Part shown: piece after piece, positions 1 through 64,000 of the stretch
Position numbering within the stretch: the first letter of the stretch is position 1
How the letters are laid out: the number at the start of each line of letters is the position of its first letter
Origin: Fibrobacter sp.
Lineage (GTDB): Bacteria > Fibrobacterota > Fibrobacteria > Fibrobacterales > Fibrobacteraceae
Assembly: GCA_024398875.1 (NCBI GenBank)
Contig: JAKSIJ010000010.1
Span: 1 to 64,000, forward strand
Reading direction: 5' to 3'
Length of the DNA stretch: 64,000 nucleotides
The notes under the pieces: generated by a model
Database searches by the model: none
What the model was told of the DNA's origin: nothing
Seen by the model: only the letters and a program-made list of their open reading frames with translations
Program-made: the position numbers and the translations under genes

Positions 1-55
1 GATAAAGAAGCTCGGCATCGTGACCACGAAAAAGGTGAGCGAGAAGCTACTGTAG
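1..55 (+). CDS. C-terminal end of an unidentified protein (partial)
   Basis: The second reading frame is open from the window edge and ends at TAG 53-55. The visible tail reads IKKLGIVTTKKVSEKLL, a basic, probably helical C-terminus. Only 17 residues are visible, so no family can be named. It converges with the RhuM remnant that ends on the other strand at 106. Confidence 0.4.
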   Translation, partial: IKKLGIVTTKKVSEKLL

Positions 56-105
56 CTTTGGCTTTCGCCACGCAAAAATCTACCAAACGCGGGCATCCGC
101 CCGCA

Positions 106-605
106 CTACAACTTTTGCAGGATTTCCTCACACGTGAATTGCGAAAGTTTCGCGAACGCGAACAGTTTTTTGCCAAGATCCTTGAACGAGGCGCCCACGA
201 AGTACACCGTGTCGTCAATCAGCAAGAAACGGTCATGAGCCTTCATGGTAAAGCGGTTACGCCCTCCACAGGCGGCAGCGACGTCCTGACGAAAAAGTCC
301 ACCTTTTCCTGAATTTCTGAAATCTGCGCCGAATGCTTGTCAATTTTCGCCTCGAGGCGGGATTCAATAAATTGAAGCTGCTGATTTGCACTTGGCCGAT
401 GTAGCAGGCGGTCCCGAAGAACGCCCGTTGCCCATTGGCGAAAACGGGTCCCGTTGATGGATTTTACACGATAACCGACAGAAATAATCACGTCGAGGTT
501 ATAAATCTTTACTCTTTTTTGTTGCAGTTTTCCTTCAATGGCTCCATGTGTAGCGGTTGTCAAGGAATCCTTGACAACACAATTTCGTCTTTTCCGCCAA
601 TCGCA
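106..605 (-). pseudogene. RhuM-family (virulence RhuM/KilA-N-like accessory protein) remnant
   Basis: Two pieces of one family are visible in different frames. The 5' piece (about 605 down to 243) has the RhuM signature VVKDSLTTATHG ... YNLDVIISVGYRVKS ... FRQWATGVL, then a coiled coil ending VDFFVRTSLPPVEG. It is open upstream only to a stop at 606, so the N-terminus is missing. The 3' piece (about 255 to 106) has the family's C-terminal end, HDRFLLIDDTVYFVGAS ... KDLGKK, in another frame. About 75 residues that normally lie between them are gone, and the junction shifts the frame. The longest intact ORF would have to start at TTG 561-563. I read this as a gene truncated at its 5' end with an internal deletion. 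The family occurs near restriction and phage loci; its function is poorly known. Confidence 0.8.
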
Positions 606-1676
606 CTAAAGCAGCCCTTCGATTACCTCCCTGTACACCTCCGGATTTTCGATTTCCATGATGGTGGTGATCCTTCCGCCGGCATCCTTACTCGAGGCGC
701 CGCAGTGGAACATTTTTTCGCAGTCGGTTCCGTAATCCAAGACGATGTAACGGTCGTGGAACTTGCCACCGGCGGGCTTCCGCTCAATATGCGCATCGGG
801 CCGCGCCGCTTTGAAATCCGCGAGCATGGAATCCGTCAATGCGCAGCCGCCCCGCTGGTCGGTGAAAATAGTTACTTGCACATTCTGGGCGATGCCTCGC
901 AGCAAATCCAGGGTCTTTACGCCCACGTAGTCATCGAACACGAAAATCGTCTTTTGGGCCATGCCGTAAATCTGTGTGTACGCGACATCCGCTTCCAGCT
1001 TCTGGCCGTTCATAATCAAGAAATGCTTGAATGTGGACGGGTCGGTGAAGTTTTCCATGATTTTCGCAAGGGAATCGCGGTTTTCTCGGCTTTCGTCCTC
1101 CAATTTCTGCGATTTCGCCTTCAGAACCTCGTAATCCGAGCGCATGACGGAAATCTCGCGGGTATTTTGTGCGGTCAAGGCGGCAATCTGCGCGCAGTTC
1201 GCGCAACCGAGCAACTGCTGATTTTCGGATGCGATGTAATCCTTCATGTCTTTAAACAAAAGCATTATGGCGATACTTTGCTTAATGGCAAGCTCACCCT
1301 TAAGAACTGTCATCAACATATAAATGCCCTGCTCGGTAAAAGCATAAGGTAAATACTTGATATTTGAACCTCTACCAGAACTGCTTTTGTTCAAGGTGGA
1401 ATTTTTGCACCTTGAACATAACAAGGTCTCTTCCTTAGTTAACTGAAACCGGAAAATTTCAGGAAAACGCTCTATATTATTCTTTACCTGTCTATTGAAA
1501 TCTTTGGTGCTATACCCGTAAATCTCGGCCAGATCGGCGTCGAGCATCACCTTCACGCCACGGATGGTGTGAACCTTGCTCTTCAGCAGATTTTCGTCAA
1601 TGAGGGCAATTCCTTGTGAATTCGCAGTCATCCCGCGAGATTTTTCGACCGCATTCGACGGCGACACATCTTTCAT
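606..1676 (-). CDS. ORF6N domain-containing protein
   Basis: 356 residues from the ATG at 1674-1676, which has AAAGGAG just upstream; the longer frame to 1721 has no comparable site. Residues about 24-110 form an ORF6N domain (VHTIRGVKVMLDADLAEIYG, then a conserved VKNNIERFPEIF block), a DNA-binding domain family known from phages and mobile elements. A coiled-coil stretch lies around residues 165-215. The C-terminal third ends with HDRYIVLD (307-314) and GASSKD (326-331), which resembles a degenerate phospholipase-D-like HxKx4D/GxS pair. The same C-terminal pattern appears in the neighbouring RhuM remnant. ORF6N proteins are often next to restriction systems, as here, but the role is unknown. 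The stop at 606-608 abuts the RhuM remnant. Confidence 0.75.
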   Translation of the reverse strand: MKDVSPSNAVEKSRGMTANSQGIALIDENLLKSKVHTIRGVKVMLDADLAEIYGYSTKDFNRQVKNNIERFPEIFRFQLTKEETLLCSRCKNSTLNKSSSGRGSNIKYLPYAFTEQGIYMLMTVLKGELAIKQSIAIMLLFKDMKDYIASENQQLLGCANCAQIAALTAQNTREISVMRSDYEVLKAKSQKLEDESRENRDSLAKIMENFTDPSTFKHFLIMNGQKLEADVAYTQIYGMAQKTIFVFDDYVGVKTLDLLRGIAQNVQVTIFTDQRGGCALTDSMLADFKAARPDAHIERKPAGGKFHDRYIVLDYGTDCEKMFHCGASSKDAGGRITTIMEIENPEVYREVIEGLL

Positions 1677-1861
1677 ACATACTCCTTTTGCGTTACAAGC
1701 AGGGCCCATGCGCCAACGCAAAGAACAATTTTAAAACACCATCCAAATATAAAACGACTCGACTGTCAAAAGATGACATTTTGGACTTTTTAGCTTTTTT
1801 TTGCAAAATTTGCGCCAGTCGGACAAATGCCGGCCGATCTCTATTCTACGCAGATTTTGCG

Positions 1862-2155
1862 TTAAATAATCTTGACGGCCACAGTCGCCGCATCCCCATA
1901 CGCCTGCTCCAGCACCCGCTTCAAGACCCCGTCACCCCCGCGACCATCCAGCAGCACCATCCCGCTGTCGACGCACTCCATCGGCAGTTCCCCGTCGATA
2001 TCCAGGCACTCCGCGCGGAAACGATTCCAGATGACGTAATCCGTGAAACCCGCGGCAACATCTTCCGGGGAAAGATTGTCGCCCGTTCCCGGCTGAACCT
2101 TGAGAAACTCCCCGCAAGAAGGGACGAAGTAGAGCTTTGCCTGTTCAATTTCCAT
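1862..2155 (-). CDS. Small hypothetical protein
   Basis: 97 residues from the internal ATG at 2153-2155 (MEIEQAKLYFVPSCGEFL); a longer frame to 2209 is possible but adds an arginine-rich, unconvincing leader. The protein is acidic with alternating hydrophobic residues (DYVIWNRFRAECLDIDG, then DSGMVLLDGRGG), so it looks like a folded alpha/beta domain. There is no signal peptide or membrane segment. I do not recognise the family. Overlapping frames on both strands are also open here because the DNA is GC-rich, which limits confidence in the call. Confidence 0.45.
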   Translation of the reverse strand: MEIEQAKLYFVPSCGEFLKVQPGTGDNLSPEDVAAGFTDYVIWNRFRAECLDIDGELPMECVDSGMVLLDGRGGDGVLKRVLEQAYGDAATVAVKII

Positions 2156-2255
2156 TCCCCGCAAAGTAGAGATCTTTCGCCAGATCGTCAAGGGGCCCCG
2201 ACGAGCCACGACGCAGCATTCCCTCCCGCGTCATCCTCGCGCAGTCTTCTTCGTC

Positions 2256-2275
2256 ATTCCCGCGAAGGCGGGAAT
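2256..2275. repeat. Short dispersed palindromic repeat (REP-like)
   Basis: Perfect inverted repeat ATTCCCGC-GAAG-GCGGGAAT with the usual GTC flank on the left and CCAG on the right. This palindrome is a common dispersed intergenic repeat in many bacterial genomes; in translation it gives the familiar WIPAFAGMT string. Only one copy is seen in this window. Confidence 0.65.
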
Positions 2276-2610
2276 CCAGCATTCCCTGGGCGTTCCCCGG
2301 CTCCGCGAGACCGCGAAAAGGACCGCCCGCCGGGTCGGGCTGTTGCGGTATAAAATTGCGACCATAAGGAAATTGCTACGTGAAACCGCAAGGCCGCAAT
2401 TTTTCCGTTCAGCCTCGCGCTCCCGGCAACAGCGCAATGCAAGCGCCGCGCGAGTCCGACCCGCTCCGCGGCTGCCATCCCTAACGCGAATGCGGGAAGC
2501 CATAAAGAAAAAGCCCGTAACATCGCTCGTTCCCCTATGGTGGGACATCATCGTTACAGACTGGTTTACATGTAAGAAAATAGAAAATAGGGATGCTTAA
2601 TGCAAAATTA

Positions 2611-2639
2611 TTGACCCAATTCTAGCCAAATTGTATATT
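2611..2639 (+). promoter_or_regulatory. Sigma-70-type promoter of the restriction-modification operon
   Basis: TTGACC at 2611-2616 and TATATT at 2634-2639, separated by exactly 17 bases. Transcription would start near 2646, giving a leader of about 55 bases before the methylase ATG at 2702. Confidence 0.65.
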
Positions 2640-2701
2640 ATGTTTGCTGAGTTATCTCTACAACAGAATAAAAAATGAACCTGTAGCTTAAAGAGTTTGT
2701 A

Positions 2702-3760
2702 ATGCACGCAATTGACTTTTTCTGTGGGGGTGGGGGAATGACCTGTGGTCTCCGTCAAGCTGGAATTAATGTTGTTGCTGGTGTGGATTTTGATCCAGAT
2801 GCAAAAGCTACCTATGAGTATAACAATCAAGGCTCCGTTTTTGTTCGTGCCGACATCAATACGCTTGAACGAGATTACTTTAAAAAAAATCTCAACGTTC
2901 AGCCAAATGATGATGAATTGATTCTTGTAGGTTGCAGTCCCTGTCAGTACTACAGTATTATTCGCTCTTCCAAAGAAAAGTCGAAGGCTTCTAAAGACTT
3001 GTTGCTTCAGTTCCAAGAATTTATTGAGTATTACAATCCAGGCTATGTTCTCGTAGAAAATGTTCCTGGTATCATAACGAATAAGGATACGATCCTTCCT
3101 CAGTTTCTTAAGTTCCTGGAAGATCACGGCTATGGATCTCCCAATTCTAGAACATGCAAGTATGCTGTAATCAACATGAAAAATTACGGCATTCCCCAAA
3201 GTCGTCGTCGTTTTTCGTTGATTGCGACTAGACTGGACCGTGAGGTTCATTTGCCGGAGTATGTTGCTAATGAAAAAACTGTAAGACAGGCTATTGGAGA
3301 TCGTCGAGTATATAGGCGCATTGAGGCTGGTCATAGAGATGATAATCTTGTAAGATGTCATTCTGCTATCCAAATGTCTGCAATCAATTTAGAACGTATC
3401 CAACATACATCCCATGACGGAGGATGCAGATTGGAATGGAAAGACGATCTCAGGTTGCAGTTGAACTGCTATAAAGGTAAGGATAAGTCGTTTTGTGATG
3501 TATATGGTCGTGTTGCTTGGGATAAGCCGTCGCCAACTATAACAACGAAATTTTTGAGCTACTCAAATGGTCGATTTGGACATCCAGAGGATGATAGAGG
3601 ACTTTCTGTTCGAGAAGGAGCGACCTTACAATCTTTCCCCTGGGAATATGAATTCAAAACTAATCGTCTTGAAGTTGCGGCAAAATTAATTGGCAATGCT
3701 GTTCCGCCAGAATATGCGAGAAGGTTGGGTCAAGTAATTTTAGGGGTAAATAATGCCTGA
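2702..3760 (+). CDS. DNA (cytosine-5-)-methyltransferase, first of two in the operon
   Basis: 352 residues with the C5-methylase motifs in order: motif I DFFCGGGG (5-12, SAM binding), motif IV GCSPCQ with catalytic Cys81, motif VI ENVPG (119-123), motif VIII QSRRRF (166-171), a variable target-recognition region (about 190-300) and motif X GNAVPP near residue 333. It would transfer a methyl group from SAM to cytosine and protect host DNA. It is first in an operon of five overlapping genes and shares 8 bases with the next. The DNA is clearly AT-richer than flanking housekeeping genes. Two C5 methylases together with McrB-like and LlaJI-like genes suggest one enzyme per strand of an asymmetric site, as known for LlaJI and BsuMI; the recognition sequence cannot be read from the protein. 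Confidence 0.93.
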   Translation: MHAIDFFCGGGGMTCGLRQAGINVVAGVDFDPDAKATYEYNNQGSVFVRADINTLERDYFKKNLNVQPNDDELILVGCSPCQYYSIIRSSKEKSKASKDLLLQFQEFIEYYNPGYVLVENVPGIITNKDTILPQFLKFLEDHGYGSPNSRTCKYAVINMKNYGIPQSRRRFSLIATRLDREVHLPEYVANEKTVRQAIGDRRVYRRIEAGHRDDNLVRCHSAIQMSAINLERIQHTSHDGGCRLEWKDDLRLQLNCYKGKDKSFCDVYGRVAWDKPSPTITTKFLSYSNGRFGHPEDDRGLSVREGATLQSFPWEYEFKTNRLEVAAKLIGNAVPPEYARRLGQVILGVNNA

Positions 3761-5615
3761 TCATAAAGAATTAAGAATGAAGTTTGACCCGAATACGATA
3801 AGTCATTTGGGGTTACAAATGTATTCAACGTTGCCGCCAGTTTTAGCGGAAATGATTTCTAACGCATATGACGCTGACGCTCATAATGTGATTCTTTCAT
3901 TTCGTGATCAGGATTCAGAGAATAAAGAAATTGCTATTCGTGATGATGGTCATGGAATGACCTTTGATGAAATAAATGAGTGTTTCTTGCTTATTGGCCG
4001 AAATCGTAGAGGCAAGGATGGGTCTAATCAAAAAACGAAATCAGGGTCTCGTTATGCAATTGGGAAAAAAGGTATTGGAAAACTAGCCTTTTTTGGCATT
4101 GCGAAAACCATTGAAATTGAAACGGTTTCGTCAGGTTTGCTGAATAAGTTTGTGATGGAATGGGACGTTCTGGAGAAAAGTCAGGATGTATATTGTCCTC
4201 GTATTATCGCGCAGGATCAAGAGACAAGCTCAAACAGTTATACTCAGATCCGCTTGACAAATTTATCAAGAAAATCGTCCTTTAAACCAGATGATATTGC
4301 TACAAAGCTTGCAAAGACTTTTTCATTTTTCTCAGATGATTTCAAGGTAACTTTAAAGTACAATGACGAGAATGAGATTGTAATTGATGATAAGTTACGG
4401 TTTGAAAATTTATGTGAGCTGAAGTCCTGGAATTTCCCGTTTGTTGATGAGGGGGTAAAGGTAAACTACTTTAATAGTTGCAAAATCAAAGGTAGGATAA
4501 TTGCCTGTAAAAATACCGTACCTGAACAAATGAGAGGTGTTGCTCTATTTTCACGAGGCAAGTTGGTTAACAACCATAGTTTTTTTGATGTTACAGCAAC
4601 GAGTTTTGGATACTCTTACTTGACTGGATGGCTGGATATTGATTTTATTGATGAATGGAATCCAGATGTCATTTCTACAAATCGACAATCCCTTAATTGG
4701 GAAGACTCACGGTGTGTAGAACTAAAACAATATTTAGAGTCAGTCGTTCAGTGTGTTTACAAACAACACAAAGAATTGTTGGAAAAAAATAAGAAAGACG
4801 ACATTAAGGAGAAAACGGGTATCAGCATTGATGAATGGGCAAATTCTTTGCCTAAACATGAACGCCAGCTTGCGCAGAAGCTGGTAAATGCTATTGTTTC
4901 AAATGAGGGGCTGGATGTTGAGAAAGCTGCCGAATTGACAAGTTTTGTTAAGGACTCTTTCCAGTACACGTCCTTTAAGGACCTTGCTTCGGAAATAAGC
5001 GAAGATGCGTTTTCGTCAGATAAAATGTTGGAACTGATGAAAGAATGGCAGCTTATTGAAGCCAGGGAAATGTACAAGTTGGCTCAAGTAAGGATTGAGA
5101 CGATTCAACAATTTAAGAAAAACGTTGAATCGGATGCTAAGGAGGTACCCGTCATGCACAACTTCTTTAAGCAATTCCCTTGGTTATTGGATCCCAGAAT
5201 TATGTCGTTTAAGGATGAAGTTTGGTATTCGTCCTTGTTGAAAGATAAATTCCCAGAAAACGAGTCTCTTGAAGAAGACAAACGAATAGATTTCTTGTGC
5301 CAAAATTTTGTGAATAATTTCTTTGTGATAGAATTAAAACGGCCGTCAAAAGTTCTTGGAAAAAAAGAGCTTGAACAGGCTCTTGGATATAAGACTTTTA
5401 TCCAAAAGACTTTGGGAAATGAAAATGCGACGAATGTAGTGTGTTATTTAATTGGCAACAGAATTTCTAGTGATGCTGTTGTCCAAGAGATGGCGAATGC
5501 ATATCGAAATACAGGATCTGTTATTATTAGAACGTATAACGAGCTCTTAAGTGAAGCTATAAAGTATCATCAAGAATTCATAGACAAGTATCACGAAATG
5601 GAACAGAGTAAATGA
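3753..5615 (+). CDS. MORC/MutL-like GHKL ATPase with C-terminal PD-(D/E)XK nuclease domain
   Basis: 620 residues. The N-terminal 200 or so form a GHKL ATPase: N-box around EMISNAYDADA (33-43), G1 box DDGHGM (64-69) and G2 box GKKGIGKLAFFG (104-115). A middle transducer-like region and a charged helical linker follow (about 330-470). The last 150 residues look like a PD-(D/E)XK nuclease: D513 in RIDFL, then E527-L-K529 in VIELKRPSK, then an amphipathic LEQALGY helix; this resembles DUF4263/Shedu-type cores. Bacterial MORC-like GHKL ATPases in restriction operons are an established theme (Iyer, Abhiman and Aravind 2008). It overlaps both flanking methylase genes, so it is almost certainly co-translated with them. 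Role inferred: ATP-driven clamp or switch controlling DNA cleavage. Closest alternative: a stand-alone defence ATPase-nuclease captured by the operon. Confidence 0.82.
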   Translation: MPDHKELRMKFDPNTISHLGLQMYSTLPPVLAEMISNAYDADAHNVILSFRDQDSENKEIAIRDDGHGMTFDEINECFLLIGRNRRGKDGSNQKTKSGSRYAIGKKGIGKLAFFGIAKTIEIETVSSGLLNKFVMEWDVLEKSQDVYCPRIIAQDQETSSNSYTQIRLTNLSRKSSFKPDDIATKLAKTFSFFSDDFKVTLKYNDENEIVIDDKLRFENLCELKSWNFPFVDEGVKVNYFNSCKIKGRIIACKNTVPEQMRGVALFSRGKLVNNHSFFDVTATSFGYSYLTGWLDIDFIDEWNPDVISTNRQSLNWEDSRCVELKQYLESVVQCVYKQHKELLEKNKKDDIKEKTGISIDEWANSLPKHERQLAQKLVNAIVSNEGLDVEKAAELTSFVKDSFQYTSFKDLASEISEDAFSSDKMLELMKEWQLIEAREMYKLAQVRIETIQQFKKNVESDAKEVPVMHNFFKQFPWLLDPRIMSFKDEVWYSSLLKDKFPENESLEEDKRIDFLCQNFVNNFFVIELKRPSKVLGKKELEQALGYKTFIQKTLGNENATNVVCYLIGNRISSDAVVQEMANAYRNTGSVIIRTYNELLSEAIKYHQEFIDKYHEMEQSK

Positions 5616-6715
5616 TGCTTAATATTTTCTCCTTCTTCGCAGGTTCAGGTTTTTTAGATCTTGGTTTTGAAAAATCAGGTTATACAATAAAGCTGGTGAA
5701 TGAGTATTTACCTGCGTTTATGAATGCATATCAGTATTCTCGAAAGCGAATGAAACTGGATCAACCAGAATTTGGCTATCAGAATAATGACATCAACGAT
5801 TTTCTGAATGAAAGAAAAAAAGAAATTAAGGACTACGTCGGTCTGAGCAAAAAAGAGGCTCTTACTGGTTTTATTGGTGGCCCTCCGTGTCCTGATTTCT
5901 CTGTTGCGGGAAAGAATAAAGGACGTGATGGTGACAATGGTAAGTTATCGCAGTCTTATGTATCTTCTATTGTTACCTTCAATCCTGATTTTTTCTTGTT
6001 TGAAAATGTCAAAGGTCTTTGGAGAACTGCGCGCCATCGTAAATACTTTGAAGAATTAAAAGCAATTCTTCATGCTGCAGGATATTGCACAACAGAAAGA
6101 TTGACAAACTCATTAGAGTTCGGAGCACCGCAAGATAGAGACCGCATTCTTCTATTTGGCATAAAGCGTAGGTATTTGAAACGACAGAACTACCATGATA
6201 ACGAAATCTTGAATTTTCCGTGGAATTCCAGGATTCTTCATTCTATGGAAGAAATTCAGGCTTGCTCTTGGCCCAATGAAGATCCTTTTGTATTGGATGG
6301 GAATGTAGCCCAGCCTCAGAATATTATTCCTGAATTGACTGTTCAGCATTGGTTTGAAAAAAACGATGTGTTGAATCATCCGAATGGAATGGAATTTTTA
6401 CAGCCCAAAGCAGGTCTGAAAAAAATGCAAATAATTCCGGAAGGAGATGTTTCTAAGAAGTGTTATAAGCGTTTACATCGTTGGCGTTATTCTCCGACTG
6501 CAGCTTACGGCAACAATGAAGTTCATTTGCATCCGTATAAGGAACGTCGTTTGTCAGTTGCGGAAACTTTGGCAATTCAGTCATTGCCGAAAGAATTTGC
6601 TTTACCTCCAGAAATGACGCTCACGGCGAAATTTAAAACAGTTGGAAATGGGGTTCCGTATCTTATGGGCAAAGGGATTGCCGAAACTATTATGGAATTT
6701 TTGGAGTCATTATGA
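5612..6715 (+). CDS. DNA (cytosine-5-)-methyltransferase, second of two in the operon
   Basis: 367 residues: motif I FSFFAGSGFLDLGF (6-19), motif IV GGPPCPDFS with catalytic Cys93, motif VI ENVKG (131-135), motif VIII QDRDRI (174-179), a variable target-recognition region and a C-terminal GNGVPYLMGKGIAETI motif X. Motif IV reads PPCP instead of the more usual PPCQ. Two ATGs are adjacent at 5612 and 5615; the first overlaps the previous stop as ATGA. It is only distantly similar to the first methylase, so it is not a recent duplicate and probably methylates a different strand or base of the same site. It ends in a four-base ATGA overlap with the McrB-like gene. Confidence 0.92.
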   Translation: MMLNIFSFFAGSGFLDLGFEKSGYTIKLVNEYLPAFMNAYQYSRKRMKLDQPEFGYQNNDINDFLNERKKEIKDYVGLSKKEALTGFIGGPPCPDFSVAGKNKGRDGDNGKLSQSYVSSIVTFNPDFFLFENVKGLWRTARHRKYFEELKAILHAAGYCTTERLTNSLEFGAPQDRDRILLFGIKRRYLKRQNYHDNEILNFPWNSRILHSMEEIQACSWPNEDPFVLDGNVAQPQNIIPELTVQHWFEKNDVLNHPNGMEFLQPKAGLKKMQIIPEGDVSKKCYKRLHRWRYSPTAAYGNNEVHLHPYKERRLSVAETLAIQSLPKEFALPPEMTLTAKFKTVGNGVPYLMGKGIAETIMEFLESL

Positions 6716-8661
6716 TTTACGATGAATTGATTGCAAAATTATCAGAGCTGCCTGTAAATACGGAATATCCGTATGTTCCATCATCAACATCATCGGAACA
6801 GAATAAGTATAAACTTCTAAGTGTGTCATTTGATAATATTAAAGTTGAAAGAGATGGCTCTGAGGTTTCTGTATCTATTCAGCAAATAAAAACAATTCTT
6901 GAAAATCTAAGAGAAAATAAACCACTGGATATTGAAAAAATATTAGGAAGCAGCGGAAATACACGTTCTATTATAGAATCGTTATTATGCCTGACTCCAT
7001 CTATATTTTACACAAAAATAAATAGACGTAAACATATTATTCTTTTATCAGAGCTAACACATAATTTAGGCTCGTTAACTGGTATAGATGAAAATGAATT
7101 AAGCAGCATTGTTGCTGGTGAAATTCAACGGCACCGTATTCAAATGGAAGCCGAATTTAAAAATTTTTTAACAAGCATTACGAAAAGTAAAAGAACAAAA
7201 CGTCCTTTAGAACCAAGTGCTATTTCTAGTTATTTGCGGTTTATAAAAATCGATAAACTTTTTGATTATGATCCATCAACTTGGCAACATATAGAAAGTA
7301 TTTATGATATAGAAAGTGTTGATGAAATTGTTGCCATTATAAAAAAACTGCATGAGAATGACGTTTTTGTGCAAAGAAATTTGAATGATAATAAAGGATG
7401 GCGAGCAGGATCAATTAATCAATATCGTGATTTTCTGATTTATAAAAATCAGAATATATCATCTGTGGGTGAACTTGATGATGAACCGGAAGAATCTAGT
7501 GGAGATGGCAATATGAAATGCAAACAAAAAATCTTCTTCGGCGCTCCTGGTACTGGCAAATCTCATACAATCAAGAGCGAGTATTTAGTAGATGTTTCCG
7601 AAGATAACATCTTTCGCACTACATTCCACCCTGATTACGACTACGCTCAGTTTGTTGGATCCTATAAACCGATACAAAAAAATGTGGATTTTCATGGGAT
7701 AAGTTTTGAAAAGCTTCAAGATGAGTATAAACGATTTGAAAAGGATGAGTTTGGATATCCGTTAATTAGATTGGGTTTGAAATATTGCAAAAGTGATATT
7801 TTAAAGGATACTGCCAAAAGGAACGATTTAATAGAATCAGTAAGACCGACAAATAAGAAAGTCGGTGATGCTGATAGTGTAGCTACTGGATTGACTCTTG
7901 GAAATTTCTTTTGTGATGAACTTGCTAAATCTGAGATTTCATACCAGTTTGTTCCCCAAGTTTTTGCCAAGGCGGTGAAGGCTGCGTTTGATAATCCAGA
8001 AAAACAAATATATCTTGTGATTGAAGAAATCAATCGCGGTAACTGTGCGCAGATTTTCGGCGATATCTTCCAGCTGTTGGATCGTGACGAAAATGGGGAA
8101 TCCCGTTATTCCATAAACTTGGATTCCGATTTTGCAGCATGGCTTGGTCAAGATACCCTACGACTCCCTGCAAACTTCAACATTCTCGCGACGATGAACA
8201 CGAGCGACCAATCGCTATTCCCGATGGATAGCGCCTTCAAGCGCCGCTTTGACTGGGAATACGTGCCGATAGATTATAAACAAGCAAAAGCAAACTTCTT
8301 TATTGAAATTGGAAATGAAAAATATTCCTGGCTCGATTTCCTGGAGAAAGTGAACGAAAATATTTTTGAAGTCACTGATAGCGAAGATAAGCAAATGGGT
8401 GAATTCTTCGTCAAACCTAAGAACGATAAAAAAATTGATTTGGATATGTTCCTTTCTAAGGTGATGTTCTATTTATGGGATTCCGTGTATAAAGATGAAC
8501 CTGACCGTAAAAAAATTTTTCACTTTGATTGGGAATTTGAAAAAGATAAAAAGCTTAGGGTTACGTTCCAAAGGTTATTTAAAGACAGAGACACAACCAT
8601 CAAGATATTGCAACATATGATGGATGAAAATCTCAAGGTACTTAAGTATACTCAACAGTGA
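6712..8661 (+). CDS. McrB-type AAA+ GTPase subunit of the restriction enzyme
   Basis: 649 residues. The N-terminal 260 are helical and include a stretch like the DNA-binding/SAM-like region found in many McrB homologues (about 155-245). The AAA+ domain follows: Walker A GAPGTGKSHT (277-286), a Walker-B/sensor region LVIEEINRGNCAQIFGDI (about 434-451), and NILATMNTSDQSLFPMDSAF with FKRRFDW (about 490-515). The MNTSD element is the GTP-recognition signature of McrB-type proteins. It should form a ring that translocates DNA or gates the downstream nuclease, as LlaJI.R1 does. Start and stop overlap the neighbours by four bases each. Codon use changes inside the gene: the first 1.3 kb is AT-rich, the last 0.6 kb is host-like. 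Confidence 0.88.
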   Translation: MIYDELIAKLSELPVNTEYPYVPSSTSSEQNKYKLLSVSFDNIKVERDGSEVSVSIQQIKTILENLRENKPLDIEKILGSSGNTRSIIESLLCLTPSIFYTKINRRKHIILLSELTHNLGSLTGIDENELSSIVAGEIQRHRIQMEAEFKNFLTSITKSKRTKRPLEPSAISSYLRFIKIDKLFDYDPSTWQHIESIYDIESVDEIVAIIKKLHENDVFVQRNLNDNKGWRAGSINQYRDFLIYKNQNISSVGELDDEPEESSGDGNMKCKQKIFFGAPGTGKSHTIKSEYLVDVSEDNIFRTTFHPDYDYAQFVGSYKPIQKNVDFHGISFEKLQDEYKRFEKDEFGYPLIRLGLKYCKSDILKDTAKRNDLIESVRPTNKKVGDADSVATGLTLGNFFCDELAKSEISYQFVPQVFAKAVKAAFDNPEKQIYLVIEEINRGNCAQIFGDIFQLLDRDENGESRYSINLDSDFAAWLGQDTLRLPANFNILATMNTSDQSLFPMDSAFKRRFDWEYVPIDYKQAKANFFIEIGNEKYSWLDFLEKVNENIFEVTDSEDKQMGEFFVKPKNDKKIDLDMFLSKVMFYLWDSVYKDEPDRKKIFHFDWEFEKDKKLRVTFQRLFKDRDTTIKILQHMMDENLKVLKYTQQ

Positions 8662-10439
8662 TTTTCCTTTTTGAACAATTCGCCTACTCCACGGAGTACT
8701 TGAAGAAGGTCCTGCCTGTCGATGGGCAGGGGCGTTTCAAGGGTTTGCCCAATGGCTTCGTTGCGCGCGATGGCAAGCTGGATGGCGTCGGGTACGTGTA
8801 CAATGTCAGCAGCAAAAAGGACGGCTCGGACAAGATTACGTTCGTGTTGCCGAAGGTGTTCCTGGACGAATCCGGTACCAAGGCCTTTGGCGAAGTTATC
8901 CCCTTCAATAAAGATTTTGAATTGAAAAACGCCCCGAAGAATTTCCTTTCGAGTCTTTCGATGTGGGTGTGTTCATCCATCGGCCAGTATCGCGAAAAGA
9001 ATCCTGACGACAAGACCATGGAGGCTCCGGATGCTCGCGGTTTCTGCAGCGATAGCGCCACTCCGACTTTAATCGACGTGATGAACGCGATGGTGCGTTT
9101 TTACAAAGAGAACAAGGCGCTTTTCGTGTTTGTCTCGAAGAATGTGCACAGCGGCAACAACCGCATCGATTGGCGTCGCACGATGCGCAAACTGCCGATT
9201 CTGCAAAGTGGTTCTCCGATCTATATGGAGCTTGAAAACAAGAAGAAGGTTTTCGATCTAGATGACCGCTTGATTGTGCTGTACTTCTCGGCGATGAACT
9301 ACATAGGCGAGATTTTCGGTTTCAAGATGCCAAAGTCGGAATTCTATGCGCCCATGCGCGTGAACGAATTTCGTCGCTTGCTTGGTCACCGCGGCTTGGT
9401 GGAATTGCGTCGCATCAAGCACAAGTATTTCGCCGACAAGTTCCTGCGCCTCTACAACATCATGAAGGCGTTTTTCGAGTGGGGCGCCAAGTTCAGCGCC
9501 TGCAGTTTCAAGAGCGAGTATTTGCTCACGAGCAAGTACAACAACGTTTTCGAGGCGATGATCGACAAGCTGGTCGGCGATGAACTTCCGCCGAAAATGG
9601 ATTACCTCAAAAAGCAAACGGACGGCAAGGAAGTTGACCATCTTTACAAGGATCGTCAGTTGATTTTTGCAGATGCGTCGCAAAAGATTTGGTTTATTGG
9701 TGACAGCAAGTACTATAAAGAGAAAAACGACATTGTCGGTGAGTCCGTTTACAAGCAGTTCACTTACGCCAGGAACATCATTCAGTACAACATAAACGAC
9801 TTGTTGAAAGGCGACGGCCAAAATGGCGAGGGCGTGCTCCGTTACCGCGACCCCCTCACCGAGGGCTATTCCGTAACGCCGAACTTCTTTATCCGCGGGG
9901 AAGTGGACAAGGGGAACCCCTGCGAAATTCCGGCAACTGGTGACGCCATCAAAAAGGACGGTGCCGACATGTGGGCCGAGCGCAACCGTCATTTCGAGAA
10001 CCGCCTCTTCGACCGCGACACGCTTTTGCTGCAAGTTTACGACGTGAACTTCTTGTATGTGCTCAAGGCATTCACCGCAAAAAGCTCCGGCATGCGCGAT
10101 GAATTCAAGCGCACCGCCCGCGAAAAGTTCAGGAAGAATTTCATGGCAATGCTCCGAAGTCATTATTTCTTCTGGTATGTCAATCCTCAAGGTTCCCAAG
10201 AAGAGTTTGTAAACGCCCATTACAAAACGCTGCAAGGGAAACTGTTCCGCTCCGGGAACAGTAATGGGCTAGTTCTCGCTTTGGAACAAACTTTTGTAGA
10301 CGAGAAAAATGCGGAATTCCGAGCTTTGCGAACAGAAATAGACAAAAAATGCGAATTTATAAACGTGGACCCAACAGAAATTTGGGAAGACGCCGTCTCT
10401 AAAGGTGAAAAAGGGCTGAAGAGACCTGGTAGAGTTTGA
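8658..10439 (+). CDS. LlaJI-family restriction endonuclease (McrC-like partner)
   Basis: 593 residues starting at GTG 8658, which overlaps the previous stop as GTGA. The catalytic core is PD-(D/E)XK-like: D327 in EVDHLYKD, then D349-S-K351 in FIGDSKYYK, followed by KQFTYARNII, the conserved helix of LlaJI-type nucleases. The N-terminal half should contact the McrB-like ring or DNA. In LlaJI the pair R1 (GTPase) and R2 (nuclease) cut DNA together; I infer the same here. Base composition and codon use are clearly more GC-rich than in the first four genes, so the gene may have a separate history or be longer resident. It is the last gene of the operon. Confidence 0.85.
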   Translation: MIFLFEQFAYSTEYLKKVLPVDGQGRFKGLPNGFVARDGKLDGVGYVYNVSSKKDGSDKITFVLPKVFLDESGTKAFGEVIPFNKDFELKNAPKNFLSSLSMWVCSSIGQYREKNPDDKTMEAPDARGFCSDSATPTLIDVMNAMVRFYKENKALFVFVSKNVHSGNNRIDWRRTMRKLPILQSGSPIYMELENKKKVFDLDDRLIVLYFSAMNYIGEIFGFKMPKSEFYAPMRVNEFRRLLGHRGLVELRRIKHKYFADKFLRLYNIMKAFFEWGAKFSACSFKSEYLLTSKYNNVFEAMIDKLVGDELPPKMDYLKKQTDGKEVDHLYKDRQLIFADASQKIWFIGDSKYYKEKNDIVGESVYKQFTYARNIIQYNINDLLKGDGQNGEGVLRYRDPLTEGYSVTPNFFIRGEVDKGNPCEIPATGDAIKKDGADMWAERNRHFENRLFDRDTLLLQVYDVNFLYVLKAFTAKSSGMRDEFKRTAREKFRKNFMAMLRSHYFFWYVNPQGSQEEFVNAHYKTLQGKLFRSGNSNGLVLALEQTFVDEKNAEFRALRTEIDKKCEFINVDPTEIWEDAVSKGEKGLKRPGRV

Positions 10440-10453
10440 CAGATAACTTCTAT

Positions 10454-10477
10454 ATTTTGACACTTTATTGTCAAAAT
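10454..10477. repeat. Perfect inverted repeat after the restriction operon
   Basis: ATTTTGACA and TGTCAAAAT, nine-base arms around a six-base spacer. It lies 14 bases after the nuclease stop codon. It may act as a weak terminator, but no long T-run follows, so it could equally be a regulator-binding site. Confidence 0.55.
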
Positions 10478-10705
10478 CTTTAACTATATTTATTCCGTAA
10501 TACATCACTCCTTGCGACAGTCGACATAGACTTGCAAAAGTCCGTACGTGCATTCGCGGCAAGGTTCATTAACCATCTGGTTGATGTTGTTGGATAGCTG
10601 GCAGGAGACGCAGCCTGCTCATTACGTAAGCCGAGGAAAGCCCTCGCCAACAGCAAAAGCCGGAACATCCCCAAAATAACAATTGAAACGCACATGGTGT
10701 GCTAG
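10478..10705. other. Cryptic intergenic segment, possible gene remnant
   Basis: No gene is supported. On the plus strand one frame reads protein-like for about 35 codons (VDIDLQKSVRAFAARFINHL), hits TAG at 10591-10593, then stays open in the same frame to a second TAG at 10703-10705. A minus-strand frame of 71 codons is also open but lacks a ribosome-binding site. GC content is higher than in the flanks. It may be a decayed gene or a structured RNA. Confidence 0.35.
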
Positions 10706-10729
10706 CATTTTCCCGGCGTGGGGAAAATG
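10706..10729. repeat. Perfect inverted repeat upstream of the GNAT-like gene
   Basis: CATTTTCCC and GGGAAAATG, nine-base arms with a six-base spacer GGCGTG, ending 23 bases before the chosen ATG at 10753. Its position fits an operator or a leader hairpin of the following two-gene unit. Confidence 0.55.
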
Positions 10730-10752
10730 GTGATTTTAACGTACGGAGTTAT

Positions 10753-11307
10753 ATGCAATATACAGAAACAGGTTGCGTGAATGTTTGGCTGGATGAAATA
10801 GTTCCATGCCTTAAGGATAATGAGACTGGCGAGATAAAGGAGACTGCTGTTTTTAAGATAGAGAGCAGGTCTTTCCTAGACAATTTTACAGAGGAAAATG
10901 GGTGGGGGATAGACTGGAATAAAATTCCCAAGGAAATAGATGTATTTGCCCTTGGATTAAAAGACTCAGGAGAAATTCAAGGGCTTGTCGCCGTTAAAAA
11001 TGAACCTGAATCCAAGGTTGTTCAGTTGCATTGGGCATGTACAGCACCATGGAATAACAAGCATCTGTTTGGTTCGCAGAAGTATGCTGGTGTCGGGGGT
11101 CATCTTTTCGCCATTGCGGTAGACATGTCGATTAAATGGGGCTATGAGGGATATGTTTACGGCTTTGCTCTTAACAAAGAACTGCTAAATCACTATATTG
11201 AAGTTTTAGGGTGCTTCTTTGTTGGTATCCGCCATCCTTATCACTTCCTCTTGGAGCCCAAGTCTGCAAGAAAACTTTTGGAGAACTACACCTATGAGTG
11301 GAAATGA
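10753..11307 (+). CDS. GNAT-like acetyltransferase domain protein
   Basis: 184 residues from ATG 10753, preceded by GGAG at a proper distance; the longer frame from 10699 would run through the inverted repeat and lacks a binding site. Residues about 95-160 resemble a GNAT core: VVQLHWACTAPWN as a beta strand, then KYAGVGGHLFAIAVDMSIKWG, which fits the acetyl-CoA loop and helix, and a GFALNKELLNHYIEVLGC end with the usual asparagine/tyrosine region. The substrate is unknown. It overlaps the next small ORF by 14 bases, so the two are probably co-translated. The DNA is AT-rich and the neighbourhood is accessory, so a toxin or modification role is possible but only inferred. Confidence 0.65.
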   Translation: MQYTETGCVNVWLDEIVPCLKDNETGEIKETAVFKIESRSFLDNFTEENGWGIDWNKIPKEIDVFALGLKDSGEIQGLVAVKNEPESKVVQLHWACTAPWNNKHLFGSQKYAGVGGHLFAIAVDMSIKWGYEGYVYGFALNKELLNHYIEVLGCFFVGIRHPYHFLLEPKSARKLLENYTYEWK

Positions 11308-11482
11308 AAAGACTATGAATTTGGCTGACAATCACGGTGAATATGTGGCGGGTATTGACCCTTACAAGGTGTCTCCATCTTGCCGGTATGATCATCATGC
11401 CCTGGTTGCGTATGCTGAAAAGGTTGGCAAATCGATAAACGATCTCTCATTAGAGGAAAAAGCTCAATTCATCGAGAAATAG
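11294..11482 (+). CDS. Small hypothetical protein paired with the GNAT-like gene
   Basis: 62 residues, ATG 11294-11296, within the last codons of the GNAT-like gene; an alternative ATG lies at 11315. The second half (HALVAYAEKVGKSINDLSLE) forms an amphipathic helix-turn-helix-like pair. It is too small for an enzyme. Overlap and pairing suggest a partner, for example an antitoxin or adaptor of the GNAT-like protein, but no family is recognised. Confidence 0.5.
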   Translation: MSGNEKTMNLADNHGEYVAGIDPYKVSPSCRYDHHALVAYAEKVGKSINDLSLEEKAQFIEK

Positions 11483-11483
11483 T

Positions 11484-12188
11484 TCAAAACAAGAAGTTTT
11501 TCGATTTTCCCCTTCTCATCCCCTTAATCTTTTTCTGGTGTCTCTTCTTTAGTTCCTTTTTCTGCTCGTTCAGATTTTCGATGAACTGGGCGATGCATTC
11601 AATGTCCCTCTGTTCCAAAATGGTGGGCAAACTTCTGTAATATTTTCTGAAATCGCGGTCGTTGATGGTGTTCTCCGGAATGTTGTTTCCGAGTTTCGCG
11701 TTGTTTCCGAATATCACGAGACTGATGATTTGATTCTTCCATTTCGGAAGGTTCTCAACGAGGGCCTGCACATGTCCATAGTTTTGGTGGTGAGGGTTCT
11801 TTTTGCTGTATTTCTGTTTGCCGCGGTTCACGAATATGCGCCACTGCTTGTCGTACGCGCCACCGACAACAAGGCCAATCCATGTTTTCTTTTCCACCAC
11901 GAGAATGCCTTTATGTGTCACGGCGAGCAGGTCGATTTGCTGGACGCCGTGGCTTCCGTCTACATACACGTCGCGGAAGATGATGCCGCGACTTGCGCTG
12001 CGGATGATGCTTGCGGTGTGCCTTTCGCCGATATATCCGACAATTTTATTCTGGAAGATGTACCCTAGCAATACGAGCAGCCCGAGCAAGGCGACAAATG
12101 TCCAGAGAATTTGTGTTAGCGGGAATGTTTCAAAGATGTTCTTGCCAGAGGCAAGTGTTATGATGATGAGCGAAATGCCGCCAACCAT
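11484..12188 (-). CDS. NERD (nuclease-related) domain membrane protein
   Basis: 234 residues from ATG 12188. Two hydrophobic helices lie in the first 45 residues (one around MVGGISLIIITLA, one around LWTFVALLGLLVLLGYIF). The NERD domain follows (about 50-150) with GERHTASII, the acidic QQIDLLAVTHKGILVVEKK core and a W near residue 115; the D...ExK pattern is that of a degenerate PD-(D/E)XK fold. The C-terminus is very basic (KKELKKRHQKKIKG). No ribosome-binding site precedes the ATG, and the first helix actually begins upstream of it: the frame runs back without a gap to the amber codon at 12222-12224 that ends the DUF1232 gene. The natural product may therefore be one longer protein. It converges with the small ORF ending at 11482. 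Confidence 0.72.
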   Translation of the reverse strand: MVGGISLIIITLASGKNIFETFPLTQILWTFVALLGLLVLLGYIFQNKIVGYIGERHTASIIRSASRGIIFRDVYVDGSHGVQQIDLLAVTHKGILVVEKKTWIGLVVGGAYDKQWRIFVNRGKQKYSKKNPHHQNYGHVQALVENLPKWKNQIISLVIFGNNAKLGNNIPENTINDRDFRKYYRSLPTILEQRDIECIAQFIENLNEQKKELKKRHQKKIKGMRRGKSKNFLF

Positions 12189-12221
12189 CGCAAAAATGCA
12201 GATGCAGAAAACGACGGCAAT

Positions 12222-12458
12222 CTACGTCAGGATTTTGAAGAACTTTGCGACATAACTGTTAGGGTCCTGCAAAAAGTTCTGGACAAGGTTGAATAGTGCA
12301 GGAGCGGTAACGCCGATGTCGTCAATCCAGCCAAGAAAGGGAATTGCATCCGGGGAAATGTCGATGGGCGATATGTCGTAAACCAGCGCGAGGCACGCCC
12401 AGATTACGGAAAGTGTTTTCCATAGGGTCGAGATTTTCTCTTGCGATGGCCGTTCCAT
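12222..12458 (-). CDS. DUF1232 (YkvA-like) domain protein
   Basis: 78 residues. The DUF1232 signature YDISPIDISPDAIPFLGWI followed by DDIG occupies residues about 27-50 and is the family's hallmark hydrophobic hairpin; the function of the family is unknown. The gene ends at TAG 12222-12224 in the same frame as the NERD gene, 11 sense codons upstream of the NERD ATG. This could be the N-terminal half of a gene broken by one nonsense mutation, or two cistrons of an operon. Confidence 0.7.
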   Translation of the reverse strand: MERPSQEKISTLWKTLSVIWACLALVYDISPIDISPDAIPFLGWIDDIGVTAPALFNLVQNFLQDPNSYVAKFFKILT

Positions 12459-12508
12459 GTTATGAAATATATGTTTTTGTGCTAAATAAAAGAACTATCT
12501 TTCCCGAC

Positions 12509-13153
12509 ATGCATCACATGCCAACTCTTTTACAAATCGTCAACTTCTTTGGCCTGGGCTATGATCCCAAGGGCCTGGCGGAGGTCAGCGGAATCATGAC
12601 GGTGGTGGCGCTCCTCATCGTCATCGTAGTGGGGCTCGTCATCGATTTGCTGGAACATGTGGAGATGAAGATTCTGGGGAGGATTTTCGGGCGGAATTTC
12701 GCGGTGAATTTCCATAACTACATCACCTTCCCGGGGCTGTTCATGCACGAGACGGCCCACGCCCTAATGGCGCTTGTCACGGGGGCGAAAATCACGGAAT
12801 ACCACCTGTTCGATAGGGGTGGCGATAGTCTTGGCCATGTGAGCTACCGGAATCGCGGGCTGTGGATTTTTCGGGCGGTGCAGGATTGTGCTACGGCATG
12901 CGCGCCGGTGCTTGCGGGGCTTGTTCTGGGGTATTTCACGCTCCGGGCGATTTTCGTGCTAGGTTACCCGCTGTGGGCCGATATTCTCCTGTGGTACTTA
13001 TTCCTCTCCATCCTGACCCACGCCAGCATGAGCGGGGCGGATTTGAAGATTTATTTCAAGGCGGTCTGGGTGCTTGCCATTCCGGTTTTCTGCGTCTTCT
13101 TTTTCCATTGCAGTCACGCCGCGGGGCAGCCGGTCCTCTTCTTTTTGCAATAA
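12509..13153 (+). CDS. Membrane protein with HExxH zinc-protease motif (M50-like)
   Basis: 214 residues from ATG 12509; a second ATG lies three codons downstream. The first helix (TVVALLIVIVVGLVIDLL) is followed by FMHETAHALM with HETAH at 80-84, the HExxH zinc motif of membrane metalloproteases, then VTGAKI. Three or four more membrane segments follow (around 130-150, 155-175 and 190-210). A HxxGxxxx..ALxxG arrangement after the motif is typical of M50-like site-2 proteases. The protein is short and no PDZ domain is seen, so the substrate cannot be guessed. It is a single gene between the NERD locus and a convergent outer-membrane protein. Confidence 0.6.
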   Translation: MHHMPTLLQIVNFFGLGYDPKGLAEVSGIMTVVALLIVIVVGLVIDLLEHVEMKILGRIFGRNFAVNFHNYITFPGLFMHETAHALMALVTGAKITEYHLFDRGGDSLGHVSYRNRGLWIFRAVQDCATACAPVLAGLVLGYFTLRAIFVLGYPLWADILLWYLFLSILTHASMSGADLKIYFKAVWVLAIPVFCVFFFHCSHAAGQPVLFFLQ

Positions 13154-13229
13154 AAATGCATGGCGTAATCCGCGCGGTCTGAAACTGTTTTGCAAACAGT
13201 AGTTTGCATCCTGAGATGTTTGGGCAATA

Positions 13230-13260
13230 AAAAAACGGGGCTCTTTCGAGCTCCGCTTTT
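13230..13260 (-). terminator. Rho-independent terminator of the Ala/Pro-rich outer-membrane protein gene
   Basis: Read on the minus strand: CGGAGCTC-GAAA-GAGCCCCG, an eight-pair stem with one wobble, followed by a run of seven T. It lies about 20 bases beyond the stop at 13283. Confidence 0.8.
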
Positions 13261-13282
13261 CTGAATATCTGCTAGACTTCGA

Positions 13283-15001
13283 TTAGAAGTTGATGAATGC
13301 GCCGATGTTCGCGCCGATTTCGTGCGTGTCAGAGAATGCACCAAACGGGTTGCGGATGAAGGAATCGGCAAGGGAGAGTTCCACCGCAAACATGTTGTAC
13401 TGAACGCGTGCGCCCAGGTTGACTTCTGTTGCACCGGCCTGCACATCCATGGATTTGATTTCCACGGCGGGTGTGGCGGCATCGCGGTATTCGAAGGCTG
13501 CCCACTGATGGGTGGCGCCTGCGAACATCATGAAGTACTTGCTCAGGGCGACTTCGCCGAAGATGTTCGGGGCGAGGTAGAGGCCGTACTGGTTGTCGCG
13601 GCTTCTGATGTCATCAATCTTGTCGAAGGCTACACCTGCGACGGTGCTGTTGAGGCCAACATACACGCGAGCGTTTTCGTTGGCAAGAACAGTGGAACCG
13701 AAGTTGAATCCGGCAACGGCTTCAATGCGAGAAGAGGTGTCGCTAACTTCGGAGATTTCCGTGATGAGGCTCTTGATGCCCTTGGAATCTTCTTCGTGGC
13801 TGATGGTGGACTTGGTCTTGGCGTCCACGCGGAGTCCGCCTACAAATGCGGTCCAGCTGAAGAAGGGGTTGTTTGCCTTGGAAACGAGGAACTGGCCACC
13901 ATATTCGAAGTTGCGGTAGTCGATTTCGCTATAGGGAGCTTCAGTCTTGGAGAAGGATTCCGGGAGAGTGAAGTAGCCGTTCAAGGCGAGGTCAACTACA
14001 CCAAACTTTGCAGAGAAGGTGGCGCCTGCAAGAGAGCCCTTATCGATGATGGTTGCTTTGTCGGTATGTTCTGCTTCGGTTTCTGTAGCGACGAATGTCT
14101 GTTCATCTCTGAGGGCGCCGGCGGAAAGATCCAAGCTGAAGCCGAAGGAGTTCCATGCAAAACCTGCGGTGAAGAGGCCCAGGTCTTCGGAGTTGTCGAA
14201 GGCCATGAAGAAGGTGGTGTTCTCGCCGAAGGAGACTGCACCGAATTCATTGATGGGTTCATAGTAGGCCAGCTTGTGTCCGTGCATCTTATGAGGAACA
14301 GACATATCGCCGCCAATGGTTGCACCAGCAGCTTCGTTTGCTACAGAGTTGTAGGCGGAACCGTGAATCATGCCATCCAGAATCGGGGAGGCGGGAAGAG
14401 TCTTTGCGGGAGCTGCGGCTTGTTCGGCAGCAGCGGTTGTGGCAGCGGCAGCGGAATCAACGGCTGCAGGGGCTTGAGCTACGCTGTCGGCAGTGGCTTC
14501 GGCTGCGGGCTGTTCAGCGGCAGCAGTTTCGGCAGCGGTAGCGGCGGCTGCGCTATCGGCAGGAGCGGCTTCCGGTGCGGGTGCAGCGACTTGTTCAGCA
14601 GGTGCTGTTTCGGGGGCAGGAGCCGGAACGGGTTCCGGGCCAGCGGGCTGAGCGGCAGCCTGTTCAGCGGGAGCGGCTTCAGGTGCGGGTGCAGTTTCAG
14701 GGGCCGGGGCGGCAACCGGAGCAGGAGCGGCTTCCGGTGCGGGTGCAGCGGGCTGGGCGGCAGTCTGTTCAGCGGCGGCAGTTTCGGCAGCGGGCTGGGC
14801 GGCAGCCTGTTCGGCGGGGGCGGCTTCCGGTGCGGGTGCAGCGGGCTGAGCGGCAGCCTGTTCAGCAGGAGCGGCCGGGGCTGCAACGGGTGCAGGTGCT
14901 GCTGCAGGAGCAGTAGTGGCGGTTTGAGGGGCAGCTTCCTGGGCCTGAAGGCCAGCGGCTAACCCGAGGGCAACAACGAAAAAAGTCTTTTTGATATTCA
15001 T
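13283..15001 (-). CDS. Ala/Pro/Glu-rich outer-membrane protein
   Basis: 572 residues. Signal peptide 1-20 (MNIKKTFFVVALGLAAGLQA, cleavage before QEAAP). Residues 21 to about 205 are a low-complexity linker of alternating Ala, Pro, Glu and Gln with a loose unit close to AEQAAAQPAAPAPEAAP, probably extended and able to span periplasm or peptidoglycan. From about 210 on, alternating hydrophobic and aromatic strands with turns (AYYEPINEFGAVSFGE, LSKYFMMFAGATHQWAAFEY, and a C-terminal ANIGAFINF) indicate a beta-barrel ending in Phe, as in outer-membrane proteins. There is no OmpA-like peptidoglycan-binding motif that I can see. It has its own terminator and appears monocistronic. The function is unknown; it may be a structural or adhesion porin-like protein. 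Confidence 0.75.
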   Translation of the reverse strand: MNIKKTFFVVALGLAAGLQAQEAAPQTATTAPAAAPAPVAAPAAPAEQAAAQPAAPAPEAAPAEQAAAQPAAETAAAEQTAAQPAAPAPEAAPAPVAAPAPETAPAPEAAPAEQAAAQPAGPEPVPAPAPETAPAEQVAAPAPEAAPADSAAAATAAETAAAEQPAAEATADSVAQAPAAVDSAAAATTAAAEQAAAPAKTLPASPILDGMIHGSAYNSVANEAAGATIGGDMSVPHKMHGHKLAYYEPINEFGAVSFGENTTFFMAFDNSEDLGLFTAGFAWNSFGFSLDLSAGALRDEQTFVATETEAEHTDKATIIDKGSLAGATFSAKFGVVDLALNGYFTLPESFSKTEAPYSEIDYRNFEYGGQFLVSKANNPFFSWTAFVGGLRVDAKTKSTISHEEDSKGIKSLITEISEVSDTSSRIEAVAGFNFGSTVLANENARVYVGLNSTVAGVAFDKIDDIRSRDNQYGLYLAPNIFGEVALSKYFMMFAGATHQWAAFEYRDAATPAVEIKSMDVQAGATEVNLGARVQYNMFAVELSLADSFIRNPFGAFSDTHEIGANIGAFINF

Positions 15002-15157
15002 AGTGATAATAAAATAATCAAAAATAAGCCCGTTTGGGTGTTTTTTTTGGGAATGATGGTTACAGAAAGAACCAAAAAAATGGAAAAAAGCCTAAAAATA
15101 GCTGTGGTTGTTGACAAAAAGTGTTTATTTTCTAGGAAACGTTTTTTGGAGACAAAA

Positions 15158-16246
15158 ATGGCGAAAAAACATTTTCTTTCCATTCTCGCAGCCAGCGCAT
15201 TGATACTGCTTGGCTGTAGTGGTGAAAATTCCGTAGAAGTGACTAGCGAGGTTCTTGGGCCTTCTGTGGTTCCAGAGCGTGTTGGACCAGTGAGTCAGTA
15301 CGGCCAGTTGATGGCTGGTGCGCCCGAAGGTCAGGGTCGAATCTATGGCTCTTGCGATGGTGTGACTGCCGGCAAGGAAGTCCAGGTTCGCGGTATGAGC
15401 CTCTACTGGAGCGTAGGTAACAAAAATGCCACTCAGTTCTATACGGAAGATGGCATCAAGGCTATGGTTCGTGACATGAACATCGAAATTGTCCGCGCTG
15501 CCATTGGCACTTCTGAAAACTGGGGTACCAAGGGCTACATTCTGGATTCTGCCAAGCAGCAGGACATGATTCGCCAGGTAGTGAATGGTGCAGTGAAGAG
15601 CGACATCTACGTGATTTTTGACTGGCATTCTCATACCGCTACCGACCAAATTGAAGATGCAAAGCGCTTTTTTGAACATGTGGCCAGTGAATATGGTAAT
15701 TACGACAACGTGATTTTTGAAGTGTTCAATGAACCGAAGCAGCAGCGCTGGGATGCTATTCGCGATTATGCCGATACTATCATCAACGTAATCCGTAAGT
15801 ACTCTGACAACTTGATTCTAGTGGGTAACCCCTATTGGGACCAAACTCCCCATAGCGCCATTGGTAATGAAGTTCATGATCCTCTGCACAATGTGGCATA
15901 CACCTTCCATTATTATGCCAATACCCACAGAATTGCGGGTGAGGGCCTGAGTGCCGAGAAGGCAATGGAAGCGGGACTTTCTGTGTTTGTGAGCGAATGG
16001 GGTACAGGTGATGCCGATGGTGGTGGAACCCCGGATTTGGCCAAGAATTCCCAATGGCAGGATTGGGTGAACCAGTATAAACTTTCCGCTGCCAACTGGA
16101 GTGCTTCTACAATCAATGAAGGAACAGCTGCCTTCGTGGGTGCTTCTACTATGGATTCCTTGGTGCTCAGCACTTCTGGTGCATTGGTCAAGGAATACCT
16201 GAGCGCATCTAATCCAGCTTCCTACACTAAGTGCGCTGCCAAGTAA
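15158..16246 (+). CDS. GH5 family endoglucanase, lipoprotein
   Basis: 362 residues from ATG 15158, with GGAG eight bases upstream. Residues 1-20 form a lipoprotein signal with lipobox LLGC (Cys20), so the enzyme is anchored at the membrane surface. The GH5 (beta/alpha)8 barrel follows: RGMSLYWS at the start, DWHSH in the middle, the acid/base VFNEPK (Glu of NEP) and the nucleophile VSEWGTG near residue 285. Pattern and length fit GH5 subfamily 2 cellulases. It would cut internal beta-1,4 bonds of cellulose. TTGACA at 15111 may be the -35 box, but the -10 is weak. The gene stands alone, ending at the terminator at 16275-16310. Confidence 0.9.
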   Translation: MAKKHFLSILAASALILLGCSGENSVEVTSEVLGPSVVPERVGPVSQYGQLMAGAPEGQGRIYGSCDGVTAGKEVQVRGMSLYWSVGNKNATQFYTEDGIKAMVRDMNIEIVRAAIGTSENWGTKGYILDSAKQQDMIRQVVNGAVKSDIYVIFDWHSHTATDQIEDAKRFFEHVASEYGNYDNVIFEVFNEPKQQRWDAIRDYADTIINVIRKYSDNLILVGNPYWDQTPHSAIGNEVHDPLHNVAYTFHYYANTHRIAGEGLSAEKAMEAGLSVFVSEWGTGDADGGGTPDLAKNSQWQDWVNQYKLSAANWSASTINEGTAAFVGASTMDSLVLSTSGALVKEYLSASNPASYTKCAAK

Positions 16247-16274
16247 TTAGCACGAGTACTCGATTTCCATTTTG

Positions 16275-16310
16275 AAAAACAACCCCTGCCAAATGGTGGG
16301 GGCTTTTTAT
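16275..16310. terminator. Bidirectional terminator between the GH5 and FISUMP genes
   Basis: An imperfect stem, CCCCTGCC against GGTGGGGG around AAAT, with T-run CTTTTTAT on the plus side and a TTGTTTTTC run on the minus side. It serves the two convergent genes. Confidence 0.65.
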
Positions 16311-16321
16311 ACAGATTTTCT

Positions 16322-18385
16322 TTATTTAGTTACCGTTAGGACAACGTCGTCTGTGGCGATGCAACGGACAGCATAACCAAAGTTCTTTTTATATGTCTGG
16401 TTCTTGAGGTCGTTAGGTTTAAAATACCACATATATGCATCTTGTGAGCTACCAGTGGATTCTGTAGAAGTCCAGTAGCGGGCATATTCATCATCCTTGT
16501 AACCGGTATCGCCCCATTCTCCCGTAGGCATTCCATTAAAACCAGTTGAATTATTACAATACCTTGCGTAAGTCCCCCAATCGCCACTTGCATCGCACAA
16601 AGATATTTGGGTATTGCTATTAAACAAGGAACTCATTTGATCGTTGGAAGGCAACGCCCATCCTTCGGGGCATGCAACCATTGCGGCATCATAGGTATAC
16701 AAGCGTCCGGAATCCTCACAATCATCATCAGGGCATTTAGCTCTCGAAAGCGGCTCTGTTTCTGTGCCGCCGTAACGCAGGTCGTCTGCCATCCAGATTA
16801 CTCCGCCAATTACGGTAATTCGATAGGCGGCATTATCGCGACTGTCCACAAAGGCATTGCATTCGTCACAGCCATCGGCTGTTGTGATATTGAATTCGCT
16901 GTCTGCAGAGTTGATTTCGAATGAAGAGGAGCTTTGGGCAAAAGATGAGGAACTGGAAGTCAGACTGGAACTAGAAGAGGAAACTTCATTAGACGAGGAA
17001 GACGATTTGGAATGAGGCACGTCCTTCTTTTCCGTCAATTCAATTGTACCGTCCGCAATGCATCGTACTGCATAACTGTAATCTTTTCGGAATGTCTGAC
17101 TTAATACATCACTGGTGTAATCGCCGAAATACGATTCCCAGGCGCTATTCTCATCGTATTCCGTGGAAGTCCAGTAGCGAGCGTAATTATCATCCTTGAA
17201 ATTTTCCCCATTAAATTCGCCAGTTGGAATAGCGGAAAATCCATACGAATCATATCCGATACCACTCCAGCCGTACTGCGCTTTCAAGGCAGCGGCAATA
17301 CTAGAATAGAGGTTTACAGAAGATAGGTAACTAATGAAGTCTTGCCATTCGCGATGTTCCGGTAGATGGAACCCTTCAGGACATGCTCCTTGATGGGGAT
17401 ATTCTATTCTTGATTCGCAGGCATTGCCGGAATCACATAAGGACTCATTCATTGCGGCAGCAAAGGTATACAGATATCCATCATTGTTGCAATCTTCATT
17501 AGCAGAACATCGGATATATACATCAAAGTTAGGAGTCTTGTATCTCAGGTCTTCGGCCATCCAAATGTAATCGCCGATTTCTGTGACGCGATAAATGTTT
17601 CCGTCACGCTTGTCCTTGAATGCATTGCAACCATCGCATTTCCTTATAAGAGTGCCGGTGGGAATGATGGGATGTTCGGCGGAAGAAGATATGCTAGAGG
17701 ATGAATTTTCTTTAGAAGATGAAGATTTGTTTTCGTCATTGGAATCTGAAGATATTGACATTTCTTTGGAACTGGATGACCTATTCTCAGAACTAGATGA
17801 CATTTTTTTGGAATTGGATGACATTTCTTCGGAACTGGATGGCATATCTTCGGAACTGGACGATTCCTCTTCGGATTCGGCGATAACATTCCTATAATAG
17901 GCAGTTTCACCTTCTATTTTGCAGAGGCATCCATCCAGGGTCCATTCCCTACCTTTTGCAATCAAGGGTTCCATATCTCCGGCGGTACCCAGCTTGAAGC
18001 TGCAATCAGTGATTTCGGCCCAGATGTGCATGTATCTCTGTTCCGTTATGACTTTTATATCATAGCGTTTGTTGGAATCATCATATTCGGCTGAGGTGCA
18101 TCTTGCATAGAATGCAAGCTGATATCCCATATATTCGGTAATCTGGTCACAGACATATTCGCTCAGATATTCGTTGCCAGAAAGATCGGATTCCCAGGAA
18201 TCGTCTTCTGAAATATCAAATACATCAAGGCACCGTTCGTTGAATTCTTCTTCTGTCGGGCCAGATGAACTGGACAAGTCGGAATCTGCAGAGGAACCGG
18301 AATCGCTGCCACAGGCAGACAAGACAAGGCTTGCAAAGCAAGTACATGTCAACATCGCAAAAGTTGAATATTTCATAAAGGCCAT
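16322..18385 (-). CDS. Lipoprotein with two FISUMP (Fibrobacter major paralogous) domains
   Basis: 687 residues; ATG 18385 has AAGGA five bases upstream. Signal peptide with lipobox LSAC (Cys24). Residues about 30-160 form a cysteine-containing domain of unknown type, then a Ser/Glu-rich linker (about 170-240, repeated SSSE units). The first FISUMP domain covers about 247-445: CDGCNAFKDKRDGNIYRVTEIG, WMAEDLRY, CPEGFHLP, WTSTEYDE and a YAVRCI end. A second Ser-rich linker follows (about 455-490), then the second FISUMP domain (about 502-687) with the same blocks. These domains are abundant in Fibrobacter cell-surface proteins (TIGR02145); they resemble formylglycine-enzyme/lectin-like folds, but the role is unproven. 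Probably surface-exposed; the serine linkers may be glycosylated. Confidence 0.9.
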   Translation of the reverse strand: MAFMKYSTFAMLTCTCFASLVLSACGSDSGSSADSDLSSSSGPTEEEFNERCLDVFDISEDDSWESDLSGNEYLSEYVCDQITEYMGYQLAFYARCTSAEYDDSNKRYDIKVITEQRYMHIWAEITDCSFKLGTAGDMEPLIAKGREWTLDGCLCKIEGETAYYRNVIAESEEESSSSEDMPSSSEEMSSNSKKMSSSSENRSSSSKEMSISSDSNDENKSSSSKENSSSSISSSAEHPIIPTGTLIRKCDGCNAFKDKRDGNIYRVTEIGDYIWMAEDLRYKTPNFDVYIRCSANEDCNNDGYLYTFAAAMNESLCDSGNACESRIEYPHQGACPEGFHLPEHREWQDFISYLSSVNLYSSIAAALKAQYGWSGIGYDSYGFSAIPTGEFNGENFKDDNYARYWTSTEYDENSAWESYFGDYTSDVLSQTFRKDYSYAVRCIADGTIELTEKKDVPHSKSSSSSNEVSSSSSSLTSSSSSFAQSSSSFEINSADSEFNITTADGCDECNAFVDSRDNAAYRITVIGGVIWMADDLRYGGTETEPLSRAKCPDDDCEDSGRLYTYDAAMVACPEGWALPSNDQMSSLFNSNTQISLCDASGDWGTYARYCNNSTGFNGMPTGEWGDTGYKDDEYARYWTSTESTGSSQDAYMWYFKPNDLKNQTYKKNFGYAVRCIATDDVVLTVTK

Positions 18386-18640
18386 GGTTCCTTGCTCCGC
18401 TTAATTTGTTTGGGGTAAAGATACAATGAATATAAAAATAAACCGCAGTTCAGGGTAATTCATGTTGTGTTGGTATTATGGATTTCAATATTTATGAGGG
18501 AAAATGGCAGGCTTTAAAGGGAAAAGAGGAAAAATTATATCTGCGACGAGTGTGTTTTTCTATTTTAAGAGTATTGGGTCGTGTCCCCGCTAGTGTGGAA
18601 TAGCGGCAGGTCGCGATGATAAACAGTGTCGAGGTAATTT

Positions 18641-20233
18641 ATGTCTGTTGCAATGCAAGATGTGATGCGTGAATCTGGTGTGGCTTTTGGTACCAGCGGT
18701 GCCCGCGGTCTCGTGACTGCGATGACGGACCGTGTGTGCTACGTGTATACGCGTGCCTTCATCAAGTATTGTGAGGCGAGCTATAAATGTGAACATACCA
18801 TCGCCATCGCCGGCGATTTGCGCCCTAGCACCGGACGGATTTTGCAGAGCCTGGTGAAGGCTAGTCAGGATGCCGGCTGGAAGGTCATCTATTGCGGTCG
18901 CATTCCAAGCCCCGCCATTGCGCTTTACGGACTGGACAAGCATCTCCCTACCATCATGGTAACGGGGAGCCACATTCCCGCCGATAGAAACGGCATCAAG
19001 TTCAACCATCCCAATGGTGAGATTACCAAGGCCGACGAGCAGGGAATTGTGAGCCAGAGCGTTGATTTTGATGAAGGTATTTTTGATGGGGTTGGCATGT
19101 TGAAGTCATCTCCGGAATTGCCCGCAGTGGAAACTGAGGCGGAAGAAAATTACTGCAAGCGCTATCCTGAATTTTTTGGAAGTGATGCGCTTCACGGACT
19201 TACCATCGGTGTGTATCAGCATTCTGCCGTAGGCCGCGATATTGTTGTCCGCGTTCTAGAAAGTTTGGGCGCGACAGTGAAGCCTTTTGGCCGGAGCGAG
19301 ACCTTTGTGCCTGTGGATACGGAGGCCATCCGCAAGGAAGATGAGGAATTGGCAAGGGAATTCACCCACAAGGATTATGTGGATGCGATTTTCAGTACCG
19401 ATGGCGATAGCGACCGCCCGCTTTTGGCAGACGATGCAGGCATGTGGCTCCGCGGCGATGTCCTCGGGATTTTGGCTGCACAGGCCCTCGGCATTAGCCG
19501 CATTGCAACGCCGGTGAGCTGCAACACTTCTCTCGAGAAAAGCGGCAGCTTCGAAAAGATTTGCCGCACCCGCATCGGGAGCCCCTACGTTATCGCTGGC
19601 ATGGAAAGCTTGGTTGGTGATACTACCTCTGGCGCAGCTGCCGCGGGCCCGACAGTTGCGGGCTATGAAGCTAATGGCGGTTTCCTCCTGCAAACATCTC
19701 TTTCTCGGGCAGATGCCTCGGGCGCTGTTCGCACGCTCAAAGCCCTCCCGACTCGGGACGCGCTTCTCCCCATGATTGCCGTGATGGTGAAGGTGCACGA
19801 CGAAAAATGCTGCGTGGTGGACCTGCTTCGCAAACTCCCGAAGCGCTTTACCGTCAGCGACCGCCTCAAAGAATTCCCGACGGAAATTTCTAAGGCAAAG
19901 CTTGCAGAAATTCGGGACCAGAAGCTGGGCGAAAAATTGTTTGGTGAACTCACCAAGAAGCCGCTGAAGTTCGCGAAATCCGCCACAGCCTCTGCCAGCA
20001 ATAAAACTGCTGCGGCCTCTGCCGACGATAAAGCTGCTTCTCTCCAGGGCAAAATCGTCAGCCTCAATGAGGTGGACGGCTACCGCATGGAATTTGATTC
20101 TGGCGACATCATTCACCTGCGCCCCAGCGGCAACGCTCCGGAATTCCGCTGCTATGTGGAAACAGAAACCCGCGAGCGCAGCGCAGAACTTTTGGCCGAT
20201 TGCCTCAAGATTATGGAAGGCTGGCGGAAGTAA
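18641..20233 (+). CDS. Phosphohexomutase (phosphoglucomutase/phosphomannomutase family)
   Basis: 530 residues; GAGG lies seven bases before the ATG. It has the four-domain layout of the alpha-D-phosphohexomutase family: GTSGARG near residue 17 (substrate phosphate), the active serine in VTGSHIPADRNG (Ser about 110), metal loop DGDSDRP (about 255-261), sugar loop GYEANGG (about 342-348) and the C-terminal phosphate loop RPSGNAPEFR (about 490-500). It interconverts hexose 1- and 6-phosphates for glycogen, envelope or nucleotide-sugar synthesis. An insertion rich in Ala, Lys and Ser (about 445-470) precedes the last domain. The specificity between glucose and mannose cannot be decided here. It is followed closely by the PorV/PorQ-like gene. 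Confidence 0.9.
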   Translation: MSVAMQDVMRESGVAFGTSGARGLVTAMTDRVCYVYTRAFIKYCEASYKCEHTIAIAGDLRPSTGRILQSLVKASQDAGWKVIYCGRIPSPAIALYGLDKHLPTIMVTGSHIPADRNGIKFNHPNGEITKADEQGIVSQSVDFDEGIFDGVGMLKSSPELPAVETEAEENYCKRYPEFFGSDALHGLTIGVYQHSAVGRDIVVRVLESLGATVKPFGRSETFVPVDTEAIRKEDEELAREFTHKDYVDAIFSTDGDSDRPLLADDAGMWLRGDVLGILAAQALGISRIATPVSCNTSLEKSGSFEKICRTRIGSPYVIAGMESLVGDTTSGAAAAGPTVAGYEANGGFLLQTSLSRADASGAVRTLKALPTRDALLPMIAVMVKVHDEKCCVVDLLRKLPKRFTVSDRLKEFPTEISKAKLAEIRDQKLGEKLFGELTKKPLKFAKSATASASNKTAAASADDKAASLQGKIVSLNEVDGYRMEFDSGDIIHLRPSGNAPEFRCYVETETRERSAELLADCLKIMEGWRK

Positions 20234-20269
20234 TTTCGCGAAACCGTATTTTTTTTATCTTGATAAAAA

Positions 20270-21190
20270 ATGTTGAAGAAACTTCTCATTCTCTTTGTAG
20301 CGCTTAGCTCTCTCGCATTTGCCGAGGGCCGTTACTGGAATGTGGGCCTGGGCGGCACCACCATGAAGTTTCTTTCCATGTCTGTTTCACCGCGAATGGC
20401 AGGCCTTTCTGGTGCAGGCGTCGCTGACCCTGGCCGCGCCTCGGAAGTGACCCGCAATCCTTTGGCCATGAGCGTCGTGAACGAGGCGGAATTCGGCATC
20501 AACCAGATGATTTTTGGTGAAGGTGGCGCCGACAATTTCATCTCCCTCTATTACGGGCTTCCACTTCTGGAAAAATTCACTGCCGCATTTGGTCTTGAAT
20601 TCCTGGGCTACGACGACATTGAGGGTCGCGACGAAAACGGTCTTAAGACTGCAGACTATTCCGCCTACGCTTGGGCGGGCCAGGCAGGTTTTGGCAGCCG
20701 GAATAAAGTTTTCAACTGGGCCGCTACCGCACGATTTGCATATCAGACCATCGACGACGAATCCGCATTCGTCATCGTGGGCGACATTGGCGGTTCCTAC
20801 AAAGTCGTGCGCTATCTCGCCTTTGGCGCAACCCTCACCAACGTGGGCTATGCAAGTCCCTATGACGATGTGGACGAATCCGCCCCTATGGCACTGCAAG
20901 CGGGCATCACGGGAATCCTCCCGCTGTTTGACCGCTGGGAAATTCACGCTTCTGCCGATGCCTACCGCCGCGCAGATTATGAAGATCCCGAATGGCGCTT
21001 TGGCGGCGAAGTCACCTATCTCGAATTCCTCATGCTCCGGGTGGGTTACGCCATCCGGCCCCAAACCGAAGACGGCATCAGCTGTGGCATCGGCATGACG
21101 TTTGGCATGATTGTGATGGATTACGGCTATAGCCCGCGGCCTGCATTTGAGGGCGGAAATCACTACCTGAGCCTCGGCCTAAGATTCTAG
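20270..21190 (+). CDS. PorV/PorQ-family outer-membrane beta-barrel protein
   Basis: 306 residues with signal peptide 1-18 (cleavage after AFA). The N-terminus carries MAGLSGAGVADPGRASEVTRNP, typical of PorV/PorQ (UPF0164) proteins, then alternating strands to a C-terminal HYLSLGLRF ending in Phe. Such proteins are outer-membrane barrels; some members act in type IX secretion, but nothing else of that system is visible here. The last 12 bases overlap the end of the convergent sigma-54 activator gene. It starts 36 bases after the mutase, so the two may be co-transcribed. Confidence 0.75.
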   Translation: MLKKLLILFVALSSLAFAEGRYWNVGLGGTTMKFLSMSVSPRMAGLSGAGVADPGRASEVTRNPLAMSVVNEAEFGINQMIFGEGGADNFISLYYGLPLLEKFTAAFGLEFLGYDDIEGRDENGLKTADYSAYAWAGQAGFGSRNKVFNWAATARFAYQTIDDESAFVIVGDIGGSYKVVRYLAFGATLTNVGYASPYDDVDESAPMALQAGITGILPLFDRWEIHASADAYRRADYEDPEWRFGGEVTYLEFLMLRVGYAIRPQTEDGISCGIGMTFGMIVMDYGYSPRPAFEGGNHYLSLGLRF

Positions 21191-22165
21191 ATTCCATTTT
21201 CGGATTTGGCTGTCCACGCAGCCGCGGCTGATGCCAAGTTCCGAGGCCGTCTGCGACTTGTTCCCGTTGTATTTGACCAAGGTTTCCCGAAGCACATTCC
21301 ACGATGGAGGAGTGGTGCGCGGTTTTCGGGCTGAAGAAAAGTTTTTTGAGTAAATGGGTTGGCCACAGGTCGTCGAGGAATTTCGGGCAAAATTCGTCGC
21401 GACTTGGGCCGCAAATTCCTCCGCTAAAATTTCTTCTAGCGAGATGCCGTGGCGCTTCAAAAGTTGATACCGCAGCAGCACATTTTTCAGTTGTCGGATG
21501 TTTCCTGGCCATGTGAATTTTTGCAACAAATTAATTTCCGCGGCGGTTATATCCATATTTTCCTTTCCGCAAATTTCGTGCCAAACATCTCTCGCCACCT
21601 CTGGGAAATCAGCTCTTTCCCGCAGGGGAGGGATTTCGATGGGGAAGGTGTTGATGCGGTAGAACAAATCCTCCCGAAACCTTCCCTGGGCCATTTCCGC
21701 CTGCAGGTTTCGATTGGTGGCGCAGATCAGCCGGAAGTTCACGGAAATGGCCCGGGCGCTCCCTACAGGCAGTACGGCTTTTTCTTGCAGTATCCGCAGC
21801 AGCTTTCCTTGGCAGCTCAGAGGCAGCTCGCCGATTTCATCCAGAAATAAAGTGCCGCCTTCGGCCGCACGCACCACTCCCAGCTGGTCCATACTAGCGC
21901 CCGTGAAGGACCCGCGCTTGGCGCCTTCTAGGATGCTTTCCATCAGACCCGTAGCGATTGCGGCGCAGTTCAGTGCAATAAAAGGCCCGCGCTCCCGCGG
22001 TCCCGACCGATGGACGAACCGCGCCGCCACTTCTTTGCCGGCTCCCGATTCCCCCAGCAAAAGCACCGGGACATCGGAGCCCGCCACAATTCTTAACATC
22101 TCCTTCGAATCCTTCATCACTTCTCCCGATAAGGCCCGAGCTACATTGCCCGAATTGCCTATCAT
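21179..22165 (-). CDS. Sigma-54-dependent transcriptional activator without sensor domain
   Basis: 328 residues. The AAA+ domain begins almost at the N-terminus: Walker A GESGAGKE (38-45), FIALNCAAI, the sigma-54 loop GSFTGA in place of the usual GAFTGA, Walker B GGTLFLDEIGELP (about 104-116), and the arginine-finger region FREDLFYRIN. A Fis-type helix-turn-helix closes the protein (about 285-325, NKSQTASELGISRGCVDSQI). There is no receiver, PAS or GAF domain, so control must come from another protein, as for PspF. Target genes would have -24/-12 promoters. The serine in the sigma-54 loop is unusual. The 3' end overlaps the PorV/PorQ-like gene by 12 bases. Confidence 0.88.
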   Translation of the reverse strand: MIGNSGNVARALSGEVMKDSKEMLRIVAGSDVPVLLLGESGAGKEVAARFVHRSGPRERGPFIALNCAAIATGLMESILEGAKRGSFTGASMDQLGVVRAAEGGTLFLDEIGELPLSCQGKLLRILQEKAVLPVGSARAISVNFRLICATNRNLQAEMAQGRFREDLFYRINTFPIEIPPLRERADFPEVARDVWHEICGKENMDITAAEINLLQKFTWPGNIRQLKNVLLRYQLLKRHGISLEEILAEEFAAQVATNFARNSSTTCGQPIYSKNFSSARKPRTTPPSWNVLRETLVKYNGNKSQTASELGISRGCVDSQIRKWNLES

Positions 22166-22238
22166 GTCAACCCCATATCCTTATAGACGCTTTTTTCATC
22201 CAAAATCCACACCCTAAAATCAATTTTTTTATATTTGT

Positions 22239-22367
22239 GCCGCCTCGAGAAATCTCGGGGGAACATAACCAAAGTGGCTGGCTTAGATGGGTAGGCTTGA
22301 GCGGTGCCCCGAACGGGGTGCGAATCGTGAGGAAAGCGGTTCTGCTTGAAGTCGAGAGGTCGGCGGC
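22239..22367 (+). promoter_or_regulatory. Structured leader upstream of aspartokinase, possible riboswitch-like element
   Basis: GCCGCC at 22239-22244 is complementary to GGCGGC at 22362-22367 and can close a multibranch structure. Inside are the hairpins CGAG-AAAT-CTCG (22246-22257), GTGCCCC-GAAC-GGGGTGC (about 22302-22319) and AAGC-GGTTCT-GCTT (about 22334-22347). The closing helix ends two bases before the AAAGGG ribosome-binding site of the ATG at 22381. I could not match it to the lysine riboswitch or another known class. Confidence 0.4.
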
Positions 22368-22380
22368 CCAAAGGGATAAA

Positions 22381-23700
22381 ATGTCAAGAATCGTATGTAA
22401 ATTCGGTGGCTCTTCCGTCGCAGACGCAGGGCAGTTCAAGAAAATCAAGGCTATCGTGGAGGCAGACAAGAGCCGCAAGGTGATTGTGGTTTCTGCTCCT
22501 GGTAAGAGGAATCCCAAGGAAACCAAGCTCACGGACCTCCTCTACAGCACTTATGACCTCGCAAGCAAGGGGCTCGACTTCTCCACGCCGTGGAATCTCA
22601 TCCGCACCCGCTACGAAGAAATCTGCAAGGATCTCGGTCTCGATAATAAGCTTTCTGAAGACCTGGATAGCCTGGAAGACAAACTCAAGAACCATCCGGA
22701 AACCATCAGCACCGATTTTCTGGTGAGTCGCGGCGAATTCCTCTGCGCACGCCTTATGGCGAAGTATCTGGGCGCAAACTTCGTGGATAGCTACCCACTC
22801 ATCACTTTCGATGACAAGTACCGCATCGCTCCCAAGACTTATGACGAAATCGCCAAGGTGCTGGGCGACGAAAATCAGCTTTACGTTTTGCCAGGCTTCT
22901 ATGGCTCTAACCTCCGCGGCGAAGTGAAGACCTTCAGCCGTGGCGGCTCTGACATCACGGGTGCCATCCTTGCAAATGGCATCAATGCCTGCAAGTATGA
23001 AAACTGGACCGATGTTTCGGGCATGCTCATGGCAGACCCGCGCATCGTGGAAAATCCGCAGCCCATCGAGTACGTCTCTTACCGCGAAATCCGTGAGCTG
23101 GCCTATTCTGGCGCAAGCGTTTTGCACGATGAATCCATCGCTCCTTGCCGCGCGAAGAAGATTCCTATCAACATCCGCAACACGAACCGTCCGGAAGATG
23201 CGGGCACCATCATCGGCCCCACTCCGGAAGAAACCAAGCTCCCCATTACCGGCGTTGCAGGCCGTAAGGGCTTCTCCATGATTTACATCGAGAAGTCCAT
23301 GATGAACAAGGAAGTTGGCTTTGGTCGCCGCGTGCTGGCTGTTCTTGAAAGCGAAGGTCTTTCTTACGAACTATGCCCCAGTGCTATTGACTCCATGAGC
23401 ATCGTGGTGGATACCAAGGCTCTGGATGCCGTGCAGGATGTCGTGTTGGAAGACATCACTCAACAAATGCGCCCTGACCGCATCAAGATTTTCCCGGGCA
23501 TCTCCCTCATTGCGACTGTCGGCCACGGCATGACGAACAAGATTGGTGTGTGCGCAAAGCTCTTCACCGCTCTTGCCGAAAACAACGTGAACGTCCGCAT
23601 TGTGGACCAGGGGTCTTCCCAGATTAATATCATCACCGGTGTGGATGAGGCCGATACCGAGAAGGCCATCAAGGCCATCTATGGCGCTTTCATGAAGTAA
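22381..23700 (+). CDS. Aspartate kinase
   Basis: 439 residues from ATG 22381, the codon following AAAGGG; the frame is open further upstream to 22237, but that part is the structured leader. Kinase motifs: VCKFGGSSVAD at the N-terminus, VVVSAPGKRNPKETKLTDLL, GFYGSNLRGEVKTFSRGGSD (about 165-184) and the DVSGMLMADPRIV loop. Two ACT domains fill the C-terminal 140 residues (FSMIYIEKSMMN, then GVCAKLFTALAENNVNVRIV), which normally bind lysine or threonine for feedback control. It catalyses the first step from aspartate to lysine, threonine, methionine and diaminopimelate. Monofunctional, with no homoserine dehydrogenase domain. Confidence 0.93.
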   Translation: MSRIVCKFGGSSVADAGQFKKIKAIVEADKSRKVIVVSAPGKRNPKETKLTDLLYSTYDLASKGLDFSTPWNLIRTRYEEICKDLGLDNKLSEDLDSLEDKLKNHPETISTDFLVSRGEFLCARLMAKYLGANFVDSYPLITFDDKYRIAPKTYDEIAKVLGDENQLYVLPGFYGSNLRGEVKTFSRGGSDITGAILANGINACKYENWTDVSGMLMADPRIVENPQPIEYVSYREIRELAYSGASVLHDESIAPCRAKKIPINIRNTNRPEDAGTIIGPTPEETKLPITGVAGRKGFSMIYIEKSMMNKEVGFGRRVLAVLESEGLSYELCPSAIDSMSIVVDTKALDAVQDVVLEDITQQMRPDRIKIFPGISLIATVGHGMTNKIGVCAKLFTALAENNVNVRIVDQGSSQINIITGVDEADTEKAIKAIYGAFMK

Positions 23701-23742
23701 AATCGCGACGACCATCGCGCACTCTACAGAGCCGTGATTCAC

Positions 23743-23776
23743 TAAAAAAAGAGCAGCTTTTTAGCTGCTCTTTTTA
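23743..23776. terminator. Bidirectional terminator between aspartokinase and a convergent lipoprotein gene
   Basis: AAAGAGCAGC-TTTTTA-GCTGCTCTTT, a perfect ten-pair stem, with A-run before and T-run after, so it works in both directions. Confidence 0.9.
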
Positions 23777-24697
23777 CAAGTACAGCGAAACGCCGCCAGT
23801 GGCGCCCCAGTGCCAGCCCTCAAATTCTCCAAGCATATTGCTTGCGCCGGCGTGGACTTCCACCATTTTGCTGATGCGGTAGCCAAACGTAAAGTATTCC
23901 GTAATCACCTTCGGCATGTCTTCTTCTATGTTGCGGAATCCGTAGTAGCTATCGCTAGTGGTGAGTGTCATTACGGGCGTGTAGATGCTTGCGCTGAAGG
24001 TGAGGAACATGGGGCCGTAATAGGCGCTCAGGTAGCCTCCGTAGGTGCCCACAATGGTGGTGGCATCGTCATAGTCCGTGTAATGCTCCTCATAGATTTC
24101 TTTGTCTTCGTCGTCTTGGTAAGCATAAAAATTCGCAGGAAAAACATCCCTATGGCAGCTGTATTTGGTGGCGCGGTAGGTGAGGTGGCGGTATTGGCCC
24201 CACAAACCCAGGGTTGCTCCCATTTCAAAATACTTGGTATTGATTCCAAAGCCCGCGTGTATCAAGGCACCTTGCCGGTATGCGATTCCAAAACTGAACA
24301 TACCGCCTGCATTTTGGTTGATGGTATCTCTTGATGAACCGGATTTGGTAAGGTATTCAATGTCTCCGGAAAAATAGTCCATGTTTTTTCGCACAAAACT
24401 ATCGTGGACTTTTTCTTGCGGCAAATGAATCCTATCGCAACTTCCGAGTTTGCAGCTGGTGCTATTCACACCGTAGCCACCGCGGTGTAGCCCCTCTTCC
24501 TTGTGGATGTTTACGTCCCCGCTGATTCTCCAGTTGCTCTCCCCAGGATTCATATAGCCATTGGCGCCATGCATGTCCGGTGCCGAGGGCACTTCCAGTT
24601 CAAAAGCATTGATGCGGGTGTAGGTACTGCTTGTGCTACATCCGCAGAGCATTGCCACGCCCATCAGCAACGTACATTTCCATCCCAATCTCATCAC
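23774..24697 (-). CDS. Lipoprotein with predicted beta-rich barrel-like domain, unknown function
   Basis: 307 residues. The ATG at 24697 overlaps the TtcA stop (TGATG), so the pair is translationally coupled; the next codon is also ATG. Signal peptide with lipobox MLCGC (Cys20). Six further cysteines are scattered through the protein. The second half has alternating aromatic strands (FSFGIAYRQGALIHAGFGI, FEMGATLGLWGQYRHLTY, VEVHAGASNMLG, GATGGVSLYL at the end), as in outer-membrane barrel-like surface lipoproteins of Fibrobacter. The family is not recognised. Confidence 0.65.
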   Translation of the reverse strand: MMRLGWKCTLLMGVAMLCGCSTSSTYTRINAFELEVPSAPDMHGANGYMNPGESNWRISGDVNIHKEEGLHRGGYGVNSTSCKLGSCDRIHLPQEKVHDSFVRKNMDYFSGDIEYLTKSGSSRDTINQNAGGMFSFGIAYRQGALIHAGFGINTKYFEMGATLGLWGQYRHLTYRATKYSCHRDVFPANFYAYQDDEDKEIYEEHYTDYDDATTIVGTYGGYLSAYYGPMFLTFSASIYTPVMTLTTSDSYYGFRNIEEDMPKVITEYFTFGYRISKMVEVHAGASNMLGEFEGWHWGATGGVSLYL

Positions 24698-25416
24698 AGT
24701 AGGTAATCCATCTTGATGTTTCGCATGCTTTCGAATAAATTAGCTTTTAAGGTAGAGTTCCCCTTGGTGAGGGCCTTGATTTCTTCCCGGATGCTCTTCC
24801 GGTGGCTTCCTTTGGAGAACTCGCAGGTGCAGGTAAACTTCTTGATGTCTGCATCTTCCGCATACTCGATGATTTCGCTCTCTTCGCAGTAGCACAGCGG
24901 GCGAATGATGCTCACGGGATACTTTTCATAAGGTACCATGGGCGGCATCCCGCTGAACTCGCCCTTGTAGAGCATGTTCATCAGGAGGGTCTCCACAATG
25001 TCGTCCATGTGGTGTCCGAGCGCAATCTTGTTGTAGCCGTTCTCTCGTGCGAATTTGATGAGTTCTGTGCGGCGTTGGGTGCTGCACCAGTAGCAGTTCA
25101 GCTTGCGGCCTTCCTTGAGCCTTGCTTCCACCGCCACGTCCTTAAAGAAGAATGGAATCTGCGGATACTGGAGGGCCAGGTCCTCCAAAAATTTCCGCGG
25201 TGTCTTGTCCGCAAAATCGCTCTGGATGTGTATGGCCCCAAGTTCGCAGTTGGGCAAAAACTTCCCCATGCGGCTGGCCAGTTCCATCAGTAGCACGCTG
25301 GAATCCTTACCGCCACTGACGGCAATCAGCACCTTGTCTCCATCCTCAATCAAACCGAAGTCGTGGATGGCCTTGGTAATCTTTTTGCTGATGCGTTTAC
25401 GGATTTGGTTCGGCAT
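24694..25416 (-). CDS. TtcA-family tRNA thiolation enzyme (ATP-PPase)
   Basis: 240 residues. PP-loop SGGKDSSVLLMELASRMG (34-51) binds ATP. NCYWCSTQRR carries the conserved CxxC that holds the iron-sulfur cluster or activated sulfur in the TtcA group, followed by GHHMDDIVETLLMN. A CTCEF element sits near residue 205. Members make 2-thiocytidine in tRNA position 32 or related thiolations. Length is slightly short of E. coli TtcA. The next gene on this strand overlaps by four bases. Confidence 0.8.
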   Translation of the reverse strand: MPNQIRKRISKKITKAIHDFGLIEDGDKVLIAVSGGKDSSVLLMELASRMGKFLPNCELGAIHIQSDFADKTPRKFLEDLALQYPQIPFFFKDVAVEARLKEGRKLNCYWCSTQRRTELIKFARENGYNKIALGHHMDDIVETLLMNMLYKGEFSGMPPMVPYEKYPVSIIRPLCYCEESEIIEYAEDADIKKFTCTCEFSKGSHRKSIREEIKALTKGNSTLKANLFESMRNIKMDYLL

Positions 25417-25504
25417 GGTTTTTGCGGCAGTAGAGTTCTAATAAAAGTTCCAATAAATTTTGCGGCGATAAAGATCTAGGGATTTAAGCAGTGCGCTGTC
25501 TCGA

Positions 25505-25535
25505 AGAAAACAAAAGGGTCCGCAGCGGGACCCTT
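25505..25535 (-). terminator. Terminator of the dnaN unit
   Basis: Read on the minus strand: AAGGGTCC-CGCTGC-GGACCCTT, a perfect eight-pair stem followed by TTGTTTTCTT. It lies 22 bases after the dnaN stop. Confidence 0.85.
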
Positions 25536-25557
25536 CTGAAGTCTTTTAGACTGAGGA

Positions 25558-26679
25558 TTAGTCTTCCGTCAGGTGCGTGGGCATCAGGAGGAAGCTGAAT
25601 CCCAGGTCGTCGCCAACAGGTTCGATGATGCAGGCGCCAATGGGGTTGTTCATCTTCATCACAGTTTCTTCGCTCTTGCACATGCTGAAGATTTCAGTAA
25701 TGTAGCGGCCGTCGAAACCGATGCTGAAACTGCCTTCGCCATTGTGGGTCACAGCAATTGCTTCAGAAGAAGCGCCGCCCACATCCGGGTCGCTAGCGCT
25801 CATTTCCATCACGCTGCCGTCAATCTGCAGGCGAACCTTGTGTGTGCGGGCGTTTGCCATGGCAATCACACTGCGCATCTTGTTCAGGAACTCCGTGGTG
25901 TTCAGTTGGACGGTGCGTTCAAAGTTCTGCGGAATCACAGCACGGTAGTTGGGATACGGTCCTTCGTACAGCTTGGAAATCACCTGGATGGAACCGGTGT
26001 TGAAGAGGATGTGAGTGGCAGAGGTACGCACTTCGATAGTGGCATCGCTCTTCGCCATATGGAGAATCTGTTCCAGAGCCTTGCGGGGGATAATCACGCC
26101 GGCGTTCAGATTGGCGCCATCCTGTTCAATGGAAGCGCGGCCCAGACGGTGACCGTCGGTAGCAATCATGGAAACATGGCCATCCTTGGCTTCCAGGAAA
26201 ATACCGTTGAGGCTCAAACGGGTGGAGTCGGTAGAAGTTGCAAACTTGGTCTTTTCCACCAAGAAATCCAGTTCGCTGGCAGCGAAGCTCAGAGTTTCGC
26301 CATCATCCACAGCGGGGAATGGAGGGAAGTCACTGGCATCGAAACCAGTAATGCTTGCCTGGCCCTTGTCGCTCCACTTGAACTTTGCCAAGTAGTCTTG
26401 CACATCCACGCTAACAGTGGTGATGCTCGGGTCCACGAGGCTCTTCACCAGTTCCAAAAGCTTGCGAGCGTTAATCACGACGGCGCCGTCGCGTTCGCCA
26501 TTCACTTCAACCTTGACCCTGACACCCAGGTCCAGGTCGGTAGCGCTGATTTCCAAGAAGTTGCCTTCGAGGCGCAGAGAGAAGTTGTTCAGGATTTGGA
26601 TTGTGGACTTGTTAGGCACGGCATTGATAGCTGCCTGCAGAGCATCCTGAAATACGGTTTTCTGGATTTGAAACTTCAT
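25558..26679 (-). CDS. dnaN: DNA polymerase III sliding clamp, beta subunit
   Basis: 373 residues, the usual length for a three-domain beta clamp. MKFQIQKTVFQDALQAAINA starts the first domain; GVIIPRKALEQILHMAK marks the second; the C-terminus ends with MPTHLTED, in place of the usual MPMRL end. The clamp rings DNA and tethers the polymerase. It is second in a two-gene unit, four bases after a small membrane-protein gene, and is followed by a terminator. dnaA is not visible next to it. Confidence 0.95.
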   Translation of the reverse strand: MKFQIQKTVFQDALQAAINAVPNKSTIQILNNFSLRLEGNFLEISATDLDLGVRVKVEVNGERDGAVVINARKLLELVKSLVDPSITTVSVDVQDYLAKFKWSDKGQASITGFDASDFPPFPAVDDGETLSFAASELDFLVEKTKFATSTDSTRLSLNGIFLEAKDGHVSMIATDGHRLGRASIEQDGANLNAGVIIPRKALEQILHMAKSDATIEVRTSATHILFNTGSIQVISKLYEGPYPNYRAVIPQNFERTVQLNTTEFLNKMRSVIAMANARTHKVRLQIDGSVMEMSASDPDVGGASSEAIAVTHNGEGSFSIGFDGRYITEIFSMCKSEETVMKMNNPIGACIIEPVGDDLGFSFLLMPTHLTED

Positions 26680-26682
26680 GGA

Positions 26683-26835
26683 TTATGCACCTCTCTGAAT
26701 TAAAGTAGTTCCTACGAAGAAAACAACGGCAATGATGGCAAGTGCGATAATCACGCGCTTGTCCATGGCATTGGTCTTTTTCGGCACAAAATTCTTAGCA
26801 TTCTGTTTTGCACGTCTGCGTTCGCTACGGCTCAT
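26683..26835 (-). CDS. Small single-pass membrane protein upstream of dnaN
   Basis: 50 residues from ATG 26833-26835 with GGGAG seven bases upstream; the longer frame to 27036 is the antisense of the next gene. The basic N-terminus (MSRSERRRAKQNAKNF) is followed by one membrane helix (VIIALAIIAVVFFVGTTLI) and a short tail. It ends three bases before dnaN. Function unknown. Confidence 0.7.
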   Translation of the reverse strand: MSRSERRRAKQNAKNFVPKKTNAMDKRVIIALAIIAVVFFVGTTLIQRGA

Positions 26836-26896
26836 AGGAAATCTCCCTTGTTTTGTGGTAAAACTACTATTTTTGTAAGCAAACGAGGAAAACATC

Positions 26897-27247
26897 ATGG
26901 ATAAATCAGTGCTAAATAAGCTCAAATCCAAGGCCTTTGGTTTTGCAAATGCCGCCCAGTCGAAGGCTTCCAGTTTGGCAGACACCGCCCGCACCCGGGT
27001 GGAGCTCACCATGGAAGAGCAGAAGCTCAAATCCAAGTACCAGTCTCTGGGCCAAAAACTCTACGGCGCCATCCAGGGAAACCTTCTGGACACCATGAAG
27101 GAAGACCCCAGCGTGGTGGAAATCATCGGTGGCATCGAGGAAACCCAGAAGAAGATTAAGGATTTGGAAGCTCGCTTGAAGGGCGCTCCGGACGCTGCTT
27201 CCGAGGAATCTACTGCAGAGTCCTCTGGCGAAGAACCTCAAGGGTAA
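26897..27247 (+). CDS. Hypothetical helical protein
   Basis: 116 residues, with GAGG before the ATG. It is almost entirely alpha-helical and charged: a basic N-terminal helix (KSVLNKLKSKAFGFANAAQ), a coiled coil (ETQKKIKDLEARLKG) and a disordered Ser/Glu tail. There is no signal or membrane segment. TAATG at its end overlaps the start of the M23-like gene, so the two are coupled and may act together at the envelope. Confidence 0.7.
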   Translation: MDKSVLNKLKSKAFGFANAAQSKASSLADTARTRVELTMEEQKLKSKYQSLGQKLYGAIQGNLLDTMKEDPSVVEIIGGIEETQKKIKDLEARLKGAPDAASEESTAESSGEEPQG

Positions 27248-28074
27248 TGAAGAAGCTTGAGATACATGTCTTTCCCGGGAAAACATCCGGTGTAAAGAGC
27301 TATAAAATCTCCCTCCGCAGGGCGATTGTTACAGTCGTTTTGATTGCTATTGCAGTAATCGGCTTCATCATCTTTGCGCCAAGCGAAGTAGTGGATCATG
27401 TCTCCGACAAAAACGTCATCTCCGTCTACCGCCAGAACAACATTATCAAAAAACAAATCAAGGAAATCCGCCAGTCGGTGGATGAATCCATCCTTAAGGC
27501 AGAAGAGACCAAACTCCTTCGGGATAGCACTATCAAGATAGGAGGTCTTGGCTTCATGCTGGAGGAGGGTTCTGATCGTGTTGCCTCTGATGCTCCCCGC
27601 AAGAGCCTTACCGAAATTGAGGCTACTTTTCGCGGGCTTCTCGCAAAAATCGAAACGGATTCCGCATTGGCGGCAACCGCGCCCGTCATTCATCCCCTTA
27701 AGAATAACCATGCCATCAAGAACCGCTTCGAGATGATTTACGACCCTTTCACGGAACAGACGCTTCCGCATACGGGCATCGATTATGTGGCCATCACTGG
27801 CGATACGGTCTACGCCACGGGTGCAGGATACGTCAACGATGTGATGCGTCTTCGCGGTTTTGGCCTTTCCATCAAGATAGATCACCGCCAGAAGATTTCC
27901 ACTTTCTATGCTCACTTGGGTGAGGTCCTTGTGCAGCCTGGTTCCAAAGTGCGCCGCGGCCAGCCCATCGCTCTCATTGGCGAAAGCGGTACGGAATCCA
28001 GTGTATCCCTTCACTACGAAATCCGTGTGGATGGCACACCCGTGAATCCTGAAGATTATTTCATAACAAAGTAA
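27247..28074 (+). CDS. M23-family (LytM-like) murein peptidase, membrane-anchored, possibly degenerate
   Basis: 275 residues. Basic N-terminus, one membrane helix (about 26-45), a short coiled coil (VYRQNNIIKKQIKEIRQSV), then the M23 domain (about 150-272). Visible site residues: PHTGIDY gives the first His and Asp zinc ligands, FYAHLGEV the catalytic His, and SLHYEIRVDG the third ligand. In the family the last motif is HxH; here the first His of the pair is Ser, so activity is doubtful. LytM-like proteins with lost sites act as regulators of cell-wall amidases. Coupled to the upstream helical-protein gene by TAATG. Confidence 0.85.
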   Translation: MKKLEIHVFPGKTSGVKSYKISLRRAIVTVVLIAIAVIGFIIFAPSEVVDHVSDKNVISVYRQNNIIKKQIKEIRQSVDESILKAEETKLLRDSTIKIGGLGFMLEEGSDRVASDAPRKSLTEIEATFRGLLAKIETDSALAATAPVIHPLKNNHAIKNRFEMIYDPFTEQTLPHTGIDYVAITGDTVYATGAGYVNDVMRLRGFGLSIKIDHRQKISTFYAHLGEVLVQPGSKVRRGQPIALIGESGTESSVSLHYEIRVDGTPVNPEDYFITK

Positions 28075-28088
28075 TAGGTGAGGGTACT

Positions 28089-29102
28089 ATGCCGAATGCA
28101 CCTTTTGAACAAAATATCATTGCCATGGTCTGGGACTGCGATAAAACACTTATCAGTTCCTACATGCAAGATCCTCTGTTCCGCCACTACAATGTGGATG
28201 CCGGCAAATTTTGGAAAGAAGTCAATGCCCTCAAGCCGCATTACGCCGCTCAGGGCATCAGTGTCAATTCCGATACCTCTTACCTGAACCACATTCTCAC
28301 CTACGTAAAGGCCGGAATTTTCAAAGGCCTTACAAACAAATTATTGTACGAGTTTGGCAAGGAACTGGTTTTCTATCCAGGCCTTCCGAACTTCTTTGGC
28401 GAAATCAAATCCCTCATCGAAAACGACCCCCGCTATAAAGCTTACGACATCCATGTGGAACATTACGTGGTAAGCACTGGTTTTGCAGAAACCATCCGCG
28501 GTAGCGCTATCGCACCATTTGTAGAAGGCATCTTCGGAGCAGAATTCATCGAAACGCCAGCCATGCCCGGCTTCGCTGAAGGTCACGAAGCTCATGTCGA
28601 CGCATTGGAATCCGCGGCGTGTCATCCTGAGCGAAGCGTAAGCGAAGTCGAAGGATCTAGCGAGATATCCCAGGTCGCCATCGCCCTGGACAATACTTCC
28701 AAAACAAGATATCTTTTTGAAATCAACAAGGGCAGTACCAAGTTCCCCGACCGCATCAATGTGAATTCTACTATCGCAAAAGAAGACCGTCGTGTTCCCT
28801 TCGAGAACATGGTCTACATCGCAGATGGTCCATCGGACGTCCCCGCCTTCAGCATAATGAATTCTAACGGTGGCGGGGCTTTCGCCGTGTACCCCAAGGG
28901 AGATGTGGCCGCATTCAATCAAGTGAACACCTTGCAGCACGATGGCCGCGTCCAGACCTTCGGCGAGGCGGATTATACCACAGGTTCCCACTCTTGGCTC
29001 TGGCTTACTCAAAAAGCCCGCGCTATTGCAGACCACATCGTCGAGCTCAAACAGGCCGCCATCAGCGCCAGCGCCAGCACTCCTCCCGGCCATCTCGCAT
29101 AA
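28089..29102 (+). CDS. HAD-superfamily phosphatase-like protein with in-frame repeat insertion
   Basis: 337 residues. HAD motif I is DCDKT (Asp16, Asp18), the following cap is helical, motif II is in VVSTGFAE, and IADGPSDVPAF near residue 250 fits motif IV. Such enzymes remove phosphate from small metabolites; the substrate is unknown. Residues about 178-194 (CHPERSVSEVEGSSEIS) are the translation of a dispersed palindromic repeat, which lies in frame in a loop between motifs. AGG lies upstream of the ATG and the M23-like gene ends 14 bases before it. Confidence 0.78.
   Translation: MPNAPFEQNIIAMVWDCDKTLISSYMQDPLFRHYNVDAGKFWKEVNALKPHYAAQGISVNSDTSYLNHILTYVKAGIFKGLTNKLLYEFGKELVFYPGLPNFFGEIKSLIENDPRYKAYDIHVEHYVVSTGFAETIRGSAIAPFVEGIFGAEFIETPAMPGFAEGHEAHVDALESAACHPERSVSEVEGSSEISQVAIALDNTSKTRYLFEINKGSTKFPDRINVNSTIAKEDRRVPFENMVYIADGPSDVPAFSIMNSNGGGAFAVYPKGDVAAFNQVNTLQHDGRVQTFGEADYTTGSHSWLWLTQKARAIADHIVELKQAAISASASTPPGHLA
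28619..28660 (+). repeat. Dispersed repeat inserted in frame in the HAD gene
   Basis: The stretch begins GTGTCATCCTGAGCGAAGCG and ends GAAGTCGAAGGATCT. TGTCATCCTGAGCGAAG...GAAGGATCT is a common dispersed bacterial repeat, normally intergenic. Here its length keeps the reading frame and adds about 17 residues. Confidence 0.65.
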
Positions 29103-29114
29103 CCACCCGTGTAA

Positions 29115-29147
29115 AAAAAAGCCCCGAGATGAATCTCAGGGCTTTCA
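29115..29147. terminator. Bidirectional terminator between the HAD gene and a convergent lipoprotein gene
   Basis: AAAGCCCCGAGAT-GAA-TCTCAGGGCTTT, a long stem with one bulge, preceded by eight A and followed by a TTTCATT run. Confidence 0.82.
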
Positions 29148-29181
29148 TTACAAATGCAGTTTTGCAGTCACTATCGACGGC

Positions 29182-29952
29182 TTATATTTTTTTGAACGAA
29201 TTGCAAATCTTCTTGCTGTTTTCGCTAAACCGTTTGAAGAGTTCCTTTGCAGAATCCTCATCCTTACTTTCCACCTTGGATTCCGTAATCATGAATTCCA
29301 CGGTGCAGGTGATTGCATCGGAGTCCTTGGCGGCCTTTTTCTTTTCTTCACAGAGAGTCTTCTCGAAATCCCGGAAGATGGGTTCCACCAGGTGGATAGT
29401 GATTGTCGTTCCGTCAAGCGTGTACTCCGTGGAGGCTTCCTTTTCATTATTGGTGAAGGTGTGCTTGTAGTGCGTGTCTTCATTTTCGTCGATTTCGCAG
29501 TAGACGTTTTCCATCATCTTCTGGTAGTTTTCCAGAACTTCGCGGGTCTTGCCGTTCACTGCATCGCATTCGCTCTTGATGACATTCTTGCGATTACGGA
29601 AGTCTTCCTTGCTGAAGTCCGAGATGTCACCATCAAGAGCTTGCGTGATGCTCTCATGTGCTTCATAGCCACCGCCGATGGTGTTTGTCTGGAAGATTCC
29701 GCAAGTATCTTTGACGCAGGTACCTCTTGTGGTAGCTTCTTCCTTGGTTTCTTCAGCCTTGTTGTCGATGGTAATCTTCATGGTGAAGGAAAGGCCTGCA
29801 TCCGCTTCTTTGAATTCGCACTTCACAGGGTCCGTAGGGCTTGTGACAAAGCCTTCCTTGGAATTGCTGTCGCTGGAAGAATCGTCGCCACAGGCCACAA
29901 AACTGCATGCCGCAACGAGACTGATGGTGAGACCTAAAAATTTCTTGTACAT
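29182..29952 (-). CDS. Lipoprotein of unknown function
   Basis: 256 residues from ATG 29950-29952 with AAGGAG seven bases upstream; a longer frame to 29982 lacks a site. Signal peptide with lipobox FVAC (Cys21), then a Ser/Asp linker DDSSSDSNSKEG. The mature part is very charged, with seven cysteines (for example CVKDTCGIFQ) and a strand-helix pattern. No family recognised. It stands between two terminators, so it is monocistronic. Confidence 0.7.
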   Translation of the reverse strand: MYKKFLGLTISLVAACSFVACGDDSSSDSNSKEGFVTSPTDPVKCEFKEADAGLSFTMKITIDNKAEETKEEATTRGTCVKDTCGIFQTNTIGGGYEAHESITQALDGDISDFSKEDFRNRKNVIKSECDAVNGKTREVLENYQKMMENVYCEIDENEDTHYKHTFTNNEKEASTEYTLDGTTITIHLVEPIFRDFEKTLCEEKKKAAKDSDAITCTVEFMITESKVESKDEDSAKELFKRFSENSKKICNSFKKI

Positions 29953-29988
29953 AAGTTCTCCTTTTTCAAAAGTTGGGTGCAAATATAA

Positions 29989-30019
29989 AAAAGTCCCGAG
30001 ATTTGAACTTCGGGACTTC
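29989..30019 (-). terminator. Terminator of the GH45 gene pair
   Basis: AAGTCCCGA and TCGGGACTT arms around a short loop, 20 bases beyond the stop at 30040 read on the minus strand, then a T-rich run (TTTTTTATATTTG). Confidence 0.8.
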
Positions 30020-30039
30020 TGAAATTTTAGAACGGCAGA

Positions 30040-32829
30040 TTAGTATTTATCCTTTAAGGCTTGAGGGCATTCTACTTCCACAAATTCCATTTCTGGATTA
30101 TTTGCGGCATCCATCCAGTTTGCAAGGAATAGGCAGCCATTTCTTAAGCTCTCGTTGGTATATTCCGAGTTGCACATTCTGATTAAGCAGTCTTTATCAT
30201 TATAACCACAAGAGGCAAGGAATCCTCCGTACTGTTCACCGGCGCAGGAGATTCCCATTTTGTCACAAGCATTATATATGCCAGGTCCACCACCTGGAAT
30301 CATCAAGTCAAACTGATTGTTGGCTACATCGTAGCCAATATTGCTGGACATAATAATCAAGTGCTTGCCTTTAATGGCTCTGTGATGGTCATTGGTTGGC
30401 GTATTTGTTGCAGACGCTCCTTCTCCTGTGAAGGTTAGCATGTAGCATTTGCCGCAGTCGTTGCCGCCACCAGGGGAAGCTGCGAAGGCGTATGCAATGG
30501 TATCATTCACAATTTGGGGAGTTTGATCAAAGCAAGTCCCGGCCACACCGCCATCATCGCAAATAGAAGCTGCTCCTGCATCTGCTCTAGTTATGCCATC
30601 TTTCAAACAAGTTCTTGCAGGTGGGTTGCTATTGCCACTCCAGGCACAGTGAGGCTTGCAACTATCCCAATAGCGTGTGGCGTAGCCGTGCTTTACATTG
30701 GAATTAATAATTTTAGGCAGCAGTGAACCTCCACCTTGCTGGCTATTAGAAGAAGCCGTACTAGAGCTGGACACAGAACTACTGGATTGCTGCTGGCTGT
30801 TGCTGGATTGTTGAATTGGTCCGCTGGCATTTTTTACCGCCTCACAATCGCGGCTGGCTCCGTCCCACCAGCATTCAATGGAGCAATCATTTGTATAAGC
30901 ATATTTCTCGCCATTGGGGCCTACAAGTTCAGAATAATAACCAACATATTCGTCGTGAAGTTTGTCATAGCATTTGTTGACCTGACTACTGGAAGATTTG
31001 ACGCTGGAACTAGAAGACGTTACAGAACTGCTGGATGGCGCTTGAATGGTGAATTCAATAGTGAATTGCTGGCTGCCCCAAGTAAGCGTTTCCTTCTGAT
31101 TTCTTGCTTGCGGAATCTTATCTCCAGGAGTGGAACCAGAAACAGTGTACGTTTTTGCGTTTAAGTCAAATGCAAAACTCAGATAATCAATGGTGTTGGT
31201 TCGGTTCGGTTGTTCATACACATTTTTGAATACAATGGGAGTGATGGAAGCGCCTTGCATAACCGTTTGCTTCAATTCTCCCTTGTCGAGGGTTACATCT
31301 GGCTTCACGCTAGAACTAGATTGTTGTGCCACAGAACTGCTAGAAGATTTCGCGCTTGAGCTAGAAGATGTCACAGAGCTGCTAGACGGTTTCTGCTGTT
31401 CGCTGCTGCTAGAAACAGAACTGCTGGATTCCACAACGGGCTTTTCACTGGAGCTAGATTGCTGCCCGCTTGTACCATTCTTCACGTCTTCGCAGTTTTT
31501 GCCGGCGGGGTCATGGTAGCAGCTGAAGGAGCAATCGTTCTTGTAGGCATACTTTTCGCCATTAGCGCCTGCAATCTCTACATAGTAGTTCACAAACTTG
31601 TCAGTGGCTTTGTCATAGCAAGTACCTTCAGGTTGAGTAGATGCACTGCTAGACGGTTTCTGCTGTTCGCTACTGCTAGAAACAGAGCTGCTGGATTCCA
31701 CAACAGTCTGTGATTCGCTGGAACTGGAGAGAACATCGGAGTTGCTGGACAATTGTTCCTCGCTGCTGCTAGAAACAGAATTGCTGGATTCTGCATCATC
31801 AGTGATAATCAAGATGATGGTGAATTTCTGCCCATTGATGGTGAGAGTTTCCGTTTTATTGTTTTCTTCCAAGGGGTAGTCAGGAATTTTGCCAGAAATG
31901 GTATATGTTTTGGCATTGCCGTCAAATTGGAATTGCAGATAATGCATGCCCCAGGTACGCCCGTTATTCTGTCCCGGGTCCGCCTCTACATTGCTAAATA
32001 CAATGGGGGTGATTTCCTTACCCTTAGCAACGGTTTGCGTCAGCGGCCCTTCGTAAGTTACAGCAGTTTGTTCGCTATCGGAGGAGGTTGTACTTTCGTT
32101 TTGGCTGCTGGAAGACGTTTCGGCAACAGGCTTTTTCAGTTGGTCGTCGGCAAGTTCCTGTTTGTTGACATTCTCAACGAGCACGCCCCCCTGATTGTCA
32201 AAAATGGCTTTCTTTTCTGGGTCGTATGTTCCCACCACAATATCTTCATCCATTTTGACGACGTTGTCTTCGGTGATATAAAGCTTAGTTCCGCCAATGT
32301 CCAGAACTTTTACTGCTTCGTACCCTTCCTCGATGTCTGTTTTGGGGGGTGGAATTATAAATCCATCGTCTCCAGAAGATATTCCTTCAGTCCCATTACT
32401 GGAAGAAGAGGTCGCCGTTTCTGTGGAGCTTGTAGGATTTTCGGAACTTTCTGAAGACTTCGGATGGTCTACCTTAACCTCATCATCGGGAAGAGTGCTT
32501 TTTTCAACATCTTCTGCAATGGTATTTCCTTCGTTATCAATGATGACCTGTTTTTCAGGATCATATGTTCCGATTACGGTTCCATCTTCTTTTCGCACTA
32601 CATTGTCACTTGTAATGTAGAGATTTACATCTCCGTTAACGAAAACTTTTGCATCTTCGTATGAAGGTGTTGCGGCATCCGAAGAGGCTGCTTCATCGGC
32701 ACTGCTTTCCCCAATAGCGAGTACGTCATTCTCAATCCTATTAATTTTATCATCACCACAAGACGCTAGGAATGCGATTGCCGTGACGATAAGGGATGCC
32801 AGGGTTATTTTTTTTGCATCTAAATGCAT
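30040..32829 (-). CDS. Multidomain GH45 endoglucanase lipoprotein
   Basis: 929 residues. Signal peptide with lipobox LASC (Cys24). Two copies of an approximately 60-residue module (about 56-118 and 169-232; core YITSDNVV...GTYDPEK), Ser-rich linkers, two beta-rich modules with core ITPIVF...AKTYTISG, two four-cysteine modules (spacing C-x28-C-x3-C-x8-C), more Ser linkers, then the C-terminal GH45 domain (about 715-929). The GH45 active site is ATRYWDSCKPHC, with the catalytic base Asp in RYWD; the acid is Asp in NNQFDLMIPGGG and a third conserved Asp lies seven residues before it. It would hydrolyse beta-1,4-glucan by inversion on the cell surface. It follows the second GH45 gene by 26 bases and has the same C-terminal layout. 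Confidence 0.87.
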   Translation of the reverse strand: MHLDAKKITLASLIVTAIAFLASCGDDKINRIENDVLAIGESSADEAASSDAATPSYEDAKVFVNGDVNLYITSDNVVRKEDGTVIGTYDPEKQVIIDNEGNTIAEDVEKSTLPDDEVKVDHPKSSESSENPTSSTETATSSSSNGTEGISSGDDGFIIPPPKTDIEEGYEAVKVLDIGGTKLYITEDNVVKMDEDIVVGTYDPEKKAIFDNQGGVLVENVNKQELADDQLKKPVAETSSSSQNESTTSSDSEQTAVTYEGPLTQTVAKGKEITPIVFSNVEADPGQNNGRTWGMHYLQFQFDGNAKTYTISGKIPDYPLEENNKTETLTINGQKFTIILIITDDAESSNSVSSSSEEQLSSNSDVLSSSSESQTVVESSSSVSSSSEQQKPSSSASTQPEGTCYDKATDKFVNYYVEIAGANGEKYAYKNDCSFSCYHDPAGKNCEDVKNGTSGQQSSSSEKPVVESSSSVSSSSEQQKPSSSSVTSSSSSAKSSSSSVAQQSSSSVKPDVTLDKGELKQTVMQGASITPIVFKNVYEQPNRTNTIDYLSFAFDLNAKTYTVSGSTPGDKIPQARNQKETLTWGSQQFTIEFTIQAPSSSSVTSSSSSVKSSSSQVNKCYDKLHDEYVGYYSELVGPNGEKYAYTNDCSIECWWDGASRDCEAVKNASGPIQQSSNSQQQSSSSVSSSSTASSNSQQGGGSLLPKIINSNVKHGYATRYWDSCKPHCAWSGNSNPPARTCLKDGITRADAGAASICDDGGVAGTCFDQTPQIVNDTIAYAFAASPGGGNDCGKCYMLTFTGEGASATNTPTNDHHRAIKGKHLIIMSSNIGYDVANNQFDLMIPGGGPGIYNACDKMGISCAGEQYGGFLASCGYNDKDCLIRMCNSEYTNESLRNGCLFLANWMDAANNPEMEFVEVECPQALKDKY

Positions 32830-32855
32830 AAGATTCTCCTAGTAAAGATGCGCAG

Positions 32856-34334
32856 TTAATACTTATCGCTAAGAACGGCTGGACACTCTACTTCCTCATA
32901 ATTGTGTTTGGGGTTACCTGCAGCATTCATCCAGGTAGCTAGGAACAAGCATCCTTGAATGGCTTCGGAATCGCCGCCAAATGCATTTTTACATTTATTT
33001 TCAAGGCAAGTTTTGCGTTTTGAAGCAAAGTCTCCATCCCAGCCAGATTCACTTTCGCAATTTGAGAGTAGTCCGCCATATTGCTCTCCTTGCCCACTCC
33101 AGCCATATTTTGATGTGGCATTAAATGCACCCGGTCCGCCGCCAGGAATCATGATATCGAATTGTCCTTGTTGCACATCGTGTCCCACGTTGGTTACCAT
33201 GATGATGAGCTTCTTACCTTTAAGAGCTTGGTGGTTAGCAGTTGTTTCCCAGTTTCCTTCGCCAGTGAATGTCAACTGGAAGCATTTTCCGCATTGCCCG
33301 CCATTGGAGGCTGGTACCGCAGCAAAGGCAAACGCCATCTCAGAACAGCCATTGACGGTAAATGGAATTTGGCTTGTGCAGGCCATCATATTTCCTCCGC
33401 CATCACAAACGCTGCCGGCATCCCAGTTGGAACTTGTTTGTTTGCCTTTGCTTTCGCTAGTGCATTGACGTGCCAGTTTACCACCAGCATTTCCTGTCCA
33501 GGAACAACTAGGTTTGCATCCATCCCAATATCGTGTTGCCCAACCGCTACCGCCGCCACCTTTAGTCACAATCTTCGGACAACCGGTAGTTGTTCCTCCA
33601 TTACTGCTGCTAGAATACGTGGGCTGCCATGGTTGTTGGCTGCTAGAAGATTTTGGCTGAGGTTCTGGTTGATTATTACCATTTTTCACGTCGGCACAGT
33701 CTTTACCTGCAGGGTCATAGTAGCATTGAAACTCACATTTCTCGTTATAAGCGTATTGTTCCTCGTTTCCGCCTTTAAGATTCTCGTAATATGGGACATT
33801 TTTATTGGAAGCCTTGTCATAGCACTTGCCTTCTTCGGCAGGGGGTTGAACAGGCTGGCTGGCAGAAGATGTTGGTTGAACAGGCTGGCTGGCAGAAGAT
33901 GTTGGTTGAACGGGCTGGCTATTACTGGAAGTAACAGGTTGTATTGGTTGCCCATTAGAAGATGTGGGCTGGTTGCCGCTAGAATACCCTGGTTGCACGG
34001 GTTGTTCGCTAGTGGAGGAACCGCTCTCGCTATTTATTTCGATTGGTGTGTCGGGTAAGTCGTCTTTATTAATTTCTCCGATGATGACTTCACCTTGCGT
34101 ATTTTTGATTTCTAGTGTCGTAGGGTCGTATGTCCCGATGATATTGCCATTAATGTCTATGACTTCATTGTTGTCGCGGATATAAATGATGTTACCTCCA
34201 CCCATGTCCAGGGATTTCACTGTTTCATAGGCTTCGGGGTTGTCATTAACGTTAATCATTGGGGTGTCGGAACAGTTCCAGGCAACCACCAGGGCGCCTG
34301 CTAAAACCAAACTCCTAAAAAGGGGGAATTTCAT
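32856..34334 (-). CDS. GH45 endoglucanase lipoprotein
   Basis: 492 residues, first gene of the pair. Signal peptide with lipobox VAWNC (Cys21). One copy of the YIRDNNEV...GTYDPTT module (about 36-98), a Pro/Ser/Gln linker with the repeat SASQPVQPTS, one four-cysteine module (C-x28-C-x3-C-x8-C), another Ser/Pro linker, then the GH45 domain (about 275-492). GH45 signature WATRYWDGCKPSCSW, acid Asp in GQFDIMIPGGGPG, and the family's cysteine-rich end (CKNAFGGDSEAIQGCLFLA). It is shorter than its neighbour but has the same plan, so the pair arose by duplication with module gain or loss. Bacterial GH45 enzymes are uncommon. Confidence 0.88.
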   Translation of the reverse strand: MKFPLFRSLVLAGALVVAWNCSDTPMINVNDNPEAYETVKSLDMGGGNIIYIRDNNEVIDINGNIIGTYDPTTLEIKNTQGEVIIGEINKDDLPDTPIEINSESGSSTSEQPVQPGYSSGNQPTSSNGQPIQPVTSSNSQPVQPTSSASQPVQPTSSASQPVQPPAEEGKCYDKASNKNVPYYENLKGGNEEQYAYNEKCEFQCYYDPAGKDCADVKNGNNQPEPQPKSSSSQQPWQPTYSSSSNGGTTTGCPKIVTKGGGGSGWATRYWDGCKPSCSWTGNAGGKLARQCTSESKGKQTSSNWDAGSVCDGGGNMMACTSQIPFTVNGCSEMAFAFAAVPASNGGQCGKCFQLTFTGEGNWETTANHQALKGKKLIIMVTNVGHDVQQGQFDIMIPGGGPGAFNATSKYGWSGQGEQYGGLLSNCESESGWDGDFASKRKTCLENKCKNAFGGDSEAIQGCLFLATWMNAAGNPKHNYEEVECPAVLSDKY

Positions 34335-34735
34335 AAAAAATCTCCGCGGTCAAAATCTTTGCCCTTAAAGATATATTTAAACTTTTAGAAAGCCTTGTAA
34401 AAAAGTGAGTAACAAGGGGTTATGTGTTCCGAATATGTTCTCTGTCACACAAAATGGAAAATGAGTAGGGGAGGGGCGGTTTCCGTCGCCCAACCGAAAT
34501 GTAAATTTTTGTAAAATTTTAGATGTAAAAATCTTTTTACAAAAATAATTGGTGGATAGAATCTGACTCGTAGGCTTACGACCGCCGTCTTTCAACACAT
34601 TGTTAATCAATTGTTGATAAATTGGTTCTTTTGCTTTAACAATATTGTTGAACCTTTGAAAAAAAGCAAAATTCGCCAATTTGTAGCTCAGGGGCCCAAT
34701 TAGATTATTTCGAGGGAAAATTGTACCCCCTGTCT

Positions 34736-34744
34736 TGTGGATAA
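34736..34744 (-). promoter_or_regulatory. DnaA-box sequence
   Basis: TTATCCACA read on the minus strand, an exact match to the classical DnaA box. A one-mismatch copy lies at 34612-34620 (TGTTGATAA on the plus strand). One exact box can occur by chance. Confidence 0.4.
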
Positions 34745-34785
34745 TCCCAAAAATTCCCTTTTTTCGCAAAATTTTCAAGAAAAAC

Positions 34786-34818
34786 GCTTGCCAATTGCTT
34801 GCCATTTACTAAATTTGT
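34786..34818 (+). promoter_or_regulatory. Candidate promoter of the tuf-ribosomal operon
   Basis: TTGCCA, present twice in tandem, lies upstream of TAAATT, with the first copy about 16 bases before it. The -10 match is imperfect, and start-site data are absent. Confidence 0.35.
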
Positions 34819-34925
34819 GGCTCAATTTCGAAGAGTACCGCTTCCTATGCTTTTCGATGTAACGGAAATCCTTGTGGTTTCTTGACTTAGAAGCGATAAA
34901 CCTTCTGCTGAAGAAGAGGAATAAA

Positions 34926-36110
34926 ATGGCAAAAGAACATTTTGATAGAAGCAAGCCGCACTGCAACATCGGCACCATCGGCCACGTTGACCATGGTAAA
35001 ACCACTCTGACCGCTGCAATCTGCACGACCCTCGCAGCCAACGGTCTCGCCGCCGCCAAGCGTTTCGACGAAATCGACAACGCTCCGGAAGAAAAGGCAC
35101 GCGGTATCACGATCAACACTTCCCACGTTGAATATACAACTGCTAACCGTCACTACGCTCACGTCGACTGCCCGGGGCATGCTGACTATGTGAAGAACAT
35201 GGTGACCGGTGCTGCCCAGATGGACGGCGCCATCCTCGTTGTCGCAGCTACTGACGGCCCGATGCCCCAGACCCGCGAACACATCCTTCTCGCACACCAG
35301 GTGGGCGTGCCGAAGATCGTCGTGTTCATGAACAAGTGCGACATGGTGGACGACCCGGAACTCCTCGACCTCGTGGAGATGGAAGTCCGCGACCTCCTCA
35401 GCAAGTACGAGTTCGACGGCGACAACACCCCGATCGTCCGCGGCTCCGCCCTCGGCGCCCTCAACGGCGAGAAGCAGTGGCAGGACAAGGTGATGGAGCT
35501 CATGGCTCAGTGCGACGAGTACATCCCTCTTCCGCAGCGCGAGACGGACAAGCCGTTCCTGATGCCTATCGAAGACATCTTCACGATCACCGGTCGTGGC
35601 ACCGTTGCTACCGGCCGTATCGAACGTGGCGTTGTGCACCTGAACGACAAGGTCGAACGCGTCGGCCTCGGCGAAACCGTCGAATACGTCGTTACCGGTG
35701 TTGAAATGTTCCGTAAGCTCCTCGACGACGCACAGGCCGGTGATAACGTCGGTCTTCTGCTCCGCGGCGCCGAGAAGAAGGACGTTGTTCGTGGCATGGT
35801 TCTCGCCGCTCCGAAGTCCGTCACCCCGCACACCGAATTCAAGGCCGAGATCTACGTCCTGACGAAGGACGAAGGTGGCCGCCACACGCCGTTCATGAAC
35901 GGCTACCGTCCGCAGTTCTACTTCCGCACCACCGACGTGACTGGCACTATCCAGCTCCCGGAAGGTGTTGAAATGGTGACCCCGGGCGACACCGTCACAA
36001 TCCACACCAACCTCATTGCCCCCATCGCCATGGAAAAGCAGCTCCGCTTCGCTATCCGTGAAGGTGGCCGTACCGTTGGCGCTGGCTCTGTAACCGAAAT
36101 CATCAAGTAA
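34926..36110 (+). CDS. tuf: Elongation factor Tu
   Basis: 394 residues from ATG 34926 with GAGGA upstream. GTP sites [10 protein letters not shown] (P-loop), DCPGHADYV (G3) and NKCDMVDD (G4) are all present, followed by the barrel domains II and III ending [13 protein letters not shown]-Tu brings aminoacyl-tRNA to the ribosome. As first gene it leads the S10 operon, which is a common order; codon use is strongly biased to a few codons, as in highly expressed genes. Confidence 0.97.
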
Positions 36111-36119
36111 GGAATAATC

Positions 36120-36428
36120 ATGGCTGGTGAACGCATTCGTATTCGCTTGAAGAGTTTCGATCATCGTATGATCGACCGCTCCGCTCAAGACATCGTGAAT
36201 ACAGCTAAGAACACTGGGGCTCGTATTGCAGGCCCCATCCCTCTCCCGACGAAAGTCCAGAAGTATACGGTGCTTCGTTCTCCGCATATCGATAAGACTT
36301 CTCGTGAACAGTTTGAATCTCGTACGCACAAGCGTCTGATTGACATCCTCGATGCCACTCCGCAAACTGTGGATTCCCTCATGAAACTTGACTTGCCGGC
36401 TGGTGTCGAAGTCGAAATTAAGGTCTAA
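36120..36428 (+). CDS. rpsJ: Ribosomal protein S10
   Basis: 102 residues, [18 protein letters not shown] at the start and the [13 protein letters not shown] core, typical full-length S10 (NusE). Nine bases after tuf. It also serves in transcription antitermination complexes. Confidence 0.97.
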
Positions 36429-36433
36429 TAACA

Positions 36434-37051
36434 ATGAACGGTATTCTCGCAAAAAAGTTGGGAATGACCCAAGTGTTCACGGAACAGGGCGAATGCGTCC
36501 CTGTCACGGTTCTTGAAGCCGGTCCGTGCGTGGTCGTTTGCCACAAGACAGAAGAAAAGGACGGTTACACTGCCGTCCAGATCGGCTTTGGTCTCAAAAA
36601 GGAACAGCGTGCCAACAAGGCAGAAATCGGCCACTTCAAGAAGGCTGACGTTGCTGTTCGTGAACACCTCGCCGAATTTGACGTAGCTGATCTCGAATCC
36701 TGGCCGGTTGGCAAGGAATTCGGTGCTGCTGACTTCGCCGACGCTAAGATGGTGAACGTCTCCGGCATTTCCAAGGGTCATGGCTTCTCTGGTACTATCA
36801 AGCGCCACGGATTCCACAGCGGTCCTCGTTCCCATGGTACGCACAACATGCGCGAACCGGGTGGTACGTCCGCTCACTCCTATCCTGGTCGCGTGTTCCC
36901 GGGCAAAAAGCAGTCCGGTCAATACGGTAACAAGAAAGTGACCGTCAAGCACCTCCAGGTCGTTAAAGTTGACGGCGACCGCAACCTGATCTTCGTCCGC
37001 GGCGCAGTTCCCGGTGCGAAGAACAGCATTATCGTGGTGAGGAAAGACTAA
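36434..37051 (+). CDS. rplC: Ribosomal protein L3
   Basis: 205 residues, GILAKKLGMTQVF start and the conserved central loop SAHSYPGRVFPGKK (the region near the peptidyl-transferase centre). The stop overlaps the rplD start in TAATG. Confidence 0.97.
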   Translation: MNGILAKKLGMTQVFTEQGECVPVTVLEAGPCVVVCHKTEEKDGYTAVQIGFGLKKEQRANKAEIGHFKKADVAVREHLAEFDVADLESWPVGKEFGAADFADAKMVNVSGISKGHGFSGTIKRHGFHSGPRSHGTHNMREPGGTSAHSYPGRVFPGKKQSGQYGNKKVTVKHLQVVKVDGDRNLIFVRGAVPGAKNSIIVVRKD

Positions 37052-37671
37052 TGGCTAGTGCAAAGTTTTTCGCCGCATCTGGCGATTTCCAGAAAGATAT
37101 TCAGCTCCCCGCATTGTTCGATGAAGAAGTGAACAAGGTTTGCATGTATTTGCACATCAAGGCTATCCTCAACAACAATCGTCAGGGCACAGCTCAGACC
37201 AAGAACAAGTCCTCCGTCTCCGGCGGTGGTCAGAAGCCTTGGAAGCAGAAGGGCACAGGTCGTGCTCGTTCTGGTCAGAACACCTCTGCTGTGTGGGTTC
37301 GTGGTGCTAAGGCTCACGGTCCTAAGTCTCATGACTATTTCGAAAAAGTGAACAAGAAGGTCAAGAAGATCGCTTTCCATTCCGCTTTGGCTGACAAGGC
37401 TCAGGAAGGCAAGGTCCTCGTGTTCGAAGCCCTCAGCTTCGCCGCCCCGAAGACCAAGGATCTCCTCGCCGTTCTCACCAAGTCTGGTGTGGAACAGCGC
37501 AATGTCCTCTTCATTGTTAGCGAAAAGGATCAGAACTTGTATCTGTCCTCCAACAACATTCCTTGGTGCCGTTGCGCTCGCGTTGAAGACGTCAACACCT
37601 ATGATGTTGTTCGCGCAAACAATGTCGTCATCTCTCAAGCCGCTCTCAGCGAACTTGAAGGAGGCCGCTAA
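37051..37671 (+). CDS. rplD: Ribosomal protein L4
   Basis: 206 residues. The long exit-tunnel loop is visible as KPWKQKGTGRARSGQNTS. In some bacteria L4 regulates the S10 operon; no specific leader structure was identified upstream here. Overlaps rplW by one base. Confidence 0.96.
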   Translation: MASAKFFAASGDFQKDIQLPALFDEEVNKVCMYLHIKAILNNNRQGTAQTKNKSSVSGGGQKPWKQKGTGRARSGQNTSAVWVRGAKAHGPKSHDYFEKVNKKVKKIAFHSALADKAQEGKVLVFEALSFAAPKTKDLLAVLTKSGVEQRNVLFIVSEKDQNLYLSSNNIPWCRCARVEDVNTYDVVRANNVVISQAALSELEGGR

Positions 37672-37973
37672 TGAAAGAGATTCGCGAAATCCTCGTCGCT
37701 CCCCATGTAACTGAAGATACCACCAAGAATATGGTGAATCCGAAGACTGGTGTGCGCAAGTATGTATTCAAGGTTGCAATGGACGCCAGTAAGGACGAAA
37801 TCAAGGCCGCTATCGAAAAGCGCTTTGAAGTCAAGGTTTCTAAGGTCAATACTTTGATCAACCGCGGTAAGATCAAGCGCGTGCGCATGGTCGCCGGTAA
37901 GAAACCCAACTGGAAGAAGGCCTATATCACACTTAAGGCCGGGCAAAAGATTGCCGAGTTCGAAGGAGTATAA
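37671..37973 (+). CDS. rplW: Ribosomal protein L23
   Basis: 100 residues, start [19 protein letters not shown], then [18 protein letters not shown] and VNTLINRGK. It is the docking site of trigger factor and SRP at the tunnel exit; the trigger factor gene is also in this window (54099-55358). Confidence 0.96.
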
Positions 37974-37975
37974 TC

Positions 37976-38806
37976 ATGGGTCTGAAATCTTATCGCCCTC
38001 TTACCCCGACGCTGCGCTATAAGCAGATTGGTGACCGCAAGGAAATCACTGCTCAGAAGCCGTACAAGCCTCTTACCGAAGGTATCAAGAGCAGCTCCGG
38101 CCGCAACAACGTTGGTGAAATCACCTCCCGCCGTCGCGGTGGTGGTCACAAGAAGTTGTATCGTCTCATTGATTTCAAGCGCAAGGACGCAGGCGTTTCT
38201 TGCACTATCGAAACCATCGAATACGATCCGAATCGTACCGCACGTATCGCTCTCGTTAAGTTCGAAAACGGTAAGCGTGCATACATCATCGCTCCGGCAG
38301 ACGTTAAGGTCGGTGATGTACTGAACTCTGGTGAAGGTGCAGAATTCCGCGTCGGTAACGCATTGCCGCTTCGCGAAATCCCGCTGAACACCATTATCCA
38401 CAACATCGAAATGAAGCCGGGCAAGGGTGCTCAGATTGCTCGTTCCGCTGGTGCCGGTGCAGAACTGGTTGCTAAGGACGGCAAGCTCTGCCAGGTTCGT
38501 CTCCCGAGTGGCGAAGTTCGCTACATTCCGGAAGACTGCCTCGCTACCGTTGGTCAGGTTTCCAATATCGATCACATGAATGAATCCTCTGGTTCCGCTG
38601 GCCGTTCTCGTTGGCTCGGTAAGCGTCCGGCCGTCCGTGGTGTCGTTATGAACCCGGTCGATCACCCCCTTGGTGGTGGTGAAGGTCGTACCTCTGGTGG
38701 TCGTCATCCCTGCTCTCCTTGGGGTAAGAACTCTAAGGGTGCAAAAACTCGTAACAATAAGCGTACCGATCGTTTCATCGTACGTCGTCGTCAGAAGAGG
38801 GCCTAA
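37976..38806 (+). CDS. rplB: Ribosomal protein L2
   Basis: 276 residues with the universally conserved end [20 protein letters not shown] and a basic C-terminus. Needed for subunit joining and the peptidyl-transferase centre. Two bases after rplW. Confidence 0.97.
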
Positions 38807-38809
38807 TTC

Positions 38810-39091
38810 ATGTCCAGATCCCTTAAGAAAGGTGCGTTCGTGGATTCCCACGTTCTCGTCAAAGCTCAGGCAATGGCTGGTTCCGACAAGAAGCAGGCCA
38901 TCAAGACCTGGTCCCGCCGTTCCACTATCATTCCCGATATGGTCGGTCTCACTTTCTCCGTGTATAACGGTAAGCAGTTCATCCCGGTTTATGTAACCGA
39001 AAACATGGTTGGCCATAAGCTCGGTGAATTCTCCCTGACCCGTACTTTCAAGGGTCACCGTAAGACTGAAGCTGCTGGAGGCAAGAAATAA
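38810..39091 (+). CDS. rpsS: Ribosomal protein S19
   Basis: 93 residues, [16 protein letters not shown] start and [16 protein letters not shown] end. One base overlap with rplV in TAATG. Confidence 0.97.
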
Positions 39092-39438
39092 TGCAAGCTG
39101 TCGCTAAAGTGAAAAACGTACGCTACGGTGTTCGCAAGCTGCGTCGCGTTGTCGACCTGGTTCGTGGCAAGTCCGTTGCAGAAGCATTCGCAATGCTTTC
39201 CATCCTCCACACGCAGACCAAGGGCGCTCCCCTGGTAGAAAATGCTTTGAAGTCCGCTGTTGCTAACTTCAAGCAGAAGTCTGCCGCTCCGGTTGCCGCA
39301 GAAGAACTGGTCGTTAAGACCATTACCGCTGACGGTGCAACCATCATGAAGCGCATCCATCCGCGTTCTCAGGGCCGTGCTTTCCGTATCGAAAAGCCGC
39401 TCTCCCACCTCACAGTCGTTGTGGCCAACAAGGAGTAA
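39091..39438 (+). CDS. rplV: Ribosomal protein L22
   Basis: 115 residues; [18 protein letters not shown] at the start and the tunnel hairpin region ending [15 protein letters not shown]. Normal length. Confidence 0.96.
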
Positions 39439-39443
39439 TTACA

Positions 39444-40103
39444 ATGGGTCAGAAAACTCATCCGAATGGTCTTCGTCTTGGCGTTATCCGCGGCTGGGAA
39501 TCCAAGTGGTATGCCGAAGACAAGTTTGCCGATCTTCTCTATGAAGACATCGTGCTCCGTCGCTACTTGATGAAGCGCTTCGAACATGCTTCCCTGTCCA
39601 AGGTTGGCATCGAACGTACCGTCAAGAAGGTTAACGTGAACCTCTTTACCGCTCGCCCGGGTATCGTTATCGGTCGTAAGGGCGAAGAATTGGAGAAGCT
39701 GAAGGGCGAACTCCAGTTCCTCACCGGAAAAGAAATCTATATTAACGTCCAGGAAATCAAGCGTCCCGACTCCGACGCCAAGTTGGTTGCCGAAAACATT
39801 GCTCGCCAGCTCGAAAAGCGTATTTCCTTCCGTCGCGCTATGAAGCGCGCCATCCAGAACGCAATGCGCGCTGGTGTGGAAGGTATCAAGGTGCAGTGCG
39901 GTGGCCGCCTCGGTGGTGCCGAAATTGCCCGCGTTGAAAAGTATGCTGAAGGTCGCGTACCTCTGCACACTCTTCGTGCTGACATTGATTACGCAACTGC
40001 TATCGCTAAGACCGTTTACGGTGCTATCGGTATCAAGGTGTGGATCATGCACGGTGAAAAGATTGGTAAGGACGTCATGTCCGATAACAAGAGAGAGAAG
40101 TAA
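39444..40103 (+). CDS. rpsC: Ribosomal protein S3
   Basis: 219 residues, [18 protein letters not shown] start, KH-domain loop [11 protein letters not shown] and the C-terminal [15 protein letters not shown]. Part of the mRNA entry channel. Confidence 0.97.
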
Positions 40104-40106
40104 TAT

Positions 40107-40520
40107 ATGCTGAGTCCTAAAAGAACATTACATCGTAAGCAGATGAAAGGCCGCATGAAGGGCGTCGCCTCTCGCGGCAACTCCATCGCCTTTGGCGAAT
40201 TCGGCATTCAGGCTCTTGAAAAGTGCTGGCTCACTGCTCGTCAGATTGAAGCCGCTCGTATCGCCATGACTCGTAAGATCAAGCGCGGTGGCCGCGTTTG
40301 GATCCGCGTCTTCCCCGACAAGCCGATTACCCGCCATCCTGCAGAAGCTCGTATGGGTAAGGGTAAGGGTGCTGTTGAATTCTGGGCAGCCGTAATCCTC
40401 CCGGGTCGCATCATTTTCGAAATGGGTGGTGTAGAACGCGAACTGGCACTGGAAGCTCTCCATGTGGCAGCTCAGAAGCTCCCCCTCAAGTGCAAAATCA
40501 TCGAAGAATCGGAGATCTAA
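40107..40520 (+). CDS. rplP: Ribosomal protein L16
   Basis: 137 residues, [19 protein letters not shown] start and RIFPDKP-type core ([16 protein letters not shown]). Binds near the A-site. Stop overlaps the rpmC start by one base. Confidence 0.96.
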
Positions 40521-40711
40521 TGAAGGCACGTGAATTAAAGGAACTGGGCGTTGACCAGCTCAAGGAAAAGCTGGCCCAGTTGAATCTCGATCTGTTCAAT
40601 TACCGCATGGCTGCTAAGCTCGGTAACTTGGAAAAACCCTCTTTGATCGCAACGACCCGTAAGGACATCGCTCGCGTCAAGACCATCCTCACCGAAAAGG
40701 CCAAGGCATAA
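40520..40711 (+). CDS. rpmC: Ribosomal protein L29
   Basis: 63 residues from ATG 40520 ([18 protein letters not shown]), two long helices, ending TILTEKAKA. The open frame extends to 40490, but the chosen ATG overlaps the rplP stop as TAATG, as elsewhere in this operon. Confidence 0.94.
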   Translation: MKARELKELGVDQLKEKLAQLNLDLFNYRMAAKLGNLEKPSLIATTRKDIARVKTILTEKAKA

Positions 40712-40729
40712 GCCGGGCAGGAGCAGGAA

Positions 40730-40984
40730 ATGGATAGAAACCTTCGTAAGGTTAAGCAGGGTGTAGTCAGCTCTGACAAGATGGACAAGACCATCACGGT
40801 TGTGGTTGAAAACCGCAAGCGTCACCCGATGTACAACAAGATCATGACTACTACTAAGAAGCTCAAGGCTCATGATGAAAAGAATGAAGCCCAGGAAGGC
40901 GACTTGGTAGAAATCATGGAAACTCGTCCCCTCTCTGCAACTAAGCGCTGGCGCTTGGTTCGCATTGTGGAAAAGAAGAAATAA
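40730..40984 (+). CDS. rpsQ: Ribosomal protein S17
   Basis: 84 residues, [20 protein letters not shown] start and [18 protein letters not shown] end. AGGAG lies just upstream. Confidence 0.96.
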
Positions 40985-41005
40985 TCTTTTTGGAGTAAGG
41001 CGAAT

Positions 41006-41374
41006 ATGATTCAAGAAGAAACCAGACTCGTCGTGGCCGATAACAGTGGTGCCAAGGAAGTCGCCTGCATCCGCGTTTTGGGTGGCACAAACCGTCGCTA
41101 TGCTAGCATCGGTGATGTCATCAAGGTAGCCGTTAAAGACGCTATCCCCCAGAGCAAGGTGAAGAAGGGTTCCGTGGCCGACGCCGTCGTCGTCCGCACT
41201 CGTAAGGAAATCGCACGTCCGGATGGAACTTTGATCCGTTTCTCCGACAATGCAGTGGTTCTCATCAACAAGGAAGGTGAACCGCGTGGAACCCGTATTT
41301 TTGGACCGGTGGCTCGTGAGCTCCGCGACAAGAAGTACATGAAGATCATCTCCCTCGCACCTGAGGTTCTCTAA
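41006..41374 (+). CDS. rplN: Ribosomal protein L14
   Basis: 122 residues, [18 protein letters not shown] start; ends with [20 protein letters not shown]. Overlaps rplX by one base. Confidence 0.97.
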
Positions 41375-41673
41375 TGGCAAACATCAAGAAGAATGATAAC
41401 GTCAAGGTGATTTCCGGTGCCAACAAGGGCAAGACCGGCACCGTGATCAGTGTCAAGGACGGCAAGGTGACCGTTAGCGGCGTTAACGTCTGCAAGCGTC
41501 ATGAAAAGCCGAGCCAGACCAACCAGGCTGGTGGCATCATCGAAAAGGAACTGCCCATCGACATTTCCAACGTGATGCTCCTCGAAGGCAATACTCCTGT
41601 TCGCACTCGTATCGTTCGTGAAGCCGGCAAGAAGGCTGTCCGCGTGAGTGTCAAGACCGGAAAGGCGGTATAA
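41374..41673 (+). CDS. rplX: Ribosomal protein L24
   Basis: 99 residues; KOW motif [20 protein letters not shown] near the N-terminus, then [17 protein letters not shown]. Assembly initiator of the large subunit. Confidence 0.95.
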
Positions 41674-41675
41674 CT

Positions 41676-42215
41676 ATGAACCAGATGAAGCAATTTTATC
41701 TCGAAAAAGTCGTCCCGGCCTTGCAGCAGAAGTTTGCTTACAAGAACGTGATGATGATTCCGCGCCTCGAAAAGATCGTGATCAACATGGGTGTTGGCGC
41801 TGCTTCCCAGAACCGTAAGATTCTCGATGAAGCCGTTGATACTCTGACTGCTATCACTGGTCAGAAGGCAATCGTCACCAACGCCAAGAAGGCTGTTGCT
41901 CAGTTCCACCTCCGCGAAGGTATCGGTATCGGCGCTAAGGTAACTCTCCATGGTGATAACATGTGGGACTTCCTCTATCGCTTTATCAACATCGACCTTC
42001 CTCGTGTTCGTGACTTCCGTGGTCTCGCACGTCGTGGCTTCGATGGCATGGGTAACTTTACCCTGGGCATCAAGGAACAGACCATCTTCGTTGAAATCGA
42101 CATCGATAAGATTTCTCGTACCTTCGGTATGGACATTTCTTTCGTTACCTCTGCAAAGACCGATGACGAAGGCCGTGCTCTCCTCGAAGAACTTGGACTC
42201 CCCTTCCGCAAGTAA
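41676..42215 (+). CDS. rplE: Ribosomal protein L5
   Basis: 179 residues; [16 protein letters not shown] and [15 protein letters not shown] are the family blocks. Binds 5S rRNA. Two bases after rplX. Confidence 0.96.
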
Positions 42216-42224
42216 GGTAATACC

Positions 42225-42410
42225 ATGGCAAGCACAAGAATGATTGAAAAATGCAAGCGTACTCCGAAGTATACCGTTCGTGGGTACAACCGTTGCAAGC
42301 GTTGCGGTAGGCCGCACGCCTTTATGCGCCGCTTTGGCCTTTGCCGTATTTGCTTCCGCGAAATGGCACTCGCCGGCGAAATCCCCGGTATCACTAAGTC
42401 GTCTTGGTAA
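42225..42410 (+). CDS. rpsN: Ribosomal protein S14, zinc-binding type
   Basis: 61 residues, the short type with two CxxC pairs (CKRCGRPH and CRICF) that bind zinc. Full short-form length; no second, zinc-free copy in the window. Confidence 0.95.
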
Positions 42411-42423
42411 GGAGAGTATACTC

Positions 42424-42819
42424 ATGGCAATGACAGATCCTATCGCCGATATGCTCACCCGTATCCGCAATGCCTCTACGGCAAAGCTCCCCGTGGTGGA
42501 CATTCCCGCCAGCAACCTGAAGCGTGAAATCGCTCGCGTTCTGCAGGAAAAAGGTTTCATTAAGAAGTTCGTCGTAGTTGAAGACGGCAAGCAGGGCATG
42601 CTCAAGGTCCTTCTCCGCTACACCAACGGCGAAGCCGCTATCCAGGGCCTTCAGCGCGTTTCTACGCCGGGTCTTCGTCACTACGTTGACGCAGCCAAGC
42701 TCCCGCGCGTTCGCAATGGCCTCGGCTATGCAATCATCTCCACCTCTAAAGGCGTCATGACTGACCACGAAGCTCGCAAGGAAAATGTGGGCGGCGAAGT
42801 CATCGCAAAGGTTTGGTAA
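42424..42819 (+). CDS. rpsH: Ribosomal protein S8
   Basis: 131 residues from ATG 42424 ([17 protein letters not shown]) with AAGGAGAG upstream; the frame upstream is an open shadow of rpsN. C-terminal block [16 protein letters not shown]8 is the usual translational regulator of spc operons. Confidence 0.95.
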
Positions 42820-42821
42820 AG

Positions 42822-43361
42822 ATGTCCCGTATCGGTAAAGCTATTATCAACATCCCGGCCGACGTTAAAGTCGCCATCAATGGTCAGAACATTAAGGTTG
42901 AAGGCCCCAAGGGCAAGCTCGAAGCTGACGTTCACGAACTGATCGCTATCAAGTTCGAAAACAACCAGCTTTCCTTCACCCGTCCTGACGATCAGAAGTT
43001 CACTCGTGCAATTCATGGCACTACCCGTGCTCTCGTTGCAAACATGGTCGAAGGCGTTACCAAGGGTTTCCAGAAGACTCTCGAAATCGTTGGCGTTGGC
43101 TACCGTGTAGAACAGAAGGGCAAGGACCTCAACCTCGTTCTCGGTTTCTCTCATCCGGTTATCTACAAGGCACCGGAAGGCGTTGAACTGAAGGCTGTTG
43201 ATCCGCTGAAGATCACTATCTCCGGCATCGACAAGCAGAAGGTTGGCCAGGCTGCTGCTGAAATTCGCAAGTACCGCCGTCCTGAACCGTATAAGGGCAA
43301 GGGCATTAAGTACGAAGGCGAAATTGTCCGTCGTAAGCAGGGTAAGAAGACAGGTAAATAA
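42822..43361 (+). CDS. rplF: Ribosomal protein L6
   Basis: 179 residues from ATG 42822 (MSRIGKAIINIP), directly after the rpsH stop; the in-frame extension to 42813 lies inside rpsH. Ends RPEPYKGKGIKYEGE and a basic tail. Confidence 0.95.
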   Translation: MSRIGKAIINIPADVKVAINGQNIKVEGPKGKLEADVHELIAIKFENNQLSFTRPDDQKFTRAIHGTTRALVANMVEGVTKGFQKTLEIVGVGYRVEQKGKDLNLVLGFSHPVIYKAPEGVELKAVDPLKITISGIDKQKVGQAAAEIRKYRRPEPYKGKGIKYEGEIVRRKQGKKTGK

Positions 43362-43370
43362 GGGTAAACT

Positions 43371-43742
43371 ATGACTGCAATTGCTAAGAAAAGAATCCAG
43401 TCCAGAATCGCACGCCACGCTCGCGTACGCAAGTCTGTTGTCGGAACTGCAGAATGCCCTCGTTTGGCTGTTCGCCGTTCCCTTTCTCACATGGTCGCCC
43501 AGATTGTTGATGACGAAAACAACAAGTCTCTCGTTCAGCTCTCCACGACTGCCAAGGAATTCCAGGGCAAGTTTGGTGAGATGACGAAGTCCGAGCAGGC
43601 TAAGCAGCTCGGTCTCCAGGTTGCTGAAGTCGCCAAGTCCAAGGGCATCGAATCCGTGGTCTTTGACCGCGGCGGTTACATCTATCACGGACGCGTTCAG
43701 GCTCTCGCAGAGGGAGCTCGTGAAGGCGGACTCAAATTCTAA
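43371..43742 (+). CDS. rplR: Ribosomal protein L18
   Basis: 123 residues; basic N-terminus ([18 protein letters not shown]) and conserved end [20 protein letters not shown]. Binds 5S rRNA together with L5. Confidence 0.96.
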
Positions 43743-43752
43743 GAGGTACACT

Positions 43753-44235
43753 TTGGAACGCGAAGCTCAAGTTTCTGAATTTGAAGACAAGGTTGTTCAC
43801 ATCAACCGTTGCGCCAAGGTGGTGAAGGGCGGTCGCCGCTTCTCCTTCAGCGCTCTCGTGGTTGTTGGCAACAAGAATGGCAAGATTGGTATGGGTCTCG
43901 GCAAGGCTAAGGAAGTTTCCGAAGCTATCCGCAAGGGTACCGAAGCTGCTCAGCGCAATCTGGTAGAAGTCCAGCTTTTGGACGGCACTATTCCTCACGA
44001 TATCGAAATCAAGGCTGGCGCAACTCGCCTCCTCTTGATGCCGGCTGCCCCTGGTACCGGTGTTATCGCTGGTGCTGCTGCCCGTGCTGTTCTCGAACTC
44101 GCCGGTGTCAAGAACATCCTTACAAAGATTCACGGTTCTTCCAATCCGGGTACGGTTGTCCGCGCCTGCATCGAAGGCCTTGTTTCTCAGAAGAATAAAC
44201 AGGACTGCGCTGAATTGCGCGGTGCTAACGCCTAA
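43753..44235 (+). CDS. rpsE: Ribosomal protein S5, TTG start
   Basis: 160 residues. The only start that fits is TTG 43753-43755, with AAGAGG seven bases upstream; no ATG or GTG lies between the rplR stop and the conserved body. Family blocks: KVVKGGRRFSFSALVVVGN, GKAKEVSEAIRKG and GSSNPGTVVRACIEGL. S5 shapes decoding fidelity. Confidence 0.95.
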   Translation: MEREAQVSEFEDKVVHINRCAKVVKGGRRFSFSALVVVGNKNGKIGMGLGKAKEVSEAIRKGTEAAQRNLVEVQLLDGTIPHDIEIKAGATRLLLMPAAPGTGVIAGAAARAVLELAGVKNILTKIHGSSNPGTVVRACIEGLVSQKNKQDCAELRGANA

Positions 44236-44248
44236 GGAGTAATACAAA

Positions 44249-44428
44249 ATGAAGAAAGTTCGTATTACTTTGATTAAAGGTACTGTCCGTCGTCTTCCGG
44301 TGCACCGCGCCAATGTGGCTGCACTCGGTCTCCGCAAGATTGGACAAACTGTTGAACACAATTTGACCCCCGCCATCCAGGGCATGATCAATGCCGTGGC
44401 CGACATGGTCAAGGTCGAGGAGATCTAA
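44249..44428 (+). CDS. rpmD: Ribosomal protein L30
   Basis: 59 residues, MKKVRITLIKGTVRRLP then GLRKIGQTVEHNLTPAIQGM. AAGGAG lies upstream of the ATG. Too short for usual ORF cut-offs but clearly in the right place between S5 and L15. Confidence 0.94.
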   Translation: MKKVRITLIKGTVRRLPVHRANVAALGLRKIGQTVEHNLTPAIQGMINAVADMVKVEEI

Positions 44429-44429
44429 C

Positions 44430-44867
44430 ATGGAACTCAATACTCTCAATCCTGGCAAGGCCAAGGTCGTCAAGCGCAAGCGCATCGGCCGTGGTCCTGG
44501 TTCCGGTTGGGGCACTACTGCTGGCCGTGGCCAGAAGGGTGCCGGCGCTCGTAAGAGTGCTAAGGCCGGTCGTGTCGCTTTTGAAGGCGGCCAGATGCCT
44601 ATTCATCGCCGCATCCCGAAGCGTGGCTTCAAGCATGCTGGCATTGAATTCCAGATCGTGAACCTGAAGAAGCTCGCCGCTTGCAGCGTGACCGAGTTTG
44701 ACGCAAAGGTTCTCGTTGATCAGGGTTTCATCCGCAATGTGGAACAACCGGTCAAGATCCTCGCATTTGGTTCTATTGACAAGGCTATCACTGTAAAAGT
44801 TGACGCTATCAGCGAGAAGGCAAAGGCTGCCATCGAAGCTGCTGGCGGAAAAGTCGAGATCGTCTAA
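44430..44867 (+). CDS. rplO: Ribosomal protein L15
   Basis: 145 residues from ATG 44430 (MELNTLNPGKAKVVKRKR) followed by the Gly-rich segment RGPGSGWGTTAGRGQKG. One base after rpmD. Overlaps secY by one base in TAATG. Confidence 0.95.
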   Translation: MELNTLNPGKAKVVKRKRIGRGPGSGWGTTAGRGQKGAGARKSAKAGRVAFEGGQMPIHRRIPKRGFKHAGIEFQIVNLKKLAACSVTEFDAKVLVDQGFIRNVEQPVKILAFGSIDKAITVKVDAISEKAKAAIEAAGGKVEIV

Positions 44868-46225
44868 TGGAAGCTCTCAAGAAAGCTATCGATGCGTTCG
44901 TCAATGCCTTCAAGATTGAGGACTTGCGTAAGAAGTTGCTCTTCACGCTTGCCATCCTCGTCGTGTTCCGCATTGGCGCCCACATCACCATCCCCGGAGT
45001 GAATTCCGCCGTTTTGGGGGAATACTTCCGTAACTCCAACAACCTGTTCGGCTTGTACGACTCGTTCACTGGTGGTGCTTTTGCTAAGGCAACCATCTTT
45101 GCTCTGGGTATCATGCCGTACATTAGTGCGAGCATTATCATTCAGTTGATGGGCTCCGTCATCCCCGCCATCCAGATGTTGCAGAAGGAAGGCCAGGAAG
45201 GGCGCGCCAAGCTGAACCAGTATACTCGTTACTTTACGGTGGCTTTGTCCGCCTTGCAGGGATGGGGCATTTCTGTGTGGCTTTCCTCCCTCAAGGTTTC
45301 CACTGCTGCTGGTAATGTCTCTGTTTTGGCAGAAGACTTCTCCAGTGGTCTCGGGAACGTTGGGTTCCGTTTACTTGCTACCTTGACCTTCACTGCAGGT
45401 ACCGTCTTCGTGATGTACCTGGGCGAACAGATTACGTCCCATGGTGTAGGCAATGGTATTTCTCTTATTATCTTCGCCGGTATCGTCGGCAGCCTCCCAA
45501 GGGCTGTCCTTGCAGACGTGGAAATGTTGAAGGAAGGCATTCAGCCTTTGGCTATGGAAGTATTTATCCTCGCCATTGTGCTTGTGATTGTCGGATTCAT
45601 CGTTTTCGTGGAGCAAGCGAACCGTCGCATTCCACTCCAAAGTCCTCGTCGGACAGTTGGGAACAAGGTGATGGGTGGTCAGTCCAGCTATTTGCCCTTC
45701 AAGGTGAATACCGCTAACGTGATCCCCGTGATCTTCGCAAGCTGCATCATGTTCATTCCAGCAATGATTGCATCTTGGTTCCCAAATGTTAGTGTGATGC
45801 AGGCTTTTGCAGGCGCGTTCATTCCAGGTCACATTACTTACAGTGTGATTGACGCACTCCTGATTATATTCTTCACCTTCTTCTATACGGCAATCCAGTA
45901 CAACCCGAACGACATTGCCGAGAACTTGAAGAGATCCGGTGGGTTTATTCCAGGAATTCGTCCGGGTAAACAGACTGCAGAATACATTGACCATGTGTTA
46001 ACCCGAATTTCATTGCCGGGCTCTCTGTACCTCGCTTTCATCAGCGTTGTACCGCTCCATTTGAAAGATGCCTTCAATATGAATTACTATATTGGGGGAA
46101 CTTCGGTACTCATTGTGGTCGGTGTTGCACTGGATACACTTCGTCAACTCGAAGCCCAGTTGCATACCAAAAATTATGAAGGTTTCCTGAAGAGCGGCCG
46201 CATTCGCGGCAGGATGGCATCTTAG
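44867..46225 (+). CDS. secY: SecY, channel subunit of the Sec translocon
   Basis: 452 residues with ten hydrophobic segments, the [12 protein letters not shown] start, [12 protein letters not shown] in the second helix, and [21 protein letters not shown] in the loop before helix nine. It is the protein-conducting channel of the inner membrane. In many genomes adk and map follow; here infA follows with a one-base overlap. Confidence 0.96.
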
Positions 46226-46443
46226 TGGCTAAAGAAGAAGGCATTCAAGTTGAAGGCGTTGTGTTGGAAGCTCTCCCCAACGCGTTCTTCCGTGTCAAGC
46301 TCGGAAACGACCATGAGATCCTCGCTCATGTTTCAGGAAAGATGCGTCGGCATTTCATCCGAATTTTGCCCGACGATAAAGTGTTGGTTGAAATTTCTCC
46401 CTACGACCTCAATCGCGGGAGAATAACATACCGTTACAAGTAA
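46225..46443 (+). CDS. infA: Translation initiation factor IF-1
   Basis: 72 residues from GTG 46225, which overlaps the secY TAG stop by one base. OB-fold blocks [38 protein letters not shown]-like segment (here ILPDD) and [12 protein letters not shown]. Confidence 0.95.
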
Positions 46444-46469
46444 TAGGTATTCAAAAGAAGGTCAAACCT

Positions 46470-46586
46470 ATGAAAATCAAAGCCTCCATCAAACCCAGAT
46501 GTGAAAACTGCAAGATCATCCGTCGTAAGGGTGTATTGCGCATCATCTGTTCGAAGAACCCCCGTCACAAGCAGAAGCAGGGATAA
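46470..46586 (+). CDS. rpmJ: Ribosomal protein L36
   Basis: 38 residues: [15 protein letters not shown], then [12 protein letters not shown]. The zinc ligands Cys11, Cys14, Cys27 and His32 are all present. Very short, so easily missed, but located in its standard place between infA and rpsM. Confidence 0.95.
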
Positions 46587-46595
46587 GGAGATCGT

Positions 46596-46964
46596 ATGGC
46601 ACGTATCGCTGGTGTCGATTTACCGAGAAACAAGACTGTTGAATACGGTCTGACGGCAATCTATGGTGTCGGTCTGTTCACCGCTAATAAGGTCTGTGCT
46701 CAGCTGGGCATTGACAAGACCAAGAAGTGTGACGACCTGACTGAAGAAGAACAAGGTAAGATTCGTCATCTCTTGGAAGACGAATACTCTGTGGAAGGTC
46801 AGCTCCGCGCAGAAATCACCTTGAACATTAAGCGTCTGCAGGATATTGGCTGCTATCGTGGTATCCGCCACCGCAAGGGCCTCCCGGTCCGCGGTCAGCG
46901 TTCCCGCACCAATGCTCGTACTCGTAAGGGTCCGAAGAAGACTGTGGCTAACAAGAAGAAGTAA
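46596..46964 (+). CDS. rpsM: Ribosomal protein S13
   Basis: 122 residues; [19 protein letters not shown] start, [18 protein letters not shown] end and a basic tail. Located at the subunit interface. AAGGAG precedes the ATG. Confidence 0.97.
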
Positions 46965-46975
46965 GGAGTTTTATC

Positions 46976-47410
46976 GTGGCTGAAGAAGTAATTAATGAAA
47001 CTGCTGCCGCTGTTGAAGCTCCGGCTGCTGAAGAAGTTAAGGTTAAGAAGGGCAAGAAGCGTATTGACGTTCAGGGCATTGCTTGCGTGTTCGCTTCCTT
47101 CAATAACACAATCGTTTCTATTACCGATGCTCGCGGTAACGTTGTAGCTTGGGGCTCTCCCGGTAACTCCGGTTTCAAGGGCTCTCGTAAGAGCACTCCG
47201 TTTGCTGCACAGCTCGCTGCTGAAGTCGCTGCTCGCAAGGCTTTCGACCTCGGTATGCGCAAGGTTGATGTCCGCGTCAAGGGCGCAGGTGGTGGTCGTG
47301 AATCCGCTGTCCGTGCTATCAAGAATGCGGGCCTCGAAGTTCTCTCTATTCGAGACGTGACGGGCGTTCCGCACAATGGTTGCCGTCCTAAAAAGAAGAG
47401 AAGAGTCTAA
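46976..47410 (+). CDS. rpsK: Ribosomal protein S11
   Basis: 144 residues from GTG 46976 with AAGGAG upstream. The first 25 or so residues are an Ala/Glu/Val-rich extension not found in the E. coli protein; the body begins near [20 protein letters not shown] and ends [15 protein letters not shown]. rpsD is expected next in many genomes but rpoA follows. Confidence 0.96.
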
Positions 47411-47428
47411 TTAAAAGAGGTATCGCCA

Positions 47429-48403
47429 ATGATGTGGAAATCACTTCAGATGCCGCGCAGCTTCCAGAAAGTTGAGACCGGCGAAGATGGCCGCTACGCC
47501 AAGTTTGTCGTAGAAGCCTTGGAACGTGGCTGGGGTATCACCCTGGGTAACGCCCTTCGTCGTACGCTTCTCTCTTCTCTGCAGGGTGCGGCAATTGTCT
47601 CCGTCAAGATTGAAGGCGTGGACAAGGAATTTTCTACTGTTCCCGGTGTTAAGGAAGATGTCACTGACATTATCCTCAACTTGAAGAGCCTGCGCGTCAA
47701 GCTCCTGTCCGACCATGACGAAACCCTTCGCCTGGATATGTCCGGCGACGGTGAAGTTACTGCTAAGGACTTCATGGATAATCCGAATGTCGCTATCCTG
47801 ACTCCGGATGTTCATATCGCAACGCTGAACGGTAATGCATCCCTGTCTCTGGAAGTGAAGATTTCCAGCGGCCGTGGCTACGTTACTGCCGACGAATTGA
47901 AGGACAAGGACGCTCCCATCGGTGTTATCGCCATGGACGCCAACTTCAATCCGGTGCAGAAAGTCGCAATGCACATCAGCGATACCCGCGTTGGCCAGAA
48001 GACGGACTACAACCGTCTGGAACTTGAGATTACTACTGACGGCTCCATCGATCCCGAAGACGCTCTTGCCTATGCTGCAAAGCTCCTCGTTGATCACCTG
48101 GAAATCTTCATCAACTTCGAAGGCGATCTCGAATCTCCTGAAGAACTCGAACTTGACGAAGAACGTCAGCGTATCGCAACGCTCCTGCGCACCCGCGTGG
48201 ACGATCTGGAACTTTCCGTTCGCTCCAGCAACTGCCTCCGTATGGCAAACATCCATACCGTTGGCGAACTTGTGCGCAACAAGGAAAACGATATGCTCAA
48301 ATACAAGAACTTCGGTCGTAAGTCCTTGGTTGAACTTAACGAAGTATTGACCTCCATGGGCCTCAGCTTTGGTATGGACGTCGATGACTACTTGAAGGAT
48401 TAA
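47429..48403 (+). CDS. rpoA: RNA polymerase alpha subunit
   Basis: 324 residues; two ATGs in tandem at 47429 and 47432, with AAAAGAGG upstream. N-terminal dimer domain RGWGITLGNALRRTLLSSL, linker, C-terminal domain with ELSVRSSNCLRMANIHTVGE and LTSMGLSFGMD at the end (binds UP elements and activators). Confidence 0.97.
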   Translation: MMWKSLQMPRSFQKVETGEDGRYAKFVVEALERGWGITLGNALRRTLLSSLQGAAIVSVKIEGVDKEFSTVPGVKEDVTDIILNLKSLRVKLLSDHDETLRLDMSGDGEVTAKDFMDNPNVAILTPDVHIATLNGNASLSLEVKISSGRGYVTADELKDKDAPIGVIAMDANFNPVQKVAMHISDTRVGQKTDYNRLELEITTDGSIDPEDALAYAAKLLVDHLEIFINFEGDLESPEELELDEERQRIATLLRTRVDDLELSVRSSNCLRMANIHTVGELVRNKENDMLKYKNFGRKSLVELNEVLTSMGLSFGMDVDDYLKD

Positions 48404-48405
48404 AA

Positions 48406-48873
48406 ATGAGACACGGTGTAAAAAACAAGAAACTCGGTGTGAATGCCGAACACAAGCGTGCCATCCTCCGCGCTCTTGCCACTTCCATTATTGGAAAGGG
48501 CATGGAAGCGGAACAGAGCAACCGCTACGTGCGCACTACTCTCCACAAGGCTAAGCTCGTCCGCAGCGTTGTGGATCGTATGATTACCTATGCCAAGAAG
48601 GGTGACCTTTCTGCCCGTCGTGAAGCTGCCCGCTTCATCAAGGAGCCGAAGGTTCTCCAAGACCTGTTTGCCACAATCGGTCCGCGTTATGCAAACCGCA
48701 ACGGCGGTTACACTCGCGTGCTGAAGCTCGGCCCGAACCGCGCTGGTGACGCAGCTGAAATGGCTCTCGTCGGTCTCGTCGAAGACGAAATCGTCGCAAA
48801 GGCCAAGAAGTCTAGCGATGCCGCCAAGTCCGAAGCCGTAAGCATGGTGGAAGGCGAAAGCAAGGCTGTATAA
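48406..48873 (+). CDS. rplQ: Ribosomal protein L17
   Basis: 155 residues; MRHGVKNKKLGVNAEHKRAI start, GGYTRVLKLGPNRAGDAAEM core, plus a short Ala/Ser/Lys/Glu tail. Last gene of the operon, 60 bases before the terminator. Confidence 0.96.
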   Translation: MRHGVKNKKLGVNAEHKRAILRALATSIIGKGMEAEQSNRYVRTTLHKAKLVRSVVDRMITYAKKGDLSARREAARFIKEPKVLQDLFATIGPRYANRNGGYTRVLKLGPNRAGDAAEMALVGLVEDEIVAKAKKSSDAAKSEAVSMVEGESKAV

Positions 48874-48935
48874 CACTTTGCATAACAACTTTGTGTTGTT
48901 TGTGTCATCTGTGTAATTGTACAGTAAAACTTTGT

Positions 48936-48966
48936 CACCCCGCTTTTTTAGCGGGGTGATTTTTTT
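48936..48966 (+). terminator. Strong terminator of the ribosomal operon
   Basis: CACCCCGCT-TTTTT-AGCGGGGTG, perfect nine-pair stem, followed by ATTTTTTT. It ends the 14-kb operon begun at tuf. Confidence 0.93.
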
Positions 48967-49004
48967 TATTTTGTGCTAGATTCTGTTTTATAGTGGATAT
49001 TGTT

Positions 49005-50174
49005 ATGATTTGCGTAAAAAAATGGCTGGCTCTCATTTTGGCAATAGTAGCTATGGCCTTTGCGGATTCGCATACTTCTGGAGTTGCGCTTAGTACTTCT
49101 CCTTCGCTTACAAGTCGTAGTGGTGTTGCGCTAAATCCGACATATGCAGACCAAGCCGTTGACTCGACGTATGTAGTCGGACCTGGTGATTTTTTGGATT
49201 TGGTGTTAGAAAACAATTACATCACTGTTCAGATATATCCTGATGGTTCTGTAGTGATTGAGGAATGTGGTTCAGTAAATGTAGGCGGAAAAACTCTTAC
49301 GGAAGCTCGGGAATTGATTTTAGATTTAGCGGCAAAGCGGTATAAGAGAGATTTGTGTTTTGTTCAGTTAGCTGCCCTAAAAAAATTTAGGGTGAATATT
49401 ATGGGGGCGGTATCTCAGGTGGGACAGCACATTGTTGAACCACAAACTCGTTTTAGTTATTTCGTACGCCAGATAGGGGGAATCCTTTCTACGGCGAATA
49501 CAGAGGACATTCAGGTTTTCCGTGGCAAAGATACATTGCATATTGACTATAATGAAATGTCTTCTAAGGGGGACTTTGAAGACGACATTTTCCTGGAACA
49601 GGGAGATAGAATTTTTGTCCCGTTTGTTGAGGTAAATGACAATGTCCTTTTGATTTTCCCGGAATCCCGTTCCAGTGTAACTTACAAGGAAGGGCGTACA
49701 CTTCAGGAATACTATGAAATGGCTGGAGGAAACAGGGAGAATGCCAACTACAAGTCTATTTGCGTTCGCGAACCAGGAAAGGCTCCGCGTTGGGTAACAA
49801 CGTCTGAGATGAAGGAGACGAAGATTGCTGCTAACACGGAAGTGGAATTTACTATGCAAGACATGTTTGTCTACGTGGGCGGTGCTGTAACGGCTATGGG
49901 CAAATTTCCATTTAACGCTTCATGGCATGCCATTGATTATATATCTGCGGCAGGAATAAACATTACTACAGGTAGCTGGAATCAGGTAAAAGTCTGGCGC
50001 GGTAGTGAACCGGAAGCAGTTTCGGTAAAAGTGGCTGAGGATGAAATTTTGCCGGGAGATTTGATTGAAATCCCTAGGAGTCGCTATGAATCAGTCAAGG
50101 ATTTTACACTATTTCTTGCTTCCTTGCTGACAGTTATTTCTTCTGGTCTCATTCTCTACATGACAATTAAGTAG
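49005..50174 (+). CDS. Polysaccharide export outer-membrane protein (Wza-like)
   Basis: 389 residues from ATG 49005, which has a GGA upstream; a GTG four codons earlier has none. Signal peptide 1-20 (ending AMAFA). Polysaccharide-export domain begins with STYVVGPGDFLDLVL and continues with VGGKTLTEARELI, a first SLBB domain (VNIMGAVSQVGQHIV), a second SLBB-type block (MFVYVGGAVTAMGKFPF), DEILPGDLIEIPRS, and a C-terminal membrane helix (FLASLLTVISSGLILYM). No lipobox is seen. It would form the outer-membrane channel for a capsule or exopolysaccharide. First gene of a three-gene unit with Wzz- and Wzy-like genes. The DNA is AT-richer than the ribosomal genes. Confidence 0.85.
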   Translation: MICVKKWLALILAIVAMAFADSHTSGVALSTSPSLTSRSGVALNPTYADQAVDSTYVVGPGDFLDLVLENNYITVQIYPDGSVVIEECGSVNVGGKTLTEARELILDLAAKRYKRDLCFVQLAALKKFRVNIMGAVSQVGQHIVEPQTRFSYFVRQIGGILSTANTEDIQVFRGKDTLHIDYNEMSSKGDFEDDIFLEQGDRIFVPFVEVNDNVLLIFPESRSSVTYKEGRTLQEYYEMAGGNRENANYKSICVREPGKAPRWVTTSEMKETKIAANTEVEFTMQDMFVYVGGAVTAMGKFPFNASWHAIDYISAAGINITTGSWNQVKVWRGSEPEAVSVKVAEDEILPGDLIEIPRSRYESVKDFTLFLASLLTVISSGLILYMTIK

Positions 50175-50178
50175 CCTT

Positions 50179-51399
50179 ATGGAAAAACAGGAATCTATAG
50201 GATTTATCGAAGTTTGCCTTCGAATTCTGAATAACGACTTGAAGCGTTTCAAGTTATGTCTTGCTATGGTTCTTATTCCGACGATAGTGGCTTTTGTTCT
50301 AGTGATGTGGGTGATTGAGCCCACATATCGTGCGACTGCTATTGTTACGCCCCCTAGCAGCAATCAGTCCTCTATTGGGAACGGAATCAGCAATATTCTA
50401 GGAAGTTCGGGTAAGGGCGGATCGGGCGGACTCAGTTCATTGCTGAAGTTGTCAACGAGTGATGAAGATGCTGATGTTGTTTGGACGATTTTCAATTCAT
50501 GGGAATTGCATACGCAAGTCATTGATCGCTTTGATTTGGCGACGCATTATGAGTATAAGGGAAAGTATAAAGCAGACCTATTAAAAGAATTTAGGAAGAA
50601 CTTTGATTTTGATTCAAACAATGAAAACATGTTTGAAATCACGGTGGAGGATAAAGATCCTCATATTGCAGCTGAAATCATAAAGTTCATGCTGGTAAAG
50701 GCGGATTCGGCTTTTAACGCCTATAAGACTTCTGAGGCTCGGCAATCCAGGGAATATTTCCAAACACGGCTGGATTCTTGTGAGAAGGTGCTGGATTCCT
50801 TGACAAAGGAATTCTCTAAGTTCCAGTCGGAAAATAATTTCTATGACCCGGAAATCCAGATGGAATCTACGATCAAGTATTTAAGTGATTTGCAGGCAAA
50901 ACGTGAAGAATTGTCTATGGAAATGGCTTACGAGAAAGATGATCGTGGAACGAATAGTAAGCGGTATGATCAATTATCGAAACGTTATAAAGGCGTGAAT
51001 TCCGCTTTGAGTGGAACATTGAAGGGAAAAAACGACAAGGTTGGGATGGTATCTCTGCAAAAGTCTCCAGAGTTGGCAGCCCAATATATGCAATTTGAAT
51101 CAGAGATAAAGGTACAGGAAGCTCTTTATCAAATGCTGCGCGTGCAAAGGGAAGAATTACTGCTAGAAGAAGCAAAGATGCTTACCAATTTGCATATTTT
51201 GGAACCTCCTTGGGAAAATGACAAGAAAGTGGCACCTGTGCGCAGTTTGGTACTGGCATTTACCTTTGCCGTATTCTTCATGTTTGCAACAGTCATTTGC
51301 AATGTTCTGGCTTATCTGGATGCAGAGGCGGAGAAGGGAACGGACACGGCTGCAGAGTGGTTGAAGCTGAAAAATATATTTAGAAGACGCAAGGGTTGA
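50179..51399 (+). CDS. Wzz-like polysaccharide chain-length regulator
   Basis: 406 residues, two membrane helices (about 32-52 and 355-378) around a long periplasmic coiled-coil region (190-340; REYFQTRLDSCEKVLDSL). After the first helix lies EPTYRATAIVTPPSS with a Gly/Ser-rich loop, as in Wzz/GumC proteins; a proline-containing region precedes the last helix (LEPPWENDKKVAPVRS). No tyrosine-kinase domain is attached. It sets polymer length and connects polymerase to the export channel. Starts four bases after the export gene. Confidence 0.85.
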   Translation: MEKQESIGFIEVCLRILNNDLKRFKLCLAMVLIPTIVAFVLVMWVIEPTYRATAIVTPPSSNQSSIGNGISNILGSSGKGGSGGLSSLLKLSTSDEDADVVWTIFNSWELHTQVIDRFDLATHYEYKGKYKADLLKEFRKNFDFDSNNENMFEITVEDKDPHIAAEIIKFMLVKADSAFNAYKTSEARQSREYFQTRLDSCEKVLDSLTKEFSKFQSENNFYDPEIQMESTIKYLSDLQAKREELSMEMAYEKDDRGTNSKRYDQLSKRYKGVNSALSGTLKGKNDKVGMVSLQKSPELAAQYMQFESEIKVQEALYQMLRVQREELLLEEAKMLTNLHILEPPWENDKKVAPVRSLVLAFTFAVFFMFATVICNVLAYLDAEAEKGTDTAAEWLKLKNIFRRRKG

Positions 51400-51401
51400 C
51401 C

Positions 51402-52742
51402 ATGTTTTCGCTGGTAGCGGAGTATCCGGTTAGCTCGGCTTTATTTCTAGTTGTTCTTTTCTGTATATTTCAAGCTCTTTTCTTAAAGAAAGATTTTTTT
51501 AGCCCTATGAATGTGTACTGCTTTTCGCAGTGCATCACTTTGGGCATTGCATACTTGCAATTAGATTATGCCATGTCTGATTTTCATTTGTCGACATGGC
51601 TGATGTGGATAGGGGCCCTCATTTCATTTAGCACGGGTTGCATCCTTTCCAGGTTATACGCAAAAACGAAAGGTATACCAGTAACGGTTCAGCCCTGCAC
51701 GCTTCAAACAGGATACAATTGGAAATTACACGTGCTGTTTTCTTTTGGGGCTTTTTGCTTTTTTCTGATAGGGATTTTTGGAATCATTCACACTGCAGGT
51801 AACTTGCTAGTATTTGTGGATAATCCAGGCCAGTGGATGTCCGCTGATACGGATTACGGCTACTTCCCGTTGTTTTTTAGCAGTGGCCCCTTGTGTGTGC
51901 TATTATTTGGGATTGCATCTTTTTCACGTTTTAATGGCATTAAGCATTTGCGGGTTATTTCGCGGGTGATGATTCTTGTGACGATAGCCTTGAATTTTAT
52001 GGCATACCCCAATCGTGGAGCATTGTTTTTTAGTTTGGGCTTTATTGTCATTCTATTCAATTATCTCCATAAAAGAATATCTCCTTTGTGGATTATTTTA
52101 TGCCTTGCTTTATCTATAGGCGCTTTTGTGGGTATAAGCTCTTTGAGAGATCAGTATGGAGGTGATTCTATACAGAATGTAGCGGCAAAGAAGGTGATGC
52201 TTTTGCCATACATGTATGTGTCAAACAACTATTGGAATTTTGATTATGCGGTCAACCCTCCTAGTGATAGGGAATATCATCCTCATACTTACGGCATAGA
52301 TTTTTTCCACGGAATCTTCGAATTTACAGGCATTTCGGGCGGAATAAGAAGAAGTTATCGCTGGGACAGTCTTTTTGATGAAAGCATTCAGAAGATGGAT
52401 GGATTTAATACAGCCAGCTACTTATGGGAAGTGTACAAGGATTTATGGATTCCGGGGATTTTCTTATTACCCTTTTTCTGCGGGTTGGCGTTATCTCTAT
52501 TGCACCTTAAATTGTGTAAGCCATTTACGCCTAGGACCATCATGTTTTATGCACTATTCATCTACTTTATTGGCTGGTGGTTTTTTACGCCGGGCTACAA
52601 GCAGGGAATATACTGGATTTGGATGGGAATAATGTTTTTTATATCTACGGTTTGTATGCGTTACAAGCCGTTACCAGGAAAGTCTGCGGTTCTTGATGAA
52701 GTAGCAACCGAGGAAGAGCGTAAGGAAGAAATCTCCGCTTAA
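51402..52742 (+). CDS. O-antigen/capsule polymerase-like (Wzy-like) membrane protein
   Basis: 446 residues from ATG 51402, just after the previous stop (AAGGG upstream); a TTG two codons earlier would overlap that stop. At least ten hydrophobic segments and a large outer loop (about 265-330, with RRSYRWDSLFDES), the layout of oligosaccharide repeat-unit polymerases. Sequence of this family is weakly conserved, so the call rests on topology and the Wza/Wzz-like neighbours. The last 72 bases overlap the end of the convergent flippase gene. Confidence 0.7.
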   Translation: MFSLVAEYPVSSALFLVVLFCIFQALFLKKDFFSPMNVYCFSQCITLGIAYLQLDYAMSDFHLSTWLMWIGALISFSTGCILSRLYAKTKGIPVTVQPCTLQTGYNWKLHVLFSFGAFCFFLIGIFGIIHTAGNLLVFVDNPGQWMSADTDYGYFPLFFSSGPLCVLLFGIASFSRFNGIKHLRVISRVMILVTIALNFMAYPNRGALFFSLGFIVILFNYLHKRISPLWIILCLALSIGAFVGISSLRDQYGGDSIQNVAAKKVMLLPYMYVSNNYWNFDYAVNPPSDREYHPHTYGIDFFHGIFEFTGISGGIRRSYRWDSLFDESIQKMDGFNTASYLWEVYKDLWIPGIFLLPFFCGLALSLLHLKLCKPFTPRTIMFYALFIYFIGWWFFTPGYKQGIYWIWMGIMFFISTVCMRYKPLPGKSAVLDEVATEEERKEEISA

Positions 52743-53933
52743 TGTGAGGACCGGAATAAGGTTCGGAGCAACATATCTAGCTCCAATACTGCATATAGCA
52801 ATATTTAATAGTCCGCCTATGGAAATCATGATTCCATAGAGAATGGTTTTCTTTTCCTTGAGGAGAGTGGAAATCATTCCTAAACGAATTGCTTGGAACA
52901 ATAAAGAGAAGGAAAGTATCTGCAGGCATTGGCTACTGATTTGAAGAATGTCGGGAGTCCAAGGAGATGCAAAGAAAATGATTTTCAAGGTCCAGCTGGG
53001 GAATAGCCATAGAGGGCTGCTGATGGCGATGATGAAGGCGGTGAAGATGGCTTGGTCCCGAAGGCTTAATTGTCCCTGCTTTGATTTGTGAAGCGTGAGC
53101 ACACTGGAGTAGATGAAATAGACCATGAGGCTGGAGGCGAGGGTCATAAGCCTGTGGGAGAAGTTGTAGGCCCCTAGAAATTCGGGAGGGGCGACGTGGG
53201 ATACGGTGTACAGGCCAACGGGGAGATAGGCGAAGCTTGCAATGCTTGTGGCAGCAAATGGGCAAGCGGACTTTAGCATCAGCTTGAAGAATTTAAAGGT
53301 TTGGTAACGGATGCGGAATATTTTGAAGGAGAAGGCCTGACTGACGCCGAAACTGAAGGCGGGAAGTGCTGCGAGAACAGTGGCTAGTGCAATAAGAGGG
53401 ATGGAATCAAAATGGAACACATAAAGGCAAAGCGTCATGACTCCTGTGAAGGAGAGGGTGTGCAGGACCTTTGAAATCAGAAGTTTTTTCCAGAAGTGTC
53501 CACAGATGAAGTACCAGTCAAAAAAGGCGTGCTGAAAGAGGAGCCCCGCGACAAGAATGAGCTCGCCACCGAACGTGGGCTGGTTTCTCCTGAAAAGGCA
53601 GGCAAATGCAATCATGGCGATGCCAGAAAGGAGAGTCATGAACAGTCTGAGTTGAAGAACGTTCGTGAACAGGGAACCTTCTGAGGCGCGCTTCCCGAAA
53701 TAGGCGAGGATTAGAGTCATCATCCCGAAATCGGCGATGGCGCAAAAGATGGTGTAATCCGTTTGCAGTACGCCAAAGTGGCCGAAGTTTACAATTCCCA
53801 GATTATTTGCGATAATATTCTGGAACAGGAGAGTAACCCCCTGGATGAGAATGTTCACCAGGGAAATGAATACTCCGATTTTAATGTTTTTTAACACCTG
53901 CAACGGGGCATAAAATAGATGTTTTACAGTCAA
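52671..53933 (-). CDS. Wzx-like polysaccharide flippase (MATE-type transporter)
   Basis: 420 residues with about twelve membrane helices. N-terminal segment GVFISLVNILIQGVTLLFQN and FGHFGVLQTDYTIFCAIADFG match the start of Wzx/RfbX proteins. It should flip lipid-linked repeat units across the inner membrane before polymerisation. It is on the opposite strand to the Wza-, Wzz- and Wzy-like genes, with 72 bases of 3' overlap. No glycosyltransferase lies in the window, so repeat-unit assembly genes must be elsewhere. Confidence 0.78.
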   Translation of the reverse strand: MTVKHLFYAPLQVLKNIKIGVFISLVNILIQGVTLLFQNIIANNLGIVNFGHFGVLQTDYTIFCAIADFGMMTLILAYFGKRASEGSLFTNVLQLRLFMTLLSGIAMIAFACLFRRNQPTFGGELILVAGLLFQHAFFDWYFICGHFWKKLLISKVLHTLSFTGVMTLCLYVFHFDSIPLIALATVLAALPAFSFGVSQAFSFKIFRIRYQTFKFFKLMLKSACPFAATSIASFAYLPVGLYTVSHVAPPEFLGAYNFSHRLMTLASSLMVYFIYSSVLTLHKSKQGQLSLRDQAIFTAFIIAISSPLWLFPSWTLKIIFFASPWTPDILQISSQCLQILSFSLLFQAIRLGMISTLLKEKKTILYGIMISIGGLLNIAICSIGARYVAPNLIPVLTLSGDFFLTLFLGCYFIKNRRLSW

Positions 53934-53969
53934 GTGTCTTTGAGTTTTTGTATCTTTGACGGCGAAATC

Positions 53970-54049
53970 GCGAGAGTGGCGGAATTGGCAGACGCGCCAG
54001 ACTTAGGATCTGGTACCTCGGTGTGTGGGTTCGACTCCCACCCCTCGCA
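53970..54049 (+). tRNA. tRNA-Leu (anticodon UAG)
   Basis: Acceptor GCGAGAG...CCCTCGC with one A-C mismatch; D arm around GGCGGAATTGGCAGACGC; anticodon stem CCAGA/TCTGG around loop CTTAGGA, so the anticodon is TAG; T arm GTGGGTTCGACTCCCAC. A variable arm (TACCTCGGTGT region) of class II type is present. CCA is not encoded. It lies 37 bases downstream of the flippase start, on the other strand, and 49 bases before tig. Confidence 0.95.
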
Positions 54050-54098
54050 TGCTTTTAACAATTAACGGTCGGTTGTATGCCGGCTCCCGGAGCGAATA

Positions 54099-55358
54099 AT
54101 GTCCGTAGAAATCAAAGAAACAAGCGCAACAGTGCGTACTCTTGAAGTGACCATCCCCCAGGCTGATTTGAAGGCCCCCTTTGAAAAGAAGCTCTCCCAG
54201 TACAAGAAGCAGGTGGCTTTGAAGGGATTCCGCCAGGGTCAGGTGCCCAAGGCTATGATTTTGAAGCAGTTTGGCGACAGCATCCGTCACGAAGTGGTGA
54301 ATGAGACTATCGATGCCGTGCTCAACGAAGAGTTGAAGAAGGCAAACATCATCCCCGTTGGCCAGTTGAAGGTGAAGGATTTCAAGGACGACAAGGAAAA
54401 CGACATCAAGATTGTTGTGGAAGCTGAAATTGACCCGGAAATCGACATCAAGGGTTATGACAATACGGGTATTACCGTTCCGGCTACCGCTGTGCATGAG
54501 GAAGAAGTCCAAGCTGAGTTCGACCGCCTGGTCCAGATGTGGAGCAAGGACGAACACGTGGACCGCGCCGCAGGCAAGGGTGACGTAGTTGTAGGCAACT
54601 ACGAAGAAGTAGTAATTGATGGTGAAAAGCAGGAACTTCCTGAAAATCGTGAATTCCGTAGCCTCCTCGGTGAATCTGCTTCTCCGGGATTTGATGAAGG
54701 CCTCATGGGCGTTAAGGCTGGCGAAAAGAAGGAAATCAACTTCAAGTATCCGGATGACCACAAGGATGAACGTTATCGCGGCAAGACTGCCCAGTTCAAG
54801 GTGGAAGTGACGGACGTTCGTGAAGTTGTGGCTCCTACTTTCGATGAAGAATTCTGCAAGCAGGTTGGCGTGAAGGACGTAGAGGAATTGAAGTCCAACT
54901 TGGCTGAAAGCCTCGCCAACCAGAAGAAGGACGCTGCCAAGACCAAGGCCGTGAACGAAGCTATCGACAAGCTCATTGAGCAGAACCCGTTTGAAGTTCC
55001 TGCTGGCCGCGTGCGCGACCTCATCAAGTGGTCCATGAATCGTAACGTCCAGGATCCTAAGGATGCCGTGGAACCCACAGACGAACAGATTAAGGACATG
55101 GGTCCGGAAGCTATCCGCGAAATCAAGAAGCACCGCATTTTGGAATTTGTTGCAACAAAGGAAAAGATCAAGGCATCTCAGGCTGCTGTGGATGCTCGTC
55201 TCCAGGAAATGGCGAATGCCTATCACGTGGACTTTGAAACCCTCAAGGGCCACTTCCGCCAGTCTGGCCGTATCAACGGTCTCCGGGACGAACTCCGCTT
55301 CCAGATGGCTGCCGACTTCATCGTGGGGATTCGCCCCGCGGCTGAAGAAACCAAGTAA
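54099..55358 (+). CDS. tig: Trigger factor
   Basis: 419 residues. N-terminal ribosome-binding domain with KGFRQGQVPKAMI (family signature GFRxGxxP), central FKBP-like isomerase domain (about 150-240; DVVVGNYEEVVIDGEKQ), and a helical chaperone arm to the end. It folds nascent chains at the L23 site. Heads the tig-clpP-clpX-lon cluster. Confidence 0.94.
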   Translation: MSVEIKETSATVRTLEVTIPQADLKAPFEKKLSQYKKQVALKGFRQGQVPKAMILKQFGDSIRHEVVNETIDAVLNEELKKANIIPVGQLKVKDFKDDKENDIKIVVEAEIDPEIDIKGYDNTGITVPATAVHEEEVQAEFDRLVQMWSKDEHVDRAAGKGDVVVGNYEEVVIDGEKQELPENREFRSLLGESASPGFDEGLMGVKAGEKKEINFKYPDDHKDERYRGKTAQFKVEVTDVREVVAPTFDEEFCKQVGVKDVEELKSNLAESLANQKKDAAKTKAVNEAIDKLIEQNPFEVPAGRVRDLIKWSMNRNVQDPKDAVEPTDEQIKDMGPEAIREIKKHRILEFVATKEKIKASQAAVDARLQEMANAYHVDFETLKGHFRQSGRINGLRDELRFQMAADFIVGIRPAAEETK

Positions 55359-55370
55359 TATAGAGGTAAT

Positions 55371-55961
55371 ATGATTATTCCTACCGTCATTGAGACCACC
55401 GGACGCGGTGAACGCGCCTACGATATCTACTCCCGCCTGTTGAAGGAGCGCATCATCTTCTTGGGGACCCCCATCAACGATGAAGTGGCCAACAACGTCA
55501 TGGCGCAGTTGATTTTCTTGGAATACGAAAATCCGGAGAAGGATATCACGCTGTACATCAACAGCCCCGGTGGTTACGTGTCGGCAGGCCTCGCCATCTA
55601 TGACACCATGCAGCATGTGCGGCCAAACATTGCCACCATCTGCATTGGTAGTTGCGCCTCCATGGCTGCAGTGCTTTTGGCTGCGGGCACTAAGGGCAAG
55701 CGCTATGCGCTGCCGCATTCCCGCATTATGCTGCACCAGCCATCCGGTGCTGCCACGGGACAGTCTTCTGATATCCAGATTACGGCGAAGGAAATTGTCC
55801 GCACTAAGGATACCTTGACTGAGATTGTGGCGAAGCATACCGGAAAGGCTATTGACGAAGTCCGCAAGAAGACGGACCGCGATTTCTATATGGGACCGGA
55901 GGAAGCCAAGGAATTTGGCGTCATCGACGAAATCTTCGTCCCGAGAAAAGAGGGAGTCTAA
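55371..55961 (+). CDS. clpP: ATP-dependent Clp protease proteolytic subunit
   Basis: 196 residues; catalytic Ser in [14 protein letters not shown], His in HSRIMLHQP, Asp in the KTDRDFYM segment. [16 protein letters not shown] start matches the mature region, with only a short prosequence. Forms the 14-mer degraded with ClpX. Twelve bases after tig. Confidence 0.96.
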
Positions 55962-55966
55962 CTTTC

Positions 55967-57268
55967 ATGTACCGAAACGGAAGGAACCATCCTGCTGTCA
56001 CTTGTAGCTTCTGCGGTAAGCCTGCAGAACAAGTGGAGAAGATGATTACGGGAGCCGGAGTCCAGATCTGCAGTGACTGCGTGACCATGTGCCATCGCAT
56101 CATTGAAGAGGACCGCGCTCGCGCTCAGCAGAAGGAACAAGAAGTTGCCGCTGCTGTGGAGAAACCCCTTCCGCGTCCCTCTGAAATCAAGGCCCACCTG
56201 GATGAATTCGTCATCGGTCAGGAAGAAGCCAAGAAGGCTCTCTCTGTGGCCGTGTATAACCACTACAAACGCCTCCGTTATCGTCAGGCTCACAAGGATG
56301 AGAATGATGTGGAGGTAGAAAAGTCCAACCTGCTTTTGGTAGGGCCTACAGGCTCGGGCAAGACGCTTTTGGCCCAGACCATGGCGCGCTTTTTGGATGT
56401 GCCCTTCACGATTGCTGACGCTACCGTCCTTACGGAAGCGGGCTATGTGGGCGAAGATGTGGAGAACATCCTGGTTCGTTTGCTCCAGGCTGCCGACTAC
56501 AATGTAGAGAAGGCGGAACGGGGCATCATCTTTGTGGATGAAATCGACAAGATTGCAAGGAAGACGGCGAACCCTTCCATCACTCGCGATGTGAGTGGTG
56601 AAGGTGTGCAGCAGGGTCTTCTGAAAATTCTGGAAGGGACTGTGGCTGCGGTGCCGCCTAAGGGTGGACGCAAGCATCCGGAACAGGCGTTGGTGCAGAT
56701 CAACACCCGGAACATTCTCTTCATTTGCGGCGGTGCCTTCGAGACCCTCGACAAGATTATCGCCCAGCGCGTGAACAAGGGCGGCATGGGTTTTGGCGCC
56801 GACATCCGTAGCGAATCTGACAATACCTTGAGCGAACTCTTCAAGCAGTTGGAGCCGGATGACCTTATCAAGTTTGGCCTTATTCCCGAGATTGTGGGAC
56901 GCCTCCCTATTGCTGTTGCTTTGGAAGAACTGGACGAGAGTGCCCTTCTGAATATTTTGACAGAGCCGAAGAACGCTTTGGTGAAGCAGTTCAAGAAGCT
57001 TTTCTCCATGGATGGCATTGAACTGGAAATCACTCGTGATGCCCTCAAGGAAATCGTGCACGAGACCATGAGCCGTAAGACAGGTGCCCGCGGGCTTCGT
57101 TCCGTGATGGAGCGCGTGCTGCAGCAGGCCATGTTCGAGATGCCGGGCTCCGACGTGAAGAAGTTGTCCCTTACCGCTGAGATGGTGAGGAAGGGCCTTA
57201 CCGTTGCGACTGCTGGGTCAAAGAAAAATTCCAGTTCCACAAAGAAAGTAAACAAGAAAGTCGCTTAG
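55967..57268 (+). CDS. clpX: ATP-dependent Clp protease ATPase subunit ClpX
   Basis: 433 residues. N-terminal zinc finger [14 protein letters not shown]...CSDCV, Walker [13 protein letters not shown], Walker [12 protein letters not shown] and the [12 protein letters not shown] loop. Unfolds substrates for ClpP. A short Ser/Lys-rich tail ([12 protein letters not shown]) is not part of the conserved body. Starts five bases after clpP. Confidence 0.96.
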
Positions 57269-57317
57269 AATGCGCACGCCGTTCCAGTAAAAAAGTTTTG
57301 AATAGCGCGAGTTTCTG

Positions 57318-59831
57318 ATGAATACCTTCGATTTTAAAAAGAGTTTTGCGCTTCTCCCTTTGCGAGATGCTGTTGTATTCCCCATGACCACCCGCCGCAT
57401 TCTGGTGGGTCGCGAAATGTCTCTCAAGGCCTTGGAATATGCCGAGGCTCATGACAATGAAATTATTTTGGCCGCACAAATGGACATCAACATGGAGGAA
57501 ATCAAGAACCCCATGCTGGATTTGTATTCCGTGGGTGTGGCTGCCCATGTGTCCAATGTGACGCCATTCCCCAACGGCTGCGTGAAGGTTGTGCTGGAAG
57601 GGGAGTTTGTGGTGGACCTCCGTTCCATTGTTGTGGAAGATGGAATGTTCAAGGCGACTGCCGCCCCTCGAAAAGAAGTGGCCAAGGAAAACGAGAAGAG
57701 CAAGGCCTTCAGCGAGGTGCTCACCAAGTTTAGGGAATACGCAGTCAAGCGTAACATTGCCGAAGGAATGGTGGACGCCTTCTTTGGCATGGAAAACCAT
57801 TTGAACGCCTATTATGGAATGATTCCCTTTTTGCAGGTTTCCCTTGCAGAAAAGCAGTCCTTCTTGGAGATGAATTCTCTGGATGAGATGGCGGAACGCC
57901 TGATGGCGCTCATGGAAGTTTCGGAAGACAACGAGAATGTGCTGGTGAAGGTGCAGCAGAATGTGCGCCAGAAGATGGCCCAGCAGCAGAAGGAATGGTT
58001 TATTTCCGAGCAGATCCGCCAACTTCAGGATGAATTGAACGATGGCGAGAATGGCACCGCAGAGCCAGACCAGCTCCTCAAAAAATTGAAGGCGAAGAAT
58101 TTCTCCCCTGCCATCATGGAAAAGATGGAAGAGGAAATTAGCCGCATGCGCCTGATGCACCCCACTACGCCGGAATATGCGGTGTGCCGCAATTATGTGG
58201 ACTGGTTCCTTTCTATGCCTTATGGGGTTTACAACGAAACGGTTTTGAATCTGAAGAAGGTGAAGTCGGAACTGGATGCCAAGCATTTTGGTTTGGACAA
58301 AGTAAAGGACCGTATTCTGGAATATGTGGCTGTGCTGAAGCTTACGGGCACGGAAAAGCATGCGCCTATTCTTTGCTTGGTTGGCCCTCCGGGTGTTGGC
58401 AAGACGACGCTTGTGGAATCCATTGCAAAGGCCATGCAGCGGAGTTTTGTGCGCATTACCTTGGGTGGAGTTCGCGATGAAGCTGAAATTCGCGGACATC
58501 GCCGCACGTACATTGGCGCCATGCCTGGCCGCTTTATTCAGGCACTCCGCCGCGCCAAGTGCATGAATCCGGTGATTTTGTTGGATGAGATTGACAAGAT
58601 GGCCAGCGATTTCCGTGGCGACCCAGCCAGCGCATTGTTGGAAGTTTTGGACCCGGAACAGAATCACGACTTTAGCGACCACTTCATGGAAGTGGGCCTG
58701 GATTTGAGCCGTGTGCTGTTTATCGCTACGGCAAACTCCGAGGCGGAAATTCCCGATGCATTGCGGGATCGTTTGGAGATTGTGCGCCTGCCGGGATATT
58801 ACGCTCACGAGAAGAAGCAGATTGCGGGGAAGTTCCTAATCCCGAAGATTTGCGAGCGGAGTGGCGTTGCCCTCGGTAAGGACGTGAAGTTTTCGGATGA
58901 TGTCATCGAGACGGTCATTCGGCAGTACACGCGCGAGGCTGGCGTTCGCGAACTGGAACGCTGCCTGGAAAGCGCTGTGCGGCACCGTGCCAAAGAGATG
59001 GTCATTGGCAAGAAGGTGAAGCCGGAACTGACGGAAAAGCAGTTGCAGGAATACCTGGGCGTGCCTCGCTTTTTGGAGAACCGCCTGCCGGCTCCTGGCC
59101 GCTGTGGCGTGATCACGGGCCTTGCCTGGACAAGCGTTGGTGGCGAAATCCTTTTGCTGGAATGCATGCTGTTGAGCGGTAAGGGTCACCTGATTATGAC
59201 GGGCAAGCTTGGCGACGTGATGAAGGAATCCGCCCAGATTGCCTTGAGCCTTGTGCGCGAGAGATTGCGCCGCTACGGTATTGATCCGGAGATTGTGCGG
59301 AAGACGGACATCCACATTCACGTGCCAGAGGGCGCCGTGCCGAAGGATGGTCCTTCTGCAGGTATTGCCCTGACGCTAGCGCTGTTGAGTGCCTTTACCC
59401 GCACGCCAGTTTCTCCGGAGATTGCGTTCACGGGCGAGGTGAGCCTTACGGGCGATTTGCTCCCCATTGGTGGCTTGAATGAGAAGGCCTTGGCCGCTCA
59501 GGAAGCGGGCGTGAAGACGCTCTATTTGCCGGTAGGGAACCAGAAGGATGTGACGGAACTTCCGGCGCCTGCGAAGAAGGGTCTGAAGATTTTCACCAAG
59601 AAGCACATTGACGACATTGTGAATGAACTCATGCCGCCAAAGAATCCGCCCAAAGGTTCACTGGCTGGCACGTCGCGGGCAGGTTCACAGGCTGGTACGG
59701 CGCGGAAAAGTTCATCGCGGGCCAAAACGGCTGCCGCGGGCAAAGGCCGCGCGGCAAAAAGTACAGTAACGGGAAAGAAACCCGCTGCGAGTCATAGCCG
59801 CGCAACGAAGTCTATTTCGAAAAAACGCTGA
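57318..59831 (+). CDS. lon: ATP-dependent protease Lon
   Basis: 837 residues. N-terminal substrate-binding domain (LPLRDAVVFPMTTRRILVG), AAA+ domain with Walker A GPPGVGKTT (about 356), and protease domain with catalytic Ser near 680 in PKDGPSAGIALTLAL and Lys near 723 in GGLNEKALAAQ. Residues about 777-837 are an unusual basic, Ser/Ala/Gly/Lys-rich, probably disordered tail. Follows clpX; degrades misfolded and regulatory proteins. Confidence 0.95.
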   Translation: MNTFDFKKSFALLPLRDAVVFPMTTRRILVGREMSLKALEYAEAHDNEIILAAQMDINMEEIKNPMLDLYSVGVAAHVSNVTPFPNGCVKVVLEGEFVVDLRSIVVEDGMFKATAAPRKEVAKENEKSKAFSEVLTKFREYAVKRNIAEGMVDAFFGMENHLNAYYGMIPFLQVSLAEKQSFLEMNSLDEMAERLMALMEVSEDNENVLVKVQQNVRQKMAQQQKEWFISEQIRQLQDELNDGENGTAEPDQLLKKLKAKNFSPAIMEKMEEEISRMRLMHPTTPEYAVCRNYVDWFLSMPYGVYNETVLNLKKVKSELDAKHFGLDKVKDRILEYVAVLKLTGTEKHAPILCLVGPPGVGKTTLVESIAKAMQRSFVRITLGGVRDEAEIRGHRRTYIGAMPGRFIQALRRAKCMNPVILLDEIDKMASDFRGDPASALLEVLDPEQNHDFSDHFMEVGLDLSRVLFIATANSEAEIPDALRDRLEIVRLPGYYAHEKKQIAGKFLIPKICERSGVALGKDVKFSDDVIETVIRQYTREAGVRELERCLESAVRHRAKEMVIGKKVKPELTEKQLQEYLGVPRFLENRLPAPGRCGVITGLAWTSVGGEILLLECMLLSGKGHLIMTGKLGDVMKESAQIALSLVRERLRRYGIDPEIVRKTDIHIHVPEGAVPKDGPSAGIALTLALLSAFTRTPVSPEIAFTGEVSLTGDLLPIGGLNEKALAAQEAGVKTLYLPVGNQKDVTELPAPAKKGLKIFTKKHIDDIVNELMPPKNPPKGSLAGTSRAGSQAGTARKSSSRAKTAAAGKGRAAKSTVTGKKPAASHSRATKSISKKR

Positions 59832-59865
59832 AAATAGTCGGCAATATTTCGCACAGAAAATAAAT

Positions 59866-59898
59866 GAAAAAAGCGATGCTTACAGCACCGCTTTTTAT
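59866..59898. terminator. Bidirectional terminator between lon and pta
   Basis: AAAAAGCG and CGCTTTTT arms with an inner GCT/AGC pair, giving A-run and T-run on both sides. It lies 35 bases after the lon stop and about 70 bases after the pta stop on the other strand. Confidence 0.8.
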
Positions 59899-59969
59899 AG
59901 GCGATTTCGTTACGAGAGCATCGTCAGATCAGAGAAGATTATCCTGATTCTAGCCGATGCGGTCTTCTT

Positions 59970-61373
59970 TTACACCTGAGCCTGAACAGCGGTCAGTGCG
60001 ATGGTATAGACGATGTCTTCCACCAGGGCGCCGCGGCTGAGGTCGTTCACAGGCTTTGCGAGGCCCTGAAGCATAGGCCCGATGGCGATGGTGCCCTGGG
60101 CGCTGCGCTGCACAGCCTTGTAGCCGATGTTGCCTGCAGAGAGGCTGGGGAACACGAACACGGTTGCCTTGCCGGCTACAGCGCTACCGGGGGCCTTCAG
60201 CTGGCCAACGCTTTCCACGGTGGCGGCATCATACTGGAGAGGGCCATCGATGGCGAGTTCCGGATGTTCGGCCTTGAGCTTTGCAGCAGCTTCACGAACC
60301 ATGTCTGCGTCAGGACCCTTGCCGCTATTGAAGGTGGAGTAGCTCAGGAGAGCCACGCGGCTGGGGAGGCCGAAGGCCTTTGCGGTTTCATCGCACTGGA
60401 GGGCGATGCCTGCAAGTTCTTCTGCAGTGGGGTTCAGGTTGATGGCGCAGTCGCCATAGACGTATGTCTGGCCAGGCATGCACATAAAGAACACGGAGCT
60501 CACGGACTTCACGCCAGGAGCAGTCTTGATGACTTGGAGAGCCGGGCGGAGCGTGTCTGCGGTGGAATGGATGGCGCCAGAAACCAGGCCGTCCACTTCA
60601 CCCATCTTGAGCATCATAGTGGCAAGCATCACGTTGTCGGCGAGAGCGGCGCGGGCGGCTTCTTCCGTCATGCCTTTTGCCTTGCGGAGTTCCACCAGAG
60701 TGGGCACGTACTTTTCTGCAAGTTCTGCACTGGGCTCGATGATTTCGATGTTTGCGGGGAGGGTGACGCCCTCGGCTTTTGCGGTGGCTTCGATGTCAGC
60801 CTTCTTGCCCACGAGAACGGGCACTGCAATCTTCCTTTCTACGGCGAGGCAGGCGGCCTTGATGGTGCGCGGTTCTGCGCCTTCAGGGAGCACGATGCGC
60901 TTGATGGACTTGCTGGCCTTTTGGAGGAGACCGGCGCGGAACATGGCCTGAGAGGTTTTGCGTTCGGCGGCAGGGGCAGCAAGGTTTTCTGCCAGGCACT
61001 TTTCGCATTTGAGCAAGCGGCAATCGCAGAACATATCTGCATCTTCGTCGGTAGCAAAAATCTTGGCGTCGAGAGCGGTAGCCAAAAGTTCGTTGAACTT
61101 GTGGGCCACAACAGCATTCATGCCAATCGCACCTTCAACAACCACGGCGTCCACCTTGGAGAAATCCTGCTTGATGAAGTCGGCGCAGATTTTTTCCATC
61201 AGGGCTGGAGCGGCGTGGTCCTTCAAAAGAGCCACGGCTTCATTAGCGCTGATTGCGGCTGTTGCGCTGTAAGTTGCAGAAGTCATGCCAGCCTTGGCGA
61301 CGGCATCCACAACACACTGTACTTTTGCTTTCATGTCCGCTTCGGCTGCGGCAACCAAAATAACTCGATTCAT
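59970..61373 (-). CDS. pta: Phosphate acetyltransferase
   Basis: 467 residues from ATG 61371-61373, with AAGGAAG seven bases upstream; the frame upstream of it to 61442 is shadow. The C-terminal 330 residues are the PTA/PTB domain ([52 protein letters not shown]). The N-terminal 140 residues are much shorter than in long E. coli-type Pta, and end in a cysteine cluster [11 protein letters not shown] (C-x-C-x4-C-x2-C). It makes acetyl-CoA and phosphate from acetyl phosphate or the reverse, for acetate formation. Fourteen bases after the RNase gene, so probably in its operon. Confidence 0.9.
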
Positions 61374-61387
61374 AATATCTTCCTTTT

Positions 61388-64000
61388 TTATGCAAAATTG
61401 TATTCGTCGGTAATGTCTTCTTCGTCCTTGTTGTACATCCAATACTGATTTACGTAAGCGTATTCATCTTCGACCAGATTGATCTTCATGAAGTGCTTAG
61501 TTTCCAGGTAATGGAATAGGAGGGCGTCGTTCTCGCTGAGGGCATCCACCATGGGGGAGCTCACCACGAGAGTGACTTCGCGGAGGTGTCCCTTGTTGTA
61601 GGCGCGAGACATCCAGCGGTCGATCATGCCGAGGGTCGCTTCCAGCGTGACGATGCGTCCGCCGCCACGGCAAATGGGGCAGAGTTCCGTCTTTTCGGTC
61701 ATGAGGTTCACGCGGACGCGCTTGCGGGTCACTTCCATGACGCCAAAGCGGCCGATGGGGGCCGGGCTGATGGGAGCCTTGTCGCGACGGATGGCCTTGC
61801 GGAATTCCTGGAAGACTGCTTCCCGGTCACCATCGGATTCCATAGGAATGTACTTGATGATGATGAGGCCGCCCACATCGCGAAGGCGAAGTTGCTTTGC
61901 GATTTCGCGACAGGCGTAGAGGTTCGTTTCCAGAATGGTCTTGGCAGAATCCTTGCCTGCGTTCCGAGGCATGTTCACATTGATGGACACGAGGGCTTCC
62001 GTCTGCTCGATGGTCAAACTTCCCTTGTTGTAGAGGGAAATGCGACGCTGCAGGGAGCGGGAGTAGTCGTTCTCAATCTTGAAGTGCTCGAACAGGCTTT
62101 CGTTCTTGTTCCAGAGTTTCACCTTGTTCAGCTTGTCCGGAGAAAGCACCTTCAGGTAATCCCGGAGGGCGATGTATTCGTCCCGGTTGTCGATGTACAC
62201 ATAGTCGGTGTTTTCGCCAAAGTATTCGCGGACCGTCTGCTCGATGGAATCGGATTCCTCGTAGATGCAAGTTTCGGCAGGTTGGTTTTCGAAGTTGAAC
62301 TTCGTCTGTTCCCATTTGCTTTCCAGTTCGCGCATCTGCTTACTGATTTCAAATTCGGATTCGCTCAGGCCGTTGGTGCGGACGATGTAACCCACGTCGC
62401 GACCCTTGAGGCGGCGAACCACCTTCTTGAATTCACGACGCTTGGCGGGGTCTCGTTCCCGTTTGGAAACACCGATGAAGTTGGTGCCCGGCATGCAAAC
62501 CAGGAATCGGCCTGCAAAGCTTAAATGGGTCGTGAGGCGAGCGCCCTTGGTGCTGATGGGTTCCTTTACCACCTGCACCATGATTTCCTGGCCTTCCTTG
62601 AGAATCTTGTCGATGGAGATTTCCTTTGCCACTCCACCCTGGTCATCATCATCGCCGTATTCCTTGCTCAGAAGTGCGTCGCGGTCCATGGCGTCTTCCT
62701 GATGGAGGAAGCCGGCCTTTTCCATGCCGATGTCGATGAAGGCTGCCTTCAGTGCGGGGAGCACCTTCTGGACTACGCCCTTGTAAATGTTTCCGAGGAC
62801 GCGGGTAGAGGAAACGCTTTCCACCACAAGTTCCGCAAGTTCACCATCTTCCATAATGGCGATGCGCTTTTCGTAAGGTGTCTTGCTGATGAGGATTTCG
62901 CGCTTGCACTTGTTGCGGCCACGTTCGTTCTTCAGGCGCTTCGGTGGGCGGATGCCCTCGTCGTCAGCAAAGTTGTAAAGGTCTGTGATGTCTTCCTTGT
63001 CGGAATTGTACATCCAGAACTGGTTCACCTGGGCGTGGTCGTCTTCGATGAGTTCCACAGACATCTGGTGCTTGAATTCCAGATAGTGGAGCATTCTCGC
63101 TCTATCGTTTACGAGAACCTGCACCATGGGGGAGCCGACTACCAGCGTGACGTTCTTCAGGTTGCCTTTTGCGTGGGCACGGGCCATCCAGCGGTCAATC
63201 ATGCCGAGGGTGGATTCCAAGGTGGCGATGCGCCCGCCGCCACAGCAGACGGGGCAGAACCTTGTCTTGCCGGCATCGTGCATGCGAGTGCGGGTAATCT
63301 CCATGAGGCCAAACTGGCTGATGGGCGAAGGAATCACATCCCCCTTATCGCGGCGGGCCGCCTTGCAGAATTCCTGGAAAACCGTATCCCGGTCCGCATC
63401 CGTCTCCATGTCAATGAAGTCCACGATGACGATTCCGCTCACATCGCGCAGGCGCAGCTGTTTCGCAATTTCGCGGCAGGCGTCGATGTTTGTCTCCAGG
63501 ATGATTTTGCCCTGGTCTTTTCCGTGAACCTTCGGACCCGTGTTCACGTCGATGGACATAAGGGCTTCCGTCTGCTCGATGACCAGGTTTCCACCGCGGG
63601 GCAGCGGAACTTGGCGCTGGAGGGAACGGGCGTAGTCGTTTTCGATTTTGAAGTATTCGAAAAGGCTTTCGTTGGAACTCCACAGCTTTACCTTGTCCAG
63701 CATGTTGGGGGCAATCTGCTTCAGGGTGTCTCTGATGGAGAAATATTCGTCCCGGTTGTCGATGTACACGTAATCCGTGTCGTCATTGAAGTATTCGCTG
63801 AGGGCCTGCTCCATGGAACCTGCTTCTTCATAGATGCAGGTTCTGGCCGGCTGGGCTGCAAAATTGTCCTTGGTGGCAAACCACTTGTCTTCCAGAGTCC
63901 GCATCTGCTGCTGGAGGCTTTCCTCGCTAGCACTCATGCCCTCGGTGCGCACAATGTAGCCCACATCGCGCGCCTTGAGGTGGTTCACCGCCCGCTTGAT
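61388..64000 (-). CDS. RNase E/G-family protein, tandem fusion with inactive second copy (partial, 5' end outside window)
   Basis: The frame is open to the window edge, so the N-terminus lies outside. Numbered from the GTG at 63988, copy 1 (to about 335) lacks only its start. It has SIDVNTG with metal-binding Asp147, VDFIDM with Asp190, and the Zn-link CPVC (245-248). After a short linker (about 340-360), copy 2 (about 361-866) starts afresh with [15 protein letters not shown], then S1-domain and full catalytic parts. Its catalytic Asp codons are changed: SINVN at 670 (Asn) and IIIKYIPM at 712 (Lys). CPIC (770-773) is kept. In RNase E both Asp residues (E. coli D303 and D346) are needed, so copy 2 is almost surely inactive. 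No frameshift or stop separates the copies. pta follows after 14 bases. Confidence 0.93.

Follow-up and report, generated by a model that had tools for sequence, protein, structure and literature searches.

An in-frame tandem fusion of RNase E/G in Fibrobacter with complementary losses in its two copies: a probable covalent asymmetric dimer

A gene containing two full RNase E/G copies in a single open frame was found at the end of a 64,000-nucleotide stretch of Fibrobacter sp. DNA (contig JAKSIJ010000010.1, positions 1 to 64,000; hereafter the window). The losses of the two copies are complementary: each half lost what the other kept. The encoded protein is probably an asymmetric RNase E/G dimer in one covalent chain, with a single composite active site to which copy 2 contributes the S1 domain and 5'-sensor and copy 1 the catalytic domain.

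RNase E/G initiates mRNA decay in many bacteria. In ordinary RNase E, two identical subunits are joined by a Zn-link, and the resulting dimer has two composite active sites where the subunits meet. The need of RNase E for at least a dimer, and the pairing of RNA module and active site, have been argued mostly from crystal structures. With a fused dimer in which one site is broken from both sides, the pairing question could be settled simply, by mutants of a single polypeptide.

Structure of the fused gene

The fused gene had 1031 codons on the minus strand and ran from an ATG at contig position 64483 to a stop codon at 61388-61390. The gene overran the window end; its part within the window was 61388-64000, and the ATG and the ~160 codons with which copy 1 opens, S1 domain included, lay outside. 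The first-pass annotation had described two RNase E/G copies in one open frame, and this held once the gene was extended past the window to its start: the frame was open across both copies, and the Pfam RNase_E_G model matched twice.

Copy 1 comprised residues 1 to ~506 (in-window part 62966-64000) and copy 2 comprised residues 524-1031 (61391-62914), with a linker of ~17 residues between them (approximately 62915-62965). Aligned to E. coli RNase E, each half contained the S1, 5'-sensor, RNase H-like, DNase I-like, Zn-link, and small domains. The Pfam RNase E/G model (PF10150) scored 275 and 253 bits for the two halves, against a cut-off of 25.5, and TIGR00757 scored 749 bits on the fused protein, in two stretches. 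In profile searches the halves matched RNase E/G only.

Complementary residue losses in the two copies

Residues were compared in E. coli numbering across the 20 fusions found in the genus survey described below. Copy 1 kept D303, N305, and D346 in 20/20 fusions. In this genome its DNase I-like catalytic domain lay at approximately 63266-63622 (alignment to E. coli RNase E 279-400), with the D303 equivalent at 63548-63550 (MSIDVN) and the D346 equivalent, Asp355, at 63419-63421 (IVDFID). In copy 2 the D346 position was Lys in every fusion (here Lys877, 61853-61855, IIIKYIP), and the D303 position was Asp in 11, Lys in seven, and Asn in two, including this genome (61979-61981, VSINVN). All four codons were exactly where the first-pass annotation had placed them. 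Its statement that copy 2 lacks both metal-binding aspartates was true here and of nine of the 20 fusions in total; across the set, the loss of D346 was universal and D303 was still Asp in the other 11. The catalytic loops of copy 2 also tolerated insertions, deletions, and varied residues.

The S1 domain showed the opposite pattern. Phe67 was kept in copy 2 of all 20 fusions (here Phe592, 62708-62710), and 65/65 single-copy relatives from across the phylum also had it. It was gone from copy 1 in 20/20, replaced by Val in 18, Ser in one, and Ile in one (here Val71, codon 64271-64273, outside the window). F57, F67, and K112 were all present in copy 2 of every fusion, and all conserved positions of the copy 2 S1 domain (here approximately 62534-62809) were kept. 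Copy 2 had K106 in 20/20 fusions and copy 1 in 9/20, and K112 was kept in copy 1 of 18/20. Both copies retained the 5'-sensor residues R169 and T170; the R169 equivalents here were Arg179 in copy 1 (63947-63949) and Arg702 in copy 2 (62378-62380). The Zn-link cysteines (Cys404 and Cys407 equivalents) were likewise present in both copies of all 20 fusions. In this genome they formed CPVC in copy 1 (Cys410 and Cys413, 63245-63256) and, as had been noted from the window, CPIC in copy 2 (Cys935 and Cys938, 61670-61681); the proline of CPxC was variable in some copy 2 sequences (CSVC).

Identity to single-copy Fibrobacter genes followed the same division. Copy 1 was 51% identical in S1, 59% in the 5'-sensor, and 79% in DNase I; copy 2 was 93%, 93%, and 74% identical in these domains, respectively. 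Single-copy genes had 129 near-invariant positions; of these, copy 1 was altered at 29/58 in S1 plus 5'-sensor and at 7/45 in DNase I, and copy 2 at 0/58 and 18/45. The interaction between copy and module gave a Fisher p of ~5e-9, a value that serves as a guide, with positions taken as independent. The Pfam S1 model placed copy 2 and a single-copy gene above its cut-off and copy 1 below it.

An AlphaFold2 model of the whole fusion reached a pLDDT of 50 on a shallow alignment, too low to read from it how the two halves are placed. Copy 1 alone reached a pLDDT of 60, and its DNase I and S1 parts matched solved RNase E domains with target TM scores of 0.94 and ~0.8; this model was read by domain only, whole-chain TM scores being meaningless. 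In prediction, then, the S1 domain of copy 1 is altered and probably still folded. Copy 1 may keep some RNA binding, because R169/T170 and mostly K112 are kept and its S1 domain is under some purifying selection and predicted to be folded.

Selection on the two copies

Pairwise dN/dS was computed per domain by the Nei-Gojobori method; some synonymous distances exceeded 1 and are uncertain. No computable value, in any domain of either copy, reached 0.35. For copy 2, dN/dS was 0-0.08 in S1, 0-0.05 in the 5'-sensor, and up to 0.27 in DNase I; for copy 1, it was 0.05-0.13 in DNase I and 0.07-0.34 in S1/5'-sensor. This shows that both copies are under constraint, strongest on opposite modules, and drift of a dead copy was ruled out. 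The first-pass annotation had held that copy 2 is maintained rather than decaying. The low dN/dS, which is the mark of purifying selection on copy 2, its unaltered conserved S1/5'-sensor positions, and its presence in 20 species all bear this out.

Distribution and inheritance of the fusion

In a survey of 80 Fibrobacter genomes, 77 had an RNase E/G match. The fusion was present as one open frame of 1033-1078 aa in 20 of the 77 (about a quarter), and no second RNase E/G was found beside it in any of these 20 genomes. Of the remaining 57, 56 had one match and one (G151) had a frame-broken single gene. The same fused frame was carried by 12 GTDB contigs. The nearest named record was JAKSIK010000013 (Fibrobacter sp. 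Horse_feces19), whose encoded protein was 99.5% identical. Genera of the family other than Fibrobacter had single RNase E/G genes, as did the order. Assembly error as the origin of the fusion, an objection raised with the first description of the gene, was ruled out by the occurrence of the same fused frame in 20 genomes. Relatives with separate single-copy genes do exist, and Asp346 was found in copy 2 of none of the fusions.

Single-copy Fibrobacter RNase E/G sequences had ~82% identity to copy 2 and ~70% to copy 1, with all catalytic and S1 residues intact. A single-copy gene (L082 and G151:C29; L177, L187) was split in two overlapping frames in a genome where no other RNase E/G was found; the split may reflect a frameshift, a sequencing error, or a true loss.

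Copy 1 sequences formed one clade (support 100/100), and copy 2 sequences grouped more weakly (79/90), so that a single duplication is the simplest reading of the sequences. It looks like an in-place event, because the same neighboring genes flanked RNase E/G in several fusion and single-copy genomes. The fusion did not track the species tree: in gyrB and rpoB trees, which are single-gene trees with long outgroup branches, fusion genomes were scattered among, and adjoined, single-copy genomes. Since copy 1 nevertheless has a single origin, the scatter probably reflects replacement of the gene from one species to another, or else loss on several occasions. Fusion and single-copy alleles were also seen in close gyrB relatives (L003, L115-L132), several with the same flanking genes, which suggests allele exchange between Fibrobacter species at the RNase E/G locus.

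Other RNases and earlier reports

RNase Y and RNase J gave no match above cut-off in eight genomes, seven of them Fibrobacter (G000, G012, G029, G033, G003, G005, and G030) and four with the fusion. RNase E/G may thus be the only initiator of mRNA decay of a known type in Fibrobacter. Because the fusion genomes contained no other RNase E/G and the eight genomes no RNase Y or J, the fusion should, judging from gene content, be active. No report of a tandem RNase E/G was found in the open-licence literature, and a 2011 survey gave the protein of the Fibrobacteres/Acidobacteria group at 511 aa only (PMC3071783).

Proposed working of the fusion and rival explanations

In the probable scheme, an in-frame tandem duplication of RNase E/G in Fibrobacter would have produced a two-copy chain, and one of its two composite sites would then have been given up from both sides. 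The copy 2 side of the abandoned site would have lost catalytic D346, now Lys, and the copy 1 side would have lost the base-stacking Phe67 of S1 together with many other conserved S1 residues. One site per chain would remain, at which RNA held by the S1/5'-sensor of copy 2 is offered to the copy 1 DNase I-like domain. The linker, which is short, and a Zn-link to which each half contributes two Cys would hold the two halves together.

We infer that the two halves of one chain pair with each other and that S1 works across the dimer, on the active site of the partner. In RNase E, S1 and the 5'-sensor move as one body (PMC2631609), and the cross-dimer pairing of S1 is drawn from this movement rather than from coordinates. 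According to published papers the 5'-sensor and the active site of RNase E belong to different protomers, and RNA held by one monomer is cut by its partner (PMC2631609; PMC3997798). F67 and K112 of S1 have been proposed to sandwich the uracil at position +2 (PMC8522691). Were S1 confined to its own subunit, no complete site would be left in either half; as the fusion genomes offered no second RNase E/G, and neither RNase Y nor RNase J exceeded the cut-off in the eight genomes tested, the pattern favors a cross-subunit site. On balance we would read the fusion as a natural complementation experiment, in which one of two symmetric composite sites was broken from both sides to give a single-site asymmetric enzyme.

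It is unlikely, though worth weighing, that copy 1 is instead a self-sufficient nuclease with relaxed sequence preference, whose S1, for want of Phe67, has ceased to recognize the +2 uracil. Copy 2 would then be a tethered arm, RNA-binding or regulatory, that brings in substrates but is no part of the active site. In favor of this, no catalytic residue is missing from copy 1, which also has the 5'-sensor pair and, in 18/20 fusions, K112, and its S1 fold is still predicted and evolves under constraint. Against this stand the uniform loss of F67 from copy 1, set beside its retention in 65/65 single-copy enzymes, and the change of half of the conserved S1/5'-sensor positions, which is easier to understand if copy 2 took over at the active site. 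Moreover, RNase E requires at least a dimer for full function (PMC3997798). The first-pass annotation had proposed that the dead copy supplies an RNA-binding or assembly platform in cis, which is right in part. The RNA-binding role stands, copy 2 being most likely the RNA-binding half; an intact enzyme joined to a platform does not, since the S1 domain of copy 1 is degenerate in every fusion. That degeneracy was missed because the domain lies outside the window.

A role of copy 2 chiefly in assembly (Zn-link, dimer, and tetramer contacts) or in keeping a regulated state, with its RNA-binding residues kept for folding only, is improbable. The small domain, the dimer-dimer contact in RNase E, was among the least conserved parts of copy 2 (66% identity to single-copy genes and 70% among copy 2 sequences) and S1/5'-sensor the most conserved (93%), the reverse of what such a role would lead one to expect. 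The Zn-link cysteines, invariant in both copies, fit an assembly role, as does the dependence of RNase E activity on tetramer formation (PMC2631609). Hardly credible, finally, is a copy 2 that is a decaying duplicate, or a fusion that arose in assembly: the indels and varied residues in the copy 2 catalytic loops are what decay would produce, but the frame is open in 20 species, copy 1 has a single origin, dN/dS is far below 1 in both copies, and the S1/5'-sensor of copy 2 is nearly unchanged.

If the covalent asymmetric dimer is the true reading, the pattern of losses would attest independently to an RNase E in which the catalytic domain of one subunit is served by the partner's S1 module, and the two halves of the fusion would be inseparable. 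An enzyme that lost either half should be defective, so that the fused state would be hard to exit except via gene replacement. As the search of seven Fibrobacter genomes turned up neither RNase Y nor RNase J, these fiber-degrading gut bacteria may depend on one asymmetric enzyme to start mRNA decay.

Comparison with known systems

Each half of the fusion resembles the full catalytic region of RNase E and RNase G (E. coli RNase E catalytic half, PDB 2bx2; NCBIfam NF008689, ribonuclease G), which work at the dimer interface as is proposed for the fusion. RNase E and RNase G differ in being homo-oligomers with two equivalent sites per dimer, whereas the fusion halves are unequal, one being without D346 and the other without F67. 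The single-copy RNase E/G genes of other Fibrobacter are direct relatives, with the same flanking genes in several genomes; they differ in having one copy with all key residues intact. Catalytically inactive D303R/D346R mutants of RNase E have been used for RNA-bound crystals, and like copy 2 they carry a basic residue at 346; the mutant binds RNA without cleaving it (PMC6202311). These are laboratory mutants, whereas the Lys of copy 2 is natural, fixed in 20 species, and located in one half of a fusion.

A functional analogy can be drawn to the long form of RNase Z in eukaryotes (tRNase Z-L/ELAC2), also a tandem-duplicated homodimeric nuclease with complementary loss, in which one half keeps the active site without the binding arm and the other keeps the arm without the metal ligands (PMC3714273). 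tRNase Z-L differs in its unrelated metallo-beta-lactamase fold, its eukaryotic host, its pre-tRNA substrate, and its order of halves, which is reversed relative to the fusion (binding half first, catalytic half last). The fusion is not a member of that family, as its halves match RNase E/G and not the metallo-beta-lactamase RNase Z; it is RNase E/G by descent and resembles tRNase Z-L by logic. It may thus offer a bacterial parallel, in which a homo-oligomeric nuclease became an asymmetric single chain via duplication and complementary loss.

Additional observations

Other members of the class (L163-L167; G044, G045, G049, G051, and G047) had a second, long RNase E/G paralogue beside an RNase G-like gene. 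The long paralogues were open frames of 675-869 aa that ended in a basic, low-complexity C-terminal tail, and most also had a variable insert following the SIDVN motif; each resembles an RNase E that carries a degradosome-type tail. They were considered as similar pseudoenzymes and rejected, as their catalytic, S1, and Zn-link residues were all intact.

In nearly all Fibrobacter genomes (e.g., L140 on G029:C1 and L145 on G000:C77) the RpoB model match was split near model positions 548-552; the ~90-100 codons that separate the two segments point to an insert in RpoB specific to the Fibrobacter lineage.
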